Positions 1 through 64,000 of a stretch of 64,000 nt of DNA are shown in pieces. Below the pieces are notes generated by a model that saw only the letters and a list, made by a program, of their open reading frames with translations, did no database searches and had not been told where the DNA came from. Within the stretch, counting starts at the first letter, position 1. Each line of letters opens with the position of its first letter. Origin of the DNA: an uncultured Candidatus Entotheonella sp. (GTDB lineage: Bacteria; Tectomicrobia; Entotheonellia; Entotheonellales; Entotheonellaceae). The position numbers and the translations under genes are program-made. The stretch spans positions 1,165,300 through 1,229,299 of the forward strand of contig OX639990.1 of assembly GCA_951828535.1 (NCBI GenBank), given 5' to 3'.

Positions 1-2
1 TG

Positions 3-794
3 TTGAACCGCGCCGAGCGCCTGCGCTGGATTCAGGCCCCAGCGGCGGCACCGCCCGCCGGGTATTACACGCCGGAACTCATCGACAACGACGTGGTGGT
101 CACCAACCAACGCGAAATATACAACGACCATATCGGCGCCCATATCATGGCCTTTGTGCTGGGCTTCGCGCGCGGCCTGCATCACTACCTGCCGAGCCAG
201 CTTCTGCGGCAATGGCGCCCGCGTGGCGAGCACGACATCATCCACCTGTCGGAAGCCACCGCCCTCATCGTCGGCGTCGGCGGCATCGGCAGCGAAACAG
301 CTCGGCTCTGCGCCGCTTTCGGAATGACCGTGCTCGGCGTCGACGCCCGACGCCCCGAGGCGCCGCCGAGCATGAAAGAACTGCAGCGCCCCGACGCCTT
401 GCATGAGATGCTGCCGCAGGCTGATTTCGTCATCCTCACCGTTCCGCACACCCCCGAGACCGAAGGCTTGATGGGCAAGGCCGAGTTTCGCGCCATGCGC
501 AAGTCCGCCTTTCTCATCAATATCGGGCGCGGCGCCTGCGTGAAGCTCGACGAATTGGTCGCGGCGCTGCGCGGCGGCGAAATCGCTGGCGCCGGTTTGG
601 ACGTGTTCGAGATCGAGCCCCTGCCGCCGGAGCACGCCCTATGGAACACGCCGGGCGTGCTGCTGACGCCGCACGTGGCCGGCATCGGTCCGTACCTGCA
701 GGAACGCCGCACCGAGTTGCTGCTCGACAATTGCCAGCGCTTCAACGAGGGTCGCCCGCTGCGCAACGTCGTGGAAAAAAACCGCTGGTTTTGA
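3..794 (+). CDS. D-2-hydroxyacid dehydrogenase, 5' end cut by window edge
   Basis: NAD(P)-dependent cytosolic oxidoreductase that interconverts 2-hydroxy and 2-oxo acids. The visible 263 residues hold the Rossmann nucleotide-binding domain (GVGGIG near residue 92, followed by an acidic residue after the second strand) and all three catalytic signatures of the family: Arg in INIGRG, Glu in FEIEPLP and His in TPHVAG. Family members are usually 310-340 residues, so about 60 N-terminal residues lie upstream of the window; the first readable TTG codon is probably internal. The methyltransferase gene follows after 13 bp on the same strand, so the two may be co-transcribed. The substrate cannot be read from the sequence. 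Confidence 0.9.
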   Translation: MNRAERLRWIQAPAAAPPAGYYTPELIDNDVVVTNQREIYNDHIGAHIMAFVLGFARGLHHYLPSQLLRQWRPRGEHDIIHLSEATALIVGVGGIGSETARLCAAFGMTVLGVDARRPEAPPSMKELQRPDALHEMLPQADFVILTVPHTPETEGLMGKAEFRAMRKSAFLINIGRGACVKLDELVAALRGGEIAGAGLDVFEIEPLPPEHALWNTPGVLLTPHVAGIGPYLQERRTELLLDNCQRFNEGRPLRNVVEKNRWF

Positions 795-807
795 TCGGCG
801 CCCAGGT

Positions 808-1443
808 ATGAACGAACCTCTCTTCCAACCGGACGATTTTGCTCGCCTGGACGACAGCCCGGACGACCTCTTCTACGGCGAGCCGCGCAAGGTGGTACAC
901 ATCGACGCGGCCGCCTGCGCGGCCGTGGCGGATTTCCTGCACGATGCCGTGCCACCCGAGGCCGAGGTGCTCGACCTGCTCAGCAGTTGGCGCTCGCACT
1001 GGCCGCCTGAGTTGGCCAAGCGCCGCCTGGCCGGCCTGGGCCTCAACGCCGAGGAAATGGCCGACAACCCGGACCTGGACGACATCGTGGTGCACGACGT
1101 CAACGCCGTGCCCCGGCTGCCGTTCGGCGACGCCAGTTTCGACGCCGCGATCATCACTGTGTCGATCCAGTACCTCACCCAGCCAGTGGCCGTGTTCCGT
1201 GACGTGCATCGCGTCCTGCGGGCGGGCGGCCTGTTCGCCGTCATCTATTCCAACCGCATGTTTCCCACCAAGGCGGTGGCCATCTGGCGACGGCTCAACA
1301 ACCGCCAGCACGGCGACCTGATCGCCGCGTACTTCAGAGAGGCCGGTGGGTTCGTCGACCTTGAAGCCCGCGACTGTTCGCCACCCTTCCCGCCAGGCAG
1401 CGACCCGCTATACGTCGTCATGGCCCGCAAAGCGCTGTCCTGA
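808..1443 (+). CDS. SAM-dependent methyltransferase (class I, type 11-like)
   Basis: A 211-residue cytosolic protein with the C-terminal half of a class I methyltransferase fold. VLDLLS near residue 52 is motif I, where S-adenosylmethionine binds. LPFGDASFD near residue 107 is the typical post-motif II segment, followed by VFRDVHRVLRAGG, the usual helix before strand 5. Motif I lacks the classic GxGxG (it reads LLSSWRSHWP), as in several UbiE/Type-11-like relatives. It follows the dehydrogenase by 13 bp. The start ATG has only a weak ribosome-binding sequence. The methyl acceptor is unknown. Confidence 0.8.
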   Translation: MNEPLFQPDDFARLDDSPDDLFYGEPRKVVHIDAAACAAVADFLHDAVPPEAEVLDLLSSWRSHWPPELAKRRLAGLGLNAEEMADNPDLDDIVVHDVNAVPRLPFGDASFDAAIITVSIQYLTQPVAVFRDVHRVLRAGGLFAVIYSNRMFPTKAVAIWRRLNNRQHGDLIAAYFREAGGFVDLEARDCSPPFPPGSDPLYVVMARKALS

Positions 1444-1552
1444 AGATGGGTGGACGGGATGCAGTGTTGAGCAAGGCGCAGGAACCCGGTCTTGGGTAAT
1501 GCGGGCGAACGTGGGTGAGCGAGGCGGCACCTTGCCGGGTGTCTAAGACCGG

Positions 1553-2809
1553 CTACGCCGCCGCGCCCGTCAGTTTCTTCTTGGGGATGTCCTTCGTCGG
1601 GTCGAAGAAAGGCACCCGCACCACTTCGGCGTCCACAATGCCGTCCTTGGGGAGCTGTACATTGACCTGCGTCCCCTGCCGCCAGTGGGTGCTGGGCATG
1701 ACGGCCAGAGCGATGTTCGACTCCAGGCTGGGGGACCAGAAGGCGCTGGTGACGTAACCCACGTCGGCGCTGGAGTCCCTGTCCTTGACCAGGTAGAAGT
1801 CTTCGTTGTACCAGACGATCGGTTCACCGCCGACCCTGAGGCCGACGAGCCGCTGCTCGACCCCTTCCGCCTTGATCCGGGCCAACGCGTCCTTGCCGAT
1901 GTAGTCGCCCTTGTCGAAATCCACCTGCCAGCCGAGCCGCACCTCGAAGGGGTTGTTCTCAATGTCCATGTCCTGTCCGTAGGAGAGGATGCCGGCCTCC
2001 AGCCGTCGGACGTGGCTGGGGGCGATGACGCCCAGGTTGAATTCCTCGCCCTGCACCAGGATATGCGGCCAGACATCGTCCGCATGGAGCATCGCGTCGT
2101 GCAGGTATATCTCGAAGCCGACCTCGGCGGAGAACCCTGTGCGCGAGACCGTGACCGGATGGCCGTTCAGCGTGTCGTGAATCAGCCCGTAGTAGGGAAT
2201 GTCTCGGATGTGGGAGCCGAATAGTTTCTCCATGAGCGGCACCGACTTGGGGCCCTGGATTTGCACAGGGGACACGTCGATCTCGTGGATGTCGACGTTG
2301 AACCTGCCGGTAGAGTTGACGCCCTGCGCCCACAGAAGGAGGTCCGAGTCGGAGATGCTGAACCAGAACTCGTCGTCGGCCACGCGCAGCAGCACCGGAT
2401 CGTTGATGATGCCGCCGTACTGATTGCACAGGATGACGTAGCGGGCCTGCATCGTCGGCACCCGGGTGTGGACGTTGCGGGTAATCAGATAGTCCACGAA
2501 GTCCGCGGCGTCCGGGCCCTTGACCTGGATCTGGCGCTCGACCGCCACGTCCCACATGCTGACATGCTCGGTGAGAGTCTTGTACTCCGCCATCAGCCCG
2601 CCGTCCTCCGGCCTGACGTAGGCCCTCGGATGGTAGACGTGGTTGTACGTCGTATAGGCCCAGCAGCCGGCGGCCTTCGACAGGTGCCACCAGGGGGACT
2701 TTCTGACCCGCGTGGAGATCAGCATCCGGGCATCGCTATTGCCGCTCTGTCGCAGGTTGATCGGCAGGATACGCTTCTTTAGACCGTCGATGATCAAGGT
2801 CTGCGCCAT
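1553..2809 (-). CDS. GcvT/DmdA-family tetrahydrofolate-dependent demethylase
   Basis: A 418-residue protein of the aminomethyltransferase (glycine-cleavage T) superfamily, which transfers a one-carbon group from substrate to tetrahydrofolate. Segments such as HVSMWDVAVERQ, NDPVLLRV, SISDSD and IQGPKS closely resemble, from memory, the DMSP demethylase (DmdA) branch rather than classical GcvT; length also fits that branch. The start is supported by GGAGG 8 nt upstream of ATG. It stands alone on the minus strand, downstream of the lipoprotein pair. DmdA and non-DmdA relatives are hard to separate without a tree, so the substrate (DMSP, a methylamine or another donor) is open. Confidence 0.85.
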   Translation of the reverse strand: MAQTLIIDGLKKRILPINLRQSGNSDARMLISTRVRKSPWWHLSKAAGCWAYTTYNHVYHPRAYVRPEDGGLMAEYKTLTEHVSMWDVAVERQIQVKGPDAADFVDYLITRNVHTRVPTMQARYVILCNQYGGIINDPVLLRVADDEFWFSISDSDLLLWAQGVNSTGRFNVDIHEIDVSPVQIQGPKSVPLMEKLFGSHIRDIPYYGLIHDTLNGHPVTVSRTGFSAEVGFEIYLHDAMLHADDVWPHILVQGEEFNLGVIAPSHVRRLEAGILSYGQDMDIENNPFEVRLGWQVDFDKGDYIGKDALARIKAEGVEQRLVGLRVGGEPIVWYNEDFYLVKDRDSSADVGYVTSAFWSPSLESNIALAVMPSTHWRQGTQVNVQLPKDGIVDAEVVRVPFFDPTKDIPKKKLTGAAA

Positions 2810-2879
2810 CTGAGAAACCTCCGCATATTCGGCTCTGTGGTGGTGTCCTGCGATTATCCCCGCCCGCCTAAGGACTCTC

Positions 2880-4940
2880 TTAGTCCAATGTAGCCGATAA
2901 ACCAGCCCCTTCGGCGGCGGCTATGGCCATTTTGGCAACGAGCGCACCGTGTAGGTCAAGGAGTCGTCCGATTTGTGCGGCGGCGGCCTTTGTGAGACCT
3001 ACATGCTGGGCTTCTAGCATGCTTTTCGAGGCTTTGGCTTCCCCTAACTTCTTCTTTGCCATTTCAACATCTTGCCGAAGTGCCAGCAGTTTGGCCCTTT
3101 CATCTTCGAGGGATTCCAGATCCTGTGACTGTTGTTCCAAGGCAACTGAGAGAACATTGGAGGTGCTAGTGATCTGACCATTCAATGCGCCGATTCTCTC
3201 ATTGTACGTCGCAATCTGTGACTCGTTCGTGTTTGGGAGTGGGCCTTCGCCCTCACCGTTCTTACGTACGGGCGAAGCTCCGCTACCATCAGAAGCTCGT
3301 AAGGCTTCTCGAGTCTCAACGGCATGGTCTCTCTGTTGTACCAGTTGGGAGAGCTGCCCCCGAAGTTCTTTAATGTTTCCATCCCTTTCTGAAATTCTAG
3401 TTTCCAAGTCGTTGGAAACCTTGACCTCAGCATCAAGATTGGAATTTGCCATTCGGTACGCGCCCTTAAGGCCGACATCAGTATCTCCGTCCCCTTCGAT
3501 CTCTGTGGTGAGATCGCCGATTTCCTTTTCCAATTCCGCTTTTCGCTCGTTCTGATCGTCACCGACTCTCTTGATCAAACGAGCGGTTTCCAGACGCAAG
3601 GCCATCAGACGTTCCTCCGTTTCCTTGGCACGGCCGCCGCTGGTTGAGCCAAGCGCGATCTGGTTCGCAAAATTGAGTGCTTTCTTCGCCTCGGGAAGCC
3701 CACTACCCTTACCTGCAAGTTCGACCGTGGCCTTGACTGCAGCCAAGCCAAGGTCCTTGTAAGCTTTGAGCAGTTCTCCCGGACTGTTATCGAAACTTTT
3801 CAGGTTCCAATTGCCAACATCATCCTTCACCAAAGCCATGGAAACATCACCCTGCCCAGCGGCGAATACCGTGTTGATACGAGACCAATAATTGTCGGAA
3901 ACGAGGTGTTCGACCATGCGAATCCGTTCGGCGGCTGTTGTCCCTCGGCCAATTTGTACGGCCGCCTTGGTCCAGTCATACAGGTTTAAGTATGCAGTAG
4001 GCGAGCTGTCCCGCAGATAGGTACTGTTCGGCAACTGTTCACGTAGGACTGCCATTCCTTGAGCACCGGATGACTGTTTAAGGAGTGCGTCAGCGCGCGA
4101 AGTGATCTGGTTGCCGTACTCCGCCGCGAACTGAGCGAAATTGGCCATCTCAATGCGGAGCCTCGTGCTGCGGGGGCTCGTCGCGACATGTTCGGCTGCC
4201 CAGTAAGCCGCACGCCGTTTAAGATACGATCCGTAGACAGAGATATTTCCCAATTCGAGTGCGCATCTCGTCGAATCTTTTGTGTTTTCCGGTGCGCCGA
4301 ATCCGCAAATCGTCAAAAGGTTTGAAACGGAGTTTTTATGTTGGGCCATCTTGTTTTGCGATCGTTTCGAAGTGCACGACTGTCGTTTCGTCGTGCATGG
4401 CTGCGCTGATAAGACCCCTGCGACATTCTCATGGTGTTCAAGACCATGTTTTATGTCGCGAACCAAATGCCTAAGCGCATTGCATTCTTGCGGCCAGTCC
4501 TCGGACTTGGCAGGGTCTTTATCCTTGTTTTTGTCATCTTTGTTCGGTTCGAATTTAAACTCGATTGGGTTGCACTTAAGATGGCCATCTGTGATCTCGA
4601 TTCTGTCATGAATAGTGCTATAATCCGGATTACACCGGTTCCCCGTATTGCAACCCATCCGGATCCGCGAGTAGTTCATGTTGCCAAGCAGGATATCCAT
4701 GGCTCGCCGGGAATCATTGATAATGCCTCCTAATTCGCCGAGCTGGATTGCGGGCTCCTTGGACAATGGCCCTTTGTAAACCTCGACCTGGACTCGTATA
4801 GCGGCAGACTGGTCAAGGAAGCCGATCTGAGCGTTTCGTTTTCGCTCTGGGTCAATGCCCGCGCAACCCAGCAGCATGGCAAAGAGAAACAAAGAGACGA
4901 GTGGAAGCACATGGTGACGGAAGGATCGCCTATCTCTCAT
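2880..4940 (-). CDS. Predicted lipoprotein with long coiled coil, unknown function
   Basis: I do not recognise this protein (about 686 residues). It begins with a positively charged, then hydrophobic segment ending in a lipobox (LLGCAG), so it should be lipid-anchored in the envelope. The last 250 residues are rich in Glu, Lys, Leu and Gln in heptad-like spacing (region with EKEIGDL and LESLEDERAKLLAL), suggesting a coiled coil. The middle holds several cysteines. The chosen ATG overlaps the upstream stop codon as ATGA and has GGAGGA 6 nt upstream; an ATG nine codons earlier lacks this. Codon use is clearly AT-richer than in the flanking genes, a sign of acquisition. It forms a translationally coupled pair with the upstream lipoprotein. 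Confidence 0.7.
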   Translation of the reverse strand: MRDRRSFRHHVLPLVSLFLFAMLLGCAGIDPERKRNAQIGFLDQSAAIRVQVEVYKGPLSKEPAIQLGELGGIINDSRRAMDILLGNMNYSRIRMGCNTGNRCNPDYSTIHDRIEITDGHLKCNPIEFKFEPNKDDKNKDKDPAKSEDWPQECNALRHLVRDIKHGLEHHENVAGVLSAQPCTTKRQSCTSKRSQNKMAQHKNSVSNLLTICGFGAPENTKDSTRCALELGNISVYGSYLKRRAAYWAAEHVATSPRSTRLRIEMANFAQFAAEYGNQITSRADALLKQSSGAQGMAVLREQLPNSTYLRDSSPTAYLNLYDWTKAAVQIGRGTTAAERIRMVEHLVSDNYWSRINTVFAAGQGDVSMALVKDDVGNWNLKSFDNSPGELLKAYKDLGLAAVKATVELAGKGSGLPEAKKALNFANQIALGSTSGGRAKETEERLMALRLETARLIKRVGDDQNERKAELEKEIGDLTTEIEGDGDTDVGLKGAYRMANSNLDAEVKVSNDLETRISERDGNIKELRGQLSQLVQQRDHAVETREALRASDGSGASPVRKNGEGEGPLPNTNESQIATYNERIGALNGQITSTSNVLSVALEQQSQDLESLEDERAKLLALRQDVEMAKKKLGEAKASKSMLEAQHVGLTKAAAAQIGRLLDLHGALVAKMAIAAAEGAGLSATLD

Positions 4941-6325
4941 TTCGTTTCCTCCCCATTTTCTCCGCATATCATCCCGATCTGCTCTTTGTTTTCGAGAAGT
5001 TTCTTGCAGACCAACCTAGCGAGTATGTCTGGGGTTGTCTGTGGATTAACACGCTGAGCGTCAAGGTCGCGCCCTGCTTCGGACAGTCTCTTCTGCTCCA
5101 ACACGATAGGCAACAATTCCGCAGAGGGTCTGTCGCGGGCACTCAGAACACGGTTCGATAGGTCCTTAAGCGTCGAAATCAGAGGCTGGGCACTCGCCGA
5201 CATGGCCAGCAGCAATCGCTCGTCCTGATCAAAGGTCCGCCAGCCCTCCGGACCGAGCACTTGGAAGCCGCGACGGACAGGGGCATTTTCTGGACAATGA
5301 ATGTCCGGCGGCGGCCCCCCCAGCGCGAATATCGCCTGCAAACTCGACTCGCTTTGCATTAGTTGGTCGGACGAAGACTCTATCAATTTGTCGATCGAGT
5401 TTTTATTGGGTCCAGTAACCCCCATAGGCCGTATCGTGAACGGTTCGAGCAGTTGCATGGCCTCTTGTGGAAGCTCTGTACTACGGACGGCATTGCTAAT
5501 GGTCGCCACCACCGCACGCTCCACAAATCCTGGCCGCCCGGGATCGGAGGCGTCCAAAGTGGCAGGAGGTGTTCCGTATCCCGCGTCCACAATAGCGTCG
5601 ATATCCTTTGCTCTAGCTTCTGGAATAGCGGCCGCCAAAACTTGCCTTATCTCGTCTTTCATAAGCATGGATTTGTCTTCTTCGGACAGCGGCGTCCCTG
5701 AGGTTGGATCGGACTGGAAGTCGTCGTCAATTGGACCGCTGCTGGTCCTTGCAAGCTCCTCGATTTTGCTTTGCAGCCCCGTCTCAAGGGTCCTCAAAGC
5801 ACCGCCCACCGCGCTTCGCGACACACCTCCGTCAGATTCCCCCTCCTTTCGAATTTCCGAGTGGAGGGCCAATAAGTCTTTGACATCTCTCTTGAGGGCA
5901 GCCCGCTTGGCATCCGCGGCGACCTCTCGCGGAGAAATGACCCGAACTCGCCGTGACTCGGGATCATATTCGACCTTTGCTCCGAATGGATCTAACTCCC
6001 AGGCTTTCAGAGTTCCAGATTCAAACTTTATATCGGAAAGGAGGGTATTCGCCTTTCCGGTCATGCGAAACCGGTATAAAGAATCCGTCAAAGGAACAAC
6101 AACGTCCTCGAATTCTTGGTTTTTTAATTTCTTGGCCACGCAATAATCGAAAACCCGAAAGTAATAAGTCGTCCTAAACGCAACATCCTTGTCAATATGA
6201 AATGGATCCGCGCCTTCTCCGACTGTCGCGCTTGGCGGACGGGCGCAGCCAGCGAGTAGAACCATGACCACAATAAGCAAGGCATAAATACTGCAAGCTG
6301 GGGGGACTCCTCGACACGAATCCAT
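4937..6325 (-). CDS. Predicted lipoprotein, first gene of the pair, unknown function
   Basis: Unrecognised protein of about 462 residues. A hydrophobic stretch ending in the lipobox LLAGC marks it as a lipoprotein. The N-terminal third contains a probable beta-rich segment with FRTTYYFRVFDYC; the rest is charged and predicted largely helical, with many Glu, Asp, Arg and Lys. I prefer the ATG at 6325 because GGAGGG lies 9 nt before it; two ATGs further upstream (6334 and beyond) are too close to, or before, this site. The gene shares the lower GC of its partner and ends in a 4-bp ATGA overlap with it, so both proteins are probably made together and may form one envelope complex. Confidence 0.65.
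   Translation of the reverse strand: MDSCRGVPPACSIYALLIVVMVLLAGCARPPSATVGEGADPFHIDKDVAFRTTYYFRVFDYCVAKKLKNQEFEDVVVPLTDSLYRFRMTGKANTLLSDIKFESGTLKAWELDPFGAKVEYDPESRRVRVISPREVAADAKRAALKRDVKDLLALHSEIRKEGESDGGVSRSAVGGALRTLETGLQSKIEELARTSSGPIDDDFQSDPTSGTPLSEEDKSMLMKDEIRQVLAAAIPEARAKDIDAIVDAGYGTPPATLDASDPGRPGFVERAVVATISNAVRSTELPQEAMQLLEPFTIRPMGVTGPNKNSIDKLIESSSDQLMQSESSLQAIFALGGPPPDIHCPENAPVRRGFQVLGPEGWRTFDQDERLLLAMSASAQPLISTLKDLSNRVLSARDRPSAELLPIVLEQKRLSEAGRDLDAQRVNPQTTPDILARLVCKKLLENKEQIGMICGENGEETK
4947..4952 (-). promoter_or_regulatory. Ribosome-binding site deciding the second lipoprotein start
   Basis: GGAGGA on the minus strand, 6 nt before the ATG at 4940 and inside the end of the preceding gene. 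With the ATGA stop/start overlap it indicates translational coupling of the two lipoproteins. Confidence 0.65.
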
Positions 6326-6946
6326 TATTTCCATCCCTCCAAAATGAAAGGCCATGCAGCAGCCCAAAAAAGCTCCATCTCCCGGTAGCGGCGTCAGATC
6401 ATCTCAGCGGGCCTGGAGGCATTGACAAAAGCGTCGGGTCGTTATGGTGTTCTTCAAAACACCTCGAATCCAGAAAAGGAGAACATCATACGACGACTCG
6501 GTCGGTCTGCACACCTTAGCTTGTGTCAATTCCGGATGCCAAGCCTTACATCAAAGCGTGCACGGCAAAATCCATCTTGAGGCAGGTGTTGCCATTGTTG
6601 GCTACAGGCAGAGCAACGCCAGCGTGGTGGAGAGTCACAACGCTACCAGTCGTATTATCCGTCACAAGGTGCGCCAAAACGTTGCCTTTTTCCAGCGCGT
6701 CTCGTTATCACCGCTGGATGAGTTGTCTGTCGGTGCGGCTGTAGGCTTCTGCCGGTCTCGTGGCAGTTTTGCAGTTCAGGGAGCTGAAGCCGATTCTCGC
6801 TCGTAGTCCGCCGACGGCAACAGGTCTGACTGATAACCTATGCTCCATTCGGCATCGGCTATTGACCCAGGGGACGGGAAGAGATAAACGCAAACCACAA
6901 CCGGCTCCGTATCAACTCGATGATTCGGAAAATATCCGCAATGGAC
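6326..6946. other. Gene-poor stretch upstream of the lipoprotein pair
   Basis: About 620 bp without a convincing gene. A minus-strand reading frame ending in a stop at 6548-6546 has protein-like composition for about 55 codons but no good start and is preceded by two stops, so it may be a decayed gene end. The promoter of the lipoprotein operon must lie in the left part, but I see no clear -35/-10 pair. Confidence 0.4.
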
Positions 6947-9415
6947 TCACGCCTTCATCTTTCGGCCGCTCGGATCGTACAGCGGCTCCTTTGCAACCGT
7001 GGCCTGAAGGCGCTCCCCGAAGTATATGACGTCGACGTGCGTTCCAACCTCGGCATAGCTCGTCGGCAGATAGCCATAGACGATGCCGCGGCCGATCGAG
7101 TGGCCGTAGTTGGCGCTTGTCACGTAACCCAGCACGCGATTACCGTCCATGACCGGTTCCTTGCCCATGACCACAGCGTCAGGGGCGTCCAGGGTCATGC
7201 AGCACAGCTTGCGCTTTTGGCCCTGCGCTCGCCTTTCCCTCAGCTGGTCCCTACCGACGAAATCCCCTTTCTGCATGCGCACCGCGAACCCGAGGCCCGC
7301 CTCGTAAGGATCGTATTCCGTGTGGATGTCGACGCCCCACAGCCGGTAGCCCATTTCAAGCCGCAGCGAGTCGAACGCACCGCCGCCCGCGGCGATGACG
7401 CCGAGCGGCAGACCCGCTTCCCAAAGGGTGTCCCACAGCCGCAGACCCTGTTCGGTCGGAGCGTAAATCTCCCAGCCAAGCTCGCCCACGTACGAAATGC
7501 GAAGCGCGAGCGCGGGGACTTCGGCAATCATGATGGGCTTCGCGGTCAGGTACGGAAATCCCGCGTCTGAAACGTCAGACTCGCAGACCCGGCTCAGCAG
7601 TTGGCGCGCCCTCGGTCCCCACAGGCCGACGCAGCATCGCCCCGACGAGACGTCGGCCACGCTGACCGAGCCATCGTCCGGCAGATGTGATCGGATCCAG
7701 TCCAGATCGTGCAATCCCATAGCGCCGCCGGTGACGACCATGAAGCGCTCCTCACCAAGCCGCGTTACCGTCAGATCGCACTTGATGCCGCCCTGGGGCG
7801 TCAGCATGGAGGTGTAGGTAACCGTTCCGACCGGCTTGTTCATCTGGTTGGCGGCGAGGCGCTGCAGGGCGGCCAGGGCGCCGCGACCCGCAAGCTCGAA
7901 TTTGGCGAAGGGCGTCATGTCGAACATCGCCACGCGCTCGCGGGTCGCGACGTGCTCTGCCGCCACCGTCGGCGACCACTCCCGGGCCTCCCAACCAGCC
8001 CGCGACGCGCCCGCGACGTCCAGGGCGTCCAGCAGGCCCGCGTTGGCGTCATACCACTGCGGGCGCTCCCATCCGGCGTTCTCGAAGAAGACGCCGCGCA
8101 GTTCCTTCTGTCGGGCGTGGAACGGCGTCAGCCGCAGGTTCCGTGGGTTGTCCATCTGCTGACGCGGGTGGATGATGTCGTACACCTCGCGGTACTGCTG
8201 CGCGGCGCGGGCGCGGACGTAGCTGCGGCTGAGGGCGTGTGGATAGAAACGGCGGATGTCGCACTCCCGAAGGTCAAGGGTCGACTCGCCGTTCACGATC
8301 CACTCGGCGACCGCCCTGCCGACGCCGCCGGCGTGGGTAATCCAGACCGCCTGCGCCGACCAGAACCCCTTGACCTGGGGCGACTCGCCGAGAACCGGAA
8401 ATCCGTCCGTGGTGAACGAGAACAGGCCGTTGAACTTACGCGTCAGCCCGACGCCTTTGAGAGCGGGTAGAACGTCGCCCGCAGCCGTCATCGACGCTTC
8501 GAAGTGGGACGGCGTGAACGGCATCTCCGCCGGGGCGACCGGTGCCTCCTCGTGGCTGAGGATGTCGGCGGCATCCAGCAGCAGGGGTTCGTGCCGGTAG
8601 GAGCCGATGCCGATGGCCTCACCGACCTGCCGGAAGTACGTAGCCGCATCCTGGTGACGCAGAATCGGCAGCGAAATCTCCTCCGTCGCGCCGGCCAACT
8701 CCGGCAAGGGGTTGGTAACGGCGTAGAGGTGCTGCATCGGCGACAGCGGGATGGGCACCCCCGCCCGTCCGCCGACCTCTGGCGCCCAGATGCCAGCAGC
8801 GGCCACCACCAAGTCCGCTTCGATTTCCCCCTGCGTGGTGTGGACCGCCGAAATCCGACCGTTGTCCACCCCGAAACCGGTGACCGCGACGCCGCCGTGG
8901 AACGCCGCACCGTTGCGCTCCGCCTCACGCGCCATCGCCTCTGCCGGCCTGACTGCTTTTGTTTGAATATCGGAGGGAACGTGCAGCGCGCCCAGGATGC
9001 GGTCGGACAACATGGGGAACAGGCCACACGCCTCGGCGGGGCTGAGCAGGTGGGCCTCTACGCCCCAACTCAAGCCGTACCCGGCCTTGCGCTTCAGGTC
9101 GGTGAGTCTCTCGGGCGTCCACGCCACCTCCAGGCTCCCCACTGTCTTGGCGCAAGGCGCACCCTCGAGTTCCATCTCCGACCATAGCTGCGCCGTGTAC
9201 TTGGCGAACGCCGTCATGGTCTTCGACGGGTTGATCTGAAAGACGAGACCCGGCGCGTGAGTGGTGGAGCCGCCCGTCTCGAACAGCGGGCCTTGCTCAA
9301 CGACGACGATGTCCCGCCAGCCGAGCTTCGTCAGGTGGTACGCCACGCTGCAGCCGACGATCCCGGCGCCGATGATGACCGCCCTGGCGCGTTTCTGTAT
9401 CGCGATTTCGGACAT
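6947..9415 (-). CDS. Dimethylglycine/sarcosine dehydrogenase-like FAD oxidoreductase
   Basis: An 822-residue flavoenzyme with the two-part layout of dimethylglycine and sarcosine dehydrogenases: an N-terminal FAD-binding DAO domain (GAGIVG near residue 17) and a C-terminal GcvT-like tetrahydrofolate domain from about residue 430. The segment GSTTHAPG carries the His at the position that binds FAD covalently in characterised relatives. The reaction would be oxidative N-demethylation, with formaldehyde captured by tetrahydrofolate and electrons passed to electron-transfer flavoprotein. A fused ETF is encoded at 53453-55243. The start has only a weak ribosome-binding site. Exact substrate (dimethylglycine, sarcosine or another N-methyl compound) is not fixed by the sequence. 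Confidence 0.88.
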   Translation of the reverse strand: MSEIAIQKRARAVIIGAGIVGCSVAYHLTKLGWRDIVVVEQGPLFETGGSTTHAPGLVFQINPSKTMTAFAKYTAQLWSEMELEGAPCAKTVGSLEVAWTPERLTDLKRKAGYGLSWGVEAHLLSPAEACGLFPMLSDRILGALHVPSDIQTKAVRPAEAMAREAERNGAAFHGGVAVTGFGVDNGRISAVHTTQGEIEADLVVAAAGIWAPEVGGRAGVPIPLSPMQHLYAVTNPLPELAGATEEISLPILRHQDAATYFRQVGEAIGIGSYRHEPLLLDAADILSHEEAPVAPAEMPFTPSHFEASMTAAGDVLPALKGVGLTRKFNGLFSFTTDGFPVLGESPQVKGFWSAQAVWITHAGGVGRAVAEWIVNGESTLDLRECDIRRFYPHALSRSYVRARAAQQYREVYDIIHPRQQMDNPRNLRLTPFHARQKELRGVFFENAGWERPQWYDANAGLLDALDVAGASRAGWEAREWSPTVAAEHVATRERVAMFDMTPFAKFELAGRGALAALQRLAANQMNKPVGTVTYTSMLTPQGGIKCDLTVTRLGEERFMVVTGGAMGLHDLDWIRSHLPDDGSVSVADVSSGRCCVGLWGPRARQLLSRVCESDVSDAGFPYLTAKPIMIAEVPALALRISYVGELGWEIYAPTEQGLRLWDTLWEAGLPLGVIAAGGGAFDSLRLEMGYRLWGVDIHTEYDPYEAGLGFAVRMQKGDFVGRDQLRERRAQGQKRKLCCMTLDAPDAVVMGKEPVMDGNRVLGYVTSANYGHSIGRGIVYGYLPTSYAEVGTHVDVIYFGERLQATVAKEPLYDPSGRKMKA

Positions 9416-9664
9416 ATCTCGCAGTCTTCTCCACTCAGGCGCAAGGCTGATCCAATGCGCTGTTGCCGCGCCGCGGGCGGATTATGGAAGAGTCTGCTGC
9501 AAAAGTCATCAGGCGGCGATTTCCGAAGACTTCCTCGGTCCTGCACCGCCGCCGCCCGCAACCCCCGCTCGCCGGTTGACAGGCAACCCCAGGCTCCCTA
9601 TGCTTGCCCCTCATTGACCCCTTTCCGCCAGACGAAAACCCGCATTTCACTTGAGGAGAGCGAC

Positions 9665-9985
9665 ATGTTTCTCGAATTGCGCGAGTACCGCACCAAGCCC
9701 GGCCAGCGTGAGACCTGGGTATCGTTCATGGAAGACGAGATCATCCCCTTCCAGGTCTCCAAAGGCATGGTCATCCTCGGCAGCTTTGTGGGAGAGCAAG
9801 AAGACGATCTGTACGTGTGGATTCGCCGTTTTGACAGCGAGGCGGAGCGCAAGCGCCTGTACGAAGCCGTCTACGAAAGCGATCACTGGAAGAACACCAT
9901 CGCGCCCCAGATTCCCGCCATGCTCGACCGCGAAAAAATCAAGGTCACCCGTATTGCCTCAACACCCAAATCCGTTATGAAATAA
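9665..9985 (+). CDS. NIPSNAP family protein
   Basis: A 106-residue small cytosolic protein of the NIPSNAP/dimeric alpha-beta barrel type, opening with LELREYRTKPGQ, the typical NIPSNAP start. Such proteins are often encoded beside catabolic oxidoreductases, but their reaction is rarely known. The ATG at 9665 has GAGGAGA a few bases upstream; longer upstream reading in this frame has no ribosome-binding site and overlaps the divergent gene. It lies between the divergent dimethylglycine dehydrogenase homologue and a convergent VOC gene. Confidence 0.85.
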   Translation: MFLELREYRTKPGQRETWVSFMEDEIIPFQVSKGMVILGSFVGEQEDDLYVWIRRFDSEAERKRLYEAVYESDHWKNTIAPQIPAMLDREKIKVTRIASTPKSVMK

Positions 9986-10009
9986 TCCAGGCTTTCGGTC
10001 CCCGGTTTT

Positions 10010-10405
10010 TCACTCCGGCCGCAGGCAAAGCACCTCCAGCATCACGCCCTCCGGGTCCAGCCAGAACGTGGCGTAATAGTGGGGCCGGTATTGTGGGAAC
10101 AGTTGTGGGGCGTGAACAACCCCGCCGTCCAGCGCCCGCACCGCGTCGTGCACCGTGTGGACCGCTTGCCGCGAGTCCACCACGAAGGCGAGGTGCTGAA
10201 GCCCCGGACGGTGCCGGGACACTTGGCCCACTTCGAGCGCCGGGTAGAAGAACAAAGCCGGACCGCGCTGACGGTTCGCCGGACGGTAAGCGAACTGGTC
10301 ATCGGCGCTGAGGTAGGGCTCGTAGCCCAGCAGCGGCATCATGTGGTCGTAGTAGGTTTTGGCGCGGTCCAAATCCGTGACGTTAATGCCCAGATGTCCC
10401 AACAT
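10010..10405 (-). CDS. VOC (glyoxalase/bleomycin-resistance) family protein
   Basis: A 131-residue single vicinal-oxygen-chelate module, beginning LGHLGINVTDLDRA and containing the second-half metal-site strands LQHLAFVVD and DPEGVMLEVLC. His and Glu residues in these segments are the likely metal ligands. The ATG at 10405, with AAGGGG just upstream, matches the conserved domain start; the upstream in-frame extension would run through a dispersed palindromic repeat. Substrate unknown; members include glyoxalases, dioxygenases and isomerases. Confidence 0.85.
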   Translation of the reverse strand: MLGHLGINVTDLDRAKTYYDHMMPLLGYEPYLSADDQFAYRPANRQRGPALFFYPALEVGQVSRHRPGLQHLAFVVDSRQAVHTVHDAVRALDGGVVHAPQLFPQYRPHYYATFWLDPEGVMLEVLCLRPE

Positions 10406-10440
10406 GACAGTCCCCTTGAGGTTATTGTCGTACAACGATC

Positions 10441-10468
10441 CTGGATTCCGGCATTCGTCGGAATGGCG
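10441..10468. repeat. Dispersed palindromic repeat, copy 1
   Basis: Imperfect inverted repeat with arms ATTCCGGC (10445-10452) and GTCGGAAT (10457-10464), preceded by CTGG. The same unit occurs at 39106-39133, there with perfectly matching arms. It sits between the VOC gene start and the divergent ABC gene. Confidence 0.7.
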
Positions 10469-10530
10469 ACTCATGAAGGAGTGGGTGCCTTCCCGGGACG
10501 GCCGGACATGAAGTTAAGGAACAGACCGAC

Positions 10531-11499
10531 GTGATACATGCCGCCGATCTGTCGATGCACTACGGCCCGCGGGTCGCCCTCGAGGGAGCCAGCTTCGACG
10601 TCGAGCCGGGTCAGGTGGTCGGCTTGCTGGGGCCCAACGGCGCCGGCAAATCGACAACCATGAAAATTCTGACGACCTACCTGTATCCCACGCGCGGCAC
10701 CGCCACCGTGGGCGGCAAGAGCGTGCGAAACGAGCCCCTGGCGGTACGGCGCCTGATCGGCTACCTGCCGGAAGTGGTGCCGCTGTACCCGGAAATGCGG
10801 GCCGGCGCTTATCTGAACTTTGTTGGCCGCGCTCGCGGCCTACGGGGCGCCCGACTGCGCCAACGCCGTGCCTGGGCGGAGGAGCACTGTGGCCTGCAAG
10901 GGGTGGGCCGTCAGCTTATCCGTGAATTGTCCAAGGGGTATCAACAGCGTCTGGGACTGGCGCAGGCACTCATCCATGACCCCCAGGTGGTGATGCTCGA
11001 CGAACCCACCTCCAGCCTCGACCCGCACCAGATTCTGGCGGTGCGGCGGCTCGTCCGCGACCTCGCCGCCGCCGGCAAAACCGTACTGCTCTCCACCCAC
11101 ATTCTGCAAGAGGTGGAGGCCACCGCCGACCGCCTGGTCATCATCAACCAGGGGCACATCGTCGGCAATGGCACGCTGGCGGACTTGCAGCGGGACCTGC
11201 GGCAGCACGAACGCGTCTCGCTGTCCGTAGCAGCGCCGCGGCAGGAGATCGAGGCGGCCTTGCAAACCCTGCCCGGATTACTGGACGCCCGTTTCGTGCA
11301 GGCCAGCGATGCCTACACTTTGTTCGAGGTGTGCGCCGCCGCCGGCACGGGCCTGCCCCGGAAACTCGGGGTCCTGTTCAGTAACAAAGGCTGGCGCGTC
11401 GGCGAGTTGCACGTGCAGCCGCCCACGCTGGAGGAAACGTTCCTCGCCCTCACCGCTCCACCCGCTACCGATGAGGCCCCCGCAGCTCATGTTTGCTAA
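10531..11499 (+). CDS. ABC transporter ATP-binding protein, Gld type (copy 1)
   Basis: A 322-residue ABC-2 type ATPase. Walker A is GPNGAGKST at residues 34-42; the signature reads LSKGYQQR and is followed by Walker B VVMLDEPTSSLDP and the His switch STHILQE. A C-terminal extension of about 90 residues after the ATPase core is typical of GldA/NatA-like exporters. Start is GTG with AAGGAA upstream. It overlaps the next gene, a fused permease, by 11 bp and must energise it at the inner membrane. The minus-strand gene at 19119-20075 is a close paralogue, sharing long stretches such as TTMKILTTYLYPT and QALIHDPQV. Confidence 0.93.
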   Translation: MIHAADLSMHYGPRVALEGASFDVEPGQVVGLLGPNGAGKSTTMKILTTYLYPTRGTATVGGKSVRNEPLAVRRLIGYLPEVVPLYPEMRAGAYLNFVGRARGLRGARLRQRRAWAEEHCGLQGVGRQLIRELSKGYQQRLGLAQALIHDPQVVMLDEPTSSLDPHQILAVRRLVRDLAAAGKTVLLSTHILQEVEATADRLVIINQGHIVGNGTLADLQRDLRQHERVSLSVAAPRQEIEAALQTLPGLLDARFVQASDAYTLFEVCAAAGTGLPRKLGVLFSNKGWRVGELHVQPPTLEETFLALTAPPATDEAPAAHVC

Positions 11500-13918
11500 C
11501 CTCCTTACCCTTGTCCGCCGCGAGTTGAACGCCTACTACACGTCGGCCATCGCCTACATCGCCCTGCTCGTCTTTCTCAGCCTCACCATGGGCCTGTACA
11601 TGGCGCCGTTTTTCACCGTCCTGGCGGCCGACATGCGCGTCTTCTTCACCATTCTGCCCATCGTCCTGTGCGTGTTTCTGCCCGCCGTCAGCATGCGCCT
11701 GTGGGCCGAGGAACGGAAGCAAAACACTTGGGAAATGCTGCTCACCTTCCCGATGCGCGCACACGAGCTGGTGCTGGGGAAATTCCTTGCCAGCCTGATC
11801 TTCTACCTCAGTGCCCTGGCCGGCACCCTCATGCTGCCGGTGATGCTCCATTGGCTGGGCAATCCCGACTTCGGCCCCATCCTCGGCGCCTACTTCGGCA
11901 GCCTTCTGCTCGGCGTCTTCTTTCTATCCCTGGGGCTGTTTATCTCGGCACTGTGCCGCGACCAGATCGTCGCCTTCATGCTCACGCTGCTCGGCTGCTT
12001 CGGGTTCTTCTTGGCGGGCACCGAGTTTGTCGTCACCCTCGCCGAGGCTGCCTGGCCGGGCCTGGGCACCCTGTTGGCCGAGGTGATCGGCGTGACACAG
12101 CACTACATGACCTTCACGCGGGGTCTGCTGGTGGTCGGCGACGTGGTGTATTTCCTGATCTGGACGGCGGTCTGGCTGGTGCTGAACAGCCTGTTTCTGG
12201 AAATTCGCAGCCGCCCGGCAACGCGCAACGGCTTTCTGGCGGCAGTGGCCCTCTGTCTGAGCGTCGGCCTCACCGCCAACTGGCTACTGGCCGAGCAGAA
12301 TTTGGGACGGATCGATCTGACCGAGGACCAACTTTACACGCTGTCGCCGGCGTCGCGGCGCATCCTGAGGCAATTGCCGGAGCCCGTGCAAGTGAGCCTG
12401 TACATCACCCCCCGCCAGCAACTGCCTATCAGCATGCGCTACCTGGAACGCGACATCCGCGACCAATTCGACGACATGCGCCTGGCCAGCGAGGGCAACC
12501 TGCGCACCCGGGTGGTGCATCTGCAAACGGCTGACGTGATTCGTCCGGCGGAAACCATCGCGGCGCCGGACGACACGGCCATGCCCGACGTGCAGCAGCG
12601 CCTTCTGGATCAGGGGGTACGGCCCTTCTCGGTGCAGGTGCTGCAGGGCGACGACATCGTCAACAAGCTGGTCTATGCCGCCATCGGCGTGGCCTACAGG
12701 CACAAGCCCGAAGCCATCATCCCCCGCCTGCTGCCGCATGATCTGGAGACGCTGGAATACCGCCTCATCAACCTCATCGACAAGCTGCACCGTGACACCC
12801 AGCCGCTAGTGGCGCTGGTGGCGCCGCGCGACCCGCTGCACCTGCCGGAATACATGCGAGAACTCTATACGCAGATGGGCCGCTCACTACCCGAGACCGA
12901 GGACCCGTACACCGTGCTGGAACGCCTGCTGTCACGCGAACGCTACGAGGTGCGGCGCTTCGAGTCGCTCGCCGACGGCATCCCGCCCGAGGCGCATACC
13001 ATCGTGGTGCTGCATCCGCGGCGCCTGCCGGCCGAAGACCAGTTGTTGCTGCGTAAGGCTCTGCACGAGGGCAAGTCCGTGTTTCTCGCCGTCCAACAGT
13101 ACCGCTGGAACTACACGCTGGGGCGCCAAGACGTGTCCATCACCCAGGAGCCGCAGCATCCCGAGGTCAATTACTGGCTGCAGCATTACGGCATTACAGT
13201 CGATCCCGCCGTGCTGATGGACGTCAACCATCAGGCCATGACCGTGCACGACACCGACACCCTCGTGGACGCTCTGGTCGGCAGCGGCATCACCCTCGAC
13301 CTGCCGCTGCACATGACCATCCCGCGGCCGGCCATGAACGCGGCGGTCTCCATCACCAGCCGCCTGGCGCCGTTGTTTTACCTGTGGGGCAGCGCCCTGA
13401 GCCTGCAGCCCGATGTTCTGCGCGATCACGGCCTCAACGCCACCGCCCTCTTCTCCACCAGCCCGCGCGCCTGGCGCGTGTCCAGCGACGCCGCGCTCAC
13501 CGCCGACAACCTGGAGCCGCCAGCCGCCGGTCAGCAATACCCCCTGGCCGTTCTGGTGGAGGGGCAGTTTCCGCCCGTCGATGGCTCCCTGGTGCGTGAC
13601 GCTTCCCCCGGCAAGCTCATCGTTGTCGGCAGCGCCCAGATGTTCCACCGCAACTTCCTCATCGGCGGCAACGCCGACCTGTTCCTTAACAGCATCGACG
13701 CCCTTACCCTCGGCGAGGACCTCATCCACGTGCGCGGCAAGAAGCACCTCAACCGCACCATCAGCCAACCGACGCCCGACGTCCGCCGCTTCTGGAAATT
13801 CGCCACCGTCGGGGGCACCAACCTGCTCGTCGCCATTATCGGGGGCATCGTCGCCCTCACCCGCCGTCGGCAGCCAATGGTCGCAACCACCACTCACCAG
13901 ACTGCAAAACACTTGTAA
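11489..13918 (+). CDS. Fused ABC-2 permease and GldG-like protein (copy 1)
   Basis: An 809-residue inner-membrane protein. The first 235 residues form a six-helix ABC-2 permease with the motif ERKQNTWEMLLTFP. After a further membrane helix comes a GldG-type (ABC-transporter auxiliary) region starting near RIDLTEDQLYTLS, probably outside the cytoplasm, and a final C-terminal helix before an RRR tail. Gliding-type systems in Bacteroidota encode GldF and GldG separately; here they are one chain. The ATG at 11489 matches the start of the paralogue at 16616-19111. The partner DUF4340 protein found with the other copy is missing here. Cargo unknown. Confidence 0.88.
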   Translation: MFANLLTLVRRELNAYYTSAIAYIALLVFLSLTMGLYMAPFFTVLAADMRVFFTILPIVLCVFLPAVSMRLWAEERKQNTWEMLLTFPMRAHELVLGKFLASLIFYLSALAGTLMLPVMLHWLGNPDFGPILGAYFGSLLLGVFFLSLGLFISALCRDQIVAFMLTLLGCFGFFLAGTEFVVTLAEAAWPGLGTLLAEVIGVTQHYMTFTRGLLVVGDVVYFLIWTAVWLVLNSLFLEIRSRPATRNGFLAAVALCLSVGLTANWLLAEQNLGRIDLTEDQLYTLSPASRRILRQLPEPVQVSLYITPRQQLPISMRYLERDIRDQFDDMRLASEGNLRTRVVHLQTADVIRPAETIAAPDDTAMPDVQQRLLDQGVRPFSVQVLQGDDIVNKLVYAAIGVAYRHKPEAIIPRLLPHDLETLEYRLINLIDKLHRDTQPLVALVAPRDPLHLPEYMRELYTQMGRSLPETEDPYTVLERLLSRERYEVRRFESLADGIPPEAHTIVVLHPRRLPAEDQLLLRKALHEGKSVFLAVQQYRWNYTLGRQDVSITQEPQHPEVNYWLQHYGITVDPAVLMDVNHQAMTVHDTDTLVDALVGSGITLDLPLHMTIPRPAMNAAVSITSRLAPLFYLWGSALSLQPDVLRDHGLNATALFSTSPRAWRVSSDAALTADNLEPPAAGQQYPLAVLVEGQFPPVDGSLVRDASPGKLIVVGSAQMFHRNFLIGGNADLFLNSIDALTLGEDLIHVRGKKHLNRTISQPTPDVRRFWKFATVGGTNLLVAIIGGIVALTRRRQPMVATTTHQTAKHL

Positions 13919-14293
13919 ATCGACCAGCACGCCCTCAACGAGGAGCATGTCCCGCCGCTCATCGCAATCGCCACCCTCGTCCTGGATTTCCTTTACATCC
14001 ACCCTTTCCGGGACGCCTACTACGAGTGCCTCCGTCTCAGTTCCCACCGCTGGCACGACGGCAGACACGAACTGACGCCCTGGTTCAACTTCATCCTTGC
14101 GATTATCCGCCGCGCCTACATCGAGTTGGCGAAACGGCCGACCCCAAAGCCGACACCGCCGACCCGGAAGCCGAGGTCGATAACGGTTGAAATCTCCCAA
14201 GACGTGGCGAGGAAGCTCATCGAATCCTGTCGGGAACATGGTGACCCGCTACTCAAGGGCCTGCACCCCGTGGAAAGGCCGGGGTCGAGTTGA
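13919..14293 (+). pseudogene. Fic-family protein remnant lacking the catalytic loop
   Basis: Reading in frame directly after the permease stop gives a startless stretch matching the C-terminal part of a Fic protein: VPPLIAIATLVLDFLYIHPFRD, then at once YYECLRLSSHRWHDGRHELT. In intact relatives these blocks are separated by about 40 residues that hold the rest of the HPFxDGNGR AMP-transfer motif. The remnant therefore has an in-frame internal deletion and no N-terminus. The last 50 codons are Pro/Arg-rich and unrecognised. Family assignment is from memory of the conserved blocks. It lies at the meeting point of the two mirrored ABC systems. Confidence 0.7.
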
Positions 14294-14312
14294 CCATTCC
14301 CGTGGGGGCTTG

Positions 14313-14492
14313 ATGGGTCGGTTGGCAGGTTTTGCCTTTCGGCAGGCACGCGGAAATCACGAAATCTGGTGGAACCCCGATACCCGGCATCGAACGACGA
14401 TTCCAAATCACCCGGGAGATTTGCCGGAGGGAACACTCGCAGCGATTCTGCAACAAGCAGGCATCACCGTGGAAATATTCCTTGCAGAGTAG
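14313..14492 (+). pseudogene. HicA-like mRNA interferase, internally shortened
   Basis: A 59-codon reading frame that opens MGRLAGF and contains GNHEIWW, TTIPNHPGD and EGTLAAILQQAG, the conserved blocks of HicA/YcfA toxins, including the active-site His. About 14 residues normally found between MGRLAGF and the GSHEIW block are missing, so this toxin is probably inactive. No HicB antitoxin gene is next to it. A purine-rich GTGGGGG precedes the ATG. If expressed it would be a small dsRNA-binding-fold RNase remnant. Confidence 0.65.
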
Positions 14493-14621
14493 AATTCCGT
14501 GCACAGATTTCGAGCCGGAGGTCTTCGCTAAACATTCTTGTGATGCAGAGGCAATCGGGCAAAGCAATCGAGGTGCGGCTTACCTCAGCAAAGGCACGAC
14601 CGTCCAATTGCAAACTACAAC

Positions 14622-16553
14622 CTACGGCTCCGCCGGAGCGGCGGCAGGCGCGTCAGGACGGACCTTGCCGAGGGCTTCGGTCAGCTTGCCGTACGTGTCG
14701 GCGGACAACACGAACAGGCCGGGGGCGCCTTCGAAGCGGGCAAAACGGCCTCGAGAATCGTCAGGAAGTGGACCGACGGTAATGCGGCCACGAGCGCCGT
14801 CGCTGCGGGTCAGGGTGACCACGAGGAGCGGATCGTTGAGCGCGGCGGCGGGAGGATTTTCGAGCCAGTCGTCGGCAGCGAGGCTGGCGGTGGTAACCAG
14901 GAGTTCGGTGACGGCCTGGGCGTTCACGGGCGTGTCGGGCGCATCGGGAAATTGCCAGGGAGCGGGCGTTTCGGGGTCAGAATCGGCATCGGCTTGGCGC
15001 GTCAGCGTCCAGGAGCCATCCGCCTGCTGCCAGGTCAGGCCGATAACGTCCTGGGGCTGGATGGGCAGGAGGGGCAAGTCCATCAGCACGCCGAGCGCCG
15101 GCAACAACTGCGCGCGGGTGGTGTCTTCGATGATAAACGGTATGTCCTGACCGCTGACGTACACGACCTGTCCATCCGGCACGGCGGGCTCGGCGGCCAA
15201 GTGAATCAGGTGGCGCGAGGCATCCCGCATGGTGATCTCCACACGCGGCACCGAATCGGCAGCAGGAACGGAGGCGCCGTTCGCCGGTGCCATGCCGTCG
15301 GGCACGAAGCGCGACAGGAATTCGACCAGGGCTTCCACGCCGTCCTGCTTTACCATAAAGCCCAGCGACGGCTCGTCCATTTCCCAGGGCACCGGCGAAG
15401 CCTCCGCCTCCCCTTCCGCAGCCGGCCCCGCAGTGGCGGCACGTGACAGCCGTACCGTGTTGCCGGCGGAGAACAAGGCAATCTGCTGCACGTCGTCCTT
15501 TTTCAGATACAGCCCCGGCAGGTTCAGCAGCGACTTGCCCCTGGGGAAGAATTGCCTGAACGACCAGCCCGGAACCGCATAAACGGTCTCGCCCTCTTCC
15601 AAAATACCGTAACGCGCGCCATCCATTTCGGGACCCGCAATTTCGTGACCAAACCGCATGGCCACCTGGCGCGCCGCGGCGTCGCCCGACTGCACGGTGA
15701 GGGTGGCCCGGTAAACGCTGTCCTGCAGTCCGTATTCCGTTATTTTGCTGCTATCGACGATATCATCGGCACGCAGCGTGCCCAGAGCCACCGCGAGGCG
15801 ATCGAGCAATTGATGGTTCACCTCGTAGTCAACAGCCGGCATCTCAGCCCGCCATAGCCGCTCCGATTCCGCCTCACCTTCCGCAGCTTCGCCGGCCTCG
15901 GGCTCGGCGCGCGAAAACCGGAAATGCCCGCGCGGCGACTTCAGTTCCAGGCCCACGACCTCCTCACTCGGAATTTCGTTCATCCGCAGTTGCAGCCACG
16001 TTTCCGCTTCCGGCACGTTGCCGAGGCTCTCGCCCCACAACCCAGCCATGCTGTGCAGGTTCAGATCAACATTGTAAACCCGCGAATCGTCCAGCAAGCG
16101 CACAAAACCACTTCGCCGACCACTCTTGCCCGCCAGCAGGTGCAGCGCGGGCTCCGTATCGTCGTCGGTGTACACGCGCAGGTGCAGCGCCTGCTGCTCC
16201 TCCAGATCGAACTCGCCCAGCAACTCGGCGCGGTCGGCTCGCAACTCGCCTTCCAAACTGTCGATCTCTTCCAACAGCGACGCAATCCTGCTCGGCCGCA
16301 CCGGTGCGTCGAAATAGCTCGGCACCTGCCAGCTATCTCCCTGCCGCCGCAGGCTCAACACCTGATCCGGTCGACTACCCTGGTACAGGTCCACGCCACT
16401 GATCGCCTCTGCTCGCAGCGAATCCGGCACCAGACGTTCCCAGCCCACCTCGTCCACCAAGCGCGTCGGCGTCGGTTGACGTTTCACCATCAGCGCCACG
16501 ATCACCAGCACAACCAGAATTGCCGCCAAGGGCAACAACCGCTTACCGCTCAT
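14622..16553 (-). CDS. DUF4340 domain protein of Gld-type ABC exporter
   Basis: A 643-residue protein with one N-terminal membrane helix (residues 5-22) and a large region outside the cytoplasm made of repeated beta-rich DUF4340 modules, for example around residues 60-150 and 230-330. DUF4340 proteins are routinely encoded after GldG-like genes and are thought to be an extracytoplasmic part of the same exporter. It is the third gene of the minus-strand operon, 62 bp after the permease fusion, with AAAGGG before the ATG. An acidic Glu/Ala-rich linker lies near residue 210. It has no counterpart in the plus-strand copy. Confidence 0.85.
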   Translation of the reverse strand: MSGKRLLPLAAILVVLVIVALMVKRQPTPTRLVDEVGWERLVPDSLRAEAISGVDLYQGSRPDQVLSLRRQGDSWQVPSYFDAPVRPSRIASLLEEIDSLEGELRADRAELLGEFDLEEQQALHLRVYTDDDTEPALHLLAGKSGRRSGFVRLLDDSRVYNVDLNLHSMAGLWGESLGNVPEAETWLQLRMNEIPSEEVVGLELKSPRGHFRFSRAEPEAGEAAEGEAESERLWRAEMPAVDYEVNHQLLDRLAVALGTLRADDIVDSSKITEYGLQDSVYRATLTVQSGDAAARQVAMRFGHEIAGPEMDGARYGILEEGETVYAVPGWSFRQFFPRGKSLLNLPGLYLKKDDVQQIALFSAGNTVRLSRAATAGPAAEGEAEASPVPWEMDEPSLGFMVKQDGVEALVEFLSRFVPDGMAPANGASVPAADSVPRVEITMRDASRHLIHLAAEPAVPDGQVVYVSGQDIPFIIEDTTRAQLLPALGVLMDLPLLPIQPQDVIGLTWQQADGSWTLTRQADADSDPETPAPWQFPDAPDTPVNAQAVTELLVTTASLAADDWLENPPAAALNDPLLVVTLTRSDGARGRITVGPLPDDSRGRFARFEGAPGLFVLSADTYGKLTEALGKVRPDAPAAAPAEP

Positions 16554-16615
16554 GCCACGAATCCCTTTTCCGCGCGTTCGGCGCCGTCCGCTCAGCGGTC
16601 CGACGCCCGATTTAC

Positions 16616-19111
16616 TTACGCCGCTTGCGCCGCCGTATAGGCCGTCCGCGCCCGACGACGGATTGCCGCCCCGCCGACGCCGATCACCGCAATACCGAGA
16701 TTCACCAGGCCCAGGTTCATCACCCGCCAGAACTGCCGCGTCGCCGCGCTGGGCTTGCTGATGCTGCGGTTGATGCGCTTCTTGCTGCGCACGTTCACCA
16801 ATTCATCGCCCAGCGTCAGGGCGTCGATGCTGTTCAGGAAAAAATCTGCGTGACCGCCGGAGAGGAAATTGCGGTGGAACATCTGCGCATTACCCACCAG
16901 CAGCAACCTACCGGGCGCCGGCTGCGGGTCGCCGAGCGGCGCGTCCACCGGCGGCGTCGGCGCCGAGGCGCCGGGCTGCGCCGGCGGCGGCTCCCAAGCC
17001 GGGCGCTCCACGCCGGCGTACACGTCGGGAAACTGCCCGCGCGCCAAGACTGCCAGCGGAAAGCGTTGCCCATCCACGTCGGGCCGCTGCAGGTTCTCCG
17101 GCGTCATGGACACGTCCTCTGGAAGCGCCCATGCCAGCGGACTCGTCGTCAGCAGTACCGTGTGATCCAACCCGTTGTCCGCCAGAACCTCCGGACGCAC
17201 GTCCAGAGCGCTGCCCCACAGATAGAACAGCGGCGACAGACGGTTGGTAATCGACACGTCCGTGTTCATTGACTCCTGCGTCAGCAGGACGTGCATCGGC
17301 AGGTTCAGGGTAATGCCGCCGCCCAGCCGCGGATTGGACCCTCCTCGAATGGTCAGCGGCCCGTGGTTGACGTCCATGAGAATCTGCGGATCAATCTCCA
17401 GCCCGAAATGGCTCAGCCAGTCGTTCACCTGCGGGTTCTCGTCCTGCCGCGTCATGGCCACAACCTGCTGCTCCACATGGTAGTCCCAGCGGTAGTTCTG
17501 GACGGCCAGGAACACCGATTTGCCCTCGTGCAGGGCGCGGTTCAAGTCCCAGCGCTCCCGGTCCGACAGGGTGCGCGGGTTGATGACGACCACGGTATCC
17601 ACCTCCGGCGCGATGGTCGCCGAGCCATCCGTATCCAGCCGCCGCACGTCGTAGCGCTCAACCTGCAACAGGCGCTCCAGGCTCTGATACGGATCGTCCG
17701 ACTGCGGGATTGGGCGGTTCATGCGCCGATAGAGTTCCATGAGTTCCGGCGGAATGCTGACCGCCTGCTTGGGCGCGAACAGCGCCACCACGGGCTGCTG
17801 CTTGCGGCTCATCTTGTAAACGATGTTGATAAGCCGGTACTCCAGATTGTCCAGATCGTTCGGCAGCAGCCGCGGGATGATTTCCTCATCCTGATTCTTG
17901 TAGGCCACTCCGATGGCCGCGTAGACCAGTTTGTTGATCACCTCGTCCTCGCGCAGCGCCTGCACCGTAAACGGCCGCACCCCCTTGCTCAGCAGCCGCT
18001 TCTCCACCGCGCCCTCCTCGTCCTCGGGCTCCGGCGGCATGTCGCCCGGCTCCTGCTGCTGAATGACATTGGCCGTTTCCATGTGAATGGTGCGCGTCAC
18101 CAGATTGCCGCCGCCGGCCAGCTGCATCTCCTCCAGCTTGTCGAGGATGTCGCGTTCCAGGTAGCGCATTTCGGTCGGCATCTTGTCGCTCGGCGTGATG
18201 TACAACTTCACCTGCACCGGCACGTCCAGATCCCGCAGAATCTTCACCGAGGCATTGGAGAGCGTGTACAGCTTGTCCTCCGTCAGGTCGAAGCGCCCGA
18301 TGTGCTGACCGGCGAAGATCCAGTTGAACGCCAGCCCGATGCCCAGGCTCAGCACCACAGCGCCGGCGAACGTGCGGCGCGCCGCCGGACGGCTGCGAAT
18401 TTCCAGCAACAGGCCGTTCAGGAACAGGAAAATCGCTGTCCATATCACGAAATACAAGATGTTGCCGATGGTCACGATGCCGCGCGTGAACGGGTTGTAA
18501 TGCCCCGTGAAGCCGACCACGTCGGCCAGGAACACCCCCAAGCCCGGCCAAGCGCTGTCCACAAAGCGCGCCAGGAACTCCGTGCCCAGAAAAAAAAGCC
18601 CGAAGCACGCCAGCAGCGTCACCACGAAGGCAACAATCTGGTCGTTGCACAGGCTGGAGATGAACAGCCCCAGCGCCAGGAAAAAGGCGCCCAGCAGAAT
18701 GGTGCCGAGGTATGCCCCGGCAATCGTGCCAAAATCGGGATTGCCGAGCGATGCCAGCATCCACGGGATCGTCAGGGTGCCGGCAAGCGCGATGACGAAG
18801 AACACCAGGCCCGCAAAGAATTTCCCCAGCACCAGCTCGTGCGACTGCATCGGGAAGGTCAGCAGCATTTCCCAGGTGTTCTGCTTTCTCTCATCGGCCC
18901 AGATACGCATGGTCACCGCCGGCAGGAAAATGCACATGATGAGCGGCAGGGTGTTGAAGAAGCTGCGCATGTCGGCCACTAACAGCGTGAAGAACGGCGT
19001 CATGAACAGCCCGACGCTGAGCAGCAGGAAGACGATCATGAAGATGTAGCCGATGGCCGAACGGTAATACGAGGCCAATTCCCAACGAAAAATGGTGCCG
19101 AGATTCCGCAT
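16616..19111 (-). CDS. Fused ABC-2 permease and GldG-like protein (copy 2)
   Basis: An 831-residue paralogue of the protein at 11489-13918 with the same order: ABC-2 permease (residues 1-240, with ERKQNTWEMLLTFP), a transmembrane helix, a GldG-like region beginning RFDLTEDKLYTLS, and a C-terminal helix. It differs by a Pro/Ala-rich insertion near residue 720 (PPPAQPGAS). It follows its ATPase by 7 bp and precedes the DUF4340 gene, so ATPase, permease-GldG and DUF4340 form a complete operon. Located in the inner membrane with the GldG part outside. Substrate is unknown. Confidence 0.9.
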   Translation of the reverse strand: MRNLGTIFRWELASYYRSAIGYIFMIVFLLLSVGLFMTPFFTLLVADMRSFFNTLPLIMCIFLPAVTMRIWADERKQNTWEMLLTFPMQSHELVLGKFFAGLVFFVIALAGTLTIPWMLASLGNPDFGTIAGAYLGTILLGAFFLALGLFISSLCNDQIVAFVVTLLACFGLFFLGTEFLARFVDSAWPGLGVFLADVVGFTGHYNPFTRGIVTIGNILYFVIWTAIFLFLNGLLLEIRSRPAARRTFAGAVVLSLGIGLAFNWIFAGQHIGRFDLTEDKLYTLSNASVKILRDLDVPVQVKLYITPSDKMPTEMRYLERDILDKLEEMQLAGGGNLVTRTIHMETANVIQQQEPGDMPPEPEDEEGAVEKRLLSKGVRPFTVQALREDEVINKLVYAAIGVAYKNQDEEIIPRLLPNDLDNLEYRLINIVYKMSRKQQPVVALFAPKQAVSIPPELMELYRRMNRPIPQSDDPYQSLERLLQVERYDVRRLDTDGSATIAPEVDTVVVINPRTLSDRERWDLNRALHEGKSVFLAVQNYRWDYHVEQQVVAMTRQDENPQVNDWLSHFGLEIDPQILMDVNHGPLTIRGGSNPRLGGGITLNLPMHVLLTQESMNTDVSITNRLSPLFYLWGSALDVRPEVLADNGLDHTVLLTTSPLAWALPEDVSMTPENLQRPDVDGQRFPLAVLARGQFPDVYAGVERPAWEPPPAQPGASAPTPPVDAPLGDPQPAPGRLLLVGNAQMFHRNFLSGGHADFFLNSIDALTLGDELVNVRSKKRINRSISKPSAATRQFWRVMNLGLVNLGIAVIGVGGAAIRRRARTAYTAAQAA

Positions 19112-19118
19112 TGTTTGC

Positions 19119-20075
19119 TTATCCTTGTCGTCCCGAAGCGCCGTTCTTGGGGGCCGTCAGGGCCAGAAAAGTCTCTTCCAGGGTGCCGACCTGCGGCGCC
19201 AGAATTCCCACCTGCCAGCCCCTGGCGCGTACCAGCTCGCTCACCTGCTGCCACAACTGCACGCCGTGCGCCGCGTCCACCGTGAAGTGCTCGAAGCCAT
19301 CCGCCGCTTCGTCGTACCGCACCTGCCCGACATCCGGCAACTGGTTCAGCGCCGCCTCCACCTCCGCACGCGCGGCGCTCACCGACAGTTGCAGCCGCTG
19401 CCGCTGCTGCGCCCGCTGGTTCAACTCCTGAGGGGTGCCGTCACCCACGATAAGGCCGTTGTTAATGATGACAATGCGGTCCGCCACCGCCTCCACCTCT
19501 TGCAGAATATGGGTGGAGAGCAACACGGTCTTATCTCGCGCCAGACGGCGAATCAGGTAACGAATTTCAAGGATCTGGTGCGGGTCGAGACCGGACGTCG
19601 GCTCGTCGAGCATGATCACCTGCGGGTCGTGAATCAGCGCCTGCGCCAGCCCGACGCGCTGCCGGTAGCCCTTGGACAGTTCCCGGATCAGCTTGCGGTA
19701 CATAGGCGCCAGGCCGCAGCGCTGCACCACCCAGTCGGTGCGCTCGCGCAGCATCGCACCCTGCAGGCCGCGCGCCTTGCCCACGAATTGAAGGTAGGTA
19801 TGCACGTCGGCATTGGGGTAAAGCGGCAAGGTTTCGGGGAGGTAACCGATGAGTTGCCGGACTTCCAGGGGGGAGGTAAGCACGTCCTTGTCGCCCACCA
19901 CGGCGCTGCCCGACGTGGGATAGAGGTAGGTGGTAAGGATTTTCATGGTCGTCGATTTGCCGGCGCCGTTCGGCCCCAGCAGTCCGACGACCTCACCACG
20001 CTGCACGGCAAACGTCGCGTTACGCACCGCCACCACCGAACCGTAACGCATGGAAAGGTCCTTGACGGTAATCAC
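19119..20075 (-). CDS. ABC transporter ATP-binding protein, Gld type (copy 2)
   Basis: A 318-residue ABC ATPase with Walker A GPNGAGKST, signature LSKGYRQR, Walker B VIMLDEPTSGLDP and His switch STHILQE. Start is GTG with AAGGAG 6 nt upstream. It opens the three-gene minus-strand exporter operon. It is highly similar to the plus-strand copy at 10531, which indicates an inverted duplication of the transporter or two acquisitions from related sources. The C-terminal 90 residues, outside the ATPase core, are more divergent. Confidence 0.93.
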   Translation of the reverse strand: MITVKDLSMRYGSVVAVRNATFAVQRGEVVGLLGPNGAGKSTTMKILTTYLYPTSGSAVVGDKDVLTSPLEVRQLIGYLPETLPLYPNADVHTYLQFVGKARGLQGAMLRERTDWVVQRCGLAPMYRKLIRELSKGYRQRVGLAQALIHDPQVIMLDEPTSGLDPHQILEIRYLIRRLARDKTVLLSTHILQEVEAVADRIVIINNGLIVGDGTPQELNQRAQQRQRLQLSVSAARAEVEAALNQLPDVGQVRYDEAADGFEHFTVDAAHGVQLWQQVSELVRARGWQVGILAPQVGTLEETFLALTAPKNGASGRQG

Positions 20076-20285
20076 TCACCGCTCCTTATTCGGGCAAAAT
20101 TTCTGTTGAAATGGCACAACGATGTGATGTGGCAAAACGCCAAGTAATATAGCCGCCGTTCCGACTGTTGGCAACCCCGCCCGTTGCGCCCCGCAAGTCG
20201 CCTGCCGTAAACTTGCGCGTCGGGCCACCGACTACTCGTACGCGACCGCAGCCGTGTATCAACACACAATCAGGAGAACGAGTTC

Positions 20286-21122
20286 ATGAAATTTGGCGTT
20301 TATATGTTTCCCACCGATTACGCGATCGATCCGGTGTCCCTGGGGCGCGCGGCTGAAGGGCACGGCTTTGAGTCGTTGTTCGTTCCCGAGCACACCCACA
20401 TCCCGACCAGCCGCCGCAGCCCCTTCCCCGGCGGCGGCGAGCTTCCCAAGGAATACTCCCACACGCTCGACCCCTTCGTCGCCTTGGGCGCCGTCGCCGC
20501 CGCCACCGAGCGGCTTCTGCTCGGCACCGGCATTTGCCTGGTCATCGAGCGCGACCCCATCACCTTGGCCAAGGAAGTCGCCAGCCTCGACTTCATCTCC
20601 GGCGGCCGCGTCCTCTTCGGCATCGGCGGCGGCTGGAACCGCGAAGAAATGGAAAACCACGGCACCGATTCCACCCGCCGCTGGAAGGTGCTGCGCGAGC
20701 GTATCGAAGCCATGCAGCAAATCTGGACCGAGGACACCGCCGAATACCACGGCGAGTTTGTCGATTTCGACCCCATCTGGCAGTGGCCCAAGCCCATCCA
20801 GAAGCCCCATCCGCCCGTCATTATCGGCGGCGACGGCGCCAACACCCTGAAGCGCGTCGTGCGCTACGGCGACGGCTGGATGCCCATCGGCCGGCGCGCC
20901 GATTTCAAAAACCGCATCGACGAGCTCAACCGTATGACAGCCGAAGCCGGCCGCGCGGACATTCCCGTCACCATCTTTGGCGCCGCCCCCAAGCCCGAGG
21001 TAATCGACGCCTACGCCGAAGCCGGCGTGGAGCGCCTGCTGTTCCACCTGCCGCCGGCGCCGCGCGATGAGGTGCTGCCGCTGTTGGAGCAACGCGCCGA
21101 ACTGGTTCGGCAGCATGGATGA
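20286..21122 (+). CDS. LLM class flavin/F420-dependent oxidoreductase
   Basis: A 278-residue luciferase-like monooxygenase-family protein (TIM barrel). It opens KFGVYMFPTDY and contains FESLFVPEHTHIP and LFGIGGGWNREE, all typical of the F420-type LLM subfamily. Cofactor (FMN or F420) and substrate cannot be told apart by eye. AGGAGA precedes the ATG. Its stop overlaps an ATG (ATGA) that once opened the NUDIX gene: the first 56 bp of that gene follow at once, before a toxin-antitoxin insertion. The ancestral order was therefore LLM then NUDIX in one operon. Confidence 0.88.
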   Translation: MKFGVYMFPTDYAIDPVSLGRAAEGHGFESLFVPEHTHIPTSRRSPFPGGGELPKEYSHTLDPFVALGAVAAATERLLLGTGICLVIERDPITLAKEVASLDFISGGRVLFGIGGGWNREEMENHGTDSTRRWKVLRERIEAMQQIWTEDTAEYHGEFVDFDPIWQWPKPIQKPHPPVIIGGDGANTLKRVVRYGDGWMPIGRRADFKNRIDELNRMTAEAGRADIPVTIFGAAPKPEVIDAYAEAGVERLLFHLPPAPRDEVLPLLEQRAELVRQHG

Positions 21123-21141
21123 GACGCGGAGGGCGGCCCAT

Positions 21142-21198
21142 CATGAATCCGGCCGATGAAATCGTCGCCATCGTCGATGACCAGAACCGGGTTGTCGG
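21142..21198 (+). repeat. Direct repeat, left copy: truncated NUDIX 5' end
   Basis: A 57-bp segment identical except for one silent base to 21852-21908. It encodes the first 18 codons of the NUDIX protein (MNPADEIVAIVDDQNRVV) with its own GGAGGG 8 nt before the ATG, then diverges into unrelated sequence. Weaker similarity extends about 20 bp further upstream. Confidence 0.9.
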
Positions 21199-21285
21199 GG
21201 CCTCCAACCTGCTCGCGTTCCCCACTGGAGTATCCTGGGGCTGGCGGTCACCCCATCCACTTGGGACCTTCGTAAGAGAGCACGC

Positions 21286-21471
21286 ATGTCAACAGCCAAA
21301 GACGATTTAGGACAGATTATCGCGCAACAACCCGATGACATTTCGCATGAGGAACTCGTGCGGGAGCTTGCCTTCAGCGTTATGGTACGCCGTGGGCTCG
21401 AGGATTCAGACGCAGGGCGTACGATATCCAATGAGGATATGCGACACAGGATCCGCACTTGGCAAGATTAA
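21286..21471 (+). CDS. Antitoxin of a ParE/RelE-type module
   Basis: A 61-residue acidic protein. The C-terminal pattern RRGLEDSDAGRTISNEDMRHRI is that of antitoxins encoded before RelE/ParE toxins. The N-terminal half probably forms the dimer and DNA-binding part. It overlaps the toxin reading frame by 13 bp, the usual coupled arrangement, and such antitoxins normally repress their own promoter with the toxin. AAGAGAG precedes the ATG. The pair lies between two copies of a 57-bp direct repeat, so it looks inserted. Confidence 0.8.
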   Translation: MSTAKDDLGQIIAQQPDDISHEELVRELAFSVMVRRGLEDSDAGRTISNEDMRHRIRTWQD

Positions 21472-21755
21472 ACTGGACTCGGGAAGCCGAGACATGGCTT
21501 CGGGATATCTTCGAGTACATCGCACAAGACAATCCGGAAGCCGCTACACGGGTTGTGGAAGGCATCTTCGAGCGAGCGCAGGTACTCAGCGAGTTTCCCC
21601 AGATCGGCCATCGGTACGAAGGCATTGCCGACCCAGAAGTGCGCCTTCTACTTTACGGACATTATCGTATTGCCTACTTGATCAAGTCAGAAGAAGACAT
21701 TGATATTCTGGGTGTTTTTCATAACGCTCTCGATATTCGGCGTTATCTGCTATAA
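21459..21755 (+). CDS. RelE/ParE family toxin
   Basis: A 98-residue protein with the standard RelE/ParE fold pattern: helical start LNWTREAETWLRDIFEYIAQDNPEAA, FPQIGHRYEG in the middle, and LLYGHYRIAYLI followed by IDILGVFHNALDIRRYL at the end. Proteins of this type either cleave mRNA on the ribosome or poison gyrase. The TTG start overlaps the antitoxin gene. Both halves look intact, so unlike the HicA, Fic and DUF433-linked remnants in this window this module may be active. Confidence 0.88.
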   Translation: MARLNWTREAETWLRDIFEYIAQDNPEAATRVVEGIFERAQVLSEFPQIGHRYEGIADPEVRLLLYGHYRIAYLIKSEEDIDILGVFHNALDIRRYLL

Positions 21756-21760
21756 GGCTG

Positions 21761-21822
21761 TGTAGCCTGACCGAGGCATGCGCGCGCTCCATGCCAGCGA
21801 TGACGCCCAGCGTTAGGCTACA
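21761..21822. repeat. Nested inverted repeat at right end of the TA insertion (attC-like)
   Basis: Outer arms TGTAGCCTGAC (21761-21771) and GTTAGGCTACA (21812-21822) pair with one mismatch. Inside them GGCATG (21775-21780) pairs with CATGCC (21790-21795). The right end contains GTTAGGC, which fits the GTTRRRY integron core; the left GCCTGAC is one base from RYYYAAC. It could be an integron recombination site or only a terminator-like hairpin; there is no T-run. Confidence 0.5.
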
Positions 21823-21851
21823 GGAGGTGTGCTACGTGGGGGATGTCCAGC

Positions 21852-21908
21852 CATGAATCCCGCCGATGAAATCGTCGCCATCGTCGATGACCAGAACCGG
21901 GTTGTCGG
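21852..21908 (+). repeat. Direct repeat, right copy: start of intact NUDIX gene
   Basis: Right copy of the 57-bp direct repeat, exactly 710 bp from the left copy at 21142-21198. It is the working 5' end of the NUDIX gene. Confidence 0.9.
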
Positions 21909-22377
21909 ATCCGCGCCGCGCTGGGACATGCGGCGGAACCGCCTGCCGCACCGCAGCACCTACATTTTGGTCTTCAACTCCCGCGGCGACCTGTGCGTGC
22001 AGAAGCGCACCGTCACGAAGGACGTTTTCCCCGGCTACTACGATATTGCCGCCGGGGGCGTCGTGCTGGCCGGCGAGACCTACGAGGCAGGTGCCCGGCG
22101 CGAGCTCGCCGAGGAAGTCGGCATTCGCGACGTGCCCCTCGCCCACCAGTTCGTCTTCCACTACGCGGACGACTACACCCAGGTGTGGGGCAGCGTTTTC
22201 TCTTGCGTGTACGACGGGGAATTGGTCTTGCAGGAAGAGGAAGTGGAAAGCGCCGCCTTCATGCCGATGGGGGAGATCCTGTCGCACGCCGAGCACGCGC
22301 CCTACACGCCGGACGGCCTGTACGTGCTGCGGCGCTATCTGGGTTCGAACCCGACCGCCAAACGGCCAACCGCTTAA
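21853..22377 (+). CDS. NUDIX hydrolase
   Basis: A 174-residue NUDIX protein with an intact NUDIX box at residues 69-91 (G-x5-E-x7-REL-x-EE-x-GI), including the metal-binding Glu residues. The arrangement with an N-terminal DQNRVVG segment and HRSTYILVFN resembles the Idi-like/YfcD group. Likely Mg-dependent hydrolysis of a nucleoside or other pyrophosphate. An alternative GTG start at 21829 sits too close to AGGAGG; the ATG at 21853 keeps GGGGGA 8-9 nt upstream. It was separated from the LLM gene by the toxin-antitoxin cassette. Its end overlaps the convergent gene by 4 bp. Confidence 0.9.
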   Translation: MNPADEIVAIVDDQNRVVGSAPRWDMRRNRLPHRSTYILVFNSRGDLCVQKRTVTKDVFPGYYDIAAGGVVLAGETYEAGARRELAEEVGIRDVPLAHQFVFHYADDYTQVWGSVFSCVYDGELVLQEEEVESAAFMPMGEILSHAEHAPYTPDGLYVLRRYLGSNPTAKRPTA

Positions 22378-22772
22378 CCGCCGTCGGCCATGCGGCGGGC
22401 CTTCTCGAAGATCAGACACGAATGCGGGTACACCTTGCCCATCGCATCAATACTCTCGTAGACCTCCTCGGCTCGGCCATCGCCGTCCCAGTCGATCCAC
22501 AAGCGCGTCGTCTCGCGGCTGTTCGGCGGCGGGTACTCGGCAATCATCACGTCCTGCTGCCGCCAGCGCCAGGTGCTGATGGCGTACGCGGCCAACGGCT
22601 GTCCGTCGGGGCCGGCGGCGTGCCATGCCAGCCGTTCCACCTCCCCCGCCGGGCATGGGGCGCGCAGGAGCGTGCGCGGGGTCAGCTCCCGGTAGAGGGG
22701 AATTGGCACCGATTGCGCCATGGCGGTGGACAGCGTGAACAGGGCGGCGAGGCACGCCAGGATGGTGGTCAC
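22374..22772 (-). CDS. Small secreted protein, unknown function
   Basis: A 132-residue protein with a clear signal peptide (hydrophobic residues 4-14, cleavage likely after AMA), so exported to the periplasm. The mature part contains a short DWDGDGRAEEVYE segment resembling a single EF-hand or dockerin-type calcium loop, and two cysteines that could form a disulfide. No family recognised. The stop overlaps the convergent NUDIX gene by 4 bp. Confidence 0.6.
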   Translation of the reverse strand: MTTILACLAALFTLSTAMAQSVPIPLYRELTPRTLLRAPCPAGEVERLAWHAAGPDGQPLAAYAISTWRWRQQDVMIAEYPPPNSRETTRLWIDWDGDGRAEEVYESIDAMGKVYPHSCLIFEKARRMADGG

Positions 22773-22808
22773 GAACGGCTCCCTTCTTGCCGCGACGCGG
22801 CCCTTTCG

Positions 22809-23576
22809 CTACGTGGCCGTGCGGCCGCCGTCGACGGTGAACACGCCGCCGGTCACCCATGCCGATTCGTCGGCAGCCAGGTAGACGGCCAAATGCACGA
22901 TGTCCGACGCCACCCCCAGCCGCCCCAAGGGGTGCTGGGCGACAACCTCACGGTGCCGGTCGCTCTGCTGCAGCAGGTTGGCGGTCATCGGCGTTTCCAG
23001 GGTACCGGGGCAGATCGCGTTCACCCGCACCTGATACTTCGCGTACGAGGCCGCCATGGCGCGCGTCAGGGCAATCGCCCCGCCCTTGCTGGCGGCGTAG
23101 GCGTGGCCGGAATTCGGGCTACCGATCAGGCCCGCCACCGAGGCGGTGTTGATCACCGAGCCGCCGCCGGCGTCGATCAGGGCCGGCACCCCGTACTTGG
23201 CGCACAGAAAGATGCCCCGCAGATTGACGCTCAGGATGAACTCCCAGGCGTCGACGTCCACGTCGGTTACCAAGCCGTCACGACCCTCGCCGATTACCCC
23301 GGCGTTGTTGTACAGCACGTGCAAGGCTCCGTACTGCCGCAACGCCGCCTCCACCATGTCGCGGGCGCTGCTCTCCACCGATATGTCGGCGGGCACAAAG
23401 AAGGCGTCGCCGCCGTTCTCCTGAACCATGTGCATGGTGCGCACGCCGCCTTCCTCCTGCACGTCGCTCAGCACCACCTTCGCCCCTTCGGCGGCAAAGC
23501 GCACCGCCGCCTCCCTTCCCTGCCCGCTCGCACCACCGGTGATCAGGGCCACCTTGCCCGCCAGTCTGTCCGCCAT
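22809..23576 (-). CDS. Short-chain dehydrogenase/reductase (SDR)
   Basis: A 255-residue classical SDR. TGGASGQG near residue 12 is the NAD(P) glycine motif; NNAG (residues about 90-93) and the catalytic YAASKGG (Tyr and Lys) follow, with the upstream Ser in INTASVAG. The Asp after strand 2 (LSDVQ) suggests NAD(H). The ATG at 23576 has GAGGAT just upstream; a longer frame has no ribosome-binding site. The substrate is not identifiable; relatives act on cyclic alcohols, sugars and steroids. Confidence 0.92.
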   Translation of the reverse strand: MADRLAGKVALITGGASGQGREAAVRFAAEGAKVVLSDVQEEGGVRTMHMVQENGGDAFFVPADISVESSARDMVEAALRQYGALHVLYNNAGVIGEGRDGLVTDVDVDAWEFILSVNLRGIFLCAKYGVPALIDAGGGSVINTASVAGLIGSPNSGHAYAASKGGAIALTRAMAASYAKYQVRVNAICPGTLETPMTANLLQQSDRHREVVAQHPLGRLGVASDIVHLAVYLAADESAWVTGGVFTVDGGRTAT

Positions 23577-23624
23577 AGCATCCTCATCGCGTGAAATCGT
23601 TGTCGTGCTTGTCGCCCGGCGCAC

Positions 23625-24680
23625 CTAAGCGCAGGCCACCGTGTACACGTCCTCCAGGCCCTCCGGCAGCGGAAACTCGTCCCACGTCTCGCCGCCGTCC
23701 AGGGTGCCGAAAACCTGCCCGCCGCGCGTGGCGCAGTACACCCGATTGGCGTCCTGTCCACTCAGGCCGATGCTCATCATGGTGCTCCTCGCCGTCACGC
23801 CGCGGTCGAAGCGTTGCCACGTCTGCCCCAGGTCCTCACTGCGGTACAGCGAGCCGTCCTCGCTGCGCGCCGCCGGGCTGAGGGCGGCGTACATGACGTT
23901 GGCGTCGTGCGGCGCCACTCGTACGTCGCGCGCGTAGGTCAGCGGCGAAAAGCGCCCGACTTCCATGTCCGTCCAACTGCCGCCGCGGTCGGTGCTGCGG
24001 AACAAGCCCATGCGCGTAGCCAGGAACACCGTGCCCGGTTGTGCCGGGCTGATGCTCAGGGCATGGGAATCCATCATCCCCTCGGTGTCCGTATCGCTGC
24101 CGATGCGGCTCTTCAGGTGCTCCATCCCGGCCAGCCGCAGCAGGTCCTCGCTACAGTCCTCCCACGTGTTGCCGCCGTCGAGGCTGCGAATCACCCCGCC
24201 GACCTCCAGGCCGGCGTAGATTTCCTGTGGATTGGTGGGATCCACCGCCAGCCGGATCACCCGCATGTCGAACCCCATGTGCACCGCCCCGGTGGTCTCC
24301 ACAAGGGTCAGCCGCCGCCAGCTATCGCCGGCATCATCGCTGCGGTACACCGCTGCCGGGCTGGCGCCCAGAAACAGCGTGTGCGGATCCTTGGGATGAA
24401 AAATAATCGTCCACACCACCATCGCCGGATCGGGAAACGGCAGCTTTTGCCAATGGTCGCCGCCGTCCGTGCTGCGATACGGGCCGTCCTGCGTGCCGAC
24501 GAATACGACCGCCGGGTTGTCCGGGTGAATGGCAATCGTCCGCACCTCCGCCTGCGCCGGCAACCCGTTGCTCAACGGCTCCCAGGTGCGCCCGTCGATC
24601 TCTTTGCGCAACAGCCCGCCCGACGTCGCCTCACCGCCGGACAGCCAATGCCCTGCTCCCGCGTATACGTATTGCGTCAT
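23625..24680 (-). CDS. BNR/sialidase-like repeat beta-propeller protein
   Basis: A 351-residue protein without signal peptide, made of repeated Asp-box (BNR) units such as RSTDGGDHW, RSDDAGDSW, RSLDGGNTW, RSTDRGGSW and GTLDGGETW. These mark a beta-propeller related to sialidase-like and photosynthesis-stability (YCF48-like) proteins. No sialidase active-site Arg triad is evident, so an enzymatic role is doubtful. It follows a terminator and precedes the SDR gene by 48 bp, so these two may be co-transcribed. Confidence 0.8.
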   Translation of the reverse strand: MTQYVYAGAGHWLSGGEATSGGLLRKEIDGRTWEPLSNGLPAQAEVRTIAIHPDNPAVVFVGTQDGPYRSTDGGDHWQKLPFPDPAMVVWTIIFHPKDPHTLFLGASPAAVYRSDDAGDSWRRLTLVETTGAVHMGFDMRVIRLAVDPTNPQEIYAGLEVGGVIRSLDGGNTWEDCSEDLLRLAGMEHLKSRIGSDTDTEGMMDSHALSISPAQPGTVFLATRMGLFRSTDRGGSWTDMEVGRFSPLTYARDVRVAPHDANVMYAALSPAARSEDGSLYRSEDLGQTWQRFDRGVTARSTMMSIGLSGQDANRVYCATRGGQVFGTLDGGETWDEFPLPEGLEDVYTVACA

Positions 24681-24716
24681 AGCCGTGTCCTCCGTGTCGT
24701 CGTGGTTCTCAATTCC

Positions 24717-24745
24717 AAAAAAGTGCCGGCAATCAGCCCCGGCAC
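24717..24745 (-). terminator. Rho-independent terminator
   Basis: On the minus strand GTGCCGG and CCGGCAC (arms 24739-24745 and 24723-24729) pair perfectly around a 9-nt loop and are followed by six T (24722-24717). It ends the operon of the redoxin and 3D-domain lipoprotein. Confidence 0.85.
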
Positions 24746-24758
24746 AGGTGTGTCGGAA

Positions 24759-24786
24759 AGGTCGGATTACTGCGCTAATCCGACCT
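24759..24786. repeat. Palindromic repeat
   Basis: Perfect 11-bp inverted repeat AGGTCGGATTA (24759-24769) and TAATCCGACCT (24776-24786) with a 6-nt loop. Similar TAATCCGAC palindromes are widespread extragenic repeats in proteobacteria (from memory). It lies between the redoxin gene and its terminator. Confidence 0.6.
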
Positions 24787-24860
24787 GCAACAACTGCGCC
24801 GGCGCGCGGCGCATCGTATCACGCCCATATCCAGTGTGCCACGCGGGGCGGCGCCTTGCT

Positions 24861-25424
24861 TCACGACCGCACGGGGCGCAACAGAGCAGCCAGATCTTCG
24901 GCCAACGACGGGGCGGAGATGCGAAACGGGAACAACAGCCGCAAATGGCCGCGCTGGTCCAACACCATCACCGGTGCGGCATCGGGGTCGCCGGGTGTCA
25001 GACCGAACGCCGCCACGCGCCGGATGACCTCGGGTGATCCCACCACACTGACGAAACGGGGGCCGAACGCCATCACGTAGCCAGCCAACCAGCCGGGCTC
25101 GTCGCGCTGCGGATCCGTGCTGACCACCAACACCTGCACCTCATCTGTGCGACCATGCAGCCGCTGCAGGGCGTCGGCCAGCTCGTCCAGCACCGATCTG
25201 CCGGCCTCCCAGCAGGACACGCATCCGAACACCAGCACCAGCAACTTGCCGCGATAATCATCCACCCGAATGGTCTCGCCCGTGTGTGACATCAACGGCA
25301 CCCCCGCCAGCGGCCGCACCGCTTGCGGCGGCTCCGGCGTGCGTACGTACCCTGACACCAGCCACCCCAGCAGCGCTCCGACCAGCACAGCGCTGGCGGC
25401 AAACACCAATCCGCTTCTGCGCAT
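24861..25424 (-). CDS. Membrane-anchored SCO/TlpA-like thiol-disulfide protein
   Basis: A 187-residue thioredoxin-fold protein. An N-terminal helix (residues 5-25) anchors it, with the body in the periplasm. The active-site region reads VLVFGCVSCWEAG, a C-x-x-C pair, whereas copper-chaperone SCO proteins have C-x3-C, so a thiol-disulfide role is more likely than copper delivery. The later VLVVSTDPQRDEP and DQRGHLRLLFPF segments fit the SCO/AhpC-TSA superfamily. The ATG at 25424 follows the stop of the lipoprotein gene by 5 bp, so they form one operon ended by the terminator at 24717. Confidence 0.75.
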   Translation of the reverse strand: MRRSGLVFAASAVLVGALLGWLVSGYVRTPEPPQAVRPLAGVPLMSHTGETIRVDDYRGKLLVLVFGCVSCWEAGRSVLDELADALQRLHGRTDEVQVLVVSTDPQRDEPGWLAGYVMAFGPRFVSVVGSPEVIRRVAAFGLTPGDPDAAPVMVLDQRGHLRLLFPFRISAPSLAEDLAALLRPVRS

Positions 25425-25429
25425 CGCCC

Positions 25430-25918
25430 TTATCGCCTCACCCGCACCTGCAGCGTCTGACGCCCCCACTTGAGCGCCCGCCGCCGCGTCTTGAAATACA
25501 CGTCGAGCCGTCGCGGACCCTTGATCGCCCCGCCAATGTCCTCCACCACCCCCTTGCCGTAGCCCGGGATGAACATCACCGTGCCGTACGGATAGTGCCG
25601 GGTGTCGGCGGCGATGGTGCCGTAACGTGCCCACTTGCCGCTCGAAGTCAGCCCGACGATCTTGCGCTTACCTTTGTTCGGCCCGCTGGCCACGTAAGCA
25701 CGCCAGAAAAAAATCCGCCCCCGCCGCCAATTGGTGCTCTCCTGGTCCGACGAATACGCGGTCACCTCCATCGTAATCGTCTCGTACTTCCCCTTACGCG
25801 GCTGATCATTCGTCGCGCGCTGCTTACGCCCGCCGCAACCCGACAGAACGGCCAACGCCAGCAGACTCACCAGAACGATGACCTGCAACCGTAGAATCGA
25901 GGGATATGTTTGCGTCAT
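25430..25918 (-). CDS. 3D-domain lipoprotein (MltA/YabB-type)
   Basis: A 162-residue lipoprotein: hydrophobic leader then lipobox LSGCGG. The C-terminal half holds the 3D domain, named for three conserved Asp: AADTRHYPYGT, VVEDIGG and RRLDVYF. The same domain occurs in lytic transglycosylase MltA and Sps/YabB-type proteins, so a role in cell-wall remodelling is likely. ATG 25918 has GGAGG 7 nt upstream; an earlier in-frame ATG lacks it. First gene of the operon with the redoxin. Confidence 0.82.
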   Translation of the reverse strand: MTQTYPSILRLQVIVLVSLLALAVLSGCGGRKQRATNDQPRKGKYETITMEVTAYSSDQESTNWRRGRIFFWRAYVASGPNKGKRKIVGLTSSGKWARYGTIAADTRHYPYGTVMFIPGYGKGVVEDIGGAIKGPRRLDVYFKTRRRALKWGRQTLQVRVRR

Positions 25919-25973
25919 CCCACACCTCCATGCGACATTCACCTCACGCAACCCCTAGCCGTGGAGCCAACTC

Positions 25974-26504
25974 ATGCGCAACGCCGTCTTTACCCTAACC
26001 CCCTTTCACTGGCCGGAGAAGCCACCCCCCACGCTCACCGGCCGCCTCGCCGTCGCCAACGATACCCTGCGGATCGAGTACGACCTCAGCGGCCTCAACC
26101 ACCCGGCCGACCTTCCCGCCCCCTCGCCAAACCCGGCGCGGCGTCTGCAACTCTGGCGGCACACCTGCTTCGAGCTCCTCTGGGGACCGGTCCATCACCC
26201 CAATTACTGGGAACTCAATGCCTCTCCCGCCGGGCACTGGAACATTCTCGCCCTCGCCGATTACCGCCGCGGCATGACCGAAGAACCGCGCATTGCCGCC
26301 CGGATCAGAACCCAACGCCGCCCGGACGGTCTCAGCCTTTCCTGCACGCTCCCTATCGCAGCACTGGAGCACCTCGGCCCCTACCGCCTCGCGCCTGCCG
26401 CGATCCTCCGCCTGGCTGACGGACAACGCACCTTCTGGGCCATGCACCACCCTGGCGATGCCCCCGACTTCCACCACCCGTCATCCTTCACCCTCACTGC
26501 CTGA
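25974..26504 (+). CDS. DOMON-like domain protein
   Basis: A 176-residue beta-rich protein resembling bacterial DOMON-like type 9 domains, with RRLQLWRHTCFELLWGP and NYWELNASPAGHWN. DOMON folds bind haem or sugars; this class has no known reaction. No signal peptide is evident, so it may stay in the cytoplasm. It ends 24 bp inside the 3' end of the convergent NamZ-like gene. Confidence 0.75.
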   Translation: MRNAVFTLTPFHWPEKPPPTLTGRLAVANDTLRIEYDLSGLNHPADLPAPSPNPARRLQLWRHTCFELLWGPVHHPNYWELNASPAGHWNILALADYRRGMTEEPRIAARIRTQRRPDGLSLSCTLPIAALEHLGPYRLAPAAILRLADGQRTFWAMHHPGDAPDFHHPSSFTLTA

Positions 26505-27737
26505 ATACCGCATAAACGCCCGCCGTTCTTCGTGCCATGCGCGTTCCTCACGGAGCAACAGTTCCTCCAGTTCAACGCACCCCGCCTGCGCGTCATCCAC
26601 CCACGCGCGCAGCCGCGGCCCGCCGTTAATCACGTCGAACGCCAGCCGCTCCGTCTCATATTCGTACTCAAAATCCCGCCACAAGGAAAAATCCGGCGCC
26701 AATACCCGCACCGCCTTCAACAGCAGCGCCACCAACCGATACGGGCTAAATGCCTCCGGCCGGTACGCCGCATGATCGACGTGTATCTGCAGCCCCGAGC
26801 AGAACTGCCCCGCGTGCTTATGAAACGTCGGCTCAAAGTAAAACGGTCGCAACCGGCACCCGGCCAGCCACTCGGGCCGCAGGCGCCGCATCACGTCCAG
26901 CAGCGCCCGTGCATCCAGGTCCGGCGCGCCCACGACCTCCAGCGGGTGCGTCGTTCCCCGCCCCTCCGACAACGTGGTCCCCTCGATCAGCACCGTGCCG
27001 CTGTAGGCCCGTGCCATCGACAACCCCGCCGCATTGGGACTGGGATTGACCCACGACAACTCCCCCACCGGCCAGCCGTAACCCGGGGCTTGATAGGGGT
27101 CATAACCGGTCATCTCAATCACACGTAGTTCCACGTCCAGCCCGAAGTGCCGCACGAACCAGCGGGCGAGTTCCCCGATGGTCAGCCCATGGCGCATCGG
27201 CAGGGGCGCCGAGCCGACAAAGCTCTCCCAGCCGGGCTCCAGCCGCAATCCCTCTACGGCGCGCCCCGCCGGGTTTGGCCGATCCAGCACCCATACGGCC
27301 TTGCCGTGCGCCGCGCAGGCCTCCAGCATGTAGAGCAGCGTGGTAATGAACGTGTAAATCCGGCAGCCGACGTCCTGCAGGTCCACCAGCAGCACGTCGA
27401 ATCCGTCCAGTATGTCCGTCGTCGCGCGCCGCACCTCACCGTACAGGCTGTGTACCGGCACCCCGTGCACCGGGTCCCGGTAATCGTCGGATTGCACCAT
27501 GTTGTCCTGCTTATCGCCTCGCATGCCATGCTGCGGCCCGAAGGCACACGTCAGCCGCACCTCCGGCATAGCGGCCAGCACGTCCAGGCTGTGTTGCAGG
27601 TCTGCGGTCACGGAGGCGGGATGCCCCAGCAACGCCACGCGGCGCCCATGCAGCGGCGCGCGCAGGCCAGAGTCGTCAGCGAGACGGTCGATACCCAGGC
27701 GGATGCCTGGGCGGGTGGGGTTCGTGGGCGGACTCAA
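26481..27737 (-). CDS. NamZ-like exo-beta-N-acetylmuramidase (DUF1343)
   Basis: A 418-residue protein of the DUF1343 family, whose characterised Bacillus member NamZ releases N-acetylmuramic acid from muropeptides. Family blocks visible: GIRLGIDRL, FGPQHGMRGD, LLVDLQDVGCRIYTF, VLDRPNP and EGTTLSEGRGTTHP. No signal peptide is present, in contrast to secreted NamZ, so it may work on muropeptides taken up by the cell. The C-terminal 24 bp overlap the DOMON-like gene. It supports a small cell-wall-related group with the 3D-domain lipoprotein. Confidence 0.87.
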   Translation of the reverse strand: MSPPTNPTRPGIRLGIDRLADDSGLRAPLHGRRVALLGHPASVTADLQHSLDVLAAMPEVRLTCAFGPQHGMRGDKQDNMVQSDDYRDPVHGVPVHSLYGEVRRATTDILDGFDVLLVDLQDVGCRIYTFITTLLYMLEACAAHGKAVWVLDRPNPAGRAVEGLRLEPGWESFVGSAPLPMRHGLTIGELARWFVRHFGLDVELRVIEMTGYDPYQAPGYGWPVGELSWVNPSPNAAGLSMARAYSGTVLIEGTTLSEGRGTTHPLEVVGAPDLDARALLDVMRRLRPEWLAGCRLRPFYFEPTFHKHAGQFCSGLQIHVDHAAYRPEAFSPYRLVALLLKAVRVLAPDFSLWRDFEYEYETERLAFDVINGGPRLRAWVDDAQAGCVELEELLLREERAWHEERRAFMRYSGSEGEG

Positions 27738-28285
27738 CGCCTGAATTCCTCCAGAAGATGCTCAAGTCGATGAACCCACGCTGCAAAATGGGAACATCCG
27801 GATCGGATGGCCCTAGGGCCGACCCGCTCGGCTACCTGTGGACCCGCGTGGGTTTCAATCCCTCGTAGTCGGGAAATTGGGCAATGATCCGCTTGGACGG
27901 CGAGGTGTGTTGTCTATCGTTGATCAGTTCCGGGGAATCCACCTCATTGGCCTCTCGCCGCAAGTGAGCGATTCGGGCACCTGCATTGTCGAAGATTGGC
28001 GAGTGACGTCAAATCCATGGCGAAACAGGCTTTTGGCGGGTCTTTGATGCGCATGATTTGAAAAAGCGTTGCAAGCGTCGATCGTGCGAGTCGATCTCGG
28101 CAGGACCAGGAAAGACCGCGGCCGGGCCAGATTAACGATTTTGACCTTGAACAAGGCGATGACGAAAGCCGTCACGCAAGCGGTACGCGCGGTGTAAGCC
28201 AAAGGTCAACATGATTTCGCGCAACGATTGTTAGAGCCTTCGGATTAGGGACGCCGGCCGGCACTGCGCTTTCACACTCGGAGCG
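27738..28285. other. Intergenic stretch without recognisable gene
   Basis: About 550 bp. GC is lower than around it, and short open frames on both strands lack ribosome-binding sites and family matches. A GTTTCAATCC segment near 27852 recalls the start of some CRISPR repeats but occurs once only. Confidence 0.4.
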
Positions 28286-31156
28286 TCAACGAAGGTCGCG
28301 CTGCGCCTCGCGGTCGTTGTCCTCGGTAGCCTTGGGCTTGGCAATTACCAGGGCGAATCGCTCCGGCAGGACAACCTTTCGAACCTGCGCGGCGATGTCG
28401 GCTTTTGAAAACGCCATCAACTTGTCGACCAGGCCAACGACATTCTCCAAGCTTGTGCCGTGGTATTCCATGTCGGCCAGGATATACACCCAGAACCGGG
28501 GCTCCTTCATCATCGTTTCCAGGCTGTTGCGCAACTGTTTACGAACCGTCTCAACCTCCTCATCCGTCGGGCCCTCGGCCGCGAATTCCTCGACCGTTTT
28601 CTTCGCTATCATCACGGCTTCGCTTACCTTGTCCGGGTCGGCGGTGAAATCCACGTATAGCGCGCTCATGTCCGGATAGACGCGGCTGGGATGCACGTAC
28701 GTCTCGGCGGAGTATGTCAGGCCGCGGTCCTCGCGGATTTCCCGGCGGATGCGGCGCTCCAGAATGCGGGTGGCCATGAACATGAGACGCCGGCCGCGCA
28801 GGTCGCGCCAAGGGGCGGAGCGCCACATGAGGATGGGATGGGCGCGCGGGGTGATGGTTTCAACCTCGATGGTCTGCGTGACGGGCCCCGTGAAACCGGC
28901 CACCTCTCGCATCGTGTCCAGGCCGGGGTCGCGACGCTGACGCGGCGGCAGCGAGCCCAAATAGGTGGCGGCCAGTTGTATCGCTCGCTCCTCGGGGATG
29001 TCGCCGACGATGGCGATTTCCATCGGCGCCGAACGCAGGATGGTGTCAAGCCAAGCCTGCGCCTCCGGAATGGTCGCCGCGCGTGCGGCGATTTGCTCCG
29101 ACGTTAGCCTGATCTGCCGCGGATCGTTGCCGCTTAAAACCAGCCGGGCCGCCTCGTAGCTGCGGGTGCCGATGTCCGTGCGTTCAGAGGCCAGGGTTTG
29201 TAATTCCTGATTTTTCCATAGCTCTACCAGCGTCGGCTCGATCTTGGCGTCGCGGATAAGAAGGTGAACCAGTTGCAACCCGTCTTCGAGAGCCTCCGGC
29301 GTGCCCGACACGGTAAGAGTGATCGAGTCGGCGTCGGCTTGGCCCTGCACCTGCACCTGCTTGCCGGTCATCAGGTCACGGATGTCGGTGGACGAGAACT
29401 GCGAGGTGGCGGGTTTCGTCAGCGGCTGCACGGCCACGGCGGTGATGCCGCGCTGCGCAGTGGTTTCGCGGATGCGTCCGCCTGCAAGCGTCACCGTCAC
29501 CGAAACGTGATCCTTCTTGAAATCCATGAATCGGTAGTGCAGCCGAGTTTGGTTGGCGAACGTTATATGTGTTACGGCCAACGGCTCGAAACGCGTGCGT
29601 TCGATAATGTCGCCCGGCTGGGGGACTTGCGCCAATAGCGACGTGGGGCGTTCTTTGCTCTGCCAGGCGGCCACCGGCTGCGCCAACGCATCCTGGACGA
29701 CTTGTAGCACCTCTTCACTGCTGGGCACGGGTACGTCCGACTGCTCGGGCAGGATCAGAATATGCACCCCCTTGCCTGGCTGGAAGCGCGCCGCAAACAT
29801 CGCCGCGACTTCTTCAGCGGTAATGGTGGGCAGGACGTCCTTCACCAGGGTCACGGTTTGCGAGGCCGACCTTGGCAGTTCGCCGCGCGTCAAGGCGCGG
29901 TTCATGCTACCCAGGAAGGCGTGCGCGTCGCGCGTCGCTTCGGTTTGCGCGGCGTGCTCCGCCTCGGCCTGCAAAGCGCGCATCGCGGTATCCAACTCGT
30001 CGGGCGAGAAGCCGTGGTGGCGCGCCGTCTGCACGTCTTGAATCAGGGCCTGAAAGGCGGCGCTCCAGTTTTCGGGTGCCGCTTCGGCCCCGGCAACCGC
30101 CTGCCGGGCGACACCGAAGAACCGAGAGATGTACGTGCCCGCGTCCTGATACGGCACGTCGCCCTCCTGGACGCGCTGCTCCATGCGCCGGTTGACGATC
30201 CAGGTGCCCACCTGCTCAATCAGGTGCCGCCGATAATCGCCGACCGTCTTGCGCGGCGCGTAGGGCATAACAGCCAGCGCTTCCAGCCGGGCGATCGTCA
30301 GCTCGGGATCGGTCAGGACCACGGCGCGTGGTTCCTCATGAGGCTGGAGGCCCGCTTCCATGTCCTGTGGCGGCGGGTCCTGACGCTGCCAGCTATCGAA
30401 ATGGCGCTTGACCGCGGCCACCATGGTGTCAATCGGAGCGTCCCCGACTGCCAGCAAGGTTGCCTTGCCGGGATGGTACCAGGTCGAGTAGTAGTCCAGC
30501 ATGTCCTCGCGCTGGATGGCGTTGAGCGTTTCGTCCAGACCAATCGGCAGACGCCGCGCCACGCGCGAACCCGGCAGGACAGCCGGCAGGAATTGTTCCA
30601 TAAGCCGTTGGCGTGTTCCCTTCCGCGCCCGTTTTTCCTCCAGAATGACGCCTCTTTCCTTGTCGATCTCCTCAGACGTCAGAAGCATGCGGAAGGCCAC
30701 GTCGGAGAGATAAATGAGTCCTTTGTCGATGGTTTCAGGCTTTGTGTCCGGCAGGGTCAGGATGTAGGTCGTCTGATCAAGGCTCGTGAAGGCGTTTTGG
30801 TGCTGACCGAATCGCAGCCCGATGGATTCGAAGTAGGGCAATAACTCGCCGGGCGGGAAATTTTCCGAGCCGTTGAACGCCATGTGTTCCAGGAAGTGCG
30901 CCATCCCTTCCTGCCCGTCCTTCTCGTTCAGCGATCCCGTCGATATATGCAACCAGAACGATATCTTCCCTGGCGGCGTCGCATGCGACCGCACCCAGTA
31001 CGACATCCCGTTGTCCAGGGTTCCCCGCTGCACCGCAGGATCCACCGGCAAAGGAGCATTCTGATCCAACTCTGCCGCTGTCCCGACAGACAGGTACAAA
31101 CCGAACAACACCACACAACCCAACAGGGTCCGCAGCCAAGGACAGGCAACTCTCAT
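28286..31156 (-). CDS. M16 family zinc metallopeptidase (PqqL/pitrilysin-like)
   Basis: A 956-residue periplasmic peptidase with a signal peptide (hydrophobic residues 9-22, ending GTAA). The inverted zinc motif HFLEH is at residues 87-91, and the third ligand Glu lies in KERGVILEE about 75 residues later. Size and order fit a full two-half M16 enzyme: active N-terminal pair of M16 domains, inactive C-terminal pair with the R/Y substrate-binding region near RGLTYSAETYV. ATG 31156 has GGAGA upstream; a 14-codon longer frame would spoil the signal peptide. Degrades unfolded peptides in characterised relatives. Confidence 0.92.
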   Translation of the reverse strand: MRVACPWLRTLLGCVVLFGLYLSVGTAAELDQNAPLPVDPAVQRGTLDNGMSYWVRSHATPPGKISFWLHISTGSLNEKDGQEGMAHFLEHMAFNGSENFPPGELLPYFESIGLRFGQHQNAFTSLDQTTYILTLPDTKPETIDKGLIYLSDVAFRMLLTSEEIDKERGVILEEKRARKGTRQRLMEQFLPAVLPGSRVARRLPIGLDETLNAIQREDMLDYYSTWYHPGKATLLAVGDAPIDTMVAAVKRHFDSWQRQDPPPQDMEAGLQPHEEPRAVVLTDPELTIARLEALAVMPYAPRKTVGDYRRHLIEQVGTWIVNRRMEQRVQEGDVPYQDAGTYISRFFGVARQAVAGAEAAPENWSAAFQALIQDVQTARHHGFSPDELDTAMRALQAEAEHAAQTEATRDAHAFLGSMNRALTRGELPRSASQTVTLVKDVLPTITAEEVAAMFAARFQPGKGVHILILPEQSDVPVPSSEEVLQVVQDALAQPVAAWQSKERPTSLLAQVPQPGDIIERTRFEPLAVTHITFANQTRLHYRFMDFKKDHVSVTVTLAGGRIRETTAQRGITAVAVQPLTKPATSQFSSTDIRDLMTGKQVQVQGQADADSITLTVSGTPEALEDGLQLVHLLIRDAKIEPTLVELWKNQELQTLASERTDIGTRSYEAARLVLSGNDPRQIRLTSEQIAARAATIPEAQAWLDTILRSAPMEIAIVGDIPEERAIQLAATYLGSLPPRQRRDPGLDTMREVAGFTGPVTQTIEVETITPRAHPILMWRSAPWRDLRGRRLMFMATRILERRIRREIREDRGLTYSAETYVHPSRVYPDMSALYVDFTADPDKVSEAVMIAKKTVEEFAAEGPTDEEVETVRKQLRNSLETMMKEPRFWVYILADMEYHGTSLENVVGLVDKLMAFSKADIAAQVRKVVLPERFALVIAKPKATEDNDREAQRDLR

Positions 31157-31269
31157 TCGCTTCTCTCCAGACTTATCGTGAGGTTGATTGGAACACACTC
31201 GCTCATGCTACAGCCCAAGACATAACGCCGCAATGCGCCAGATAATTCGGGAAGCCGCAAGTGACGGCC

Positions 31270-33012
31270 TTACTCGCCTGACGGCACGACCGGCAGCACG
31301 ATATGCGACGGGCGCTCGGCGTCGTGGTGCACGGTTTGGCGCGCTTTGCGGAGCACGGCGTCTTGGCCGAAGGGGTTGCCGGTGTTGGGATTACGGTCAA
31401 ATTGCGGGAAGTTGCTGCTGGCGACTTCAACGCGGATGCGGTGCCCCTGCCGGAAGCAGTTGCTGGTGGACCACAGATCGATGCGGTATTCATACACACG
31501 CCCCGGTTCCAACGGCGACGGCGTTTCCCACGAGTCGCGGTAGCGCGCCCGGATGATGCCCTGGGCAACGTTGATGGCGGCGCCGTCGGGATACACGTCG
31601 ACGAGCTTGGCAGTGAAGTCCGTATCCGGCGCGTCGGAGGCGGCGAACAGGGTCATACTGACAGGGCCGGTGACCTCGAGGTCATCCGCGAGCGGCGACG
31701 AGGTGTACACCAGCACGTCCGGCCGCCACTCGACGGGCTGCTGATCGCGCGGCCCCATGGATACCGGCGTCACGTCCTCGGAGCAGCAGGTGCTGCCGCC
31801 AACCGTCGGCACGGGTTGTTCGGGGTCGTGAGTGTAGCGGTCGGGCGGTTCCGCCGCCGCCGGCTTGGTGTCCAGAACGCCGTCGCCGAACAGCGAATTG
31901 GCGCCGCCCTGGCTGTGCAGGTAATACGGCACGTACGTCGTGCCCGGAATTGGCCAGTCCTCAGCTTGCCGCCAACGGTTGGCCCCCATGACAAAGACGT
32001 TCACCGGCGGCTCTTCGGCGATGCCCGTGTCCTTACCCTTCAGCCAGTAGTCAAACCAGCGCACGTGTTCTGCCATCAGATCGACCCGCGCCGCGTTCCC
32101 AAAATCCACGTCACCCGTATGGGCGTCCAGGCCCATGTGGCCGCAGTCGTGAATCCACGGGCCGATGATGATCTTCTGATGCTTCTTGCCCGGCGGGCGC
32201 CCATGCGCCCGGACCCCCATGAAATTATTGAGCGTCGATTGCAGGAATACGTCGTACCAGCCGCCGATGCCGTAAGCCGGCACGGCCACCTCCGAATAGT
32301 GCGCCTCCACCGGCCGCATGCCGCGCCAGTAATCATCGTAATCCGGGTGCGCGATCCAGTCCTGCCACACCTGCGAGGCGCGGCCCGCCTTGGCATCCAT
32401 GGTGCTCAGCGGCAAATGCCAGTGCAACGTGTTCAGGTGGTTTGCCGCCGGCAGCCACAGGTACTGCACCTGGTTCGTGCGGGTGGACATCTGAACGGCG
32501 GCCCAGCGGAGGTTGAAGGCGAGTTGGAAGGCGCCGCCGGTGTATACCCAGTTGTGGTAGAAGTTCGAGTACCCGACGCGCGGCACCATGGCCTTCAGAA
32601 AGCGACTGCGCAGCGGTGCCGCCTGCCACTGCACCATGGCCACGTACGACCCGCCAGCGGTGCCGATATTGCCGTTGCACCACGGCTGCTGCCCAATCCA
32701 TTCCATGGTGTCGAAGCCGTCCTCGGCCTCGTGCACGAATGGGTACCAATCGCCGTCCGAATCCCACCGGCCGCGCACGTCCTGCGTTGCCACGCCGTAG
32801 CCGCGCGTGGCGAAGTACATGCAGTCCTGCACGATGGCCTCGTTGTTGTTGTTGTATGGCGTGCGGATGAGCACCATCGGCACCGGCTGGTCCATTGCCG
32901 GCAGATAAATGTCAGTGGATAACGCCACTCCGTCGCGCATCGGCACCTTGACGTCGAAGCGCATGCTGACCTCCTGCACGGGTTGAGAAAGGCTGCCGGG
33001 AGCGCTTGCCAT
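31270..33012 (-). CDS. CocE/NonD family hydrolase (X-Pro dipeptidyl-peptidase S15 fold)
   Basis: A 580-residue serine hydrolase with an N-terminal alpha/beta-hydrolase domain (S15) and a C-terminal jelly-roll domain (about residues 400-570, with GPVSMTLFAASDAPDTDF). The nucleophile Ser is in GGSY at residues 120-123, and VRGRWDSDG is the usual oxyanion/active-site loop. CocE-type enzymes cleave esters, acyl-amino acids or glutaryl-cephalosporins. No signal peptide. AAGGAGAAC precedes ATG 33012; the longer frame starting at 33036 overlaps phoR. Confidence 0.9.
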   Translation of the reverse strand: MASAPGSLSQPVQEVSMRFDVKVPMRDGVALSTDIYLPAMDQPVPMVLIRTPYNNNNEAIVQDCMYFATRGYGVATQDVRGRWDSDGDWYPFVHEAEDGFDTMEWIGQQPWCNGNIGTAGGSYVAMVQWQAAPLRSRFLKAMVPRVGYSNFYHNWVYTGGAFQLAFNLRWAAVQMSTRTNQVQYLWLPAANHLNTLHWHLPLSTMDAKAGRASQVWQDWIAHPDYDDYWRGMRPVEAHYSEVAVPAYGIGGWYDVFLQSTLNNFMGVRAHGRPPGKKHQKIIIGPWIHDCGHMGLDAHTGDVDFGNAARVDLMAEHVRWFDYWLKGKDTGIAEEPPVNVFVMGANRWRQAEDWPIPGTTYVPYYLHSQGGANSLFGDGVLDTKPAAAEPPDRYTHDPEQPVPTVGGSTCCSEDVTPVSMGPRDQQPVEWRPDVLVYTSSPLADDLEVTGPVSMTLFAASDAPDTDFTAKLVDVYPDGAAINVAQGIIRARYRDSWETPSPLEPGRVYEYRIDLWSTSNCFRQGHRIRVEVASSNFPQFDRNPNTGNPFGQDAVLRKARQTVHHDAERPSHIVLPVVPSGE

Positions 33013-33032
33013 GGTGTTCTCCTTGTCGGGTG

Positions 33033-34457
33033 TCAATCTTGCGCCGATTCGACGGCGGTCTTGGGCTGCGAGAGATGCAGCGAAAAGGTGCTCCCCTGCC
33101 CCACTTCACTGGCCACGCTGACCTGCCCGTCGTGGATTTGGGCGATGTGTTTCACGATGGCCAGCCCGAGGCCGGTACCGCCACTGGCGCGGTCGCGCGC
33201 CTTGTCGGTGCGGTAGAAGCGCTCGAAGATGCGCGACACGTGTTCCGGCGCGATGCCGATGCCCTCGTCGCGCACGTCGATGCGCACCTCGCCGTTCTCC
33301 TGCCGCGCCGTCAGCCACACCGTGCCGTGAGCGTTGCTGTAGCTAATGGCGTTGTCCAGAAGATTGACGATAGCCTGCTCCAACAAGGGGGCGTTGGCAT
33401 TGACGCGCAGGCCGGGAACGCAGGACGGCACGACCGCGACCTGTCGTGCGGCGGCCTTGGCGGAGCAATCGAGCACGGCAGCCTCGACGATGGGGCCCAG
33501 TTGCACCTCGGGACGGGGAACGTCGGCGATCTGATTACTTTGCTCCATCCGTGACAGGCTGAGCAGATCCTCGATGATGGCGTGCAGGCGGTCGGCGTGG
33601 CGGGCGACGATCTCCAGGAACCGTTCCGCCTGTGGGCGGTCGTCCAAAGCGCCGTCGCGGAGGGTTTCCACGAAGCCCTTGATGCTGGTAATCGGGGTCT
33701 TGAGCTCGTGCGAGACGTTGGCCACGAAGTCGCGGCGAATGTTTTCCAGCCGGCGCAGCCGGGTAATGTCGTTCAACACCACCAACATGCCGAAGTCGCG
33801 GCCAGCGGCATCGCGCAGGGCGGTTGCGGTCGCTTGCAGGAAGCGCTCCTCATCGCCGCGCAGTACGATCTCTCCCATGGTCGGCTCGGCCTTTGACATG
33901 GCGTCTGTGAGCAGCCGTTGCAGCCCAACGTTGCGGATGACTTCCTGAACCGTCCGGCCGCGGGCCTGCGTCGCCGGCACCGCCAGAAGCGCCTCCGCAG
34001 CGGGGTTCATGGCGATGACGTGTGCCTGCGGGTCCAGCGCCAGCACGCCTTCCTGCATACTGACAAGAATGGCCTCTTGCTCGTTGCGGTGCTGCGTCAC
34101 GACGCTGATCTGGTCTTCGAGTTGCGCCGCCATGTTATTGAGTGTGGCGGCGAGGTTGCCCATTTCGGGGGTATTGGGGATAAGGAGCCGATGGGAGAAA
34201 TCGCCAACCGCAATGTGTTCGGCGCTCGCGCGCATAACCTGGAGGGAGCGGCTGATACGCTTTGAAGAGACCAGCCCTATGCCGGCGGCTATTACGGTAA
34301 GGACAACGGCGCCGACAGCCAGGGGCTGAGCGGGCCAGAGGACGGCATTCGCACTGTCCTGTCGAGGGTAATCCCCAGTAAAGAATACCAATAAGGCCAG
34401 CGCCACCGCCGGCAGGTAGCTGAGAAACAATCGCCAGAAAATGGGCAGGCGGCGCAT
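33033..34457 (-). CDS. phoR: PhoR-type sensor histidine kinase
   Basis: A 474-residue inner-membrane kinase. Two helices (residues 8-26 and 46-63) enclose a very short loop, followed by HAMP (to about 115), a PAS domain (about 125-230) and the kinase core. The H box FVANVSHELKTP places the phospho-acceptor at His250; N, G1 and G2 boxes (LLDNAISYS, DEGIGI, GTGLGL) are intact. The short extracytoplasmic loop and PAS domain fit PhoR, which senses phosphate through the Pst/PhoU system. The stop of phoB lies 4 bp upstream, and AGGAG precedes the ATG. No pst genes are in the window. Confidence 0.85.
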   Translation of the reverse strand: MRRLPIFWRLFLSYLPAVALALLVFFTGDYPRQDSANAVLWPAQPLAVGAVVLTVIAAGIGLVSSKRISRSLQVMRASAEHIAVGDFSHRLLIPNTPEMGNLAATLNNMAAQLEDQISVVTQHRNEQEAILVSMQEGVLALDPQAHVIAMNPAAEALLAVPATQARGRTVQEVIRNVGLQRLLTDAMSKAEPTMGEIVLRGDEERFLQATATALRDAAGRDFGMLVVLNDITRLRRLENIRRDFVANVSHELKTPITSIKGFVETLRDGALDDRPQAERFLEIVARHADRLHAIIEDLLSLSRMEQSNQIADVPRPEVQLGPIVEAAVLDCSAKAAARQVAVVPSCVPGLRVNANAPLLEQAIVNLLDNAISYSNAHGTVWLTARQENGEVRIDVRDEGIGIAPEHVSRIFERFYRTDKARDRASGGTGLGLAIVKHIAQIHDGQVSVASEVGQGSTFSLHLSQPKTAVESAQD

Positions 34458-34461
34458 CGTG

Positions 34462-35148
34462 TCACTCCTGCAAGCGATAACCGACACCACGAATCGTTTC
34501 GATAAGGTCGCCGCTGGGGCCGAGTTTGCGGCGCAGGGCCACGATGTGTACGTCGACGGCCCGTGTGGTGACGCTGGAGTCGTCGCCCTGCGCGGCTTCG
34601 AGGATCTGGTTGCGGGTGAACACCCAGCCCGGACGCCGTGCCAGCAGGTGCAAAATACGAAACTCCGTCAGCGTGAGTTGCACGACAGCGCTGGCCACCT
34701 GCACCTCGTGGCGACCCGGATGAATCTGCAAGTCGTGATGCGTAATGACGGCGTCGCCCGCCTCTGGCTGGCTTTGCTGACGGCGCAATACCGCCTTGAT
34801 ACGGGCCAGGAGCACGCGCGGGCTGAATGGCTTGGTGAGGTAGTCGTCGGCGCCGAGTTCGAGGCCGGTGACCACGTCGGCCTCTTCGCCTTTGGCAGAG
34901 AGGATGATGACCGGAATGCCCGCCGTGCGGGCGTCGTTCTTGAGCCGCCGGCAAACCTCCAGGCCGTCGACGCCCGGCAGCATCAGGTCCAGCACGACGA
35001 GATCGGGCGGCGACATGCGTACCGAGGCAAAAGCTTCCTCGCCGGAGGCCACGCCGGTCATGTCATAGTTGTTCCGGGTCAGGTTGTAGCGGATGAGTTC
35101 GAGAATATCCGGCTCATCGTCCACTACGAGAATCCCTACACGTGCCAT
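34462..35148 (-). CDS. phoB: PhoB-type response regulator
   Basis: A 228-residue OmpR/PhoB-class regulator. The receiver domain has acidic residues D10-D11 and phospho-acceptor D54 (VVLDLMLPG), with Thr/Ser and Lys at the later switch positions (IILSAKGEE). The C-terminal winged helix (residues 130-225) holds LTEFRILHLL, DVHIVALRRKLG and the final VRGVGYRL-type motif (IRGVGYRLQ). Encoded directly upstream of the PhoR-type kinase, so very likely its partner controlling phosphate-starvation genes. I see no clear Pho box in front of it. Confidence 0.88.
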   Translation of the reverse strand: MARVGILVVDDEPDILELIRYNLTRNNYDMTGVASGEEAFASVRMSPPDLVVLDLMLPGVDGLEVCRRLKNDARTAGIPVIILSAKGEEADVVTGLELGADDYLTKPFSPRVLLARIKAVLRRQQSQPEAGDAVITHHDLQIHPGRHEVQVASAVVQLTLTEFRILHLLARRPGWVFTRNQILEAAQGDDSSVTTRAVDVHIVALRRKLGPSGDLIETIRGVGYRLQE

Positions 35149-35164
35149 GCAACTCCTTCCGCGC

Positions 35165-35548
35165 CTACAGCGATCGCCCCAACAGCAGGCCCGCAGCGCC
35201 CATCAGCCCACCGCCCACGACGCTGCCGACGACGTAGCCCAGCCCGCGCAGCGTGTGGCCGTTTTCCAGTAACAGAAGAACATCGGCGCTGAACGTCGAA
35301 AACGTTGTGTAAGAACCCAGGAAGCCGACCGTGAGGGCCAGGCGCAGAGCGGGCGCCATGTCGAAGCCTCTGCTCAGCATGGCGATCATCAGACACAACA
35401 CAAAGCTGCCGCTGACGTTCACGAAAAGCGTACCATACGGGAACGCTGCTCCCCAACGAGTTGTGAGCCAGGTATTGATCCCGTAGCGCACCACCGCCCC
35501 GACAAAGCCGCCGATTCCAATCCACACGTACGTTGAAGTTTGCATCAT
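35165..35548 (-). CDS. crcB: CrcB/Fluc fluoride channel
   Basis: A 127-residue inner-membrane protein with four hydrophobic helices. Family signatures present: GGFVGAVVRYGIN at the start, YGTLFVNVSGSF (the central Asn) and GFLGSYTTFSTF (pore Phe and TM3 break). Works as a dual-topology dimer that exports fluoride. The gene ends 16 bp before phoB and may be co-transcribed. No fluoride-riboswitch-like leader could be recognised. A second Met immediately follows the first, so the start is uncertain by one codon. Confidence 0.93.
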   Translation of the reverse strand: MMQTSTYVWIGIGGFVGAVVRYGINTWLTTRWGAAFPYGTLFVNVSGSFVLCLMIAMLSRGFDMAPALRLALTVGFLGSYTTFSTFSADVLLLLENGHTLRGLGYVVGSVVGGGLMGAAGLLLGRSL

Positions 35549-35575
35549 TGTCTCAGGCTCTCTGCAGCCAGGAGT

Positions 35576-35591
35576 CGGGTTTCAAAACCCG
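35576..35591. terminator. Possible terminator hairpin between symporter and crcB
   Basis: Arms CGGGTTT (35576-35582) and AAACCCG (35585-35591) pair perfectly, but the loop is only 2 nt and no T-run follows. It lies just after the symporter stop. Confidence 0.3.
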
Positions 35592-35599
35592 TTGCTCTA

Positions 35600-37414
35600 T
35601 TACCAACGACTCGGCCGCGACGTCGTGCCAACGTACAACAGTCCCAACGCCACGGCGCCTGTGATGAGCACGCTCGGCCGCCAGCCGCTGAACAGTCCCT
35701 GATGACCGACGAACAGCAACAGCATGGTGCCGCTCACCACCGCCGCCCAACAGCCGGCAAGACCAAATGCCGCCCGATTTCCGGCCGGCCGTGCGTTGGG
35801 CCACACGCCCAACGGCTGCACGGTATCCACAAACCGTTTCAGGTGCCCGGCCTCGGTTGGCGGCCCCAACAGCATGCCCGCCATCAAGCCGGTCAGGCTG
35901 GCGGCTGTCACCCAGATCAGCCGCACCTCATACGGCGTGTCGGTCAACAGGGCCAACGCGGTGCCGACCGACAGCCCCGCCAGCATAGCGCCGATTTCGC
36001 CGGCGGCGTTCACCCGCCACCACAGCCAGCGCAACAGCGTCGGCAGGCCAAGCGCCGCCCCCAAGGTGGCCATCCACTTCCAGGCCTGCGCGATTGTATC
36101 GATTTGGGCGCTCACCAGAATCGCCAGCAGCACGAACAGGAATACCGCGCTTCTGGCCACACGCATCTGTTCGCGGTCCGAAGCCGCAGGGCGCAGCACC
36201 AGCCAAACGTCATTGACCAGATACGAGGCGCCCCAGTTGATGTGGGTATCAACGGTGCTCATGAAGGCGGCGAGCAGGCTCGCCAGTACGATGCCCAGCC
36301 AGCCGGGGCTGAGCAGGTGAGCCATGAGAATGGGCCAGGCCATTTCCCGGTCCGACGCGGCAAGGGCAGCCGAGCCGTTCAGGCTGGTCGTCTCCTGCCC
36401 CAGCGGAATCAGCACCAGCGCCGCCAGGCCGATGATGAACCACGGCCACACGCGCACCATGTAATGAATGGTGAGGAACAGCAGCGTCGCGCGTCTGGCA
36501 GCCTCGGGGCTGCGGGCCGCGTTCAGGCGCTGCATAAAATAACCGCCGCCGTCCGCCGACATGTTCGAGAACGACTGTACCACCAGGTAGAGGCCGAAAA
36601 CCCCGGCGCCGACGCCCACGGCATCCAGCCAACCGCTGCCGGGGGTTGGGAACCAGTCCAGATACGCATGCCCAGGGCCGTACTGCACTGCCAGCCCGTC
36701 CAACAAACCGTCCCGCCCGCCGACCGCTCGCCAAGCGCACACGGCCAGCCACGTGCTGCCGACCAGGGCCAGGACCAGTTGCACCAGATCGGTGAGCACC
36801 ACGCCGCGCAGGCCGCCGAGGCTGGAATAGCAACCGACCACCAGCAACAGTGCGATGATGGTCAACCCTTCCGAGGCAGTGCCCAGTGCGGTGCCGGCAG
36901 GCCATACGACCTCGATGCCCGCCATGAAGCCGGGGAACCATTCGTGCCACTGGAAGAACGGCGACGCCACTTTCACCATGGCGCGCAGCACCCAGCCCAG
37001 CACGACGCAGTTTTGCAGCAATTGCAGTCCGGCCCGGCACCAGCGCAGTATGTACGCCGGACGGCCGGAATAGCGCACCCGAATCAGTTCGGCGTCCGTT
37101 ATCACCCCGCTGCGGCTCCAGTTGGCGGCAAAGACGACGAAGACGCCGGCATGCACGCCGATGACCGGAATCCACAGCCAGTTGCCCGACAACCCCTTGT
37201 CTGCAATGATGCCGGTAACCGCCAGAGGGGTATCCGCCGCGAAGGTGGTCGCGGCCATGGAAGCGCCGACCCACCACCACGGCAGGCCGCGTCCGGCCAG
37301 GAAGTAGCTGGTGCGGTTGCGACCGGCACGGCTCTTGAACGCCACCCCGACGCCCAGGGCCAGCACGACGTACAGGCCGATGATCAGCCAGTCGATGGCG
37401 TGCAGGGTGAACAT
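35600..37414 (-). CDS. Sodium:solute symporter family protein
   Basis: A 604-residue inner-membrane protein with about 13-14 hydrophobic helices. It opens with DWLIIGLYVVLALGVG, and helix 1-2 contains SYFLAGRGLPWWWVGASM, the typical sodium-substrate region of the SSS family. SSS members carry sugars, amino acids, vitamins or urea; this one cannot be assigned. ATG 37414 matches the family start; a longer frame upstream is cysteine/proline-rich and unlikely. Convergent with none; divergent from the VOC gene at 37528. Confidence 0.9.
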   Translation of the reverse strand: MFTLHAIDWLIIGLYVVLALGVGVAFKSRAGRNRTSYFLAGRGLPWWWVGASMAATTFAADTPLAVTGIIADKGLSGNWLWIPVIGVHAGVFVVFAANWSRSGVITDAELIRVRYSGRPAYILRWCRAGLQLLQNCVVLGWVLRAMVKVASPFFQWHEWFPGFMAGIEVVWPAGTALGTASEGLTIIALLLVVGCYSSLGGLRGVVLTDLVQLVLALVGSTWLAVCAWRAVGGRDGLLDGLAVQYGPGHAYLDWFPTPGSGWLDAVGVGAGVFGLYLVVQSFSNMSADGGGYFMQRLNAARSPEAARRATLLFLTIHYMVRVWPWFIIGLAALVLIPLGQETTSLNGSAALAASDREMAWPILMAHLLSPGWLGIVLASLLAAFMSTVDTHINWGASYLVNDVWLVLRPAASDREQMRVARSAVFLFVLLAILVSAQIDTIAQAWKWMATLGAALGLPTLLRWLWWRVNAAGEIGAMLAGLSVGTALALLTDTPYEVRLIWVTAASLTGLMAGMLLGPPTEAGHLKRFVDTVQPLGVWPNARPAGNRAAFGLAGCWAAVVSGTMLLLFVGHQGLFSGWRPSVLITGAVALGLLYVGTTSRPSRW

Positions 37415-37527
37415 GGGACGGCGTCCTTGCCTGGGGGAAATTTCCAGGATTCGTGCTATGTTTGACTGGTAAAGGTCAGCATAGCATACGCGCCATACAG
37501 GCAGAACATTGGCCGAGAGGAGAAGGG

Positions 37528-38118
37528 ATGATGAGCAGTGAAGCGGTTCGATGGGCTGGGTTGAATCACCTGGCGTTGGTGACGAACGACATGGACACGA
37601 CGACGCGCTTCTGGCACGGCGTGCTCGGTGCGCGCCTGGTTGCAACAGTCGGCAACGAGTCGTTCCGGCATTACTTTTTCGACGTGGGTAACGGTGCCAC
37701 GGTGGCGTTTTTCGAGTACCGCAACCATGAGGTCGAGGGCTTTGCCAAACCTGCAGGGGTGCCGGACGACAGGGCCATCCAGTTCGATCACGTGTCGCTC
37801 AACATGCCGGACGCCGAGGCCATGCGGGCGTTGCGGCAGCGCTTGCTCGATCACGGCTGCGAAGTCACGGAGGTAGTGGACCACGGGCTCATTCAGTCGA
37901 TCTACTTCACGGATCCCAACGGCATCGCCCTGGAGGCGTCGTGGTGGGTCGAAGACCCGACGGGCCAGACGAGCGGGGTGAACACGGCGCATCATCGTGA
38001 CGTGATGCCGGTACCCGCCGCTCAGGAACTGCTCGACACCGGCAAGATCAACGACCTGCCGGCCACCCGGCTGATCGACGCGCCGACCTCCGACGTCGGC
38101 CAGCTGGTGCGGGCCTGA
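37528..38118 (+). CDS. VOC family protein (dioxygenase-like)
   Basis: A 196-residue vicinal-oxygen-chelate protein. The core opens GLNHLALVTNDMD (first metal His) and has IQFDHVSLNMPD and DPNGIALEASWW, with His and Glu at the remaining ligand positions. A C-terminal tail of about 50 residues is less conserved. GAGGAGAAGGG precedes ATG 37528. Divergent from the symporter gene, with which it may share a control region. Substrate unknown. Confidence 0.85.
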   Translation: MMSSEAVRWAGLNHLALVTNDMDTTTRFWHGVLGARLVATVGNESFRHYFFDVGNGATVAFFEYRNHEVEGFAKPAGVPDDRAIQFDHVSLNMPDAEAMRALRQRLLDHGCEVTEVVDHGLIQSIYFTDPNGIALEASWWVEDPTGQTSGVNTAHHRDVMPVPAAQELLDTGKINDLPATRLIDAPTSDVGQLVRA

Positions 38119-38129
38119 GCCGCCCGTGA

Positions 38130-38711
38130 TCAACCGGCTTTGAGGCGGTCGCGGGTGAGGTAGCGCTGGAATTCGAAGCGGTTTTCCAGCATGTGAACGT
38201 CGATGTGATAGTTCGCTGGTCCTTGCGCCGCCACCTTGACCACCAAGGTCGTCAATTCCCGCGCCGCCAGGGCTTCCTGAAATGCCTGGCGGCACCCTTC
38301 CACTGTGTCCACCGTGGTCGAACGCGGCACCCCCGCCGCTTCGGCCATCGCTGCAATGCTGCTGCCCGTGCCCGTGGCGGTGGTGAACGTCCTGCCGACT
38401 GACAAGAGGGCTTCGTTGTCGAAGACGACGTGGATCAGATTAGACGGCCGATAGCGCGCCATGGTCGTCAGGCTGCCCAGATTCATCAAGATCGAGCCGT
38501 CGCCATCCAGCACCACCACCGTCTCTTCGGGACGGCTGAGCGCAATGCCCAGTCCCATCGACGAGGCCAGCCCCATGGCGTGTTCCAGATAGAAGAAATT
38601 CGGTCGGTGCCCCAAGGCGTAGAGTTCCGACGCGGTAGCCCCCATGATGGTGACGACCGCGCACGACGCCAGATTCGGGTACATGGCCTCCAGTGCTTCA
38701 CTACGTAGCAT
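38130..38711 (-). CDS. TPP-dependent sulfopyruvate/phosphonopyruvate decarboxylase beta-like subunit
   Basis: A 193-residue thiamine-diphosphate-binding half-enzyme resembling ComE or phosphonopyruvate decarboxylase C-terminal domains: HRPNFFYLEHAMGLASSMGLGIAL and VVVLDGDGSILMNLGSL, the latter starting the GDG...N metal-TPP motif that ends at FDNE. Decarboxylases of this kind need an alpha (Pyr) domain; none is next to it. I prefer ATG 38711, with AGGGGAAGG upstream, over an ATG at 38729. It ends 11 bp from the convergent VOC gene. Either the alpha subunit lies elsewhere or this is the remaining part of a broken pair. Confidence 0.75.
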   Translation of the reverse strand: MLRSEALEAMYPNLASCAVVTIMGATASELYALGHRPNFFYLEHAMGLASSMGLGIALSRPEETVVVLDGDGSILMNLGSLTTMARYRPSNLIHVVFDNEALLSVGRTFTTATGTGSSIAAMAEAAGVPRSTTVDTVEGCRQAFQEALAARELTTLVVKVAAQGPANYHIDVHMLENRFEFQRYLTRDRLKAG

Positions 38712-38871
38712 GACCTTCCCCTGTGTCATTCTTGATACCCTGCAATAAGCCTGCGAACCAGCGATATAAGCTTGATGAACGCCTGCCCAAAGGGAAGGCT
38801 GTAGACCGCGTTGTACGACGTCTCTAATTAAAGCTATCATGTTCTTTTCCGTGATTCAAAACGGAGGCTCC

Positions 38872-38979
38872 ATGATGTCAAAGCAACGTTTCGACCCGCC
38901 CGCGTCGTGGAGCAAGGGCGCTGAGCGGCGGCGGCCAAGAGCCTGCCCCGCACTTGGTCCGGGGTCAAGCCCAGCATGA
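38872..38979 (+). pseudogene. Gene start cut off by a repeat element
   Basis: A textbook GGAGG sits 6 nt before ATG 38872, which opens MMSKQRFDPPASWSKGAE. After about 20 codons the frame runs into a dispersed repeat and stops at 38979. It looks like the 5' end of a gene whose remainder was lost; the product is not recognised. It could be a genuine 35-residue peptide, but the repeat-derived C-terminus argues against that. Confidence 0.4.
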
Positions 38980-38980
38980 C
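38941..38980. repeat. Dispersed repeat, CCCCG...CGGGG type
   Basis: CCCCG (38946-38950) pairs with CGGGG (38960-38964) inside a sequence ending GCATGAC. It matches, from memory, a common extragenic palindrome of high-GC proteobacteria (CCCCGGACTTGATCCGGGG type). Confidence 0.5.
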
Positions 38981-39105
38981 GCTTTGAGGGCATTGGAACG
39001 TTCATTCAGAATCGAAAATACTCTTACGTGAGCCTGAAGCACGAAAACGGGACCGTCACCGCGGTGCAAGGCAGGGTCCAGGGGTCTTCGGACGCCCAAA
39101 GGTCA

Positions 39106-39133
39106 CTGGATTCCGGCGTGCGCCGGAATGACG
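39106..39133. repeat. Dispersed palindromic repeat, copy 2
   Basis: Perfect arms ATTCCGGC (39110-39117) and GCCGGAAT (39122-39129), flanked by CTGG and GACG; same unit as 10441-10468. Confidence 0.7.
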
Positions 39134-39261
39134 GCTTTGGGGGCGTTGGGCATCACGCCGGCGACTATTTTGACGGTAAGCCATCGGTTGATCAGGGCTG
39201 GTTTTGCCCATTGCGACGATCCCATGTAGTCATACAGAAACCGCCCTAGGGAATTTTGACA

Positions 39262-39465
39262 ATGATTCTGACGGCTTTACACGACGTATTCGTCGTTTTG
39301 AAATGGCTTTTCGGTTTCGGCGCTCTGATGGCGCTGCTGGGCATCGGCCTGGTGCTTCTGTGGTTTATCGCGCGTGCCGTTGTCGTGCGGGTGCTGCGCA
39401 GCCAGTCCGCCGATCGTTTCCCCGTCCTCCGCAAGCTGTTTCTTGAAATCATCGTCCCTTGCTGA
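39262..39465 (+). CDS. Possible small membrane protein
   Basis: A 67-residue frame whose residues 10-45 are strongly hydrophobic (FGFGALMALLGIGLVLLWFIA), suggesting one long or two short membrane helices, followed by a basic segment. AGGGA lies 9 nt before the ATG. There is no family match, so expression is uncertain. It lies 100 bp before the GCS2-type ligase gene on the same strand. Confidence 0.4.
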   Translation: MILTALHDVFVVLKWLFGFGALMALLGIGLVLLWFIARAVVVRVLRSQSADRFPVLRKLFLEIIVPC

Positions 39466-39565
39466 GGGGATAAACACGGTATTGTCGGCTGTCCTGAACC
39501 CGGGGTAGCGCGCGCAGGTTTGGGCCGTCGGATTCAGTCCGCGATTGCGTCCGTTGGAGGAAATC

Positions 39566-40762
39566 ATGTCCAAGCCCCCTCCTTCCACCCCTGGCGACAC
39601 GCCCCCGGCCTGCCAGGAACTTACGATCACCCTCGGCGTCGAGGAGGAACTTTTCCTGGTTGACCCCGGCTCCCGCGACCTTCTGGTCGATCCCGACGCA
39701 GGCATCTTCGAGGCATGCGAAAGGACTAGCGGGCCGCACAGGGTGGTGCGGGAGTTACTGCGCTCCCAAATCGAGACCAATACGAGGGTATGCGGCTCCG
39801 TGGCGGAGGTTCGTGCGGCGCTGCGCGAAACCCGCCAGATCGTCAGCGAGGCGGCCGGGCAGTACGGCGCGGCGGCAATGGCCGCTTCCACCCATCCCTT
39901 CGCGTCGTGGCGGGCGCAGGCGGTGACGCCAAAGGAGCGCTACAGACGGTTCGCGATGACGTTCCAGGAGGGGATACGGCGTTTTGTCGTCGGCGGCATG
40001 CATATCCACGCGGGCTTCGGGGACGCGGACACGCGCATACGGGTGATGACGGCATTGCGACGCTACCTGCCGCTGCTCCACGCGCTGTCGACCTCGTCGC
40101 CGTTCAACGCCGGGCACGAGACCGGGTTCAAGTCCTACCGGCTGAGCCTGGTCGGTAGCCTCCCGCGCACCGGCATGCCCGGCCCGCTGCGGTCGTGGGA
40201 AGAGTATGATCGGCTCTTGTCCGGGTACCGGCGCATGAAGTTCCTGAACGACGGTAGCGAGCTGTGGTGGGATATTCGACCCTCCCATGCCTATCCGACG
40301 GTGGAGCTTCGGATCTGCGATGTCTGCACCCATATCGAGGACGCGGTGAGCATCGCGGCACTTTACGCGTGCCTCATCCGCTGGCTATGGCAGCAGGACC
40401 GGGAAGGCCAGCTCCCGCCCGAACCGCTTACCGAGTTGATCGCGGAGGACCGTTGGATCGCCCAGCGCTACGGTGTGTTCGCTTTCTTCGGCGACAGGAC
40501 GTCGGGCACCGGGCGGGTAGACATCGCCGATTACCTGTCGGAGGTGGTCGACGAACTGGCGGCCGACGCCCGGGCGCTCGGCTGCGAGGCCGAGATCCGC
40601 CGCACGCCGACCATCGTGATGAACGGGAGCGGCGCAGACCGCCAGCTCGACCTCTACCGGCTGCGCCGCCATGAGGGAGACACCGAGGCGGAGGCGCTGC
40701 GCCAGGTGGTCGATCTGGTGCTCGCCGAGACCCGGGAACACCTCGACGAAGCGTCCGGATGA
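39566..40762 (+). CDS. Carboxylate-amine ligase, glutamate-cysteine ligase family 2 (YbdK-like)
   Basis: A 398-residue cytosolic ATP-grasp-related ligase of the GCS2 family. Visible family blocks: TLGVEEELFLVDP at the start (metal-binding Glu pair), VGGMHIHAGF, SSPFNAGHETGFKSYR, and DIRPSHAYPTVELRICD. YbdK-type proteins have weak glutamate-cysteine ligase activity; the physiological amine acceptor is unknown. GGAGGAA precedes the ATG. Single gene, 69 bp before hyuA on the same strand. Confidence 0.9.
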   Translation: MSKPPPSTPGDTPPACQELTITLGVEEELFLVDPGSRDLLVDPDAGIFEACERTSGPHRVVRELLRSQIETNTRVCGSVAEVRAALRETRQIVSEAAGQYGAAAMAASTHPFASWRAQAVTPKERYRRFAMTFQEGIRRFVVGGMHIHAGFGDADTRIRVMTALRRYLPLLHALSTSSPFNAGHETGFKSYRLSLVGSLPRTGMPGPLRSWEEYDRLLSGYRRMKFLNDGSELWWDIRPSHAYPTVELRICDVCTHIEDAVSIAALYACLIRWLWQQDREGQLPPEPLTELIAEDRWIAQRYGVFAFFGDRTSGTGRVDIADYLSEVVDELAADARALGCEAEIRRTPTIVMNGSGADRQLDLYRLRRHEGDTEAEALRQVVDLVLAETREHLDEASG

Positions 40763-40831
40763 CGCAGTGCGAGGCAAGCGGTTTTGATTGGTCAGAACAG
40801 GCGCACATAAGACAAGGCGCACATAAAACAA

Positions 40832-42961
40832 ATGGATAATTCTTCTCCGCAAGACCAATGCCGGATGGGTGTCGATATCGGCGGCACGTTTACGGACGTG
40901 GCGCTGGAAATCGGCGGGGCTTTCCATACTGCCAAAACGCTGACCACCCCCGAGGCGCCGGAACATGGCGTGCTGCGGGGCGTGCACGAGGTGCTGCAAC
41001 GCGCCGACGTGCAGCCGCAGGCCGTCACCACGGTCATTTACGGCACCACCCTGGCCACCAATCTGCTGATCGAGCAAAAAGGGTCGGCGACGGCGCTGAT
41101 CACCACCGAGGGCTTCCGCGACGTCATCGAGATGCGCAACGAGAACCGCTATGAGCAGTACGACCTCGACATCGACCTGCCCACCCCGCTGGTGCCGCGT
41201 CGGCTACGCCTGCCGGTGCGCGAACGCCTCAACGCGCGCGGCGAGGTGCTGCTGCCCCTGGCCGAGGCCGATGTTGAAGCCCTGATTCCCCGGCTGCGCT
41301 CGGAGGCCGTGCGCAGCGTCGCCATCGGCTTTCTGCACAGCTACATGAACGCGGCCCACGAAGAGCGAGCGCGTGACATCCTGCTGGCTAGCCTGCCCGA
41401 TCTGGAGGTCACTCTGTCCAGCGCCGTGTCGCCCGAGATGCGCGAGTACGAGCGCATCTCAACGGCCTGTGCCAACGCCTACGTGCAGCCGCTGATGAGC
41501 CGCCATCTGCGCGGTCTGCAACAACAACTGGCCGACGCCGGGCTACGCTGCCCGCTCTATCTCATGCTGTCCGGCGGCGGCATCACGACTCTTGAAACCG
41601 CGGTTCGCTTCCCCGTGCGCCTGGTCGAATCCGGCCCCGCGGGGGGCGCTATTTTCGCCAGCCACATCGCCCGTCAACTTGGGTTGGACGCGGTGCTGTC
41701 CTACGACATGGGCGGCACCACCGCCAAAATCTGTCTGATTGACGATGGTGCCCCGCAAACCTCGCGCAGCTTCGAGGTGGCGCGCGTCTACCGCTTCCTG
41801 CAGGGCAGCGGCATCCCGCTGCGCATTCCGGTCATTCGGATGGTGGAAATCGGCGCCGGCGGTGGCTCCATCGCCACGCTTGACGCCCTGAGACGCGTCG
41901 CCGTGGGGCCGGAAAGCGCCGGCTCGGAACCCGGTCCGGCATGCTACGACCGCGGCGGCGAGCACCCCACCGTCACCGATGCCGACGTCGTCCTCGGCCG
42001 CATCGACCCGCAACAGTTCGCTGGCGGGCGCATCGTGCTGAACCGTGACAAAGCCGCCGACGCCCTGTTGAGCGGCGTGGGTGAGCGGCTGGAACTCGAC
42101 GCCGGCGGGGCCGCCCTTGGGGTGTCGGAAATGGTGGACGAGAACATGGCCAACGCCTCGCGCGTACACGCCATCGAGAGCGGCCGGATTGTGGAGAACC
42201 GCACCCTCATCGCCTTTGGCGGCGCCGCCCCGCTGCACGCCGCGCGCCTGGCCGAAAAGCTGAACGTGCGGCGCGTCGTCATCCCGCCTGAGGCCGGCGT
42301 GGGCTCCGCCATCGGCTTTCTGCGGGCGCCGGTCTCATACGAGGTCACCCGCAGCTTTTACCAGCGCGTTGCGTCGCTCGACATCGGCGGTGCCAACGGG
42401 CTGCTGGACGCCATGCGCGCCGAGGCCCTCGCCGTGGTGGAAGCCGGCGCCGCCAGCCGGCCGCTGGGCGAGACCCGCACAGCGTTCATGCGCTACGTGG
42501 GCCAGGGCCACGAGGTGGGCGTCGAACTGCCGGTACGCATTCACACCCCACGCCTGGGACCCGACGCGCCGGAGGTCCTACTGGCGGCGTTCGAGGATGA
42601 GTACCGTAGACTTTACGAACGCAGCATCCCGTACCTCGAAGTAGAAATTCTCACCTGGGTCCTGCTGGTCAGCACCGCCGACGAAGCCCCCGCCCCGGTC
42701 GTCGAAACGGTCCAAGCCGCCGATGCCCCGCCGCCCAGCGGTCAGCGCCGCATCGTCGATACGGTCACCGGCGAACCGGTGACCGCGCCGGTTTATCAAC
42801 GCCGGGACCTGTCGCCGGGTGCGCAGATCACCGGACCCGCGGTGATCGTCGAAGACGACACGTCCACCGTCGTCAGCGGTCGTTTTCACGCCCAGGTACA
42901 CCCGCTCAACTACCTCGTGCTTGAACGCCTGTCGCCCCAGGACGTTGTAGAAAGGCATTAA
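40832..42961 (+). CDS. hyuA: Hydantoinase/oxoprolinase subunit A
   Basis: A 709-residue ATP-dependent hydrolase subunit of the HyuA/acetone-carboxylase alpha-like family. It has the ASKHA-type nucleotide site: GVDIGGTFTDVAL at residues 13-25, SGGGITTLETA in the middle and YDMGGTTAKICLID, followed by AFGGAAPLHA. The C-terminal domain from about residue 560 is the usual beta-rich part. With HyuB it opens hydantoin, N-methylhydantoin or 5-oxoproline rings using ATP. The hyuB gene follows, but a DUF433 gene and a toxin remnant are placed between them, breaking the usual direct junction. Confidence 0.93.
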   Translation: MDNSSPQDQCRMGVDIGGTFTDVALEIGGAFHTAKTLTTPEAPEHGVLRGVHEVLQRADVQPQAVTTVIYGTTLATNLLIEQKGSATALITTEGFRDVIEMRNENRYEQYDLDIDLPTPLVPRRLRLPVRERLNARGEVLLPLAEADVEALIPRLRSEAVRSVAIGFLHSYMNAAHEERARDILLASLPDLEVTLSSAVSPEMREYERISTACANAYVQPLMSRHLRGLQQQLADAGLRCPLYLMLSGGGITTLETAVRFPVRLVESGPAGGAIFASHIARQLGLDAVLSYDMGGTTAKICLIDDGAPQTSRSFEVARVYRFLQGSGIPLRIPVIRMVEIGAGGGSIATLDALRRVAVGPESAGSEPGPACYDRGGEHPTVTDADVVLGRIDPQQFAGGRIVLNRDKAADALLSGVGERLELDAGGAALGVSEMVDENMANASRVHAIESGRIVENRTLIAFGGAAPLHAARLAEKLNVRRVVIPPEAGVGSAIGFLRAPVSYEVTRSFYQRVASLDIGGANGLLDAMRAEALAVVEAGAASRPLGETRTAFMRYVGQGHEVGVELPVRIHTPRLGPDAPEVLLAAFEDEYRRLYERSIPYLEVEILTWVLLVSTADEAPAPVVETVQAADAPPPSGQRRIVDTVTGEPVTAPVYQRRDLSPGAQITGPAVIVEDDTSTVVSGRFHAQVHPLNYLVLERLSPQDVVERH

Positions 42962-43018
42962 TGGACCTGCCCACGGGATTTATCGCTGCGGCTGCATTCA
43001 GGGAAGAAAGGAAGAAGG

Positions 43019-43258
43019 ATGAAAAACGACGTTATCCGCAAGGACCCGCGAATCCAAGGCGGCACGCCGGTGTTCGCCGGCACGCGTGTTCCGGTGAAAA
43101 ATCTGTTCGATTACCTGGAAACGGGTGAGACCCTGGATCATTTCCCGCTCGACTTTTCCGCAGTGGGACGCGCCAAGGCAATCGGAGTTCTGGAGATGAC
43201 ACAGGGAGCCTTGTACGCCAATGCGCGTCCTGCTTCTGGAACGCCACGACCGGCTTGA
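43019..43258 (+). CDS. DUF433 antitoxin-like protein
   Basis: A 79-residue DUF433 protein: DPRIQGGTPVFAGTRVPVKNLFDYLETGETL is the helix-turn-helix core of the family. These proteins are usually antitoxins encoded directly before a DUF5615 PIN-like toxin, whose start is seen here but broken at 43221-43271. The C-terminus runs on over that remnant. GAAGGAAGAAGG before the ATG is a good ribosome-binding site. Sits between hyuA and hyuB, apparently inserted. Confidence 0.85.
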   Translation: MKNDVIRKDPRIQGGTPVFAGTRVPVKNLFDYLETGETLDHFPLDFSAVGRAKAIGVLEMTQGALYANARPASGTPRPA

Positions 43259-43271
43259 TCCGTGCACCTAG
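43221..43271 (+). pseudogene. DUF5615 PIN-like toxin remnant
   Basis: An ATG overlapping the DUF433 gene opens MRVLLLERHDRLDP, close to the MRxLLDE start of DUF5615 PIN-like toxins, then stops after 16 codons. The catalytic acidic positions are mostly absent; only the beginning survives. Its antitoxin is therefore an orphan. Confidence 0.5.
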
Positions 43272-43302
43272 TAAAAGTTGGCAGTTGATAAGGAACCGCG
43301 CC

Positions 43303-45045
43303 ATGAACCACGTCGCTACGCTATCGAAAATCCACCAGCACATCATGTGGAACCGCCTGATCTCGGTCGTCGAGGAGCAGGCGCAGACGCTGGTGCGCAC
43401 CGCCTTTTCCACCAGCGTTCGGGAGGCTGGCGACCTCGCCGCCGGGGCCTTCGACCGCCAGGGCCGCATGCTGGCGCAGGCGGTCACCGGCACGCCGGGG
43501 CACATCAACTCCATGGCTGAGGGCGTCGGACATTTCATCGCCAAGCACCCGGTCGACACCATGGAACCCGGCGACGTGTTCATCACCAACGACCCGTGGT
43601 TCACCTCCGGGCACCTGCACGACATCACGGTGGTGACGCCGACCTTCTACCGCGAGCGGCTGGTCGGGCTGTTCGCCAACACCTGCCACGTGGTGGACAT
43701 CGGCGGGCGCGGCTTCGGGCCGGACGCGCGCCAGGTCTTCGAGGAGGGCCTCAGCATCCCCATCCTGCACCTGTTCCGCGGCGGCGAGCCGAACGACACG
43801 CTGCTCGACCTCATCCGCGCCAACGTGCGCGAGCCGCAGCAGGTGATCGGCGACATCTTCTCCTTTGCCGCGGCCAACGACACCGGCGCCAACCGCCTGC
43901 AGGCCATGATGGCGGAATTCGACATCGCCCAGCTCGACGACCTGGCAGCGTTCATCTTCGAGCACTCGCGGCTGGCCACCATCGAGCGCATCAAGGCTAT
44001 CCGGCCGGGTACGTACCACAACGAATTGACCATGGACGGGTACGACGAGCCGGTGACGCTGCGAGCCGCCCTGACGGTGGGTGATGACGCCATTCACGTC
44101 GACTACGCCGGCACCTCGCCGGTCAGCAGTCACGGCATCAACGTGGTGCTGAACTACACCAAGGCGTACACCTGCTTCGGGGTCAAGTGTGCCGTGGCGC
44201 CGGACATTCCGAACAACTACGGGTCGCTGCTGCCGATTACCTTCTCGGCGCCCGAGGGCTGCATCCTCAACGCGCCGCGCCCGTGTGCGGTGGCGGCGCG
44301 GCACATCATCGGTCACCTGCTGCCGGATACGGTGCTGGGGTGCCTGCACCAGGTGCTGCCCGGCGGTGTGCAGGCGGAGGGTTCGGCGTCGCTGTGGAAT
44401 ATTCAGCTCCGCGGCGGGCCGTCGGTATCGCCGAACAACGGTTACGCCGGTGAACGCCCGGCCTTTGAAATGCTGCACTTCAACAGCGGCGGCAGCGGCG
44501 CACGGCCAGGCAAGGACGGCATGAGCGCCACGGCCTTCCCCAGCGGCGTGCGCGGCATGCCGGTCGAGGCCAGCGAGGCGATTACGCCGGTGATCTTCTG
44601 GCGCAAGGAGTTCCGGGAAAATTCCGGCGGCGCCGGCACGCAACGCGGCGGCCTCGGGCAAGTGATCGAAATCGGCGGCACCGACGGCATGCCGTTTGAC
44701 GTCCTGGCGATGTTCGAGCGTGTCGACAACGCTCCGCGCGGCCGCGACGGCGGCACTGACGGCGCTACCGGACGAGTCGCCCTGGCTTCCGGCACCACCC
44801 TGCGCCCCAAGGGCCAGCAGACCATTCCGCCCCACGACCGCCTGCGCCTCGAAATGGCCGGCGGCGGCGGCTTCGGTCACCCGCACGCACGCCCCGCCAA
44901 GCAAGTCGCCGAAGACGTGCGCAACGGCATCGTCTCCGTTTCTTCCGCTCGAACCCGCTACGGCGTCGCGCTCGACCCCAACGGCTGCGTGGACGAAGCG
45001 ACGACCGCCGCGCTGCGCCGCGGGATTGACGCTACGCACACGTGA
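43303..45045 (+). CDS. hyuB: Hydantoinase/oxoprolinase subunit B
   Basis: A 580-residue partner of HyuA. Family blocks: WNRLISVVEEQAQTLVRTAFS, GTPGHINSM, DVFITNDPWFTSGHLHD and CHVVDIGGRG near the N-terminus, and a Gly-rich GGSGARPGKDGMSAT region and GGGGFG near the C-terminus. Cytosolic. ATG 43303 has AAGGAA upstream; an earlier ATG would overlap the toxin remnant. It is probably still co-transcribed with hyuA through the inserted DUF433 gene. Confidence 0.92.
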   Translation: MNHVATLSKIHQHIMWNRLISVVEEQAQTLVRTAFSTSVREAGDLAAGAFDRQGRMLAQAVTGTPGHINSMAEGVGHFIAKHPVDTMEPGDVFITNDPWFTSGHLHDITVVTPTFYRERLVGLFANTCHVVDIGGRGFGPDARQVFEEGLSIPILHLFRGGEPNDTLLDLIRANVREPQQVIGDIFSFAAANDTGANRLQAMMAEFDIAQLDDLAAFIFEHSRLATIERIKAIRPGTYHNELTMDGYDEPVTLRAALTVGDDAIHVDYAGTSPVSSHGINVVLNYTKAYTCFGVKCAVAPDIPNNYGSLLPITFSAPEGCILNAPRPCAVAARHIIGHLLPDTVLGCLHQVLPGGVQAEGSASLWNIQLRGGPSVSPNNGYAGERPAFEMLHFNSGGSGARPGKDGMSATAFPSGVRGMPVEASEAITPVIFWRKEFRENSGGAGTQRGGLGQVIEIGGTDGMPFDVLAMFERVDNAPRGRDGGTDGATGRVALASGTTLRPKGQQTIPPHDRLRLEMAGGGGFGHPHARPAKQVAEDVRNGIVSVSSARTRYGVALDPNGCVDEATTAALRRGIDATHT

Positions 45046-45511
45046 TTTCGATCAGTATCCAGATCTGGGCACCGCCTCGCCCTGGATTCTGGCACCCGCC
45101 GAAATCCAGGGCCGTTACAGGACGGCGCCTGAAGCGCTACGTCAATTCGGTTCGTAGACAGGCGCGCGATTCTTCCGCGAAAAACTGACTTCAACAACTA
45201 CCGATTGGTAGCCCCTGCGAAAGCTCCGATAAAGCCAGCCTGGGTTCCTGTATAGGTGTGGGATTTTTCATCGCCTTCCTCCGGACATGTTGCGTTCCAG
45301 CTTCGTATAAGAACGTATGATGACAACTTCAGAGACTCCCACCGAAGCGTGGAAATCCTTGCCGTTGCTGGTCCGAACGAAAGCCGACGAATCCATCCCG
45401 GCCAATATCCCACCGGAAGGATCAAATTTGGGCCGTCTCGGCCAAAATGGTGGGACACCCGGGCGCCAAATGGGGCGAAAAAGGCTCCGAGGTGGGGGCA
45501 GACTCATGCCC
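45046..45511. other. Intergenic stretch without recognisable gene
   Basis: About 466 bp between convergent hyuB and the CoA-transferase gene. Frames on both strands lack family matches. An inverted repeat GCCCTGGATT (45079-45088) / AATCCAGGGC (45103-45112) may end hyuB transcription; no T-run follows. Confidence 0.4.
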
Positions 45512-46705
45512 CTACCCGCCACACAGAACGCCATCCGCTTCAAGCTGATCGATACACGCCGTTGAATACCCCAGCACCGTTGCGAGAATCTCGCGGTTGT
45601 GTTGTCCCACCTTGGCAACCCAAGGTTGCACGTTGGCCTGCGTGTTTGAAAACAGGAAAGGCGAGTTGGGCACACGCAGCTTGCCGGCGGCGTCTTCCGT
45701 CTCCGCGATCATCCCGCGATGCAGCAGTTGCGGGTCGCCAGCGGTTTCTCCCACGCTGCGATAGTTGGCGCAAGGAATATGGGCGGTGTCCAGTATTGCC
45801 AGAGCTTCCGCGCTCGGCAGCCGCCGCAGCCAAGCCGCGACAATCGCAGTGAATGCCTGGTAGTTGGCCAGACGCTCGGTCGTGGTCGCAAAGCGAGGGT
45901 CGCTCAGGAGATCCTGACGTTCCATGCACGTGGCAAGGCTTTCGAAATGTTTCTGATTGAGCGGCAGGACGAGGATGAACCCGTCCTGGGTGTCGAACGG
46001 GCCGTACAGGCGGTCGGGCGTCGATGGCCAGTAATGTTGCTGGAACTCTTTCGGGAAGGTGTTGAGGATGGCGTCAAACATGGCGATGTCGATGTGCTGC
46101 CCCTGCCCTGTCCGCTGTCGGTAAAACAGCGCCCCATTGATGGCGCCCAATGCTTGCAGAGAGGCCGTTGTGTCGGCGACGGGCGGTCCCATGTTGAGCG
46201 GCCGTTCAAGGCTCGGTTGATACTGCAGGTAGACCTGCTCGAAACCGCTTTCAGCCTGCACCACCGGGGCGTACGCCGGGCGCTGCGCGCTGGGTCCCGT
46301 CTGTCCGTAACCGGAAATGGAGCACATGATGAGGGCCGGGTTTGCCTGCGTCAGCGTGGCATACTCCAGACCCAGCCGCGCCATGACCCCGGGGCTGTAA
46401 TTCTCCACCACCACGTCGTAGGTGCGCACCAACTGCTTGATGATATCAGCCACGGCGGCATGCTTGAGATCGAGGGCCAGGCTTTTCTTACCGCAGTTGA
46501 GCTGACTGAACACCGCGCTGACGCCCTGACGCATCGGCGGCACGTGACGGGCGAACTCCCCGCCTGGCGGCTCGATTTTCAACACCTCCGCTCCCAGGTC
46601 AGCCATCAACCGGGTGCAGTACGGTCCGGCGATGACCGAGGTGAAATCCAGAACGCGCACGCCGTCCAGTACCCGCGGCCCGGTCAATCGTCTGTTTGCT
46701 TCCAT
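45512..46705 (-). CDS. CaiB/BaiF CoA-transferase
   Basis: A 397-residue class III CoA-transferase. It opens VLDGVRVLDFTSVIAGPYCTRLMADLGAEVLKIEPP, the standard N-terminus; the catalytic Asp lies in the QGQHIDIAMFD region. Moves CoA between carboxylic acids, such as formate/oxalate or carnitine-type substrates. ATG 46705 fits the family start, with GGGAG upstream. It diverges from a TPP decarboxylase gene, with which it shares a 311-bp control region; that pairing resembles, but does not prove, an oxalyl-CoA-type pathway. Confidence 0.92.
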   Translation of the reverse strand: MEANRRLTGPRVLDGVRVLDFTSVIAGPYCTRLMADLGAEVLKIEPPGGEFARHVPPMRQGVSAVFSQLNCGKKSLALDLKHAAVADIIKQLVRTYDVVVENYSPGVMARLGLEYATLTQANPALIMCSISGYGQTGPSAQRPAYAPVVQAESGFEQVYLQYQPSLERPLNMGPPVADTTASLQALGAINGALFYRQRTGQGQHIDIAMFDAILNTFPKEFQQHYWPSTPDRLYGPFDTQDGFILVLPLNQKHFESLATCMERQDLLSDPRFATTTERLANYQAFTAIVAAWLRRLPSAEALAILDTAHIPCANYRSVGETAGDPQLLHRGMIAETEDAAGKLRVPNSPFLFSNTQANVQPWVAKVGQHNREILATVLGYSTACIDQLEADGVLCGG

Positions 46706-47016
46706 GGCGACTCCCGTTGTCTTTGTTTGATTCTTCCCCTGTTGATTGCCGCGCCCCAGGGTAGGGAAATGGCTCCGCAACGGCAAGGCGCTTGGTAGCT
46801 GCTGCACCACAATTTCCCCCTCACCCCGACCCTCTCCCATCAAGAGAGAGGGAGTCGTAATTCCTGCGCCGCATGAGTTGGGATGACAAAGGGAAGCCGT
46901 GTTTGCTTGTCCGCAGGGCCAAACGTATAATCGCCCCCGCCATCGACCTTGACGCATGCGACCCATCATTGACCCTCCAGAACGAACTCCGGCGACCCGC
47001 GAGCGAGGTATTCCCC
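46706..47016. other. Divergent control region between CoA-transferase and TPP enzyme
   Basis: About 311 bp with no gene. It should hold promoters for both genes and contains a dispersed repeat at 46830-46852. I could not pick a convincing promoter. Confidence 0.4.
46830..46852. repeat. CCCTCTC/GAGAGGG dispersed repeat
   Basis: Arms CCCTCTC (46830-46836) and GAGAGGG (46846-46852) within a CCCTCACCCCGACCCTCTCCC-like context. Such units are common extragenic repeats in many bacteria (from memory). Confidence 0.5.
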
Positions 47017-48777
47017 ATGCAGATGCGATCCATCACCGCGAATCCATCGCAGCTTATCGTCGAGCAACTTGTAGCGTCCGGCGTGAAATACGTGTTTTAC
47101 AACTCCGGCTCGCGCGAGGCTCACTTCTTCGATGCGCTCTACCGGCATCCCGATATCCACGGCATCCTGGCGTTGCACGAGGGCAGCGTCACGGCCATGG
47201 CCGGCGGCTACACGCAGGCCAGAGGCGACGTCGCCATTACCGTGGTCCACTTGGGCGCCGGTTTGGCGCAGAGTTTGGGACAACTCATCAACGTCTGGAC
47301 CGGCAGCCTGCCCGTCGTGGTCATCACCTTCGCGGGCGATACAGGGAGTTTCGCTGACAAGATCGGTCTCGATCTCAGCCACAACTTTGGCCCGACGGCC
47401 ATCTCCGCGCCGTTTACCAAGGCCAACTGGAGTGTGATCGATCCGGAAGGCTTGCCGCAAGCCGTCGAGCGGGCCATCCGGGTGGCCAAAACGCCGCCCG
47501 TCGGTCCTGTCCATCTGGCCGTCTATGATCGCCTGCTTGGCGCCCAGCAGGTGACCACGAACATTATCGAAGGCGGCGCTCCCGACCCCCGGGCCGGATA
47601 TCCCGCCGATGACGACGTCGAAGCCATCGCCCGCGCCTTGCGGGACGCCAAGCGCCCGCTGTTCTACGTGGGTGACGGGGTCTGGAAGAGCGGCGCCGAA
47701 GCGCAAGCGACGGCTCTGGCGGAACACTGCGGCGCTGCCGTCGCCACCCTCTTCGGGGACATGCGCGGCGTGCCCATCAAACATCCCCTGCATTGCGGAT
47801 CGTTCGAGCCCGCCGTGGCGGCCCTCGATCCAGACCTCATCGTGTGTATCGGCGTCCGCCACGGCGGCAATGGACGGCCTGACGATTACCAGCCGTTCAC
47901 CGACGCAAGACGCGTGATTGCCATCGGTCCGGATGTCGAAAACTTCGAGAACATCCCGGGTCTTGAGTTGGCCGTGTTGGCGGACGAAGGCCGGACACTC
48001 GCACGCCTGCAGGCGTTGATGCTGCAGGAGGCAACGCCGGGATGCTACGACGAACGACGGGTCCGGGCGCAGACCCAGGCAGCGCGGCTTCGTGAGACAC
48101 GCCTTGAGAGGCACCAGAACATGGCGCCCCAACCCTCACGGGTGCGCCCGTGGGTCCTGGCGCAGACACTTGACGAGGCTCTGGAGCGCCGCGGCGGCGG
48201 GCTGATCATGATTGAGCAATTTGCCCTGCCCCTTGATTGCCTGGGGAAACCGGCTGGCGCCGGCAATAACGTTTACGTCAGACCAGCCGGCGGATCGGAA
48301 GGATACGGGATCGGCGCCGCGGCCGGCCTCAAGCTTGCGGCGCCGGATCGGCCGGTCGTGGGTCTGGTTGGCGATGGCTCGTTGTTCTATACGGACTCTG
48401 GACTCTGGACGACGGTTCATCACGCCATTCCCGTGCTCTACGTTATCCCCAACAACCAGTCCTACGGCATCGTGGCAAATTTCTTCGGGTTGGCCGATGG
48501 CGCCATGAAGCAGGCTAGCGAATACGCGGGCGTGGTTCTGGACGGCATTGATCCGGTGCAGATCGCCGCCGGATTCGGTGTGGAAGGCATGCGGGTGCAG
48601 GATGAGTCCTTCGTCGAGGACGCGATTGAGCACGGCTTGCGGGTGGTTGAGGACGAACAACGCCCCTTCCTTCTGGATATCCAACTGCCGCTCGGGCTGC
48701 CCGCGGATGGACAAGCCGCCGAACCGTTCCGTCTTGCGTCCAGCCAGGCCGGCGTCAGCACGGGATCATCGTTGTAA
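47017..48777 (+). CDS. Thiamine pyrophosphate-dependent enzyme (benzoylformate decarboxylase/acetolactate synthase-like)
   Basis: A 586-residue full-length TPP enzyme. The N-terminal Pyr domain has the activating Glu in LALHEGSVTAMAGGYT; the central domain covers about residues 200-340; the C-terminal PP domain has VVGLVGDGSLFYT and NNQSYGIV, the GDG-x(25)-NN Mg-TPP motif. Cytosolic tetramer in relatives. The substrate is a 2-oxo acid of unknown type. ATG 47017 with GAGG upstream matches the domain start; a longer frame lacks a ribosome-binding site. The HpcH/HpaI aldolase gene follows by 32 bp, so the two probably act in one pathway. Confidence 0.88.
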   Translation: MQMRSITANPSQLIVEQLVASGVKYVFYNSGSREAHFFDALYRHPDIHGILALHEGSVTAMAGGYTQARGDVAITVVHLGAGLAQSLGQLINVWTGSLPVVVITFAGDTGSFADKIGLDLSHNFGPTAISAPFTKANWSVIDPEGLPQAVERAIRVAKTPPVGPVHLAVYDRLLGAQQVTTNIIEGGAPDPRAGYPADDDVEAIARALRDAKRPLFYVGDGVWKSGAEAQATALAEHCGAAVATLFGDMRGVPIKHPLHCGSFEPAVAALDPDLIVCIGVRHGGNGRPDDYQPFTDARRVIAIGPDVENFENIPGLELAVLADEGRTLARLQALMLQEATPGCYDERRVRAQTQAARLRETRLERHQNMAPQPSRVRPWVLAQTLDEALERRGGGLIMIEQFALPLDCLGKPAGAGNNVYVRPAGGSEGYGIGAAAGLKLAAPDRPVVGLVGDGSLFYTDSGLWTTVHHAIPVLYVIPNNQSYGIVANFFGLADGAMKQASEYAGVVLDGIDPVQIAAGFGVEGMRVQDESFVEDAIEHGLRVVEDEQRPFLLDIQLPLGLPADGQAAEPFRLASSQAGVSTGSSL

Positions 48778-48809
48778 ATGGGTAACATTGACCTTATCAG
48801 GAGGTTCCT

Positions 48810-49595
48810 ATGCGAGCGAACAAGTTCCGCGAATTGCTCAAGACGGATAAACCCACCATCGGCACCCATATTCACACCACGTGGCCGTCCATTGTGGAGG
48901 CCATCGGCCATACCGGCACGTATGACTACGTGGAATTTGTCGCCGAATACGGTCCCTTCGACCTGTATGCTTTCGACGACATGTGCCGGGCCGCCGAGCT
49001 TTACGACATGTCGATGATGGTCAAGGTGGATCAGGAGCCGCGGGGCTTTATTGCCCAGCGCGCCATCGGCTCCGGCTTCCAGAGCGTGCTGTTCTCCGAC
49101 TGCCGTTCGGCCGATGAGGTGCGCGAATGCGTTGCCATTGCCCGCCCTGAAACGCCGGAGGATGGCGGTACCTATGGGGTGGCGACGCGCCGCTTTACCT
49201 ACATGGGTTACGGCGGCTCCATGGACTACGTGCGCGCCCTCCGGGATGTCGTGGTAGTGATCATGATCGAGAAAGACGGGGCGGTCGAGAACCTGGAAGA
49301 GGTGCTCTCGGTGCCGGGCGTCGACATGATCCAGTGGGGCGGTTCGGATTACTCCATGAGCGTGGGGCGAGCAGGCCAGCGGGGCTCGGCGGAGATCAAG
49401 GCGGTTGAACGTAAGGTGATCGAGACGTCCCTGCGCATGGGCGTGCCGCCGCGTGCCGAAATCAACACCGCCGATCAGGCGAAGTACTATCTGGATATGG
49501 GTGTACGCCACTTCTGCATCGGCACGGACGTGAACATCCTCTACAACTGGTGGAAGGAGCACGGCGACGACGTGCGCAAAGCCGTTACGTCCTGA
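48810..49595 (+). CDS. HpcH/HpaI aldolase family protein
   Basis: A 261-residue class II (metal-dependent) pyruvate-type aldolase/lyase. Visible: YDYVEFVAEYGPFD (metal-ligand region), VKVDQEP, GVDMIQWGGSDYSMS with the conserved acidic residue, and GVRHFCIGTDVNILY near the end. Cleaves or forms hydroxy-oxo acids to pyruvate or glyoxylate plus an aldehyde. CAGGAGG precedes ATG. Placed 32 bp after the TPP enzyme gene on the same strand, suggesting sequential aldol and decarboxylation steps. Confidence 0.88.
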   Translation: MRANKFRELLKTDKPTIGTHIHTTWPSIVEAIGHTGTYDYVEFVAEYGPFDLYAFDDMCRAAELYDMSMMVKVDQEPRGFIAQRAIGSGFQSVLFSDCRSADEVRECVAIARPETPEDGGTYGVATRRFTYMGYGGSMDYVRALRDVVVVIMIEKDGAVENLEEVLSVPGVDMIQWGGSDYSMSVGRAGQRGSAEIKAVERKVIETSLRMGVPPRAEINTADQAKYYLDMGVRHFCIGTDVNILYNWWKEHGDDVRKAVTS

Positions 49596-49619
49596 TTCGG
49601 TTCTGGCGGGCTCTCGGGC

Positions 49620-50084
49620 TTATCTTCCGCCGCGAAAACCCAATTGGCGCCACGCTTCATAGAGGACGATGGCGGCTGCGTTGGACAAATTCAGGCTTCG
49701 GCTGGTCTGCTGCATCGGGACGCGCAAAACGGTGTCGACGAGCGAATGCCGCAGGAGGTCGTCCGGCAGCCCACGCGTCTCCGGGCCGAACAGCAGCGCA
49801 TCCCCTTCCCGATACGCGACCTCGTGGTAGGCTCGCTTGCCCTTCACGCTGCTCGCAAACAGGCGTGTGAACGCCACCTCGACCGAGAACGCCTGGAACG
49901 AGACGTGCGTTTGGATGCTGACCCATTCGTGATAATCCAGGCCGGCGCGACGCAAGCGTTTGTCGTCCAAGCTGAAACCCAGTGGCTGGATGAGGTGAAG
50001 CTGGGCGCCCGTGTTGGCGCAGAGCCGAATAATGTTTCCCGTGTTGGCGGGAATTTCGGGCTCAAATAGGACGACGTGCAGCAT
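49620..50084 (-). CDS. trmL: tRNA (cytidine34-2'-O)-methyltransferase, TrmL
   Basis: A 154-residue SPOUT methyltransferase that 2'-O-methylates the wobble position of leucine tRNAs. It is close to E. coli TrmL: HVVLFEPEIPANTGNIIRLCANTG, DDKRLRRAGLDYHEW, LLFGPETRGLP and the knot end RVPMQQTSRSLNLSNAAAIVLYE. I start at the MLHVV codon by family comparison; an ATG two codons earlier is possible. It overlaps the 3' end of aat by about 20 bp, so the two genes are coupled. Confidence 0.93.
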   Translation of the reverse strand: MLHVVLFEPEIPANTGNIIRLCANTGAQLHLIQPLGFSLDDKRLRRAGLDYHEWVSIQTHVSFQAFSVEVAFTRLFASSVKGKRAYHEVAYREGDALLFGPETRGLPDDLLRHSLVDTVLRVPMQQTSRSLNLSNAAAIVLYEAWRQLGFRGGR

Positions 50085-50799
50085 AGCCATTTGACGGGGT
50101 GGTATCTTGATTGTCGGAGAAGGCCCACCGGCCCCGGCGGGTCGGCAGGCGCAACGCCTGCGCCAAGGCGTTCAGAAAATGCGGTCGCTCCCAGGCCACG
50201 GCGCCAAAGCGTTCCAGGTGGTTGCTGTGCATCTGGCAATCGACGAAGTGGAAGCCCCAGGCGCCCAATTGCCGGACGAGGTGGACGAACGCAGCCTTGG
50301 CGGCGTTGCTGCGATGGGTGAACATGGATTCGGCGAAGAAGGCGGCGCCGAGCGAGACACCGTACACGCCGCCTGCCAGACGGCCTTTGAGCCATGCCTC
50401 GGCTGAATGCGCAAAGCCCAACTCGTGCAGGATGCCGTATGCATGCCGCATCCCCGGGGTAATCCACGTGCCCTGCTGTCCAGGCCGTGTTGTTGTGGCA
50501 CATGCGTGGACGACGCGGTCGAAGGCGGTATCGAATCGCACGGTGAAGACGCCCTGGTGCAACGTTTTCCGCAAGCTGCGGCTGACGTGCAGATTGGCCG
50601 GAATGAGCACCGTACGCGGGTCGGGAGAGAACCACAGAAGCGGCCATGCCTCGCCATGCGGCCAGGGAAAAAGCCCCTGCGCGTAGGCGGTCAGCAGTCG
50701 GCGCGGGCTCAGGTCACCGCCGTAGGCTACCAGCCCATCCGCGTCGGCTTCGTTTGGGTGTGGGAACGTCAGGCTGTCGGTGAGGCGATAGATCGGCAC
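50062..50799 (-). CDS. aat: Leucyl/phenylalanyl-tRNA-protein transferase
   Basis: A 245-residue N-end-rule enzyme that adds Leu or Phe to proteins with N-terminal Arg or Lys, marking them for ClpAP. Family blocks: GLVAYGGDLSPRRLLTAYAQGLFPW, GTWITPGM, YGVSLGAAFFAESMF and HRSNAAKAA. A GTG at 50799 fits the family N-terminus; the longer frame up to 50931 would overlap the divergent apaH start. Coupled to trmL downstream. Confidence 0.92.
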   Translation of the reverse strand: MPIYRLTDSLTFPHPNEADADGLVAYGGDLSPRRLLTAYAQGLFPWPHGEAWPLLWFSPDPRTVLIPANLHVSRSLRKTLHQGVFTVRFDTAFDRVVHACATTTRPGQQGTWITPGMRHAYGILHELGFAHSAEAWLKGRLAGGVYGVSLGAAFFAESMFTHRSNAAKAAFVHLVRQLGAWGFHFVDCQMHSNHLERFGAVAWERPHFLNALAQALRLPTRRGRWAFSDNQDTTPSNGYAARRPI

Positions 50800-50915
50800 A
50801 AGCCCTCTGGCGTGATAGGGGTGGCAAGGAGATTGGCGGCGCCATGACACTCGCCGCCCGCCGTCGCGATGCCGCATGATAGCCCGCCAGGGCGAAGCGT
50901 CAAGCAGGAGGCCGC

Positions 50916-51755
50916 GTGGCGACCTACGCAATCGGAGACGTGCAGGGGTGCTTCGGCAGCCTGCAGGCGCTTCTTGAAAAGCTCCCGTTCGATCCCGACC
51001 GCGACCGGCTGTGGTTCACCGGCGACCTGGTCAATCGGGGCCCGCGTTCGCTCGAAACGCTTCGTTTTGTCCGTGATCTGGGCGACCGGGCCGTCACTGT
51101 GCTCGGCAATCACGACCTGCACCTGCTGGGGGTGGCGTGCCACGGCAGACGACTCAAGGCCAGCGACACCATCGACGACGTTCTGGAGGCGTCGGACCGC
51201 GACGACCTGATCGCCTGGTTGCGCCGCCAGCCGTTGTTGCACCGCGACGCTGATCGCGCCATTACCATGGTGCACGCCGGGCTGCCGCCGCAGTGGACGC
51301 TTGACGTGGCGCAGGCGTGCGCCGCGGCCGTCGAGGCCGAGTTGCGCGGCGCTGGCATCAAGAAACTGATGCGGCAAATGTCAGGTAATCAATGCGATAC
51401 GTGGTCGGTCTCCCTGCCCTACGCCGACCAGCTCGGATACATTGTCAACTGCCTGACCCGGCTGCGGTACTGCGACCCGGCCGGGCGCCTGGAGTTGCGG
51501 GAAAAGAGGCCGCCGGGAAGCCAGCCGGCGCCCTATCTGCCGTGGTTTACGGTGCCGGGGCGGCTGTACGCCTCGGAAACCGTTATCTTTGGCCACTGGG
51601 CCAGCCTAGGGACCTGCAACGAACCTGGGGTCTACGCCTTGGACACCGGTTGTGTATGGGGCGGCGTGTTGACCGCGCTGTGCCTGGAAACCTGGGAACG
51701 TACGAGCGTTCCCTGTCGTGACGAAATCGAAGGAGGAACCCATGCCGAAGCTTGA
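50916..51755 (+). CDS. apaH: Symmetrical bis(5'-nucleosyl)-tetraphosphatase, ApaH
   Basis: A 279-residue metallophosphatase that splits Ap4A into two ADP. Metal-binding motifs: GDVQG (residues 7-11), GDLVNRG and GNHDLHLL, with later His in HAGLPP. The length and HAGLPPQW, HWASLG signatures are those of ApaH rather than PrpA/E. GTG start with AGGAGG 5 nt upstream. Divergent from aat. Its last 14 bp overlap the start of the GrdB-type selenoprotein gene, a coupling that suggests shared control. Confidence 0.93.
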   Translation: MATYAIGDVQGCFGSLQALLEKLPFDPDRDRLWFTGDLVNRGPRSLETLRFVRDLGDRAVTVLGNHDLHLLGVACHGRRLKASDTIDDVLEASDRDDLIAWLRRQPLLHRDADRAITMVHAGLPPQWTLDVAQACAAAVEAELRGAGIKKLMRQMSGNQCDTWSVSLPYADQLGYIVNCLTRLRYCDPAGRLELREKRPPGSQPAPYLPWFTVPGRLYASETVIFGHWASLGTCNEPGVYALDTGCVWGGVLTALCLETWERTSVPCRDEIEGGTHAEA

Positions 51756-52938
51756 ACGTCTGAGCGCCGTGGTACGCCAGGTCCTGACGTCCTTTCCCTG
51801 CCTGGAGGCCGACGATACCCCATGGACGCCGCCGACCCGAGAACTGAAGCACAGCAACCTGGCATTGGTCACCTCGGCGGGCCTGCACTTGCGCGACGAC
51901 AAGCCGTTCGCCGCCGACGTCAAGGGCGGCGATACGTCGTACCGCGTCATTCCCTCGGACGCCAAAGCCACGGACATTTTGCAAAGCCACACCAGCATCG
52001 GCTTCGACCACACCGCCATCTACCGCGACCTCAACGTCACTTTTCCGCTCGACCGGATGCGCGAGTTGACCGCACGGGGCGTCGTTGGCGGCCTGGCGCC
52101 GAACGCCTACTCGTTCATGGGCGCCCTCCGCGACATGCGGCGCATCGTGGAAGAAACCGGCCCCGAAGTCGCGCAGCGCCTCAAGGACGAAGGCGCCGAG
52201 GTCGTTTTTCTCACTCCCACCTGACCCCTGTGCACGCACACCGTGAGTGTGCTGGCCCGGGTCTTCGAGGCCGCCGGTCTCGCGACAGTATGTATTGCCA
52301 TGGTCCGTGAGCACGTCGAGAAGGTGAAGCCGCCGCGGGCGTTGTTCGTCCCCTACCCGTTCGGCTTTGCTCTGGGCAAGCCGAACGATGCCGACTTGCA
52401 GCACCGGATCATTGCCGCGGCGTTTCAACTCCTTGAGAAGCCAGAGGGTCCGATTCTGGCGGACTTTCCCGAGGACGAGATTCCCGACGTGCTGCCCCAA
52501 TCGTCCGGCGTCACGCGTAACGGCGCCCAATCCACCGCGGACGCCGCCGATGAGATTGCCGGGCTGCGCGCGTTTTACGAACGCTGGGTGGAGGAGCACG
52601 ATGGCCGCACCGCCGTGGGCCTCAGTGGCGTTTCGCAGCGGCGCTGGCGCGGCCTCGTTCGCTTCCTTGAAGCGTACGCCCGCGGCGAGGAGGTGGACAT
52701 GAAGGAGCGTCCGGCCGACGTGGCGCTGCCGCAGTTCATTCGCTACTGCGTGGACGATCTCAAAGCGTTCTATTACGAGGCCCGCATGGCGCAGAAGCCG
52801 TCAACCAGCGAGCCCGACCTGCACGTCTGGTTCTGGGGCGAGACGGTGATCGGCCAACTCATCCCCGCGGTTGGCGAGTCTATGCAGGCCAGCGAGGATC
52901 CCGCGGCGAAGGCGGTAGCCTTCGGCCTTGCCCGTTAA
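51742..52938 (+). CDS. GrdB-family selenoprotein with in-frame TGA as selenocysteine
   Basis: Read through the TGA at 52222-52224, this is one 398-residue protein of the glycine/sarcosine/betaine reductase selenoprotein B family. The 160 residues before the TGA end VVFLTPT; the frame stays open afterwards and reads PLCTHTVSVLARVFEAAGLATV, so the stop lies exactly where the family has Sec in a U-x-x-C motif (U161, C164). The second part contains PYPFGFALGKPND, typical of this family. A perfect hairpin follows 11 nt after the TGA. GGAGG precedes ATG 51742. No other glycine-reductase subunit is present, so the role is probably a different seleno-redox reaction. A stop-split pseudogene is the alternative. 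Confidence 0.88.
52222..52252 (+). promoter_or_regulatory. UGA recoding site with putative bacterial SECIS hairpin
   Basis: TGA (52222-52224), an 11-nt spacer, then GCACAC (52236-52241) pairing perfectly with GTGTGC (52247-52252) around the loop CGTGA. Position and size fit a bSECIS element; the function is inferred. Confidence 0.7.
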
Positions 52939-52977
52939 CAATGGGCCGGTGCCCGTCACCGCGAATCGGACTGAGCA

Positions 52978-53439
52978 ATGATCTACGAATGCGAGCGGCG
53001 CTTGCAGATTGAGGCCCCGGCAGAGGCAGTCTGGGACTGGATGTCGGATCTGCGCTGTCTCCTTCGCCTGAACCGCTTCCATGTCTACGTGGATTGCGCC
53101 GAGCCAGTGACGGAGGTGGGCCAGTGTGTTCCCATCCGGCACAACGTCTACGGCTTGTATCGGCGCCTGCGGGTTGCGCGCGTTCGTGTGTATCGCCGTT
53201 ACCACGTGGCGTGGGGAGAACGCCAGGAAGACGGCAAGGACTGGTTTCCACACAGCCAGTCCTTCACCGTTCTGCCGATTGACGCCCACCGCTGCACGGT
53301 CGTCAATCGCCTGCGCGGCAAGTTTCTTCTGCCCGGCGTGCGGTATTGGCTGCTGCCGTTTTACCGCCGTCTCGCGCCCCGCATTCTGGATCAGGAAAAC
53401 CTGAGCATCGCGGCGCACGTCGTCTCGAAAACCCGTTAG
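52978..53439 (+). CDS. SRPBCC/START-like ligand-binding protein
   Basis: A 153-residue helix-grip protein. It opens with IEAPAEAVWDWMSDL, the hallmark of SRPBCC (polyketide cyclase/Bet v1-like) proteins that bind hydrophobic ligands, and ends with a long basic helix. No signal peptide. No clear ribosome-binding site before the ATG, so translation may depend on the upstream selenoprotein gene 39 bp away. It precedes the fused ETF gene by 13 bp. Confidence 0.75.
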   Translation: MIYECERRLQIEAPAEAVWDWMSDLRCLLRLNRFHVYVDCAEPVTEVGQCVPIRHNVYGLYRRLRVARVRVYRRYHVAWGERQEDGKDWFPHSQSFTVLPIDAHRCTVVNRLRGKFLLPGVRYWLLPFYRRLAPRILDQENLSIAAHVVSKTR

Positions 53440-53452
53440 CGAGGAAGTCGCC

Positions 53453-55243
53453 ATGAAACCCCTGCACGTCGCAGCACTCGTGAAACAAATACCCAAGTTT
53501 GAAGTCATGGCGCTCGGGCCGGATGGTCGTTTGCAGCGCGACGGCGTCGAACTCTCCATGAATCCCTATTGCCAGCGCGCGCTCAGCAAGGGCATCGAAC
53601 TGGCGCAAGCCACCGGTGGACAATGCACGGTGATCTCCCTGGGGCCTCCGGCGGCGACAGACGTGGTTCGCTGGGGCGTCGCTGCGGGCGCTGACAGCGG
53701 CATCCTGATTTCCGATCCGGCTTTTGCGGGCTCGGACACCTTGGCGACCGCCAGGGCGTTGGCCGAGGTGATCGAGCATGGTGGCCCCTTCGACTTGATT
53801 CTAGTCGGCAAGAACGCGGTTGATGCCGATACCGGGCAGGTGGGCCCTGAGTTGGCGGAATTGTTGGGCTTGCCGTTCGCCGCTGCCGTCCGTAGCCTGG
53901 AGCTTCGTGACGACGGCATGCTGTGCGTCGGATGCGAGCACGACGATGCCTGGGTCGAGGCGGAAGTGCCACTTCCCGCTGTGATATCGACTGCCGAGCG
54001 TCTGTGTCGACCGGCGAAGGTTGATGATCCGGACAAAGCCGCTGTGCCGGCGGAGAAAATACGCACGATCACGAGTGCTGATCTGGGCAATGGCCCTTGG
54101 GGGGTTGCCGGCAGCCCGACCTGGGTGGGCGAAACGAAGGTGTTGGAGGTCAAACGGGAGCGCCGCATCCTTAGCGGCGCCCTGCAGAGCCAGGTGGCGG
54201 AAGCAATGGCCCTGCTTCGGGCTCGCCGTGCTTTCGAGGACGTAAGAGCCGAGGTAGCTGCAACTGTGGGCGAGTCCGTGGCTAATCCTGTCGCCACAAT
54301 CGCCGTTCTCATTGAACCAGGCAATACTGGCAGTGCCCGCGAGTTGCTTGGCGCCGCCGCACAGATGGCGCCGCAAATCGGCGCCCGAGTCACCGGCGTT
54401 CTGGCCGGACCAGCGGATGATACGAAGCCGGAGGAATTCTATTCCTGGGGTGCGGACCATCTCTGCGTATTGGAACAGGGATCCGTGGAGGAAGACATCG
54501 CGCATTTTGTGGCGTCGTGGTGCCACACCCACCCGCCGCGGTGCCTGTTTGCCCCAAGCACCTCGTGGGGTCGCGAGGTGGCCTCGCGCGTCGCGGCCCG
54601 CACCGGCTCCGGCCTGACGGGAGACGCGATTGCACTGGAATATGAAGATCAGCAATTGGTGAGCTGGAAACCGGCTTTTGGCGGGCGGCTTGTGGCGGCA
54701 ATCCGTTCGACGTCGGCCATTCAAATGGCCACCGTGCGCCCCGGTGTACTGTCCCGCCCAGAGCCGCGTAAAACGCGCCTGCCATCCATCGAACGGCATG
54801 TCGTCGAGGCGGCGTCACGGGTGCGGGTCATCTCACGTCGGCGGAACGACCAATTGGATACTCTGACCATGGCGTCGCGAGTCGTGGGGGTTGGCATGGG
54901 AATTCCGCCGGAGCGCTACCCGGAGCTCGATTCCATGCTGGCTGTCCTGGGAGCCGAGCTTGCGACGACGCGGAAGGTGACGGACAAGGGCTGGCTGCCG
55001 CACGCCCGTCAAGTCGGGATTACCGGTCGCAGCATTGCGCCCAATCTATACATCGGCATCGCCGTGAGCGGCAATTTCAATCACACCTGCGGCATTCAGG
55101 CCGCCGGCACGGTAATGGCGATCAATTCCGATCCCCAGGCGGCCATTTTCGAGCACGCCGATATCGGCATCGTGGCCGACTGGGCCGATTCCGTGCCGTT
55201 GCTGGTGAAGGCTTTCGGCGACCTGCTGCCTAGCGCCCGGTGA
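53453..55243 (+). CDS. Fused electron-transfer flavoprotein, EtfB-EtfA
   Basis: A 596-residue single chain joining the two normally separate ETF subunits. Residues 1-260 are the beta subunit (start HVAALVKQIP, then MNPYCQRALSKGIELA and DLILVGKNAVDADTGQVGPELAELLGLP). From about residue 285 comes the alpha subunit, with the FAD domain RQVGITGRSIAPNLYIGIAVSG and AINSDPQAAIFEHADIGIVADW. ETFs accept electrons from acyl-CoA, dimethylglycine and sarcosine dehydrogenases. GAGGAAG precedes the ATG. Its end overlaps the convergent enoyl-CoA hydratase gene by 14 bp. Possible electron donors in the window: the flavoprotein at 6947-9415. Confidence 0.9.
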   Translation: MKPLHVAALVKQIPKFEVMALGPDGRLQRDGVELSMNPYCQRALSKGIELAQATGGQCTVISLGPPAATDVVRWGVAAGADSGILISDPAFAGSDTLATARALAEVIEHGGPFDLILVGKNAVDADTGQVGPELAELLGLPFAAAVRSLELRDDGMLCVGCEHDDAWVEAEVPLPAVISTAERLCRPAKVDDPDKAAVPAEKIRTITSADLGNGPWGVAGSPTWVGETKVLEVKRERRILSGALQSQVAEAMALLRARRAFEDVRAEVAATVGESVANPVATIAVLIEPGNTGSARELLGAAAQMAPQIGARVTGVLAGPADDTKPEEFYSWGADHLCVLEQGSVEEDIAHFVASWCHTHPPRCLFAPSTSWGREVASRVAARTGSGLTGDAIALEYEDQQLVSWKPAFGGRLVAAIRSTSAIQMATVRPGVLSRPEPRKTRLPSIERHVVEAASRVRVISRRRNDQLDTLTMASRVVGVGMGIPPERYPELDSMLAVLGAELATTRKVTDKGWLPHARQVGITGRSIAPNLYIGIAVSGNFNHTCGIQAAGTVMAINSDPQAAIFEHADIGIVADWADSVPLLVKAFGDLLPSAR

Positions 55244-56030
55244 ACACCGGCGGGCGTTTCTCCCGCCAAGCCCGCGGTCCCTCCTGGGAGTCTTCCGTGC
55301 TACGACAGATCAGCATCGCCCATTCCAAATAATCCAGGGTGGAATCGAGGTCGGAATTCAGGCCCTTACGCACCGCGCGCTTGATAAGCTGCGTTGCGAC
55401 CGGCGGTTTGCGTGCGAATTTCTCGGCATACGCCTGGGCAAATTGTGCGAATTCCTCATGCGGCACGACATGATTGACGTAGCCTATACGCAGGGCTTCC
55501 TGGGCATCGAATGGCTCTCCACCCCAAATCAGCTCGTATGCCTTGGCGAGGCCAACGATGCGGGGCAGAAAATAGGCGCCGCCGTCACCGGTCACCAATC
55601 CCATGTTGATGTAACTCATCACGAACTTGGCTTTGTCGGAAGCAATGCGAATGTCCGCCATGCTGGCCATGTCCATACCGGCGCCGGCGGCCGGGCCATT
55701 GACGGCGGCGATGTAGGGCTTGTCGAGTTGCGAGACCGCACGCGGCACCCGGTGCACACCGTGGCGCATGTGGTTGCGCTGGTCGTGCAGGGGCGGCGGC
55801 GTTGCGTCGGGACTGTAGACGAAACCTTTGACGTTGCCGCCGGAACAGAATCCGCGACCCGCGCCGGTGACCATGATCACCCACACCTCGTTGTCGTTCT
55901 GGGCGCGCAGTAAGGCGTCCGTCCACTCCGTCAACATCAAATCGCTGAACGCATTCAACGATTCGGGACGATTCAGCGTGATGGTGGCCACACGATTTTC
56001 TACTGTGTAGACGATTTCTTCGTAATTCAT
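55230..56030 (-). CDS. Enoyl-CoA hydratase/isomerase family protein
   Basis: A 266-residue crotonase-fold protein. ITLNRPESLNAFSDLM starts the family; the oxyanion-hole segments are GRGFCSGGNVKG and NGPAAGAGMDMASMADIRIAS. One usual catalytic Glu position near GLVTGDGGAYFLPRIVG is Gly-Asp rather than the typical pair, so it might be a hydratase, isomerase or thioesterase-like member. A GGGGAAG sequence precedes the ATG. A longer upstream frame overlaps the next gene and is spurious. Confidence 0.9.
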   Translation of the reverse strand: MNYEEIVYTVENRVATITLNRPESLNAFSDLMLTEWTDALLRAQNDNEVWVIMVTGAGRGFCSGGNVKGFVYSPDATPPPLHDQRNHMRHGVHRVPRAVSQLDKPYIAAVNGPAAGAGMDMASMADIRIASDKAKFVMSYINMGLVTGDGGAYFLPRIVGLAKAYELIWGGEPFDAQEALRIGYVNHVVPHEEFAQFAQAYAEKFARKPPVATQLIKRAVRKGLNSDLDSTLDYLEWAMLICRSTEDSQEGPRAWREKRPPVFTGR

Positions 56031-56079
56031 CCAAGCTTCCCCTTTCCTTGCATCAGAAAAAACCAGTGTGTTGAAGACC

Positions 56080-57171
56080 TCAGGCCTGTCGGAACCCCTC
56101 GATGGAGGCCGCCGGCGTGCCGTTGCGCAGCGCCAATGGCCGGGTAATGGCGCGGGTTTCGCCGAACGTGGGGATGAAGCAGGAATGCTTGCCGGCCCCG
56201 CCGGCCACGAGCACGATGAGGTCCTGCGCCGAAGACACCACCGGCACGCGGGCTTGCGAGGAAGACGCCCCGGCGGCATCACCCAAAAAGTGAGCGGCGT
56301 TTTCCGGGCTGAATCGCCCGATATCGATGCGGGCGTGCTCATAAAGCCAGGCTTTGGCGTCTTGCTTCGTAAGGCCATCGGCTGCCACCGTGGCGGCATG
56401 CTCGGGACCAAAGACGACAACCGGCTGACCGCCTCCAGTCGCGTTGTTGCAACCGACGACGGCCATGGTCTCAGCGATCGTTGTCAGGATGCTCTCCGCC
56501 CGGATGCTGCCGTGGTCATTGATATTGTGGGGCGCCTCGGCGCCCACCACGGTTACCGTGCTGACGTCGGCGGGGTAGCCGCATTCCACGTGCCACGGCT
56601 CCCACGGGCTGTCGGCCTCATTTTCGGCGAAACAGTAGGTGTACTTGGCCGGCGTACCCAAGGTGGCGCGGTCGAGTTCTCCCGGCTGGGCGCCGGCCAC
56701 ATTGGTCATCACCAGCCGCACGGCCCGCCCGATGGTGGCGTTGCTGCGCCAGCCCTGCCCCATGGCGTTGTAGCCGGCATTGATATGCAACTCGCGGCCA
56801 ATGGGGCCGTTTACAAACACCATCGGTGTGCAGGGATGCGTGGTTGCCAAGACGCCGTACAGATTGAAAGCATCGTCCGCAAGGGCCTGGACGGCGGTGA
56901 TAACAACGGGCAGATACTGGGGCAGGCAACCTGCCATGACGGCGTTGATGGCGATCTTTTCCACGGTGGCCTGTCCCTTGCGGGGCGGCAAGGCAGCAAT
57001 GACCTCGTGTGGCGGCAAATCCGTGTAGGTCAGCATGTTCTGCACGGCTTGCGGCGTCGGCGGGATGATGGGGAGACCGTCGGTCAGGCCGTGGGCATGG
57101 AAGTACGCCTGCATCTCCTCAAGCGCGTCGGGCAAGCGTATCGTCTCTGACTGCAGGGGCAAGGCTACCAT
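56080..57171 (-). CDS. Conserved UGSC-neighbour protein, unknown function
   Basis: A 363-residue protein for which I know no biochemical role. It opens with a short lead and then HGLTDGLPIIPPTPQAVQNML, seen (from memory) in genes next to UGSC selenoproteins. Later segments: INAVMAGCLPQYLPVV, THPCTPMVFVNGPIGRELHIN, VVGCNNATGGGQPVVVFGPEHAAT and GGAGKHSCFIPTFG. Four conserved-looking Cys residues could form redox or metal sites. No signal peptide or membrane helix. It follows the UGSC gene by 49 bp on the same strand, so they are probably one operon and may form a complex. Confidence 0.7.
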   Translation of the reverse strand: MVALPLQSETIRLPDALEEMQAYFHAHGLTDGLPIIPPTPQAVQNMLTYTDLPPHEVIAALPPRKGQATVEKIAINAVMAGCLPQYLPVVITAVQALADDAFNLYGVLATTHPCTPMVFVNGPIGRELHINAGYNAMGQGWRSNATIGRAVRLVMTNVAGAQPGELDRATLGTPAKYTYCFAENEADSPWEPWHVECGYPADVSTVTVVGAEAPHNINDHGSIRAESILTTIAETMAVVGCNNATGGGQPVVVFGPEHAATVAADGLTKQDAKAWLYEHARIDIGRFSPENAAHFLGDAAGASSSQARVPVVSSAQDLIVLVAGGAGKHSCFIPTFGETRAITRPLALRNGTPAASIEGFRQA

Positions 57172-57220
57172 GCGGGTTATGTCTCAGGCTTGGGTTTGGG
57201 GTTTAAGGGACCGACGGAGC

Positions 57221-57772
57221 CTACACGCTTGCCAACTGCCGTTCCGAGGTCGTGCATAGCTGCTCGACGGTGTTCAAGACGCTGGCGGCTCGTTGCTGCA
57301 CCTCTTCAGCCGCCAGGCCGCCAAGCGGGTGTTTGATAGTGGCGAGCGGCAAGGCGGGCATGCCGAGCGCCTCAGCCTCGGCTCGCCCCAAGGTGACGAA
57401 TTCGGAGGAGCAAATCGTCACCGTCGGCACGCCGCGCTTTTCCAACTCAATGGCGTCGTGGACACTCCACGACGTGCAGGAGCCTCAATCCCCAACCGCG
57501 TTCAGAACGATGTGACATTTCTCCAAGTCGGCGATGACGTCGCCGGAAGACGGGGAACTGATGCCCTTATGGCGATAGATCACCTCGCTGAAGTGAAACC
57601 GCTCGGCCAATTCGCTCTGAATCGCCTGCAACAGCAAATCGCCGTTCGGCTTGCTATTGCTCAGAATGCCGAGAGTCGCCCCCTGCAGGCTTGTTGGCCG
57701 CCGGGCCAGATCGTACGCCCCCTGCTGGGGTATGCCGCGTGGGTCCAGCACGTCGATGTATCGCTCGGTCAT
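57221..57772 (-). CDS. UGSC-family selenoprotein with in-frame TGA as selenocysteine
   Basis: Read through the TGA at 57487-57485, this is a single protein of 183 residues. It opens YIDVLDPRGIP, reaches HIVLNAVGD, then Sec96-Gly-Ser-Cys99 and TSWSVHDAIELEKRGVPTVTIC. The U-G-S-C motif names a known family of (seleno)proteins of unknown function; Cys replaces Sec in some members. A perfect 8-bp hairpin starts 10 nt after the TGA. The ATG 57772 is 60 bp after the upstream MeaB gene. Without recoding the product would be a 95-residue fragment. The alternative, a nonsense mutation, would not explain the stop falling exactly on the family Sec position. Confidence 0.88.
57454..57487 (-). promoter_or_regulatory. 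UGA recoding site with putative bacterial SECIS hairpin
   Basis: On the minus strand: TGA (57487-57485), 10-nt spacer, CGTCGTGG (57474-57467), loop AGTGT, CCACGACG (57461-57454). The 8-bp stem is perfect. Confidence 0.72.
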
Positions 57773-57832
57773 CGTGGTCTCCTCAATAAGGAATCGTTAC
57801 TTCCCGGGGTGTGAGCCGCTGTCACGGAACGC

Positions 57833-58786
57833 TTAACGCCACAGATCGTCGTTTTCCACCAGCATCTGTTGCGCTGCTGTATACGGATCCACCGTGCCTT
57901 CTTCCACTTGTTCAAGCAAGCCAGAATGGGCTTCGCCGTCATCGAATTGTGCCGTCAAGGTTGCCATCAATTGTTGCTGAAGCAAATCGAGCAGTTCCTG
58001 TCGCCGGTTCTGTTGGCGGCGCGTCGCCAGCTGGCCGGTCTCCGACAACTTGCGACGATGGGTCGTGATCGCCTCGTGGAGTTCCACGATACCGATGTCT
58101 TTGTGGGCTTGGGTGCCGAGAACGGGGGGGCACCAGCCATCGGAGGCGTGGCGGATATGGAGCATCATTTGCAGGTCGCGCTGCAGGCGCTCGACGCCAT
58201 CGCGGTCGGCCTTGTTGATCACGAACAGGTCGGCGATTTCCATGATGCCGGCCTTAATGGTTTGGATGGCGTCGCCGCTTTCGGGCACCAGGATCAGGAC
58301 CGTCGTATCGGCGGCGGCCACGATATCGAGTTCAGTCTGACCAACGCCAACCGTCTCAACGATGATCAGGTCCTTGCCGAACGCATCGAGAAGTTTGATA
58401 ACCCCTTTGGCGGCACGGGACAAGCCGCCGTGGTGGCCGCGGGACGCCATGCTGCGGATGTAAACCCCCGCGTCGAGGTAATGTTGCTGCATGCGGATGC
58501 GGTCGCCCAGAATGGCGCCGCCGGAGTAGGGGCTTGTGGGGTCAACGGCGACAATGCCAACGGTCTTGCCTTGTTGGCGGGCATACGCCGTCAGTCGGTC
58601 GGTGATGGTGCTTTTGCCCGCGCCTGGCGGCCCGGTGATGCCGATACAATACGCGTGTCCGAGCATGGGGGTAATGCGCTGCATGATTTCCGGGACTTCG
58701 GCACTTTGTCTTTCCACCGCTGATACGAGTCGTGCCAGTGCCCGTTGATCACCGGTGAGCATTTTTTCCACCAGTTCCGCAGGCAT
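57833..58786 (-). CDS. meaB: MeaB/ArgK-type P-loop GTPase chaperone
   Basis: A 317-residue G3E GTPase that guards and loads B12 into acyl-CoA mutases. Walker A GPPGAGKST at residues 52-60; VAVDPTSPYSGGAILGDRIRM, VETVGVGQ and NKADRDG follow, the family's Mg, switch and base-recognition motifs. It lies 39 bp after the B12-binding subunit gene on the same strand, the usual partnership. The catalytic mutase subunit is not in the window. A longer frame overlaps the B12 gene and is spurious. Confidence 0.93.
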   Translation of the reverse strand: MPAELVEKMLTGDQRALARLVSAVERQSAEVPEIMQRITPMLGHAYCIGITGPPGAGKSTITDRLTAYARQQGKTVGIVAVDPTSPYSGGAILGDRIRMQQHYLDAGVYIRSMASRGHHGGLSRAAKGVIKLLDAFGKDLIIVETVGVGQTELDIVAAADTTVLILVPESGDAIQTIKAGIMEIADLFVINKADRDGVERLQRDLQMMLHIRHASDGWCPPVLGTQAHKDIGIVELHEAITTHRRKLSETGQLATRRQQNRRQELLDLLQQQLMATLTAQFDDGEAHSGLLEQVEEGTVDPYTAAQQMLVENDDLWR

Positions 58787-58825
58787 GCACGTACCTCAGG
58801 CGGTTTGCTCGCTTGCAAGGCAGCG

Positions 58826-59233
58826 CTATGACCGCTGCGGCGCGTGTTCGCGAATGTAGTCGACAATATCGGCGATGGATGAGCCGGGGCCGAATAAGGC
58901 CTGTACGCCACTGGCCTGCAACCCTGGGATGTCGTGTTCCGGGATGGTGCCGCCGCCAACCACCAGAATATCCCCGGCGCCCTGCTCCCGGAGCAATTCC
59001 ACAACGCGGGGAAAGAGGACGTTGTGCGCCCCCGACAGGCAACTCAACCCTACGACATCGACATCCTCCTGGATGGCTGCCGAGGCGATCTGCGCCGGTT
59101 GCTGCCGCAGACCTGTATAGATAACCTCGATACCCGCATCGCGCAGGGCGAGGGCGAGAACCTTGGCGCCGCGGTCGTGGCCATCCAGACCGGGCTTGGC
59201 AATCAGAACGCGGATCCTCTGAGTTGTTGTCAT
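58826..59233 (-). CDS. Cobalamin-binding subunit of an acyl-CoA mutase
   Basis: A 135-residue free-standing B12-binding domain, as in the small subunit of methylmalonyl-CoA, isobutyryl-CoA or ethylmalonyl-type mutases. The base-off/His-on motif D-x-H-x2-G is at D17, H19, G22; later [11 protein letters not shown] and [11 protein letters not shown] line the corrin pocket. First gene of a minus-strand run B12-binding, meaB, UGSC, UGSC-neighbour, ECH. The large TIM-barrel subunit must be encoded elsewhere. Confidence 0.92.
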
Positions 59234-59473
59234 GCCGCTTTTGCTCTCCCTAATGGCGCCTTGGCTAGGGATGCCGGGCTCCCAGCGGCGGCGATTCTAG
59301 CAACGGGCTTTCCGGGGGTCAAGAAAACGACGCCGTCGCGGCGTGCCCGAAAACCTTGATTGCAGGGCAGATGCGGTTTATACAACTCGACAGGCTGCTG
59401 GGTCGTCAAAAGGAGTTGCCGGCCTGATATGCCATGGCTCCGAATCCACTCAGACAACTGGAGAGACACCACC

Positions 59474-60625
59474 ATGTATGTCACCGCTGTGCAGCCCTTC
59501 CTGGTTGATCCCGGCGCCGGAAAGAACTGGTTATTCGTGAAAGTGGACACCGATGCGGGTATTAACGGCTGGGGAGAATGCTATACCCAGTCGGACCGTG
59601 ATCAGAGCATCGTGGCGCATGTGCGGCAGCTTGGTCGCTACCTGCTCGGGCGCGATCCCGTGAACATCAAGCACTTTACCCACATGGCCTACCACGACTT
59701 CGCCGGCAAGCGCGGCGCGATGGATTTCTACAGCGCGCTCAGCGGCCTGGAGCAAGCACTGTGGGACATCGTCGGTAAGCACTTCGGAACTCCGGTATAC
59801 AACCTGCTGGGCGGCGCTTGCCGGGAGAAAATCCGCGTCTATGCCAACGGCTGGTCAGGGGGCGCCGGAACGCCGGAGGGCTACGCCGAGCGCGCATTGC
59901 AAGTTGTTGCGCGCGGATTCACGGCTCTCAAGTTCGACCCGTTTCCTGGGCCGTGGCGTACCCATATTTCGCGGCAGGCGGAAGAACAGGCGGTGGAGAC
60001 GGTGCGCGTGGTGCGGGAGGCGGTTGGGCCAGACATTGAGCTACTGATCGAAGTCCACCGTCGGCTCGCACCCATGCATGCCGTTCGGGTGGCGCAAGCC
60101 ATCGAGCCGTATCGGCCGTTCTGGTATGAGGAGCCGGTATCGGCGCGCAACGTGGACGCACTGGCAGCGTGCCGTCGGGATATTCGTCTGCCCATCGTAA
60201 CGGGTGAGGAACTCTATACCAAGGCAGAGTTTCGTGAGGTGTTTGAGAAGCAGGCGGCTGACATCATCAATCCCGACATTTGTAACTGCGGCGGGCTGCT
60301 TGAACTGAAAGAGATCGCAGCGATGGCCGAGCCCTATTTCGTTACCGTTTCGCCACACAATTACAACAGTACCACGGTCGGGTTGGCTGCGACGCTGCAG
60401 CTAGCGGCCTGCATTCCGAATTTTCTGATCACCGAATACTTTGTGAATTTTGAAGAGCGCGGGGCCGAGATCACGGTCGAACCCTTGCGGGTTGATGGCG
60501 GGTATATTGCGTTGCCTCAAGGGCCTGGTTTGGGCGTCGAATTGCAGCAGGATGCCTTGGAGCGGCATCCTTATCGGGAATTCCCATTGCGCGGGCTGCC
60601 GACGCACCGTGATGAGGTGCTATAG
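59474..60625 (+). CDS. Mandelate racemase/muconate lactonizing enzyme family (enolase superfamily) dehydratase
   Basis: A 383-residue enolase-superfamily enzyme. The metal ligands are Glu in LLIEVHRR, Glu in WYEEPV and Glu in VTGEELY; the catalytic His is in SPHNYNS, and the acidic pair typical of the barrel is intact. Member enzymes dehydrate sugar acids such as galactonate or mannonate, or racemise related acids; the E-V-H first ligand and SPHN C-terminal His suggest a sugar-acid dehydratase. GGAGAG precedes ATG 59474. The downstream convergent gene is a GAPDH-like oxidoreductase. Confidence 0.88.
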   Translation: MYVTAVQPFLVDPGAGKNWLFVKVDTDAGINGWGECYTQSDRDQSIVAHVRQLGRYLLGRDPVNIKHFTHMAYHDFAGKRGAMDFYSALSGLEQALWDIVGKHFGTPVYNLLGGACREKIRVYANGWSGGAGTPEGYAERALQVVARGFTALKFDPFPGPWRTHISRQAEEQAVETVRVVREAVGPDIELLIEVHRRLAPMHAVRVAQAIEPYRPFWYEEPVSARNVDALAACRRDIRLPIVTGEELYTKAEFREVFEKQAADIINPDICNCGGLLELKEIAAMAEPYFVTVSPHNYNSTTVGLAATLQLAACIPNFLITEYFVNFEERGAEITVEPLRVDGGYIALPQGPGLGVELQQDALERHPYREFPLRGLPTHRDEVL

Positions 60626-60637
60626 GCGTACGGCTCC

Positions 60638-60654
60638 GAGCGCAGAAGGCGCTC
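60638..60654. terminator. Possible bidirectional terminator hairpin
   Basis: GAGCGC (60638-60643) pairs with GCGCTC (60649-60654) around AGAAG, in the 39-bp gap between two convergent genes. No T-run follows on either strand. Confidence 0.35.
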
Positions 60655-60664
60655 TCCCCTGCCC

Positions 60665-61735
60665 TTATACTTCATCAAATAGGTGCGGTGTGACGAACTG
60701 AATGTGCTCTTCATGGGTGTCGGGATCGAGGAGCCAAGCGGCGGCGGCAATGCTGCTAAGGAGGGAATTGCCGTCCTGCGGTGTGAAGCAGAAGCCGGTA
60801 ATTTCATGGCCGTCTCTGACCGTCAACGTCGGCACCGAAATCACCGTTTGGTTAAGCAAGCGCCCAAAATAACCGTGGTCGCGCCCGAACGAAAAGACGG
60901 TGTTGGCCATCGTTTTTTCGGTCAGGGCGATGTACTTGTTAGCCTCGAATTTCTCAATCACCTCATCCAGCGTTACGGGATATTTGACCCGTAGGTTAAA
61001 CCAGATGCTGTGCATGTACTGGGTGTTGAGTTTGATGGCCGAGGAAAACAGATTCAGATCTAATCCCAACGTGCGGAATAGATGCCAGGCATCTCTGGCG
61101 TGATGGGTGCCGAATTTATCATCGTTGTGGGTACCCACCTGCGGCGCGGCAATGAAACTCTTTTCCTGGCTGATGTCGCTGGACCGCCGCAAGCAAACGA
61201 AACGCCCTTCAACCAAATTGTCCGGGGATTCATCATGCAAGGCGACGGTGTCAACGAGAACCGCGAGGTTGTGGGTGTTGCAACTGACAACTTGGACGAA
61301 GCGGTCTTCATAAGGCACAAGCGAGTCGTCGTTAATACCGCGCGCATACATTTTGCCAAAACCAAATTCACTCCCTTGGGCGATGAAGCCGCGTGCCGAT
61401 GACAACCCCTGATACCACTGTTCCTTATGTTGATTGGCCATGCCCTCGGGCGTGCAGTCGATAACCACAGACGCCTGGTTCAGCGCTTCCTCAATATCGT
61501 AGGTGGGCTGCATGCCCAGCTTCTCGAACTCGGGGCGTTTTTCGTCAGAGACAACAAGCTGCGCGCCGCGTCGGATCAGATTCTTGACTTTTGCACGGTC
61601 GTCAAGCAGGGCCCGGTTCTTGTGAAAGGTGACTTCATCGACTTCCAGATGACTCCGCAGATCTAGCAAAAGGCCGATCAGCGGCTCTCCGATCGTTCCC
61701 GTGCCGACGACGTGAATAACGCGTTTGTTTTGCAT
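60665..61735 (-). CDS. Type II (archaeal-type) glyceraldehyde-3-phosphate dehydrogenase-like protein
   Basis: A 356-residue NAD(P)-dependent dehydrogenase-fold protein. VVGTGTIGEPL is the nucleotide site; VIDCTPEGMANQHKE, SCNTHNLAVL (candidate catalytic Cys152), a basic GRFVCLRR segment and HHARDAWHLF match, from memory, the blocks of archaeal type II GAPDH. It is too divergent from bacterial GapA to be its equivalent. The usual Thr-Thr-Gly after the Cys is Thr-His-Asn here, so the substrate may differ from glyceraldehyde-3-phosphate. GGAGG lies 8 nt before the ATG. Convergent with the dehydratase gene. Confidence 0.72.
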   Translation of the reverse strand: MQNKRVIHVVGTGTIGEPLIGLLLDLRSHLEVDEVTFHKNRALLDDRAKVKNLIRRGAQLVVSDEKRPEFEKLGMQPTYDIEEALNQASVVIDCTPEGMANQHKEQWYQGLSSARGFIAQGSEFGFGKMYARGINDDSLVPYEDRFVQVVSCNTHNLAVLVDTVALHDESPDNLVEGRFVCLRRSSDISQEKSFIAAPQVGTHNDDKFGTHHARDAWHLFRTLGLDLNLFSSAIKLNTQYMHSIWFNLRVKYPVTLDEVIEKFEANKYIALTEKTMANTVFSFGRDHGYFGRLLNQTVISVPTLTVRDGHEITGFCFTPQDGNSLLSSIAAAAWLLDPDTHEEHIQFVTPHLFDEV

Positions 61736-62132
61736 CTGATGTACCTCCGAAACGGTGGGCGAGAGACTTGATACCTGCCGGCGGGTGATAGGCTCTTCAC
61801 TTTGTCCGCTCTCGCCTGTGGCGTGGGCGCCATGCTATCCGATGGACAAGTCTACGAGCCAGAAATATGCCAATCGATGGCGGGGAAGTATGTCAGAGAA
61901 CCTGTTGACATGCAATGTATATTTTCTGCTGTAGAAGCGTGTGTCACGCGAGACATAGTGACGGTTTTCCCGTCCCTTTCGGGATTGTTTCCGTAAAGTT
62001 TCCTTTTATGGTGTACACTTCCAAAATCCGAAAAAACAAAACAACCTAACAAGCTCCTGGCAACGCAACAAGGCGTGCCAGGACCTGCATTACTGAAGAC
62101 CCGCCATGGGGCGGTTCGTACGGAGGTTGCAG
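61736..62132. other. Leader/control region of ftsH and GAPDH-like gene
   Basis: About 400 bp, AT-richer than the genes. Just before ftsH two stem-loops occur: TCCTGGCA (62055-62062) with TGCCAGGA (62076-62083), and a short CCGCC/GGCGG stem near 62101-62113. They could shape ftsH mRNA; no heat-shock promoter could be identified with confidence. Confidence 0.45.

Positions 62133-64000
<1,868 letters not shown>

Follow-up and report, generated by a model that had tools for sequence, protein, structure and literature searches.

A UGSC-family selenoprotein gene and its conserved partner gene in an uncultured Candidatus Entotheonella: a tentative case for a two-part selenoenzyme

A UGSC-family gene in a run of five genes

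The DNA analysed here (the window) is a stretch of 64,000 nucleotides from contig OX639990.1 of an uncultured Candidatus Entotheonella sp. On its minus strand it carries a run of five genes encoding, in order of reading, a B12-binding subunit, a MeaB-type GTPase, a UGSC-family selenoprotein, a partner protein and an enoyl-CoA hydratase (Table 1). A reading made from the sequence alone (the sequence-only reading) had described the UGSC gene as part of a run with MeaB, a B12-binding subunit and a further neighbour, and all of these were located as described. The UGSC gene starts with ATG at 57772, just behind GAGGAG, and ends with TAG at 57221, comprising 183 codons in total. Its frame had been described as open save for a TGA at 57487-57485 that is followed by G-S-C; exactly this was seen, and the TGA, the only one in frame, corresponds to residue 96. 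The promoter match upstream of the run is a match to the consensus only, and one such match was found where 1.5 were expected. Elsewhere in the window, between 10531 and 19111, two similar ABC-type export/GldG-like gene sets face each other. A search for phage families gave no match.

Table 1 Features of the window discussed in the text
Feature	Position	Strand	Remarks
UGSC-family selenoprotein gene	57221-57772	-	183 aa, Sec96 and Cys99
In-frame TGA, predicted Sec (U96)	57485-57487	-	family Sec column
SECIS-like hairpin	57454-57474	-	8-bp stem CGTCGTGG/CCACGACG, loop AGTGT, 10 nt past the TGA
Partner protein	56080-57171	-	363 aa; 49 nt after UGSC gene; no Pfam or NCBIfam family; adjacent or fused across phyla
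Enoyl-CoA hydratase/isomerase family protein	55230-56030	-	ATG at 56030; 49 nt after partner; probably same operon
MeaB-type GTPase	57833-58786	-	60 nt upstream of UGSC gene; probably same operon
Stand-alone B12-binding subunit of acyl-CoA mutase (methylmalonyl-CoA mutase C-terminal type)	58826-59233	-	39 nt upstream of MeaB
Sigma-70-like promoter match TTGACC-N17-TAGAAT	59294-59322	-	upstream of the five-gene run
PrdB-like selenoprotein candidate	51718-52938	+	one TGA, ..LTPTUPLCTHT..; below PrdB cut-off TIGR04483
ETF beta and alpha domains in one frame	53453-55243	+	596 aa; between the two selenoprotein genes
ABC-type ATPase	10531-11499	+	
ABC-type ATPase	19119-20075	-	
ABC-type long membrane protein	11309-13918	+	
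ABC-type long membrane protein	16616-19111	-	

The protein had been assigned to the UGSC family and, indeed, it scored above the curated cut-offs of both family models, with 148.8 bits against 125 for NF041046 and 185.5 bits against 25 for PF24696. By its sequence, the window gene is a UGSC-family selenoprotein and a further member of this known family, which has been in print since at least 2008 without an assigned function (PMC2398784). Placed on the family including its Cys forms, the TGA falls on the Sec column, which is occupied by Sec in 97 and by Cys in four homologues from the loci collected; the motif reads UGSC in 84 of 107 hits and CGSC in four. Residues downstream of the TGA are kept family-wide (G97 and F125 in 100%, C99 in 99%). 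The frame beyond the TGA is conserved across the UGSC family and, therefore, translated; on the sequence evidence, the TGA encodes Sec at the family position.

A SECIS-type hairpin and the Sec-decoding genes

A perfect 8-bp stem with a 5-nt loop had been noticed 10 nt past the TGA and was confirmed, with the arms CGTCGTGG at 57474-57467 and CCACGACG at 57461-57454. Folded alone, this hairpin stands out only mildly (z -1.56; 18 of 200 dinucleotide shuffles were as good) and, therefore, the case for a SECIS element rests on the family. For the family, the 45 nt past the TGA were folded and compared with versions in which codons were randomised and the protein was kept. The mean z was -1.48 in the Sec forms (n = 97) vs -0.41 in the Cys forms (n = 4), and control stretches at four offsets in the same genes gave values of 0 to -0.3. 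Covariation was determined in 77 distinct sequences aligned without gaps, columns 17-21 being paired with columns 27-31. In this apical stem 99.7% of the cells are paired and 30 cells carry double changes; covariation amounted to 0.312 vs 0.102 after shuffling (reached in 0 of 500 shuffles) and to at most 0.071 when the stem was slid. Conservation is lower in the outer pairs of the 8-bp stem. Covariation across the family thus shows the hairpin to be a SECIS-type element under selection. An Rfam scan of the window gave no match, which is expected since bacterial SECIS elements are not known to form one single Rfam family. The genome also contains Sec-decoding genes, each scoring over its cut-off: selA (606 bits) and selB (363 bits), which are direct neighbours at 3374799-3378091, and tRNA-Sec (73.9 bits).

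The UGSC gene is paired with a partner gene across phyla

A UGSC-only search in four related genomes gave 23 assessable UGSC genes, 22 of which have a partner homologue on the same strand within 1 kb, five of these being fused to it; for the 23rd, a broken copy of the partner lies at a distance of about 1.6 kb. A partner-based scan of bacterial and archaeal genomes yielded 80 loci, distributed over Chloroflexota (SAR202 among them), Rokubacteria, several classes of proteobacteria, Binatia, Poribacteria and Natrialba. UGSC adjoins the partner at most of them, a count that is biased because the loci were picked by the partner. In-frame fusions of UGSC and partner were found 27 times among the loci studied. 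The conserved gene pair noticed in the window is thus upheld across phyla, natural fusions included. That UGSC and its partner work together is well supported by these data, and we infer that they interact in the cell. A UGSC/Unknown_1 fusion is described in the 2008 GOS paper by Zhang and Gladyshev (PMC2398784), and Unknown_1 is probably the 363-aa partner. Since the partner gene also occurs without UGSC nearby (one of six in the own genome, plus Poribacteria loci), the partner may be active in its own right.

Several loci of this collection deserve a separate description. In a groundwater Chloroflexota genome three UGSC-partner fusions lie in tandem (L098:7377-12765), and in Poribacteria loci L132, L133, L136, L137, L138 and L145 the partner homologues miss part of the C-terminal region. 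In the cultured haloarchaeon Natrialba asiatica three consecutive genes encode a Cys-form UGSC (CGSC), the partner and DUF6282 (L105:5749-8240); DUF6282 adjoins the pair at four loci from different phyla. The partner sequence of a relative genome (G003:C24/L056 and L122) is identical to that of SXND01000013 from MAG F1-120-MAGs186; despite its label Proteobacteria, this MAG therefore belongs to the phylum of the window. A literature search for SAR202 together with selenoproteins found no paper.

Paralogues and gene neighbourhood

The own genome holds five UGSC-partner pairs, whose partners fall into five separate lineages in a quick tree. The UGSC protein of the window is 95% identical to its orthologue from the same genus and 31-36% identical to its own paralogues. 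The commonest immediate same-strand neighbours of the pair are TctC solute-binding proteins (15 of 76), DUF6282 being found in 4 of 76, followed by SBP_bac_5, AMP-ligases, enoyl-CoA hydratases, MmgE/PrpD and TPP enzymes; a CoA transferase was seen, too. TctC is enriched beside the pair within its own loci (16/33 vs 34/174, odds ratio 3.9, p 0.0014); in this statistic a simple length criterion defined the ORFs, and loci related to each other are not independent data points. Taken together, the transporter and CoA-metabolism neighbours suggest a catabolic role. A gene of the ComA family (phosphosulfolactate synthase) lies 122 nt upstream of one pair, in the own genome (L038:6461-7231) and in L044, a possible hint that the substrate of this paralogue is sulfonate-related.

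The MeaB and B12-binding subunit genes in the run of the window raise the question whether UGSC handles selenium or a cofactor for a B12-dependent mutase, e.g. as a chaperone together with MeaB. We consider this very improbable: MeaB is an immediate neighbour of UGSC in only two loci among about 100, both from this genus, and it is missing from the other four pairs of the own genome and from all other phyla. Two mutase large subunits are encoded elsewhere in the genome.

Relation of the Sec region to GrdB and PrdB

With hmmscan, residues 94-178 of the window protein matched residues 344-426 of the GrdB model TIGR01917 with an E-value of 4e-4. When 139 UGSC, partner and fusion sequences were scanned, 35 UGSC-bearing ones matched TIGR01917 (best E-value 2.3e-6); other matches were to GrdF (17), TIGR01918 (13), PrdB (10) and GrdH (8). 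Comparison of UGSC with GrdB by hhalign aligned Sec on Sec with a probability of 86% and an E-value of ~5e-6 (one comparison), and a PrdB-only profile gave a weak similarity (probability 3.9%). In the reverse search with the UGSC profile one GrdB stood out from a background of 1083 proteins (E 2e-4; 0.0027 for the best single stretch); the others were not found convincingly. The confident homology spans about 90 residues. We regard homology of the UGSC Sec region to the C-terminal Sec region of GrdB as well supported, albeit not beyond doubt, and homology to PrdB as more weakly supported. As judged by the family models, the similarity is below the level for membership in the GrdB/PrdB families: 19.4 vs 602 bits for a full-length GrdB match (TIGR01917) and 15.4 vs 65.45 bits for TIGR01918, both below cut-off.

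The likeness to GrdB extends to several features: GxC comes after a Sec that ends a strand of an alpha/beta domain, as modelled for UGSC; the Sec subunit stands beside a partner, which for UGSC would be substrate-specific; and one genome has several paralogues, which in the case of UGSC would likewise be substrate-specific. Unlike GrdB, UGSC is devoid of the N-terminal half and stays far below the GrdB cut-offs, and by sequence its partner has no relation to GrdE. Indeed, the partner was ruled out as a GrdE/PrdA homologue (hhalign probability 0.2% vs GrdE), and a negative profile comparison ruled it out as the N-terminal half of GrdB. A search for a solved GrdB structure found none. With PrdB, and with the PrdB-like protein of the window, UGSC shares that it is a small Sec subunit with a UxxC motif that does not need GrdA, but the similarity to PrdB is only distant and PrdB pairs with the pyruvoyl protein PrdA. 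Since the partners of GrdB and PrdB are pyruvoyl-bearing or of the GrdE type, whereas the UGSC partner has no detectable relation to GrdE, substrate activation must differ from that in GrdB/PrdB. A precedent for a GrdB-type Sec subunit acting on a substrate other than an amino acid is the fluoroacetate reductase FarB/FarE of Cloacibacillus, which cleaves a C-F bond according to transcriptomic and comparative evidence (PMC10838667); in contrast to the UGSC pair, FarB and FarE are full-length homologues of GrdB and GrdE from an anaerobe.

Apart from the UGSC pairs, the own genome encodes three GrdB with GrdE, a GrdA with a TGA and two PrdB-like genes. One of the latter is the PrdB-like selenoprotein candidate of the window, a member of the GrdB/PrdB superfamily; a gene combining ETF beta and alpha domains lies between it and the UGSC gene (Table 1).

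Predicted folds of UGSC and its partner

The natural fusion L098:9443-11065, whose partner half clusters with the window partner in the tree, was modelled with a pLDDT of 92.6 and a pTM of 0.92. The UGSC half of the model consists of five consecutive beta-alpha units, and Sec follows the third strand. Structural matches of the fusion model were generic Rossmann/flavodoxin-like folds (best E 1.6e-3 among the matches listed); a thioredoxin-like fold was not among the matches listed, which by itself does not exclude one. A search of UGSC by sequence against solved structures found nothing. The UGSC domain is thus predicted to be Rossmann-like, and this model does not fit the thioredoxin-like fold suggested in PMC2398784. 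What the literature describes for the family, a small single-domain protein with a U-G-S-C motif that is fused to a second domain, applies here as well; new are the Sec region matching GrdB, the Rossmann-like model and the near-obligate partner.

The UxxC motif would also suit a general thioredoxin-like thiol-disulfide oxidoreductase that keeps the partner reduced, U96-x-x-C99 being a plain redox pair. This reading is unlikely in our view: the modelled five beta-alpha units with Sec after the third strand and the listed Rossmann/flavodoxin-like matches speak against it, as do the 35 sequences that match GrdB, and five diverged paralogues, each with its own partner, better suit a catalytic subunit. 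The GrdB likeness together with the near-constant partner suggests a catabolic enzyme more than a protein of general redox function.

The window partner was modelled alone with a pLDDT of 92.4. Its best Foldseek match was the alpha subunit of class I fumarate hydratase, 7xky_A (E 1.9e-4, TM 0.23-0.27, Z 4-5), and cyclic amide hydrolases (Toblerone fold) followed with an E-value of about 3e-3. With TM-scores of 0.2-0.3 and a best Z of 5.5, these values are below the level the tool regards as meaningful, and the fold resemblances of the model are too weak to assign. By sequence, no relation of the partner to either family was found: it was ruled out as a class I fumarase by profile comparison (probability 0.4%), and a comparison with the sequences of solved structures gave none below an E-value of 0.5. 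Further, the iron-sulfur ligand motif CQDTG, present in the fumarases of the own genome, is absent from the partner.

These resemblances bear on the idea that UGSC and its partner form an enzyme of a non-redox type (an isomerase, racemase, lyase or hydrolase) that uses Sec/Cys as nucleophile or in acid-base catalysis, with a fumarase-like or cyclic-amide-hydrolase-like partner. Besides the Foldseek matches, one member of the sequence set that matches class I fumarase models at 0.0017, the invariant polar residues of the partner, including Arg149, Asn144 and Glu183, and the existence of the partner without UGSC would agree with it. On the other hand, the structural scores are too low, the fumarase profile comparison was negative, CQDTG is missing with C82 (96%) as the sole near-invariant partner cysteine, and the near-universal UxxC (Cys99 in 99%) suits redox chemistry. 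We therefore rate a non-redox enzyme as rather unlikely, yet as an alternative that should be kept in mind.

A proposed mechanism and its meaning

Our preferred reading, which we put forward tentatively and credit with somewhat less than an even chance, is that UGSC and the 363-aa partner form a two-part Sec enzyme that attacks an organic acid or acyl-CoA in a manner similar to GrdB/PrdB. The partner would bind the organic acid or CoA ester, and the selenolate of Sec96, located where a helix begins behind a beta strand, would attack this substrate as in GrdB/PrdB and expel a leaving group. Cys99 would then resolve the Se-alkyl or oxidised state, giving a U96-C99 selenylsulfide which would be reduced by a cellular dithiol system; different paralogues would serve different substrates. 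Substrate class, reaction, bond cleavage and reductant are what we infer for the pair. Because the run of the window contains a B12-binding subunit, MeaB and an enoyl-CoA hydratase, an acyl-CoA or its acid would be the likeliest substrate class here. Against this reading, many carriers, such as Natrialba and Sphingomonas, are aerobes, in which reductive cleavage is less expected.

More speculative, and to our mind doubtful as a whole, is the wider reading that the pair is a third branch of Grd/Prd-type enzymes, a large, pyruvoyl-independent and paralogue-rich group of Sec-dependent catabolic enzymes that would span freshwater, soil and marine bacteria including aerobes, with haloarchaea as Cys forms.

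Beyond the sequence-only reading, the present analysis adds the link to GrdB/PrdB, the set of paralogues and a proposal for the role of the pair. The relation to GrdB, the near-obligate partner and the Cys-form carriers in culture (Natrialba asiatica, Sphingomonas-type genomes) make the proposal of a two-part, substrate-specific enzyme testable. Ocean surveys count 'PrdB' among their most abundant selenoproteins (PMC1088965, PMC2398784), and many of these ocean 'PrdB' may be PrdB-like genes such as that at 51718-52938 rather than D-proline reductase. If the proposal is true, the counts of 'PrdB' and 'UGSC' in ocean surveys would reflect related chemistry, and the supply of selenium would influence how particular organic acids are degraded in lakes, in soils and in the ocean.
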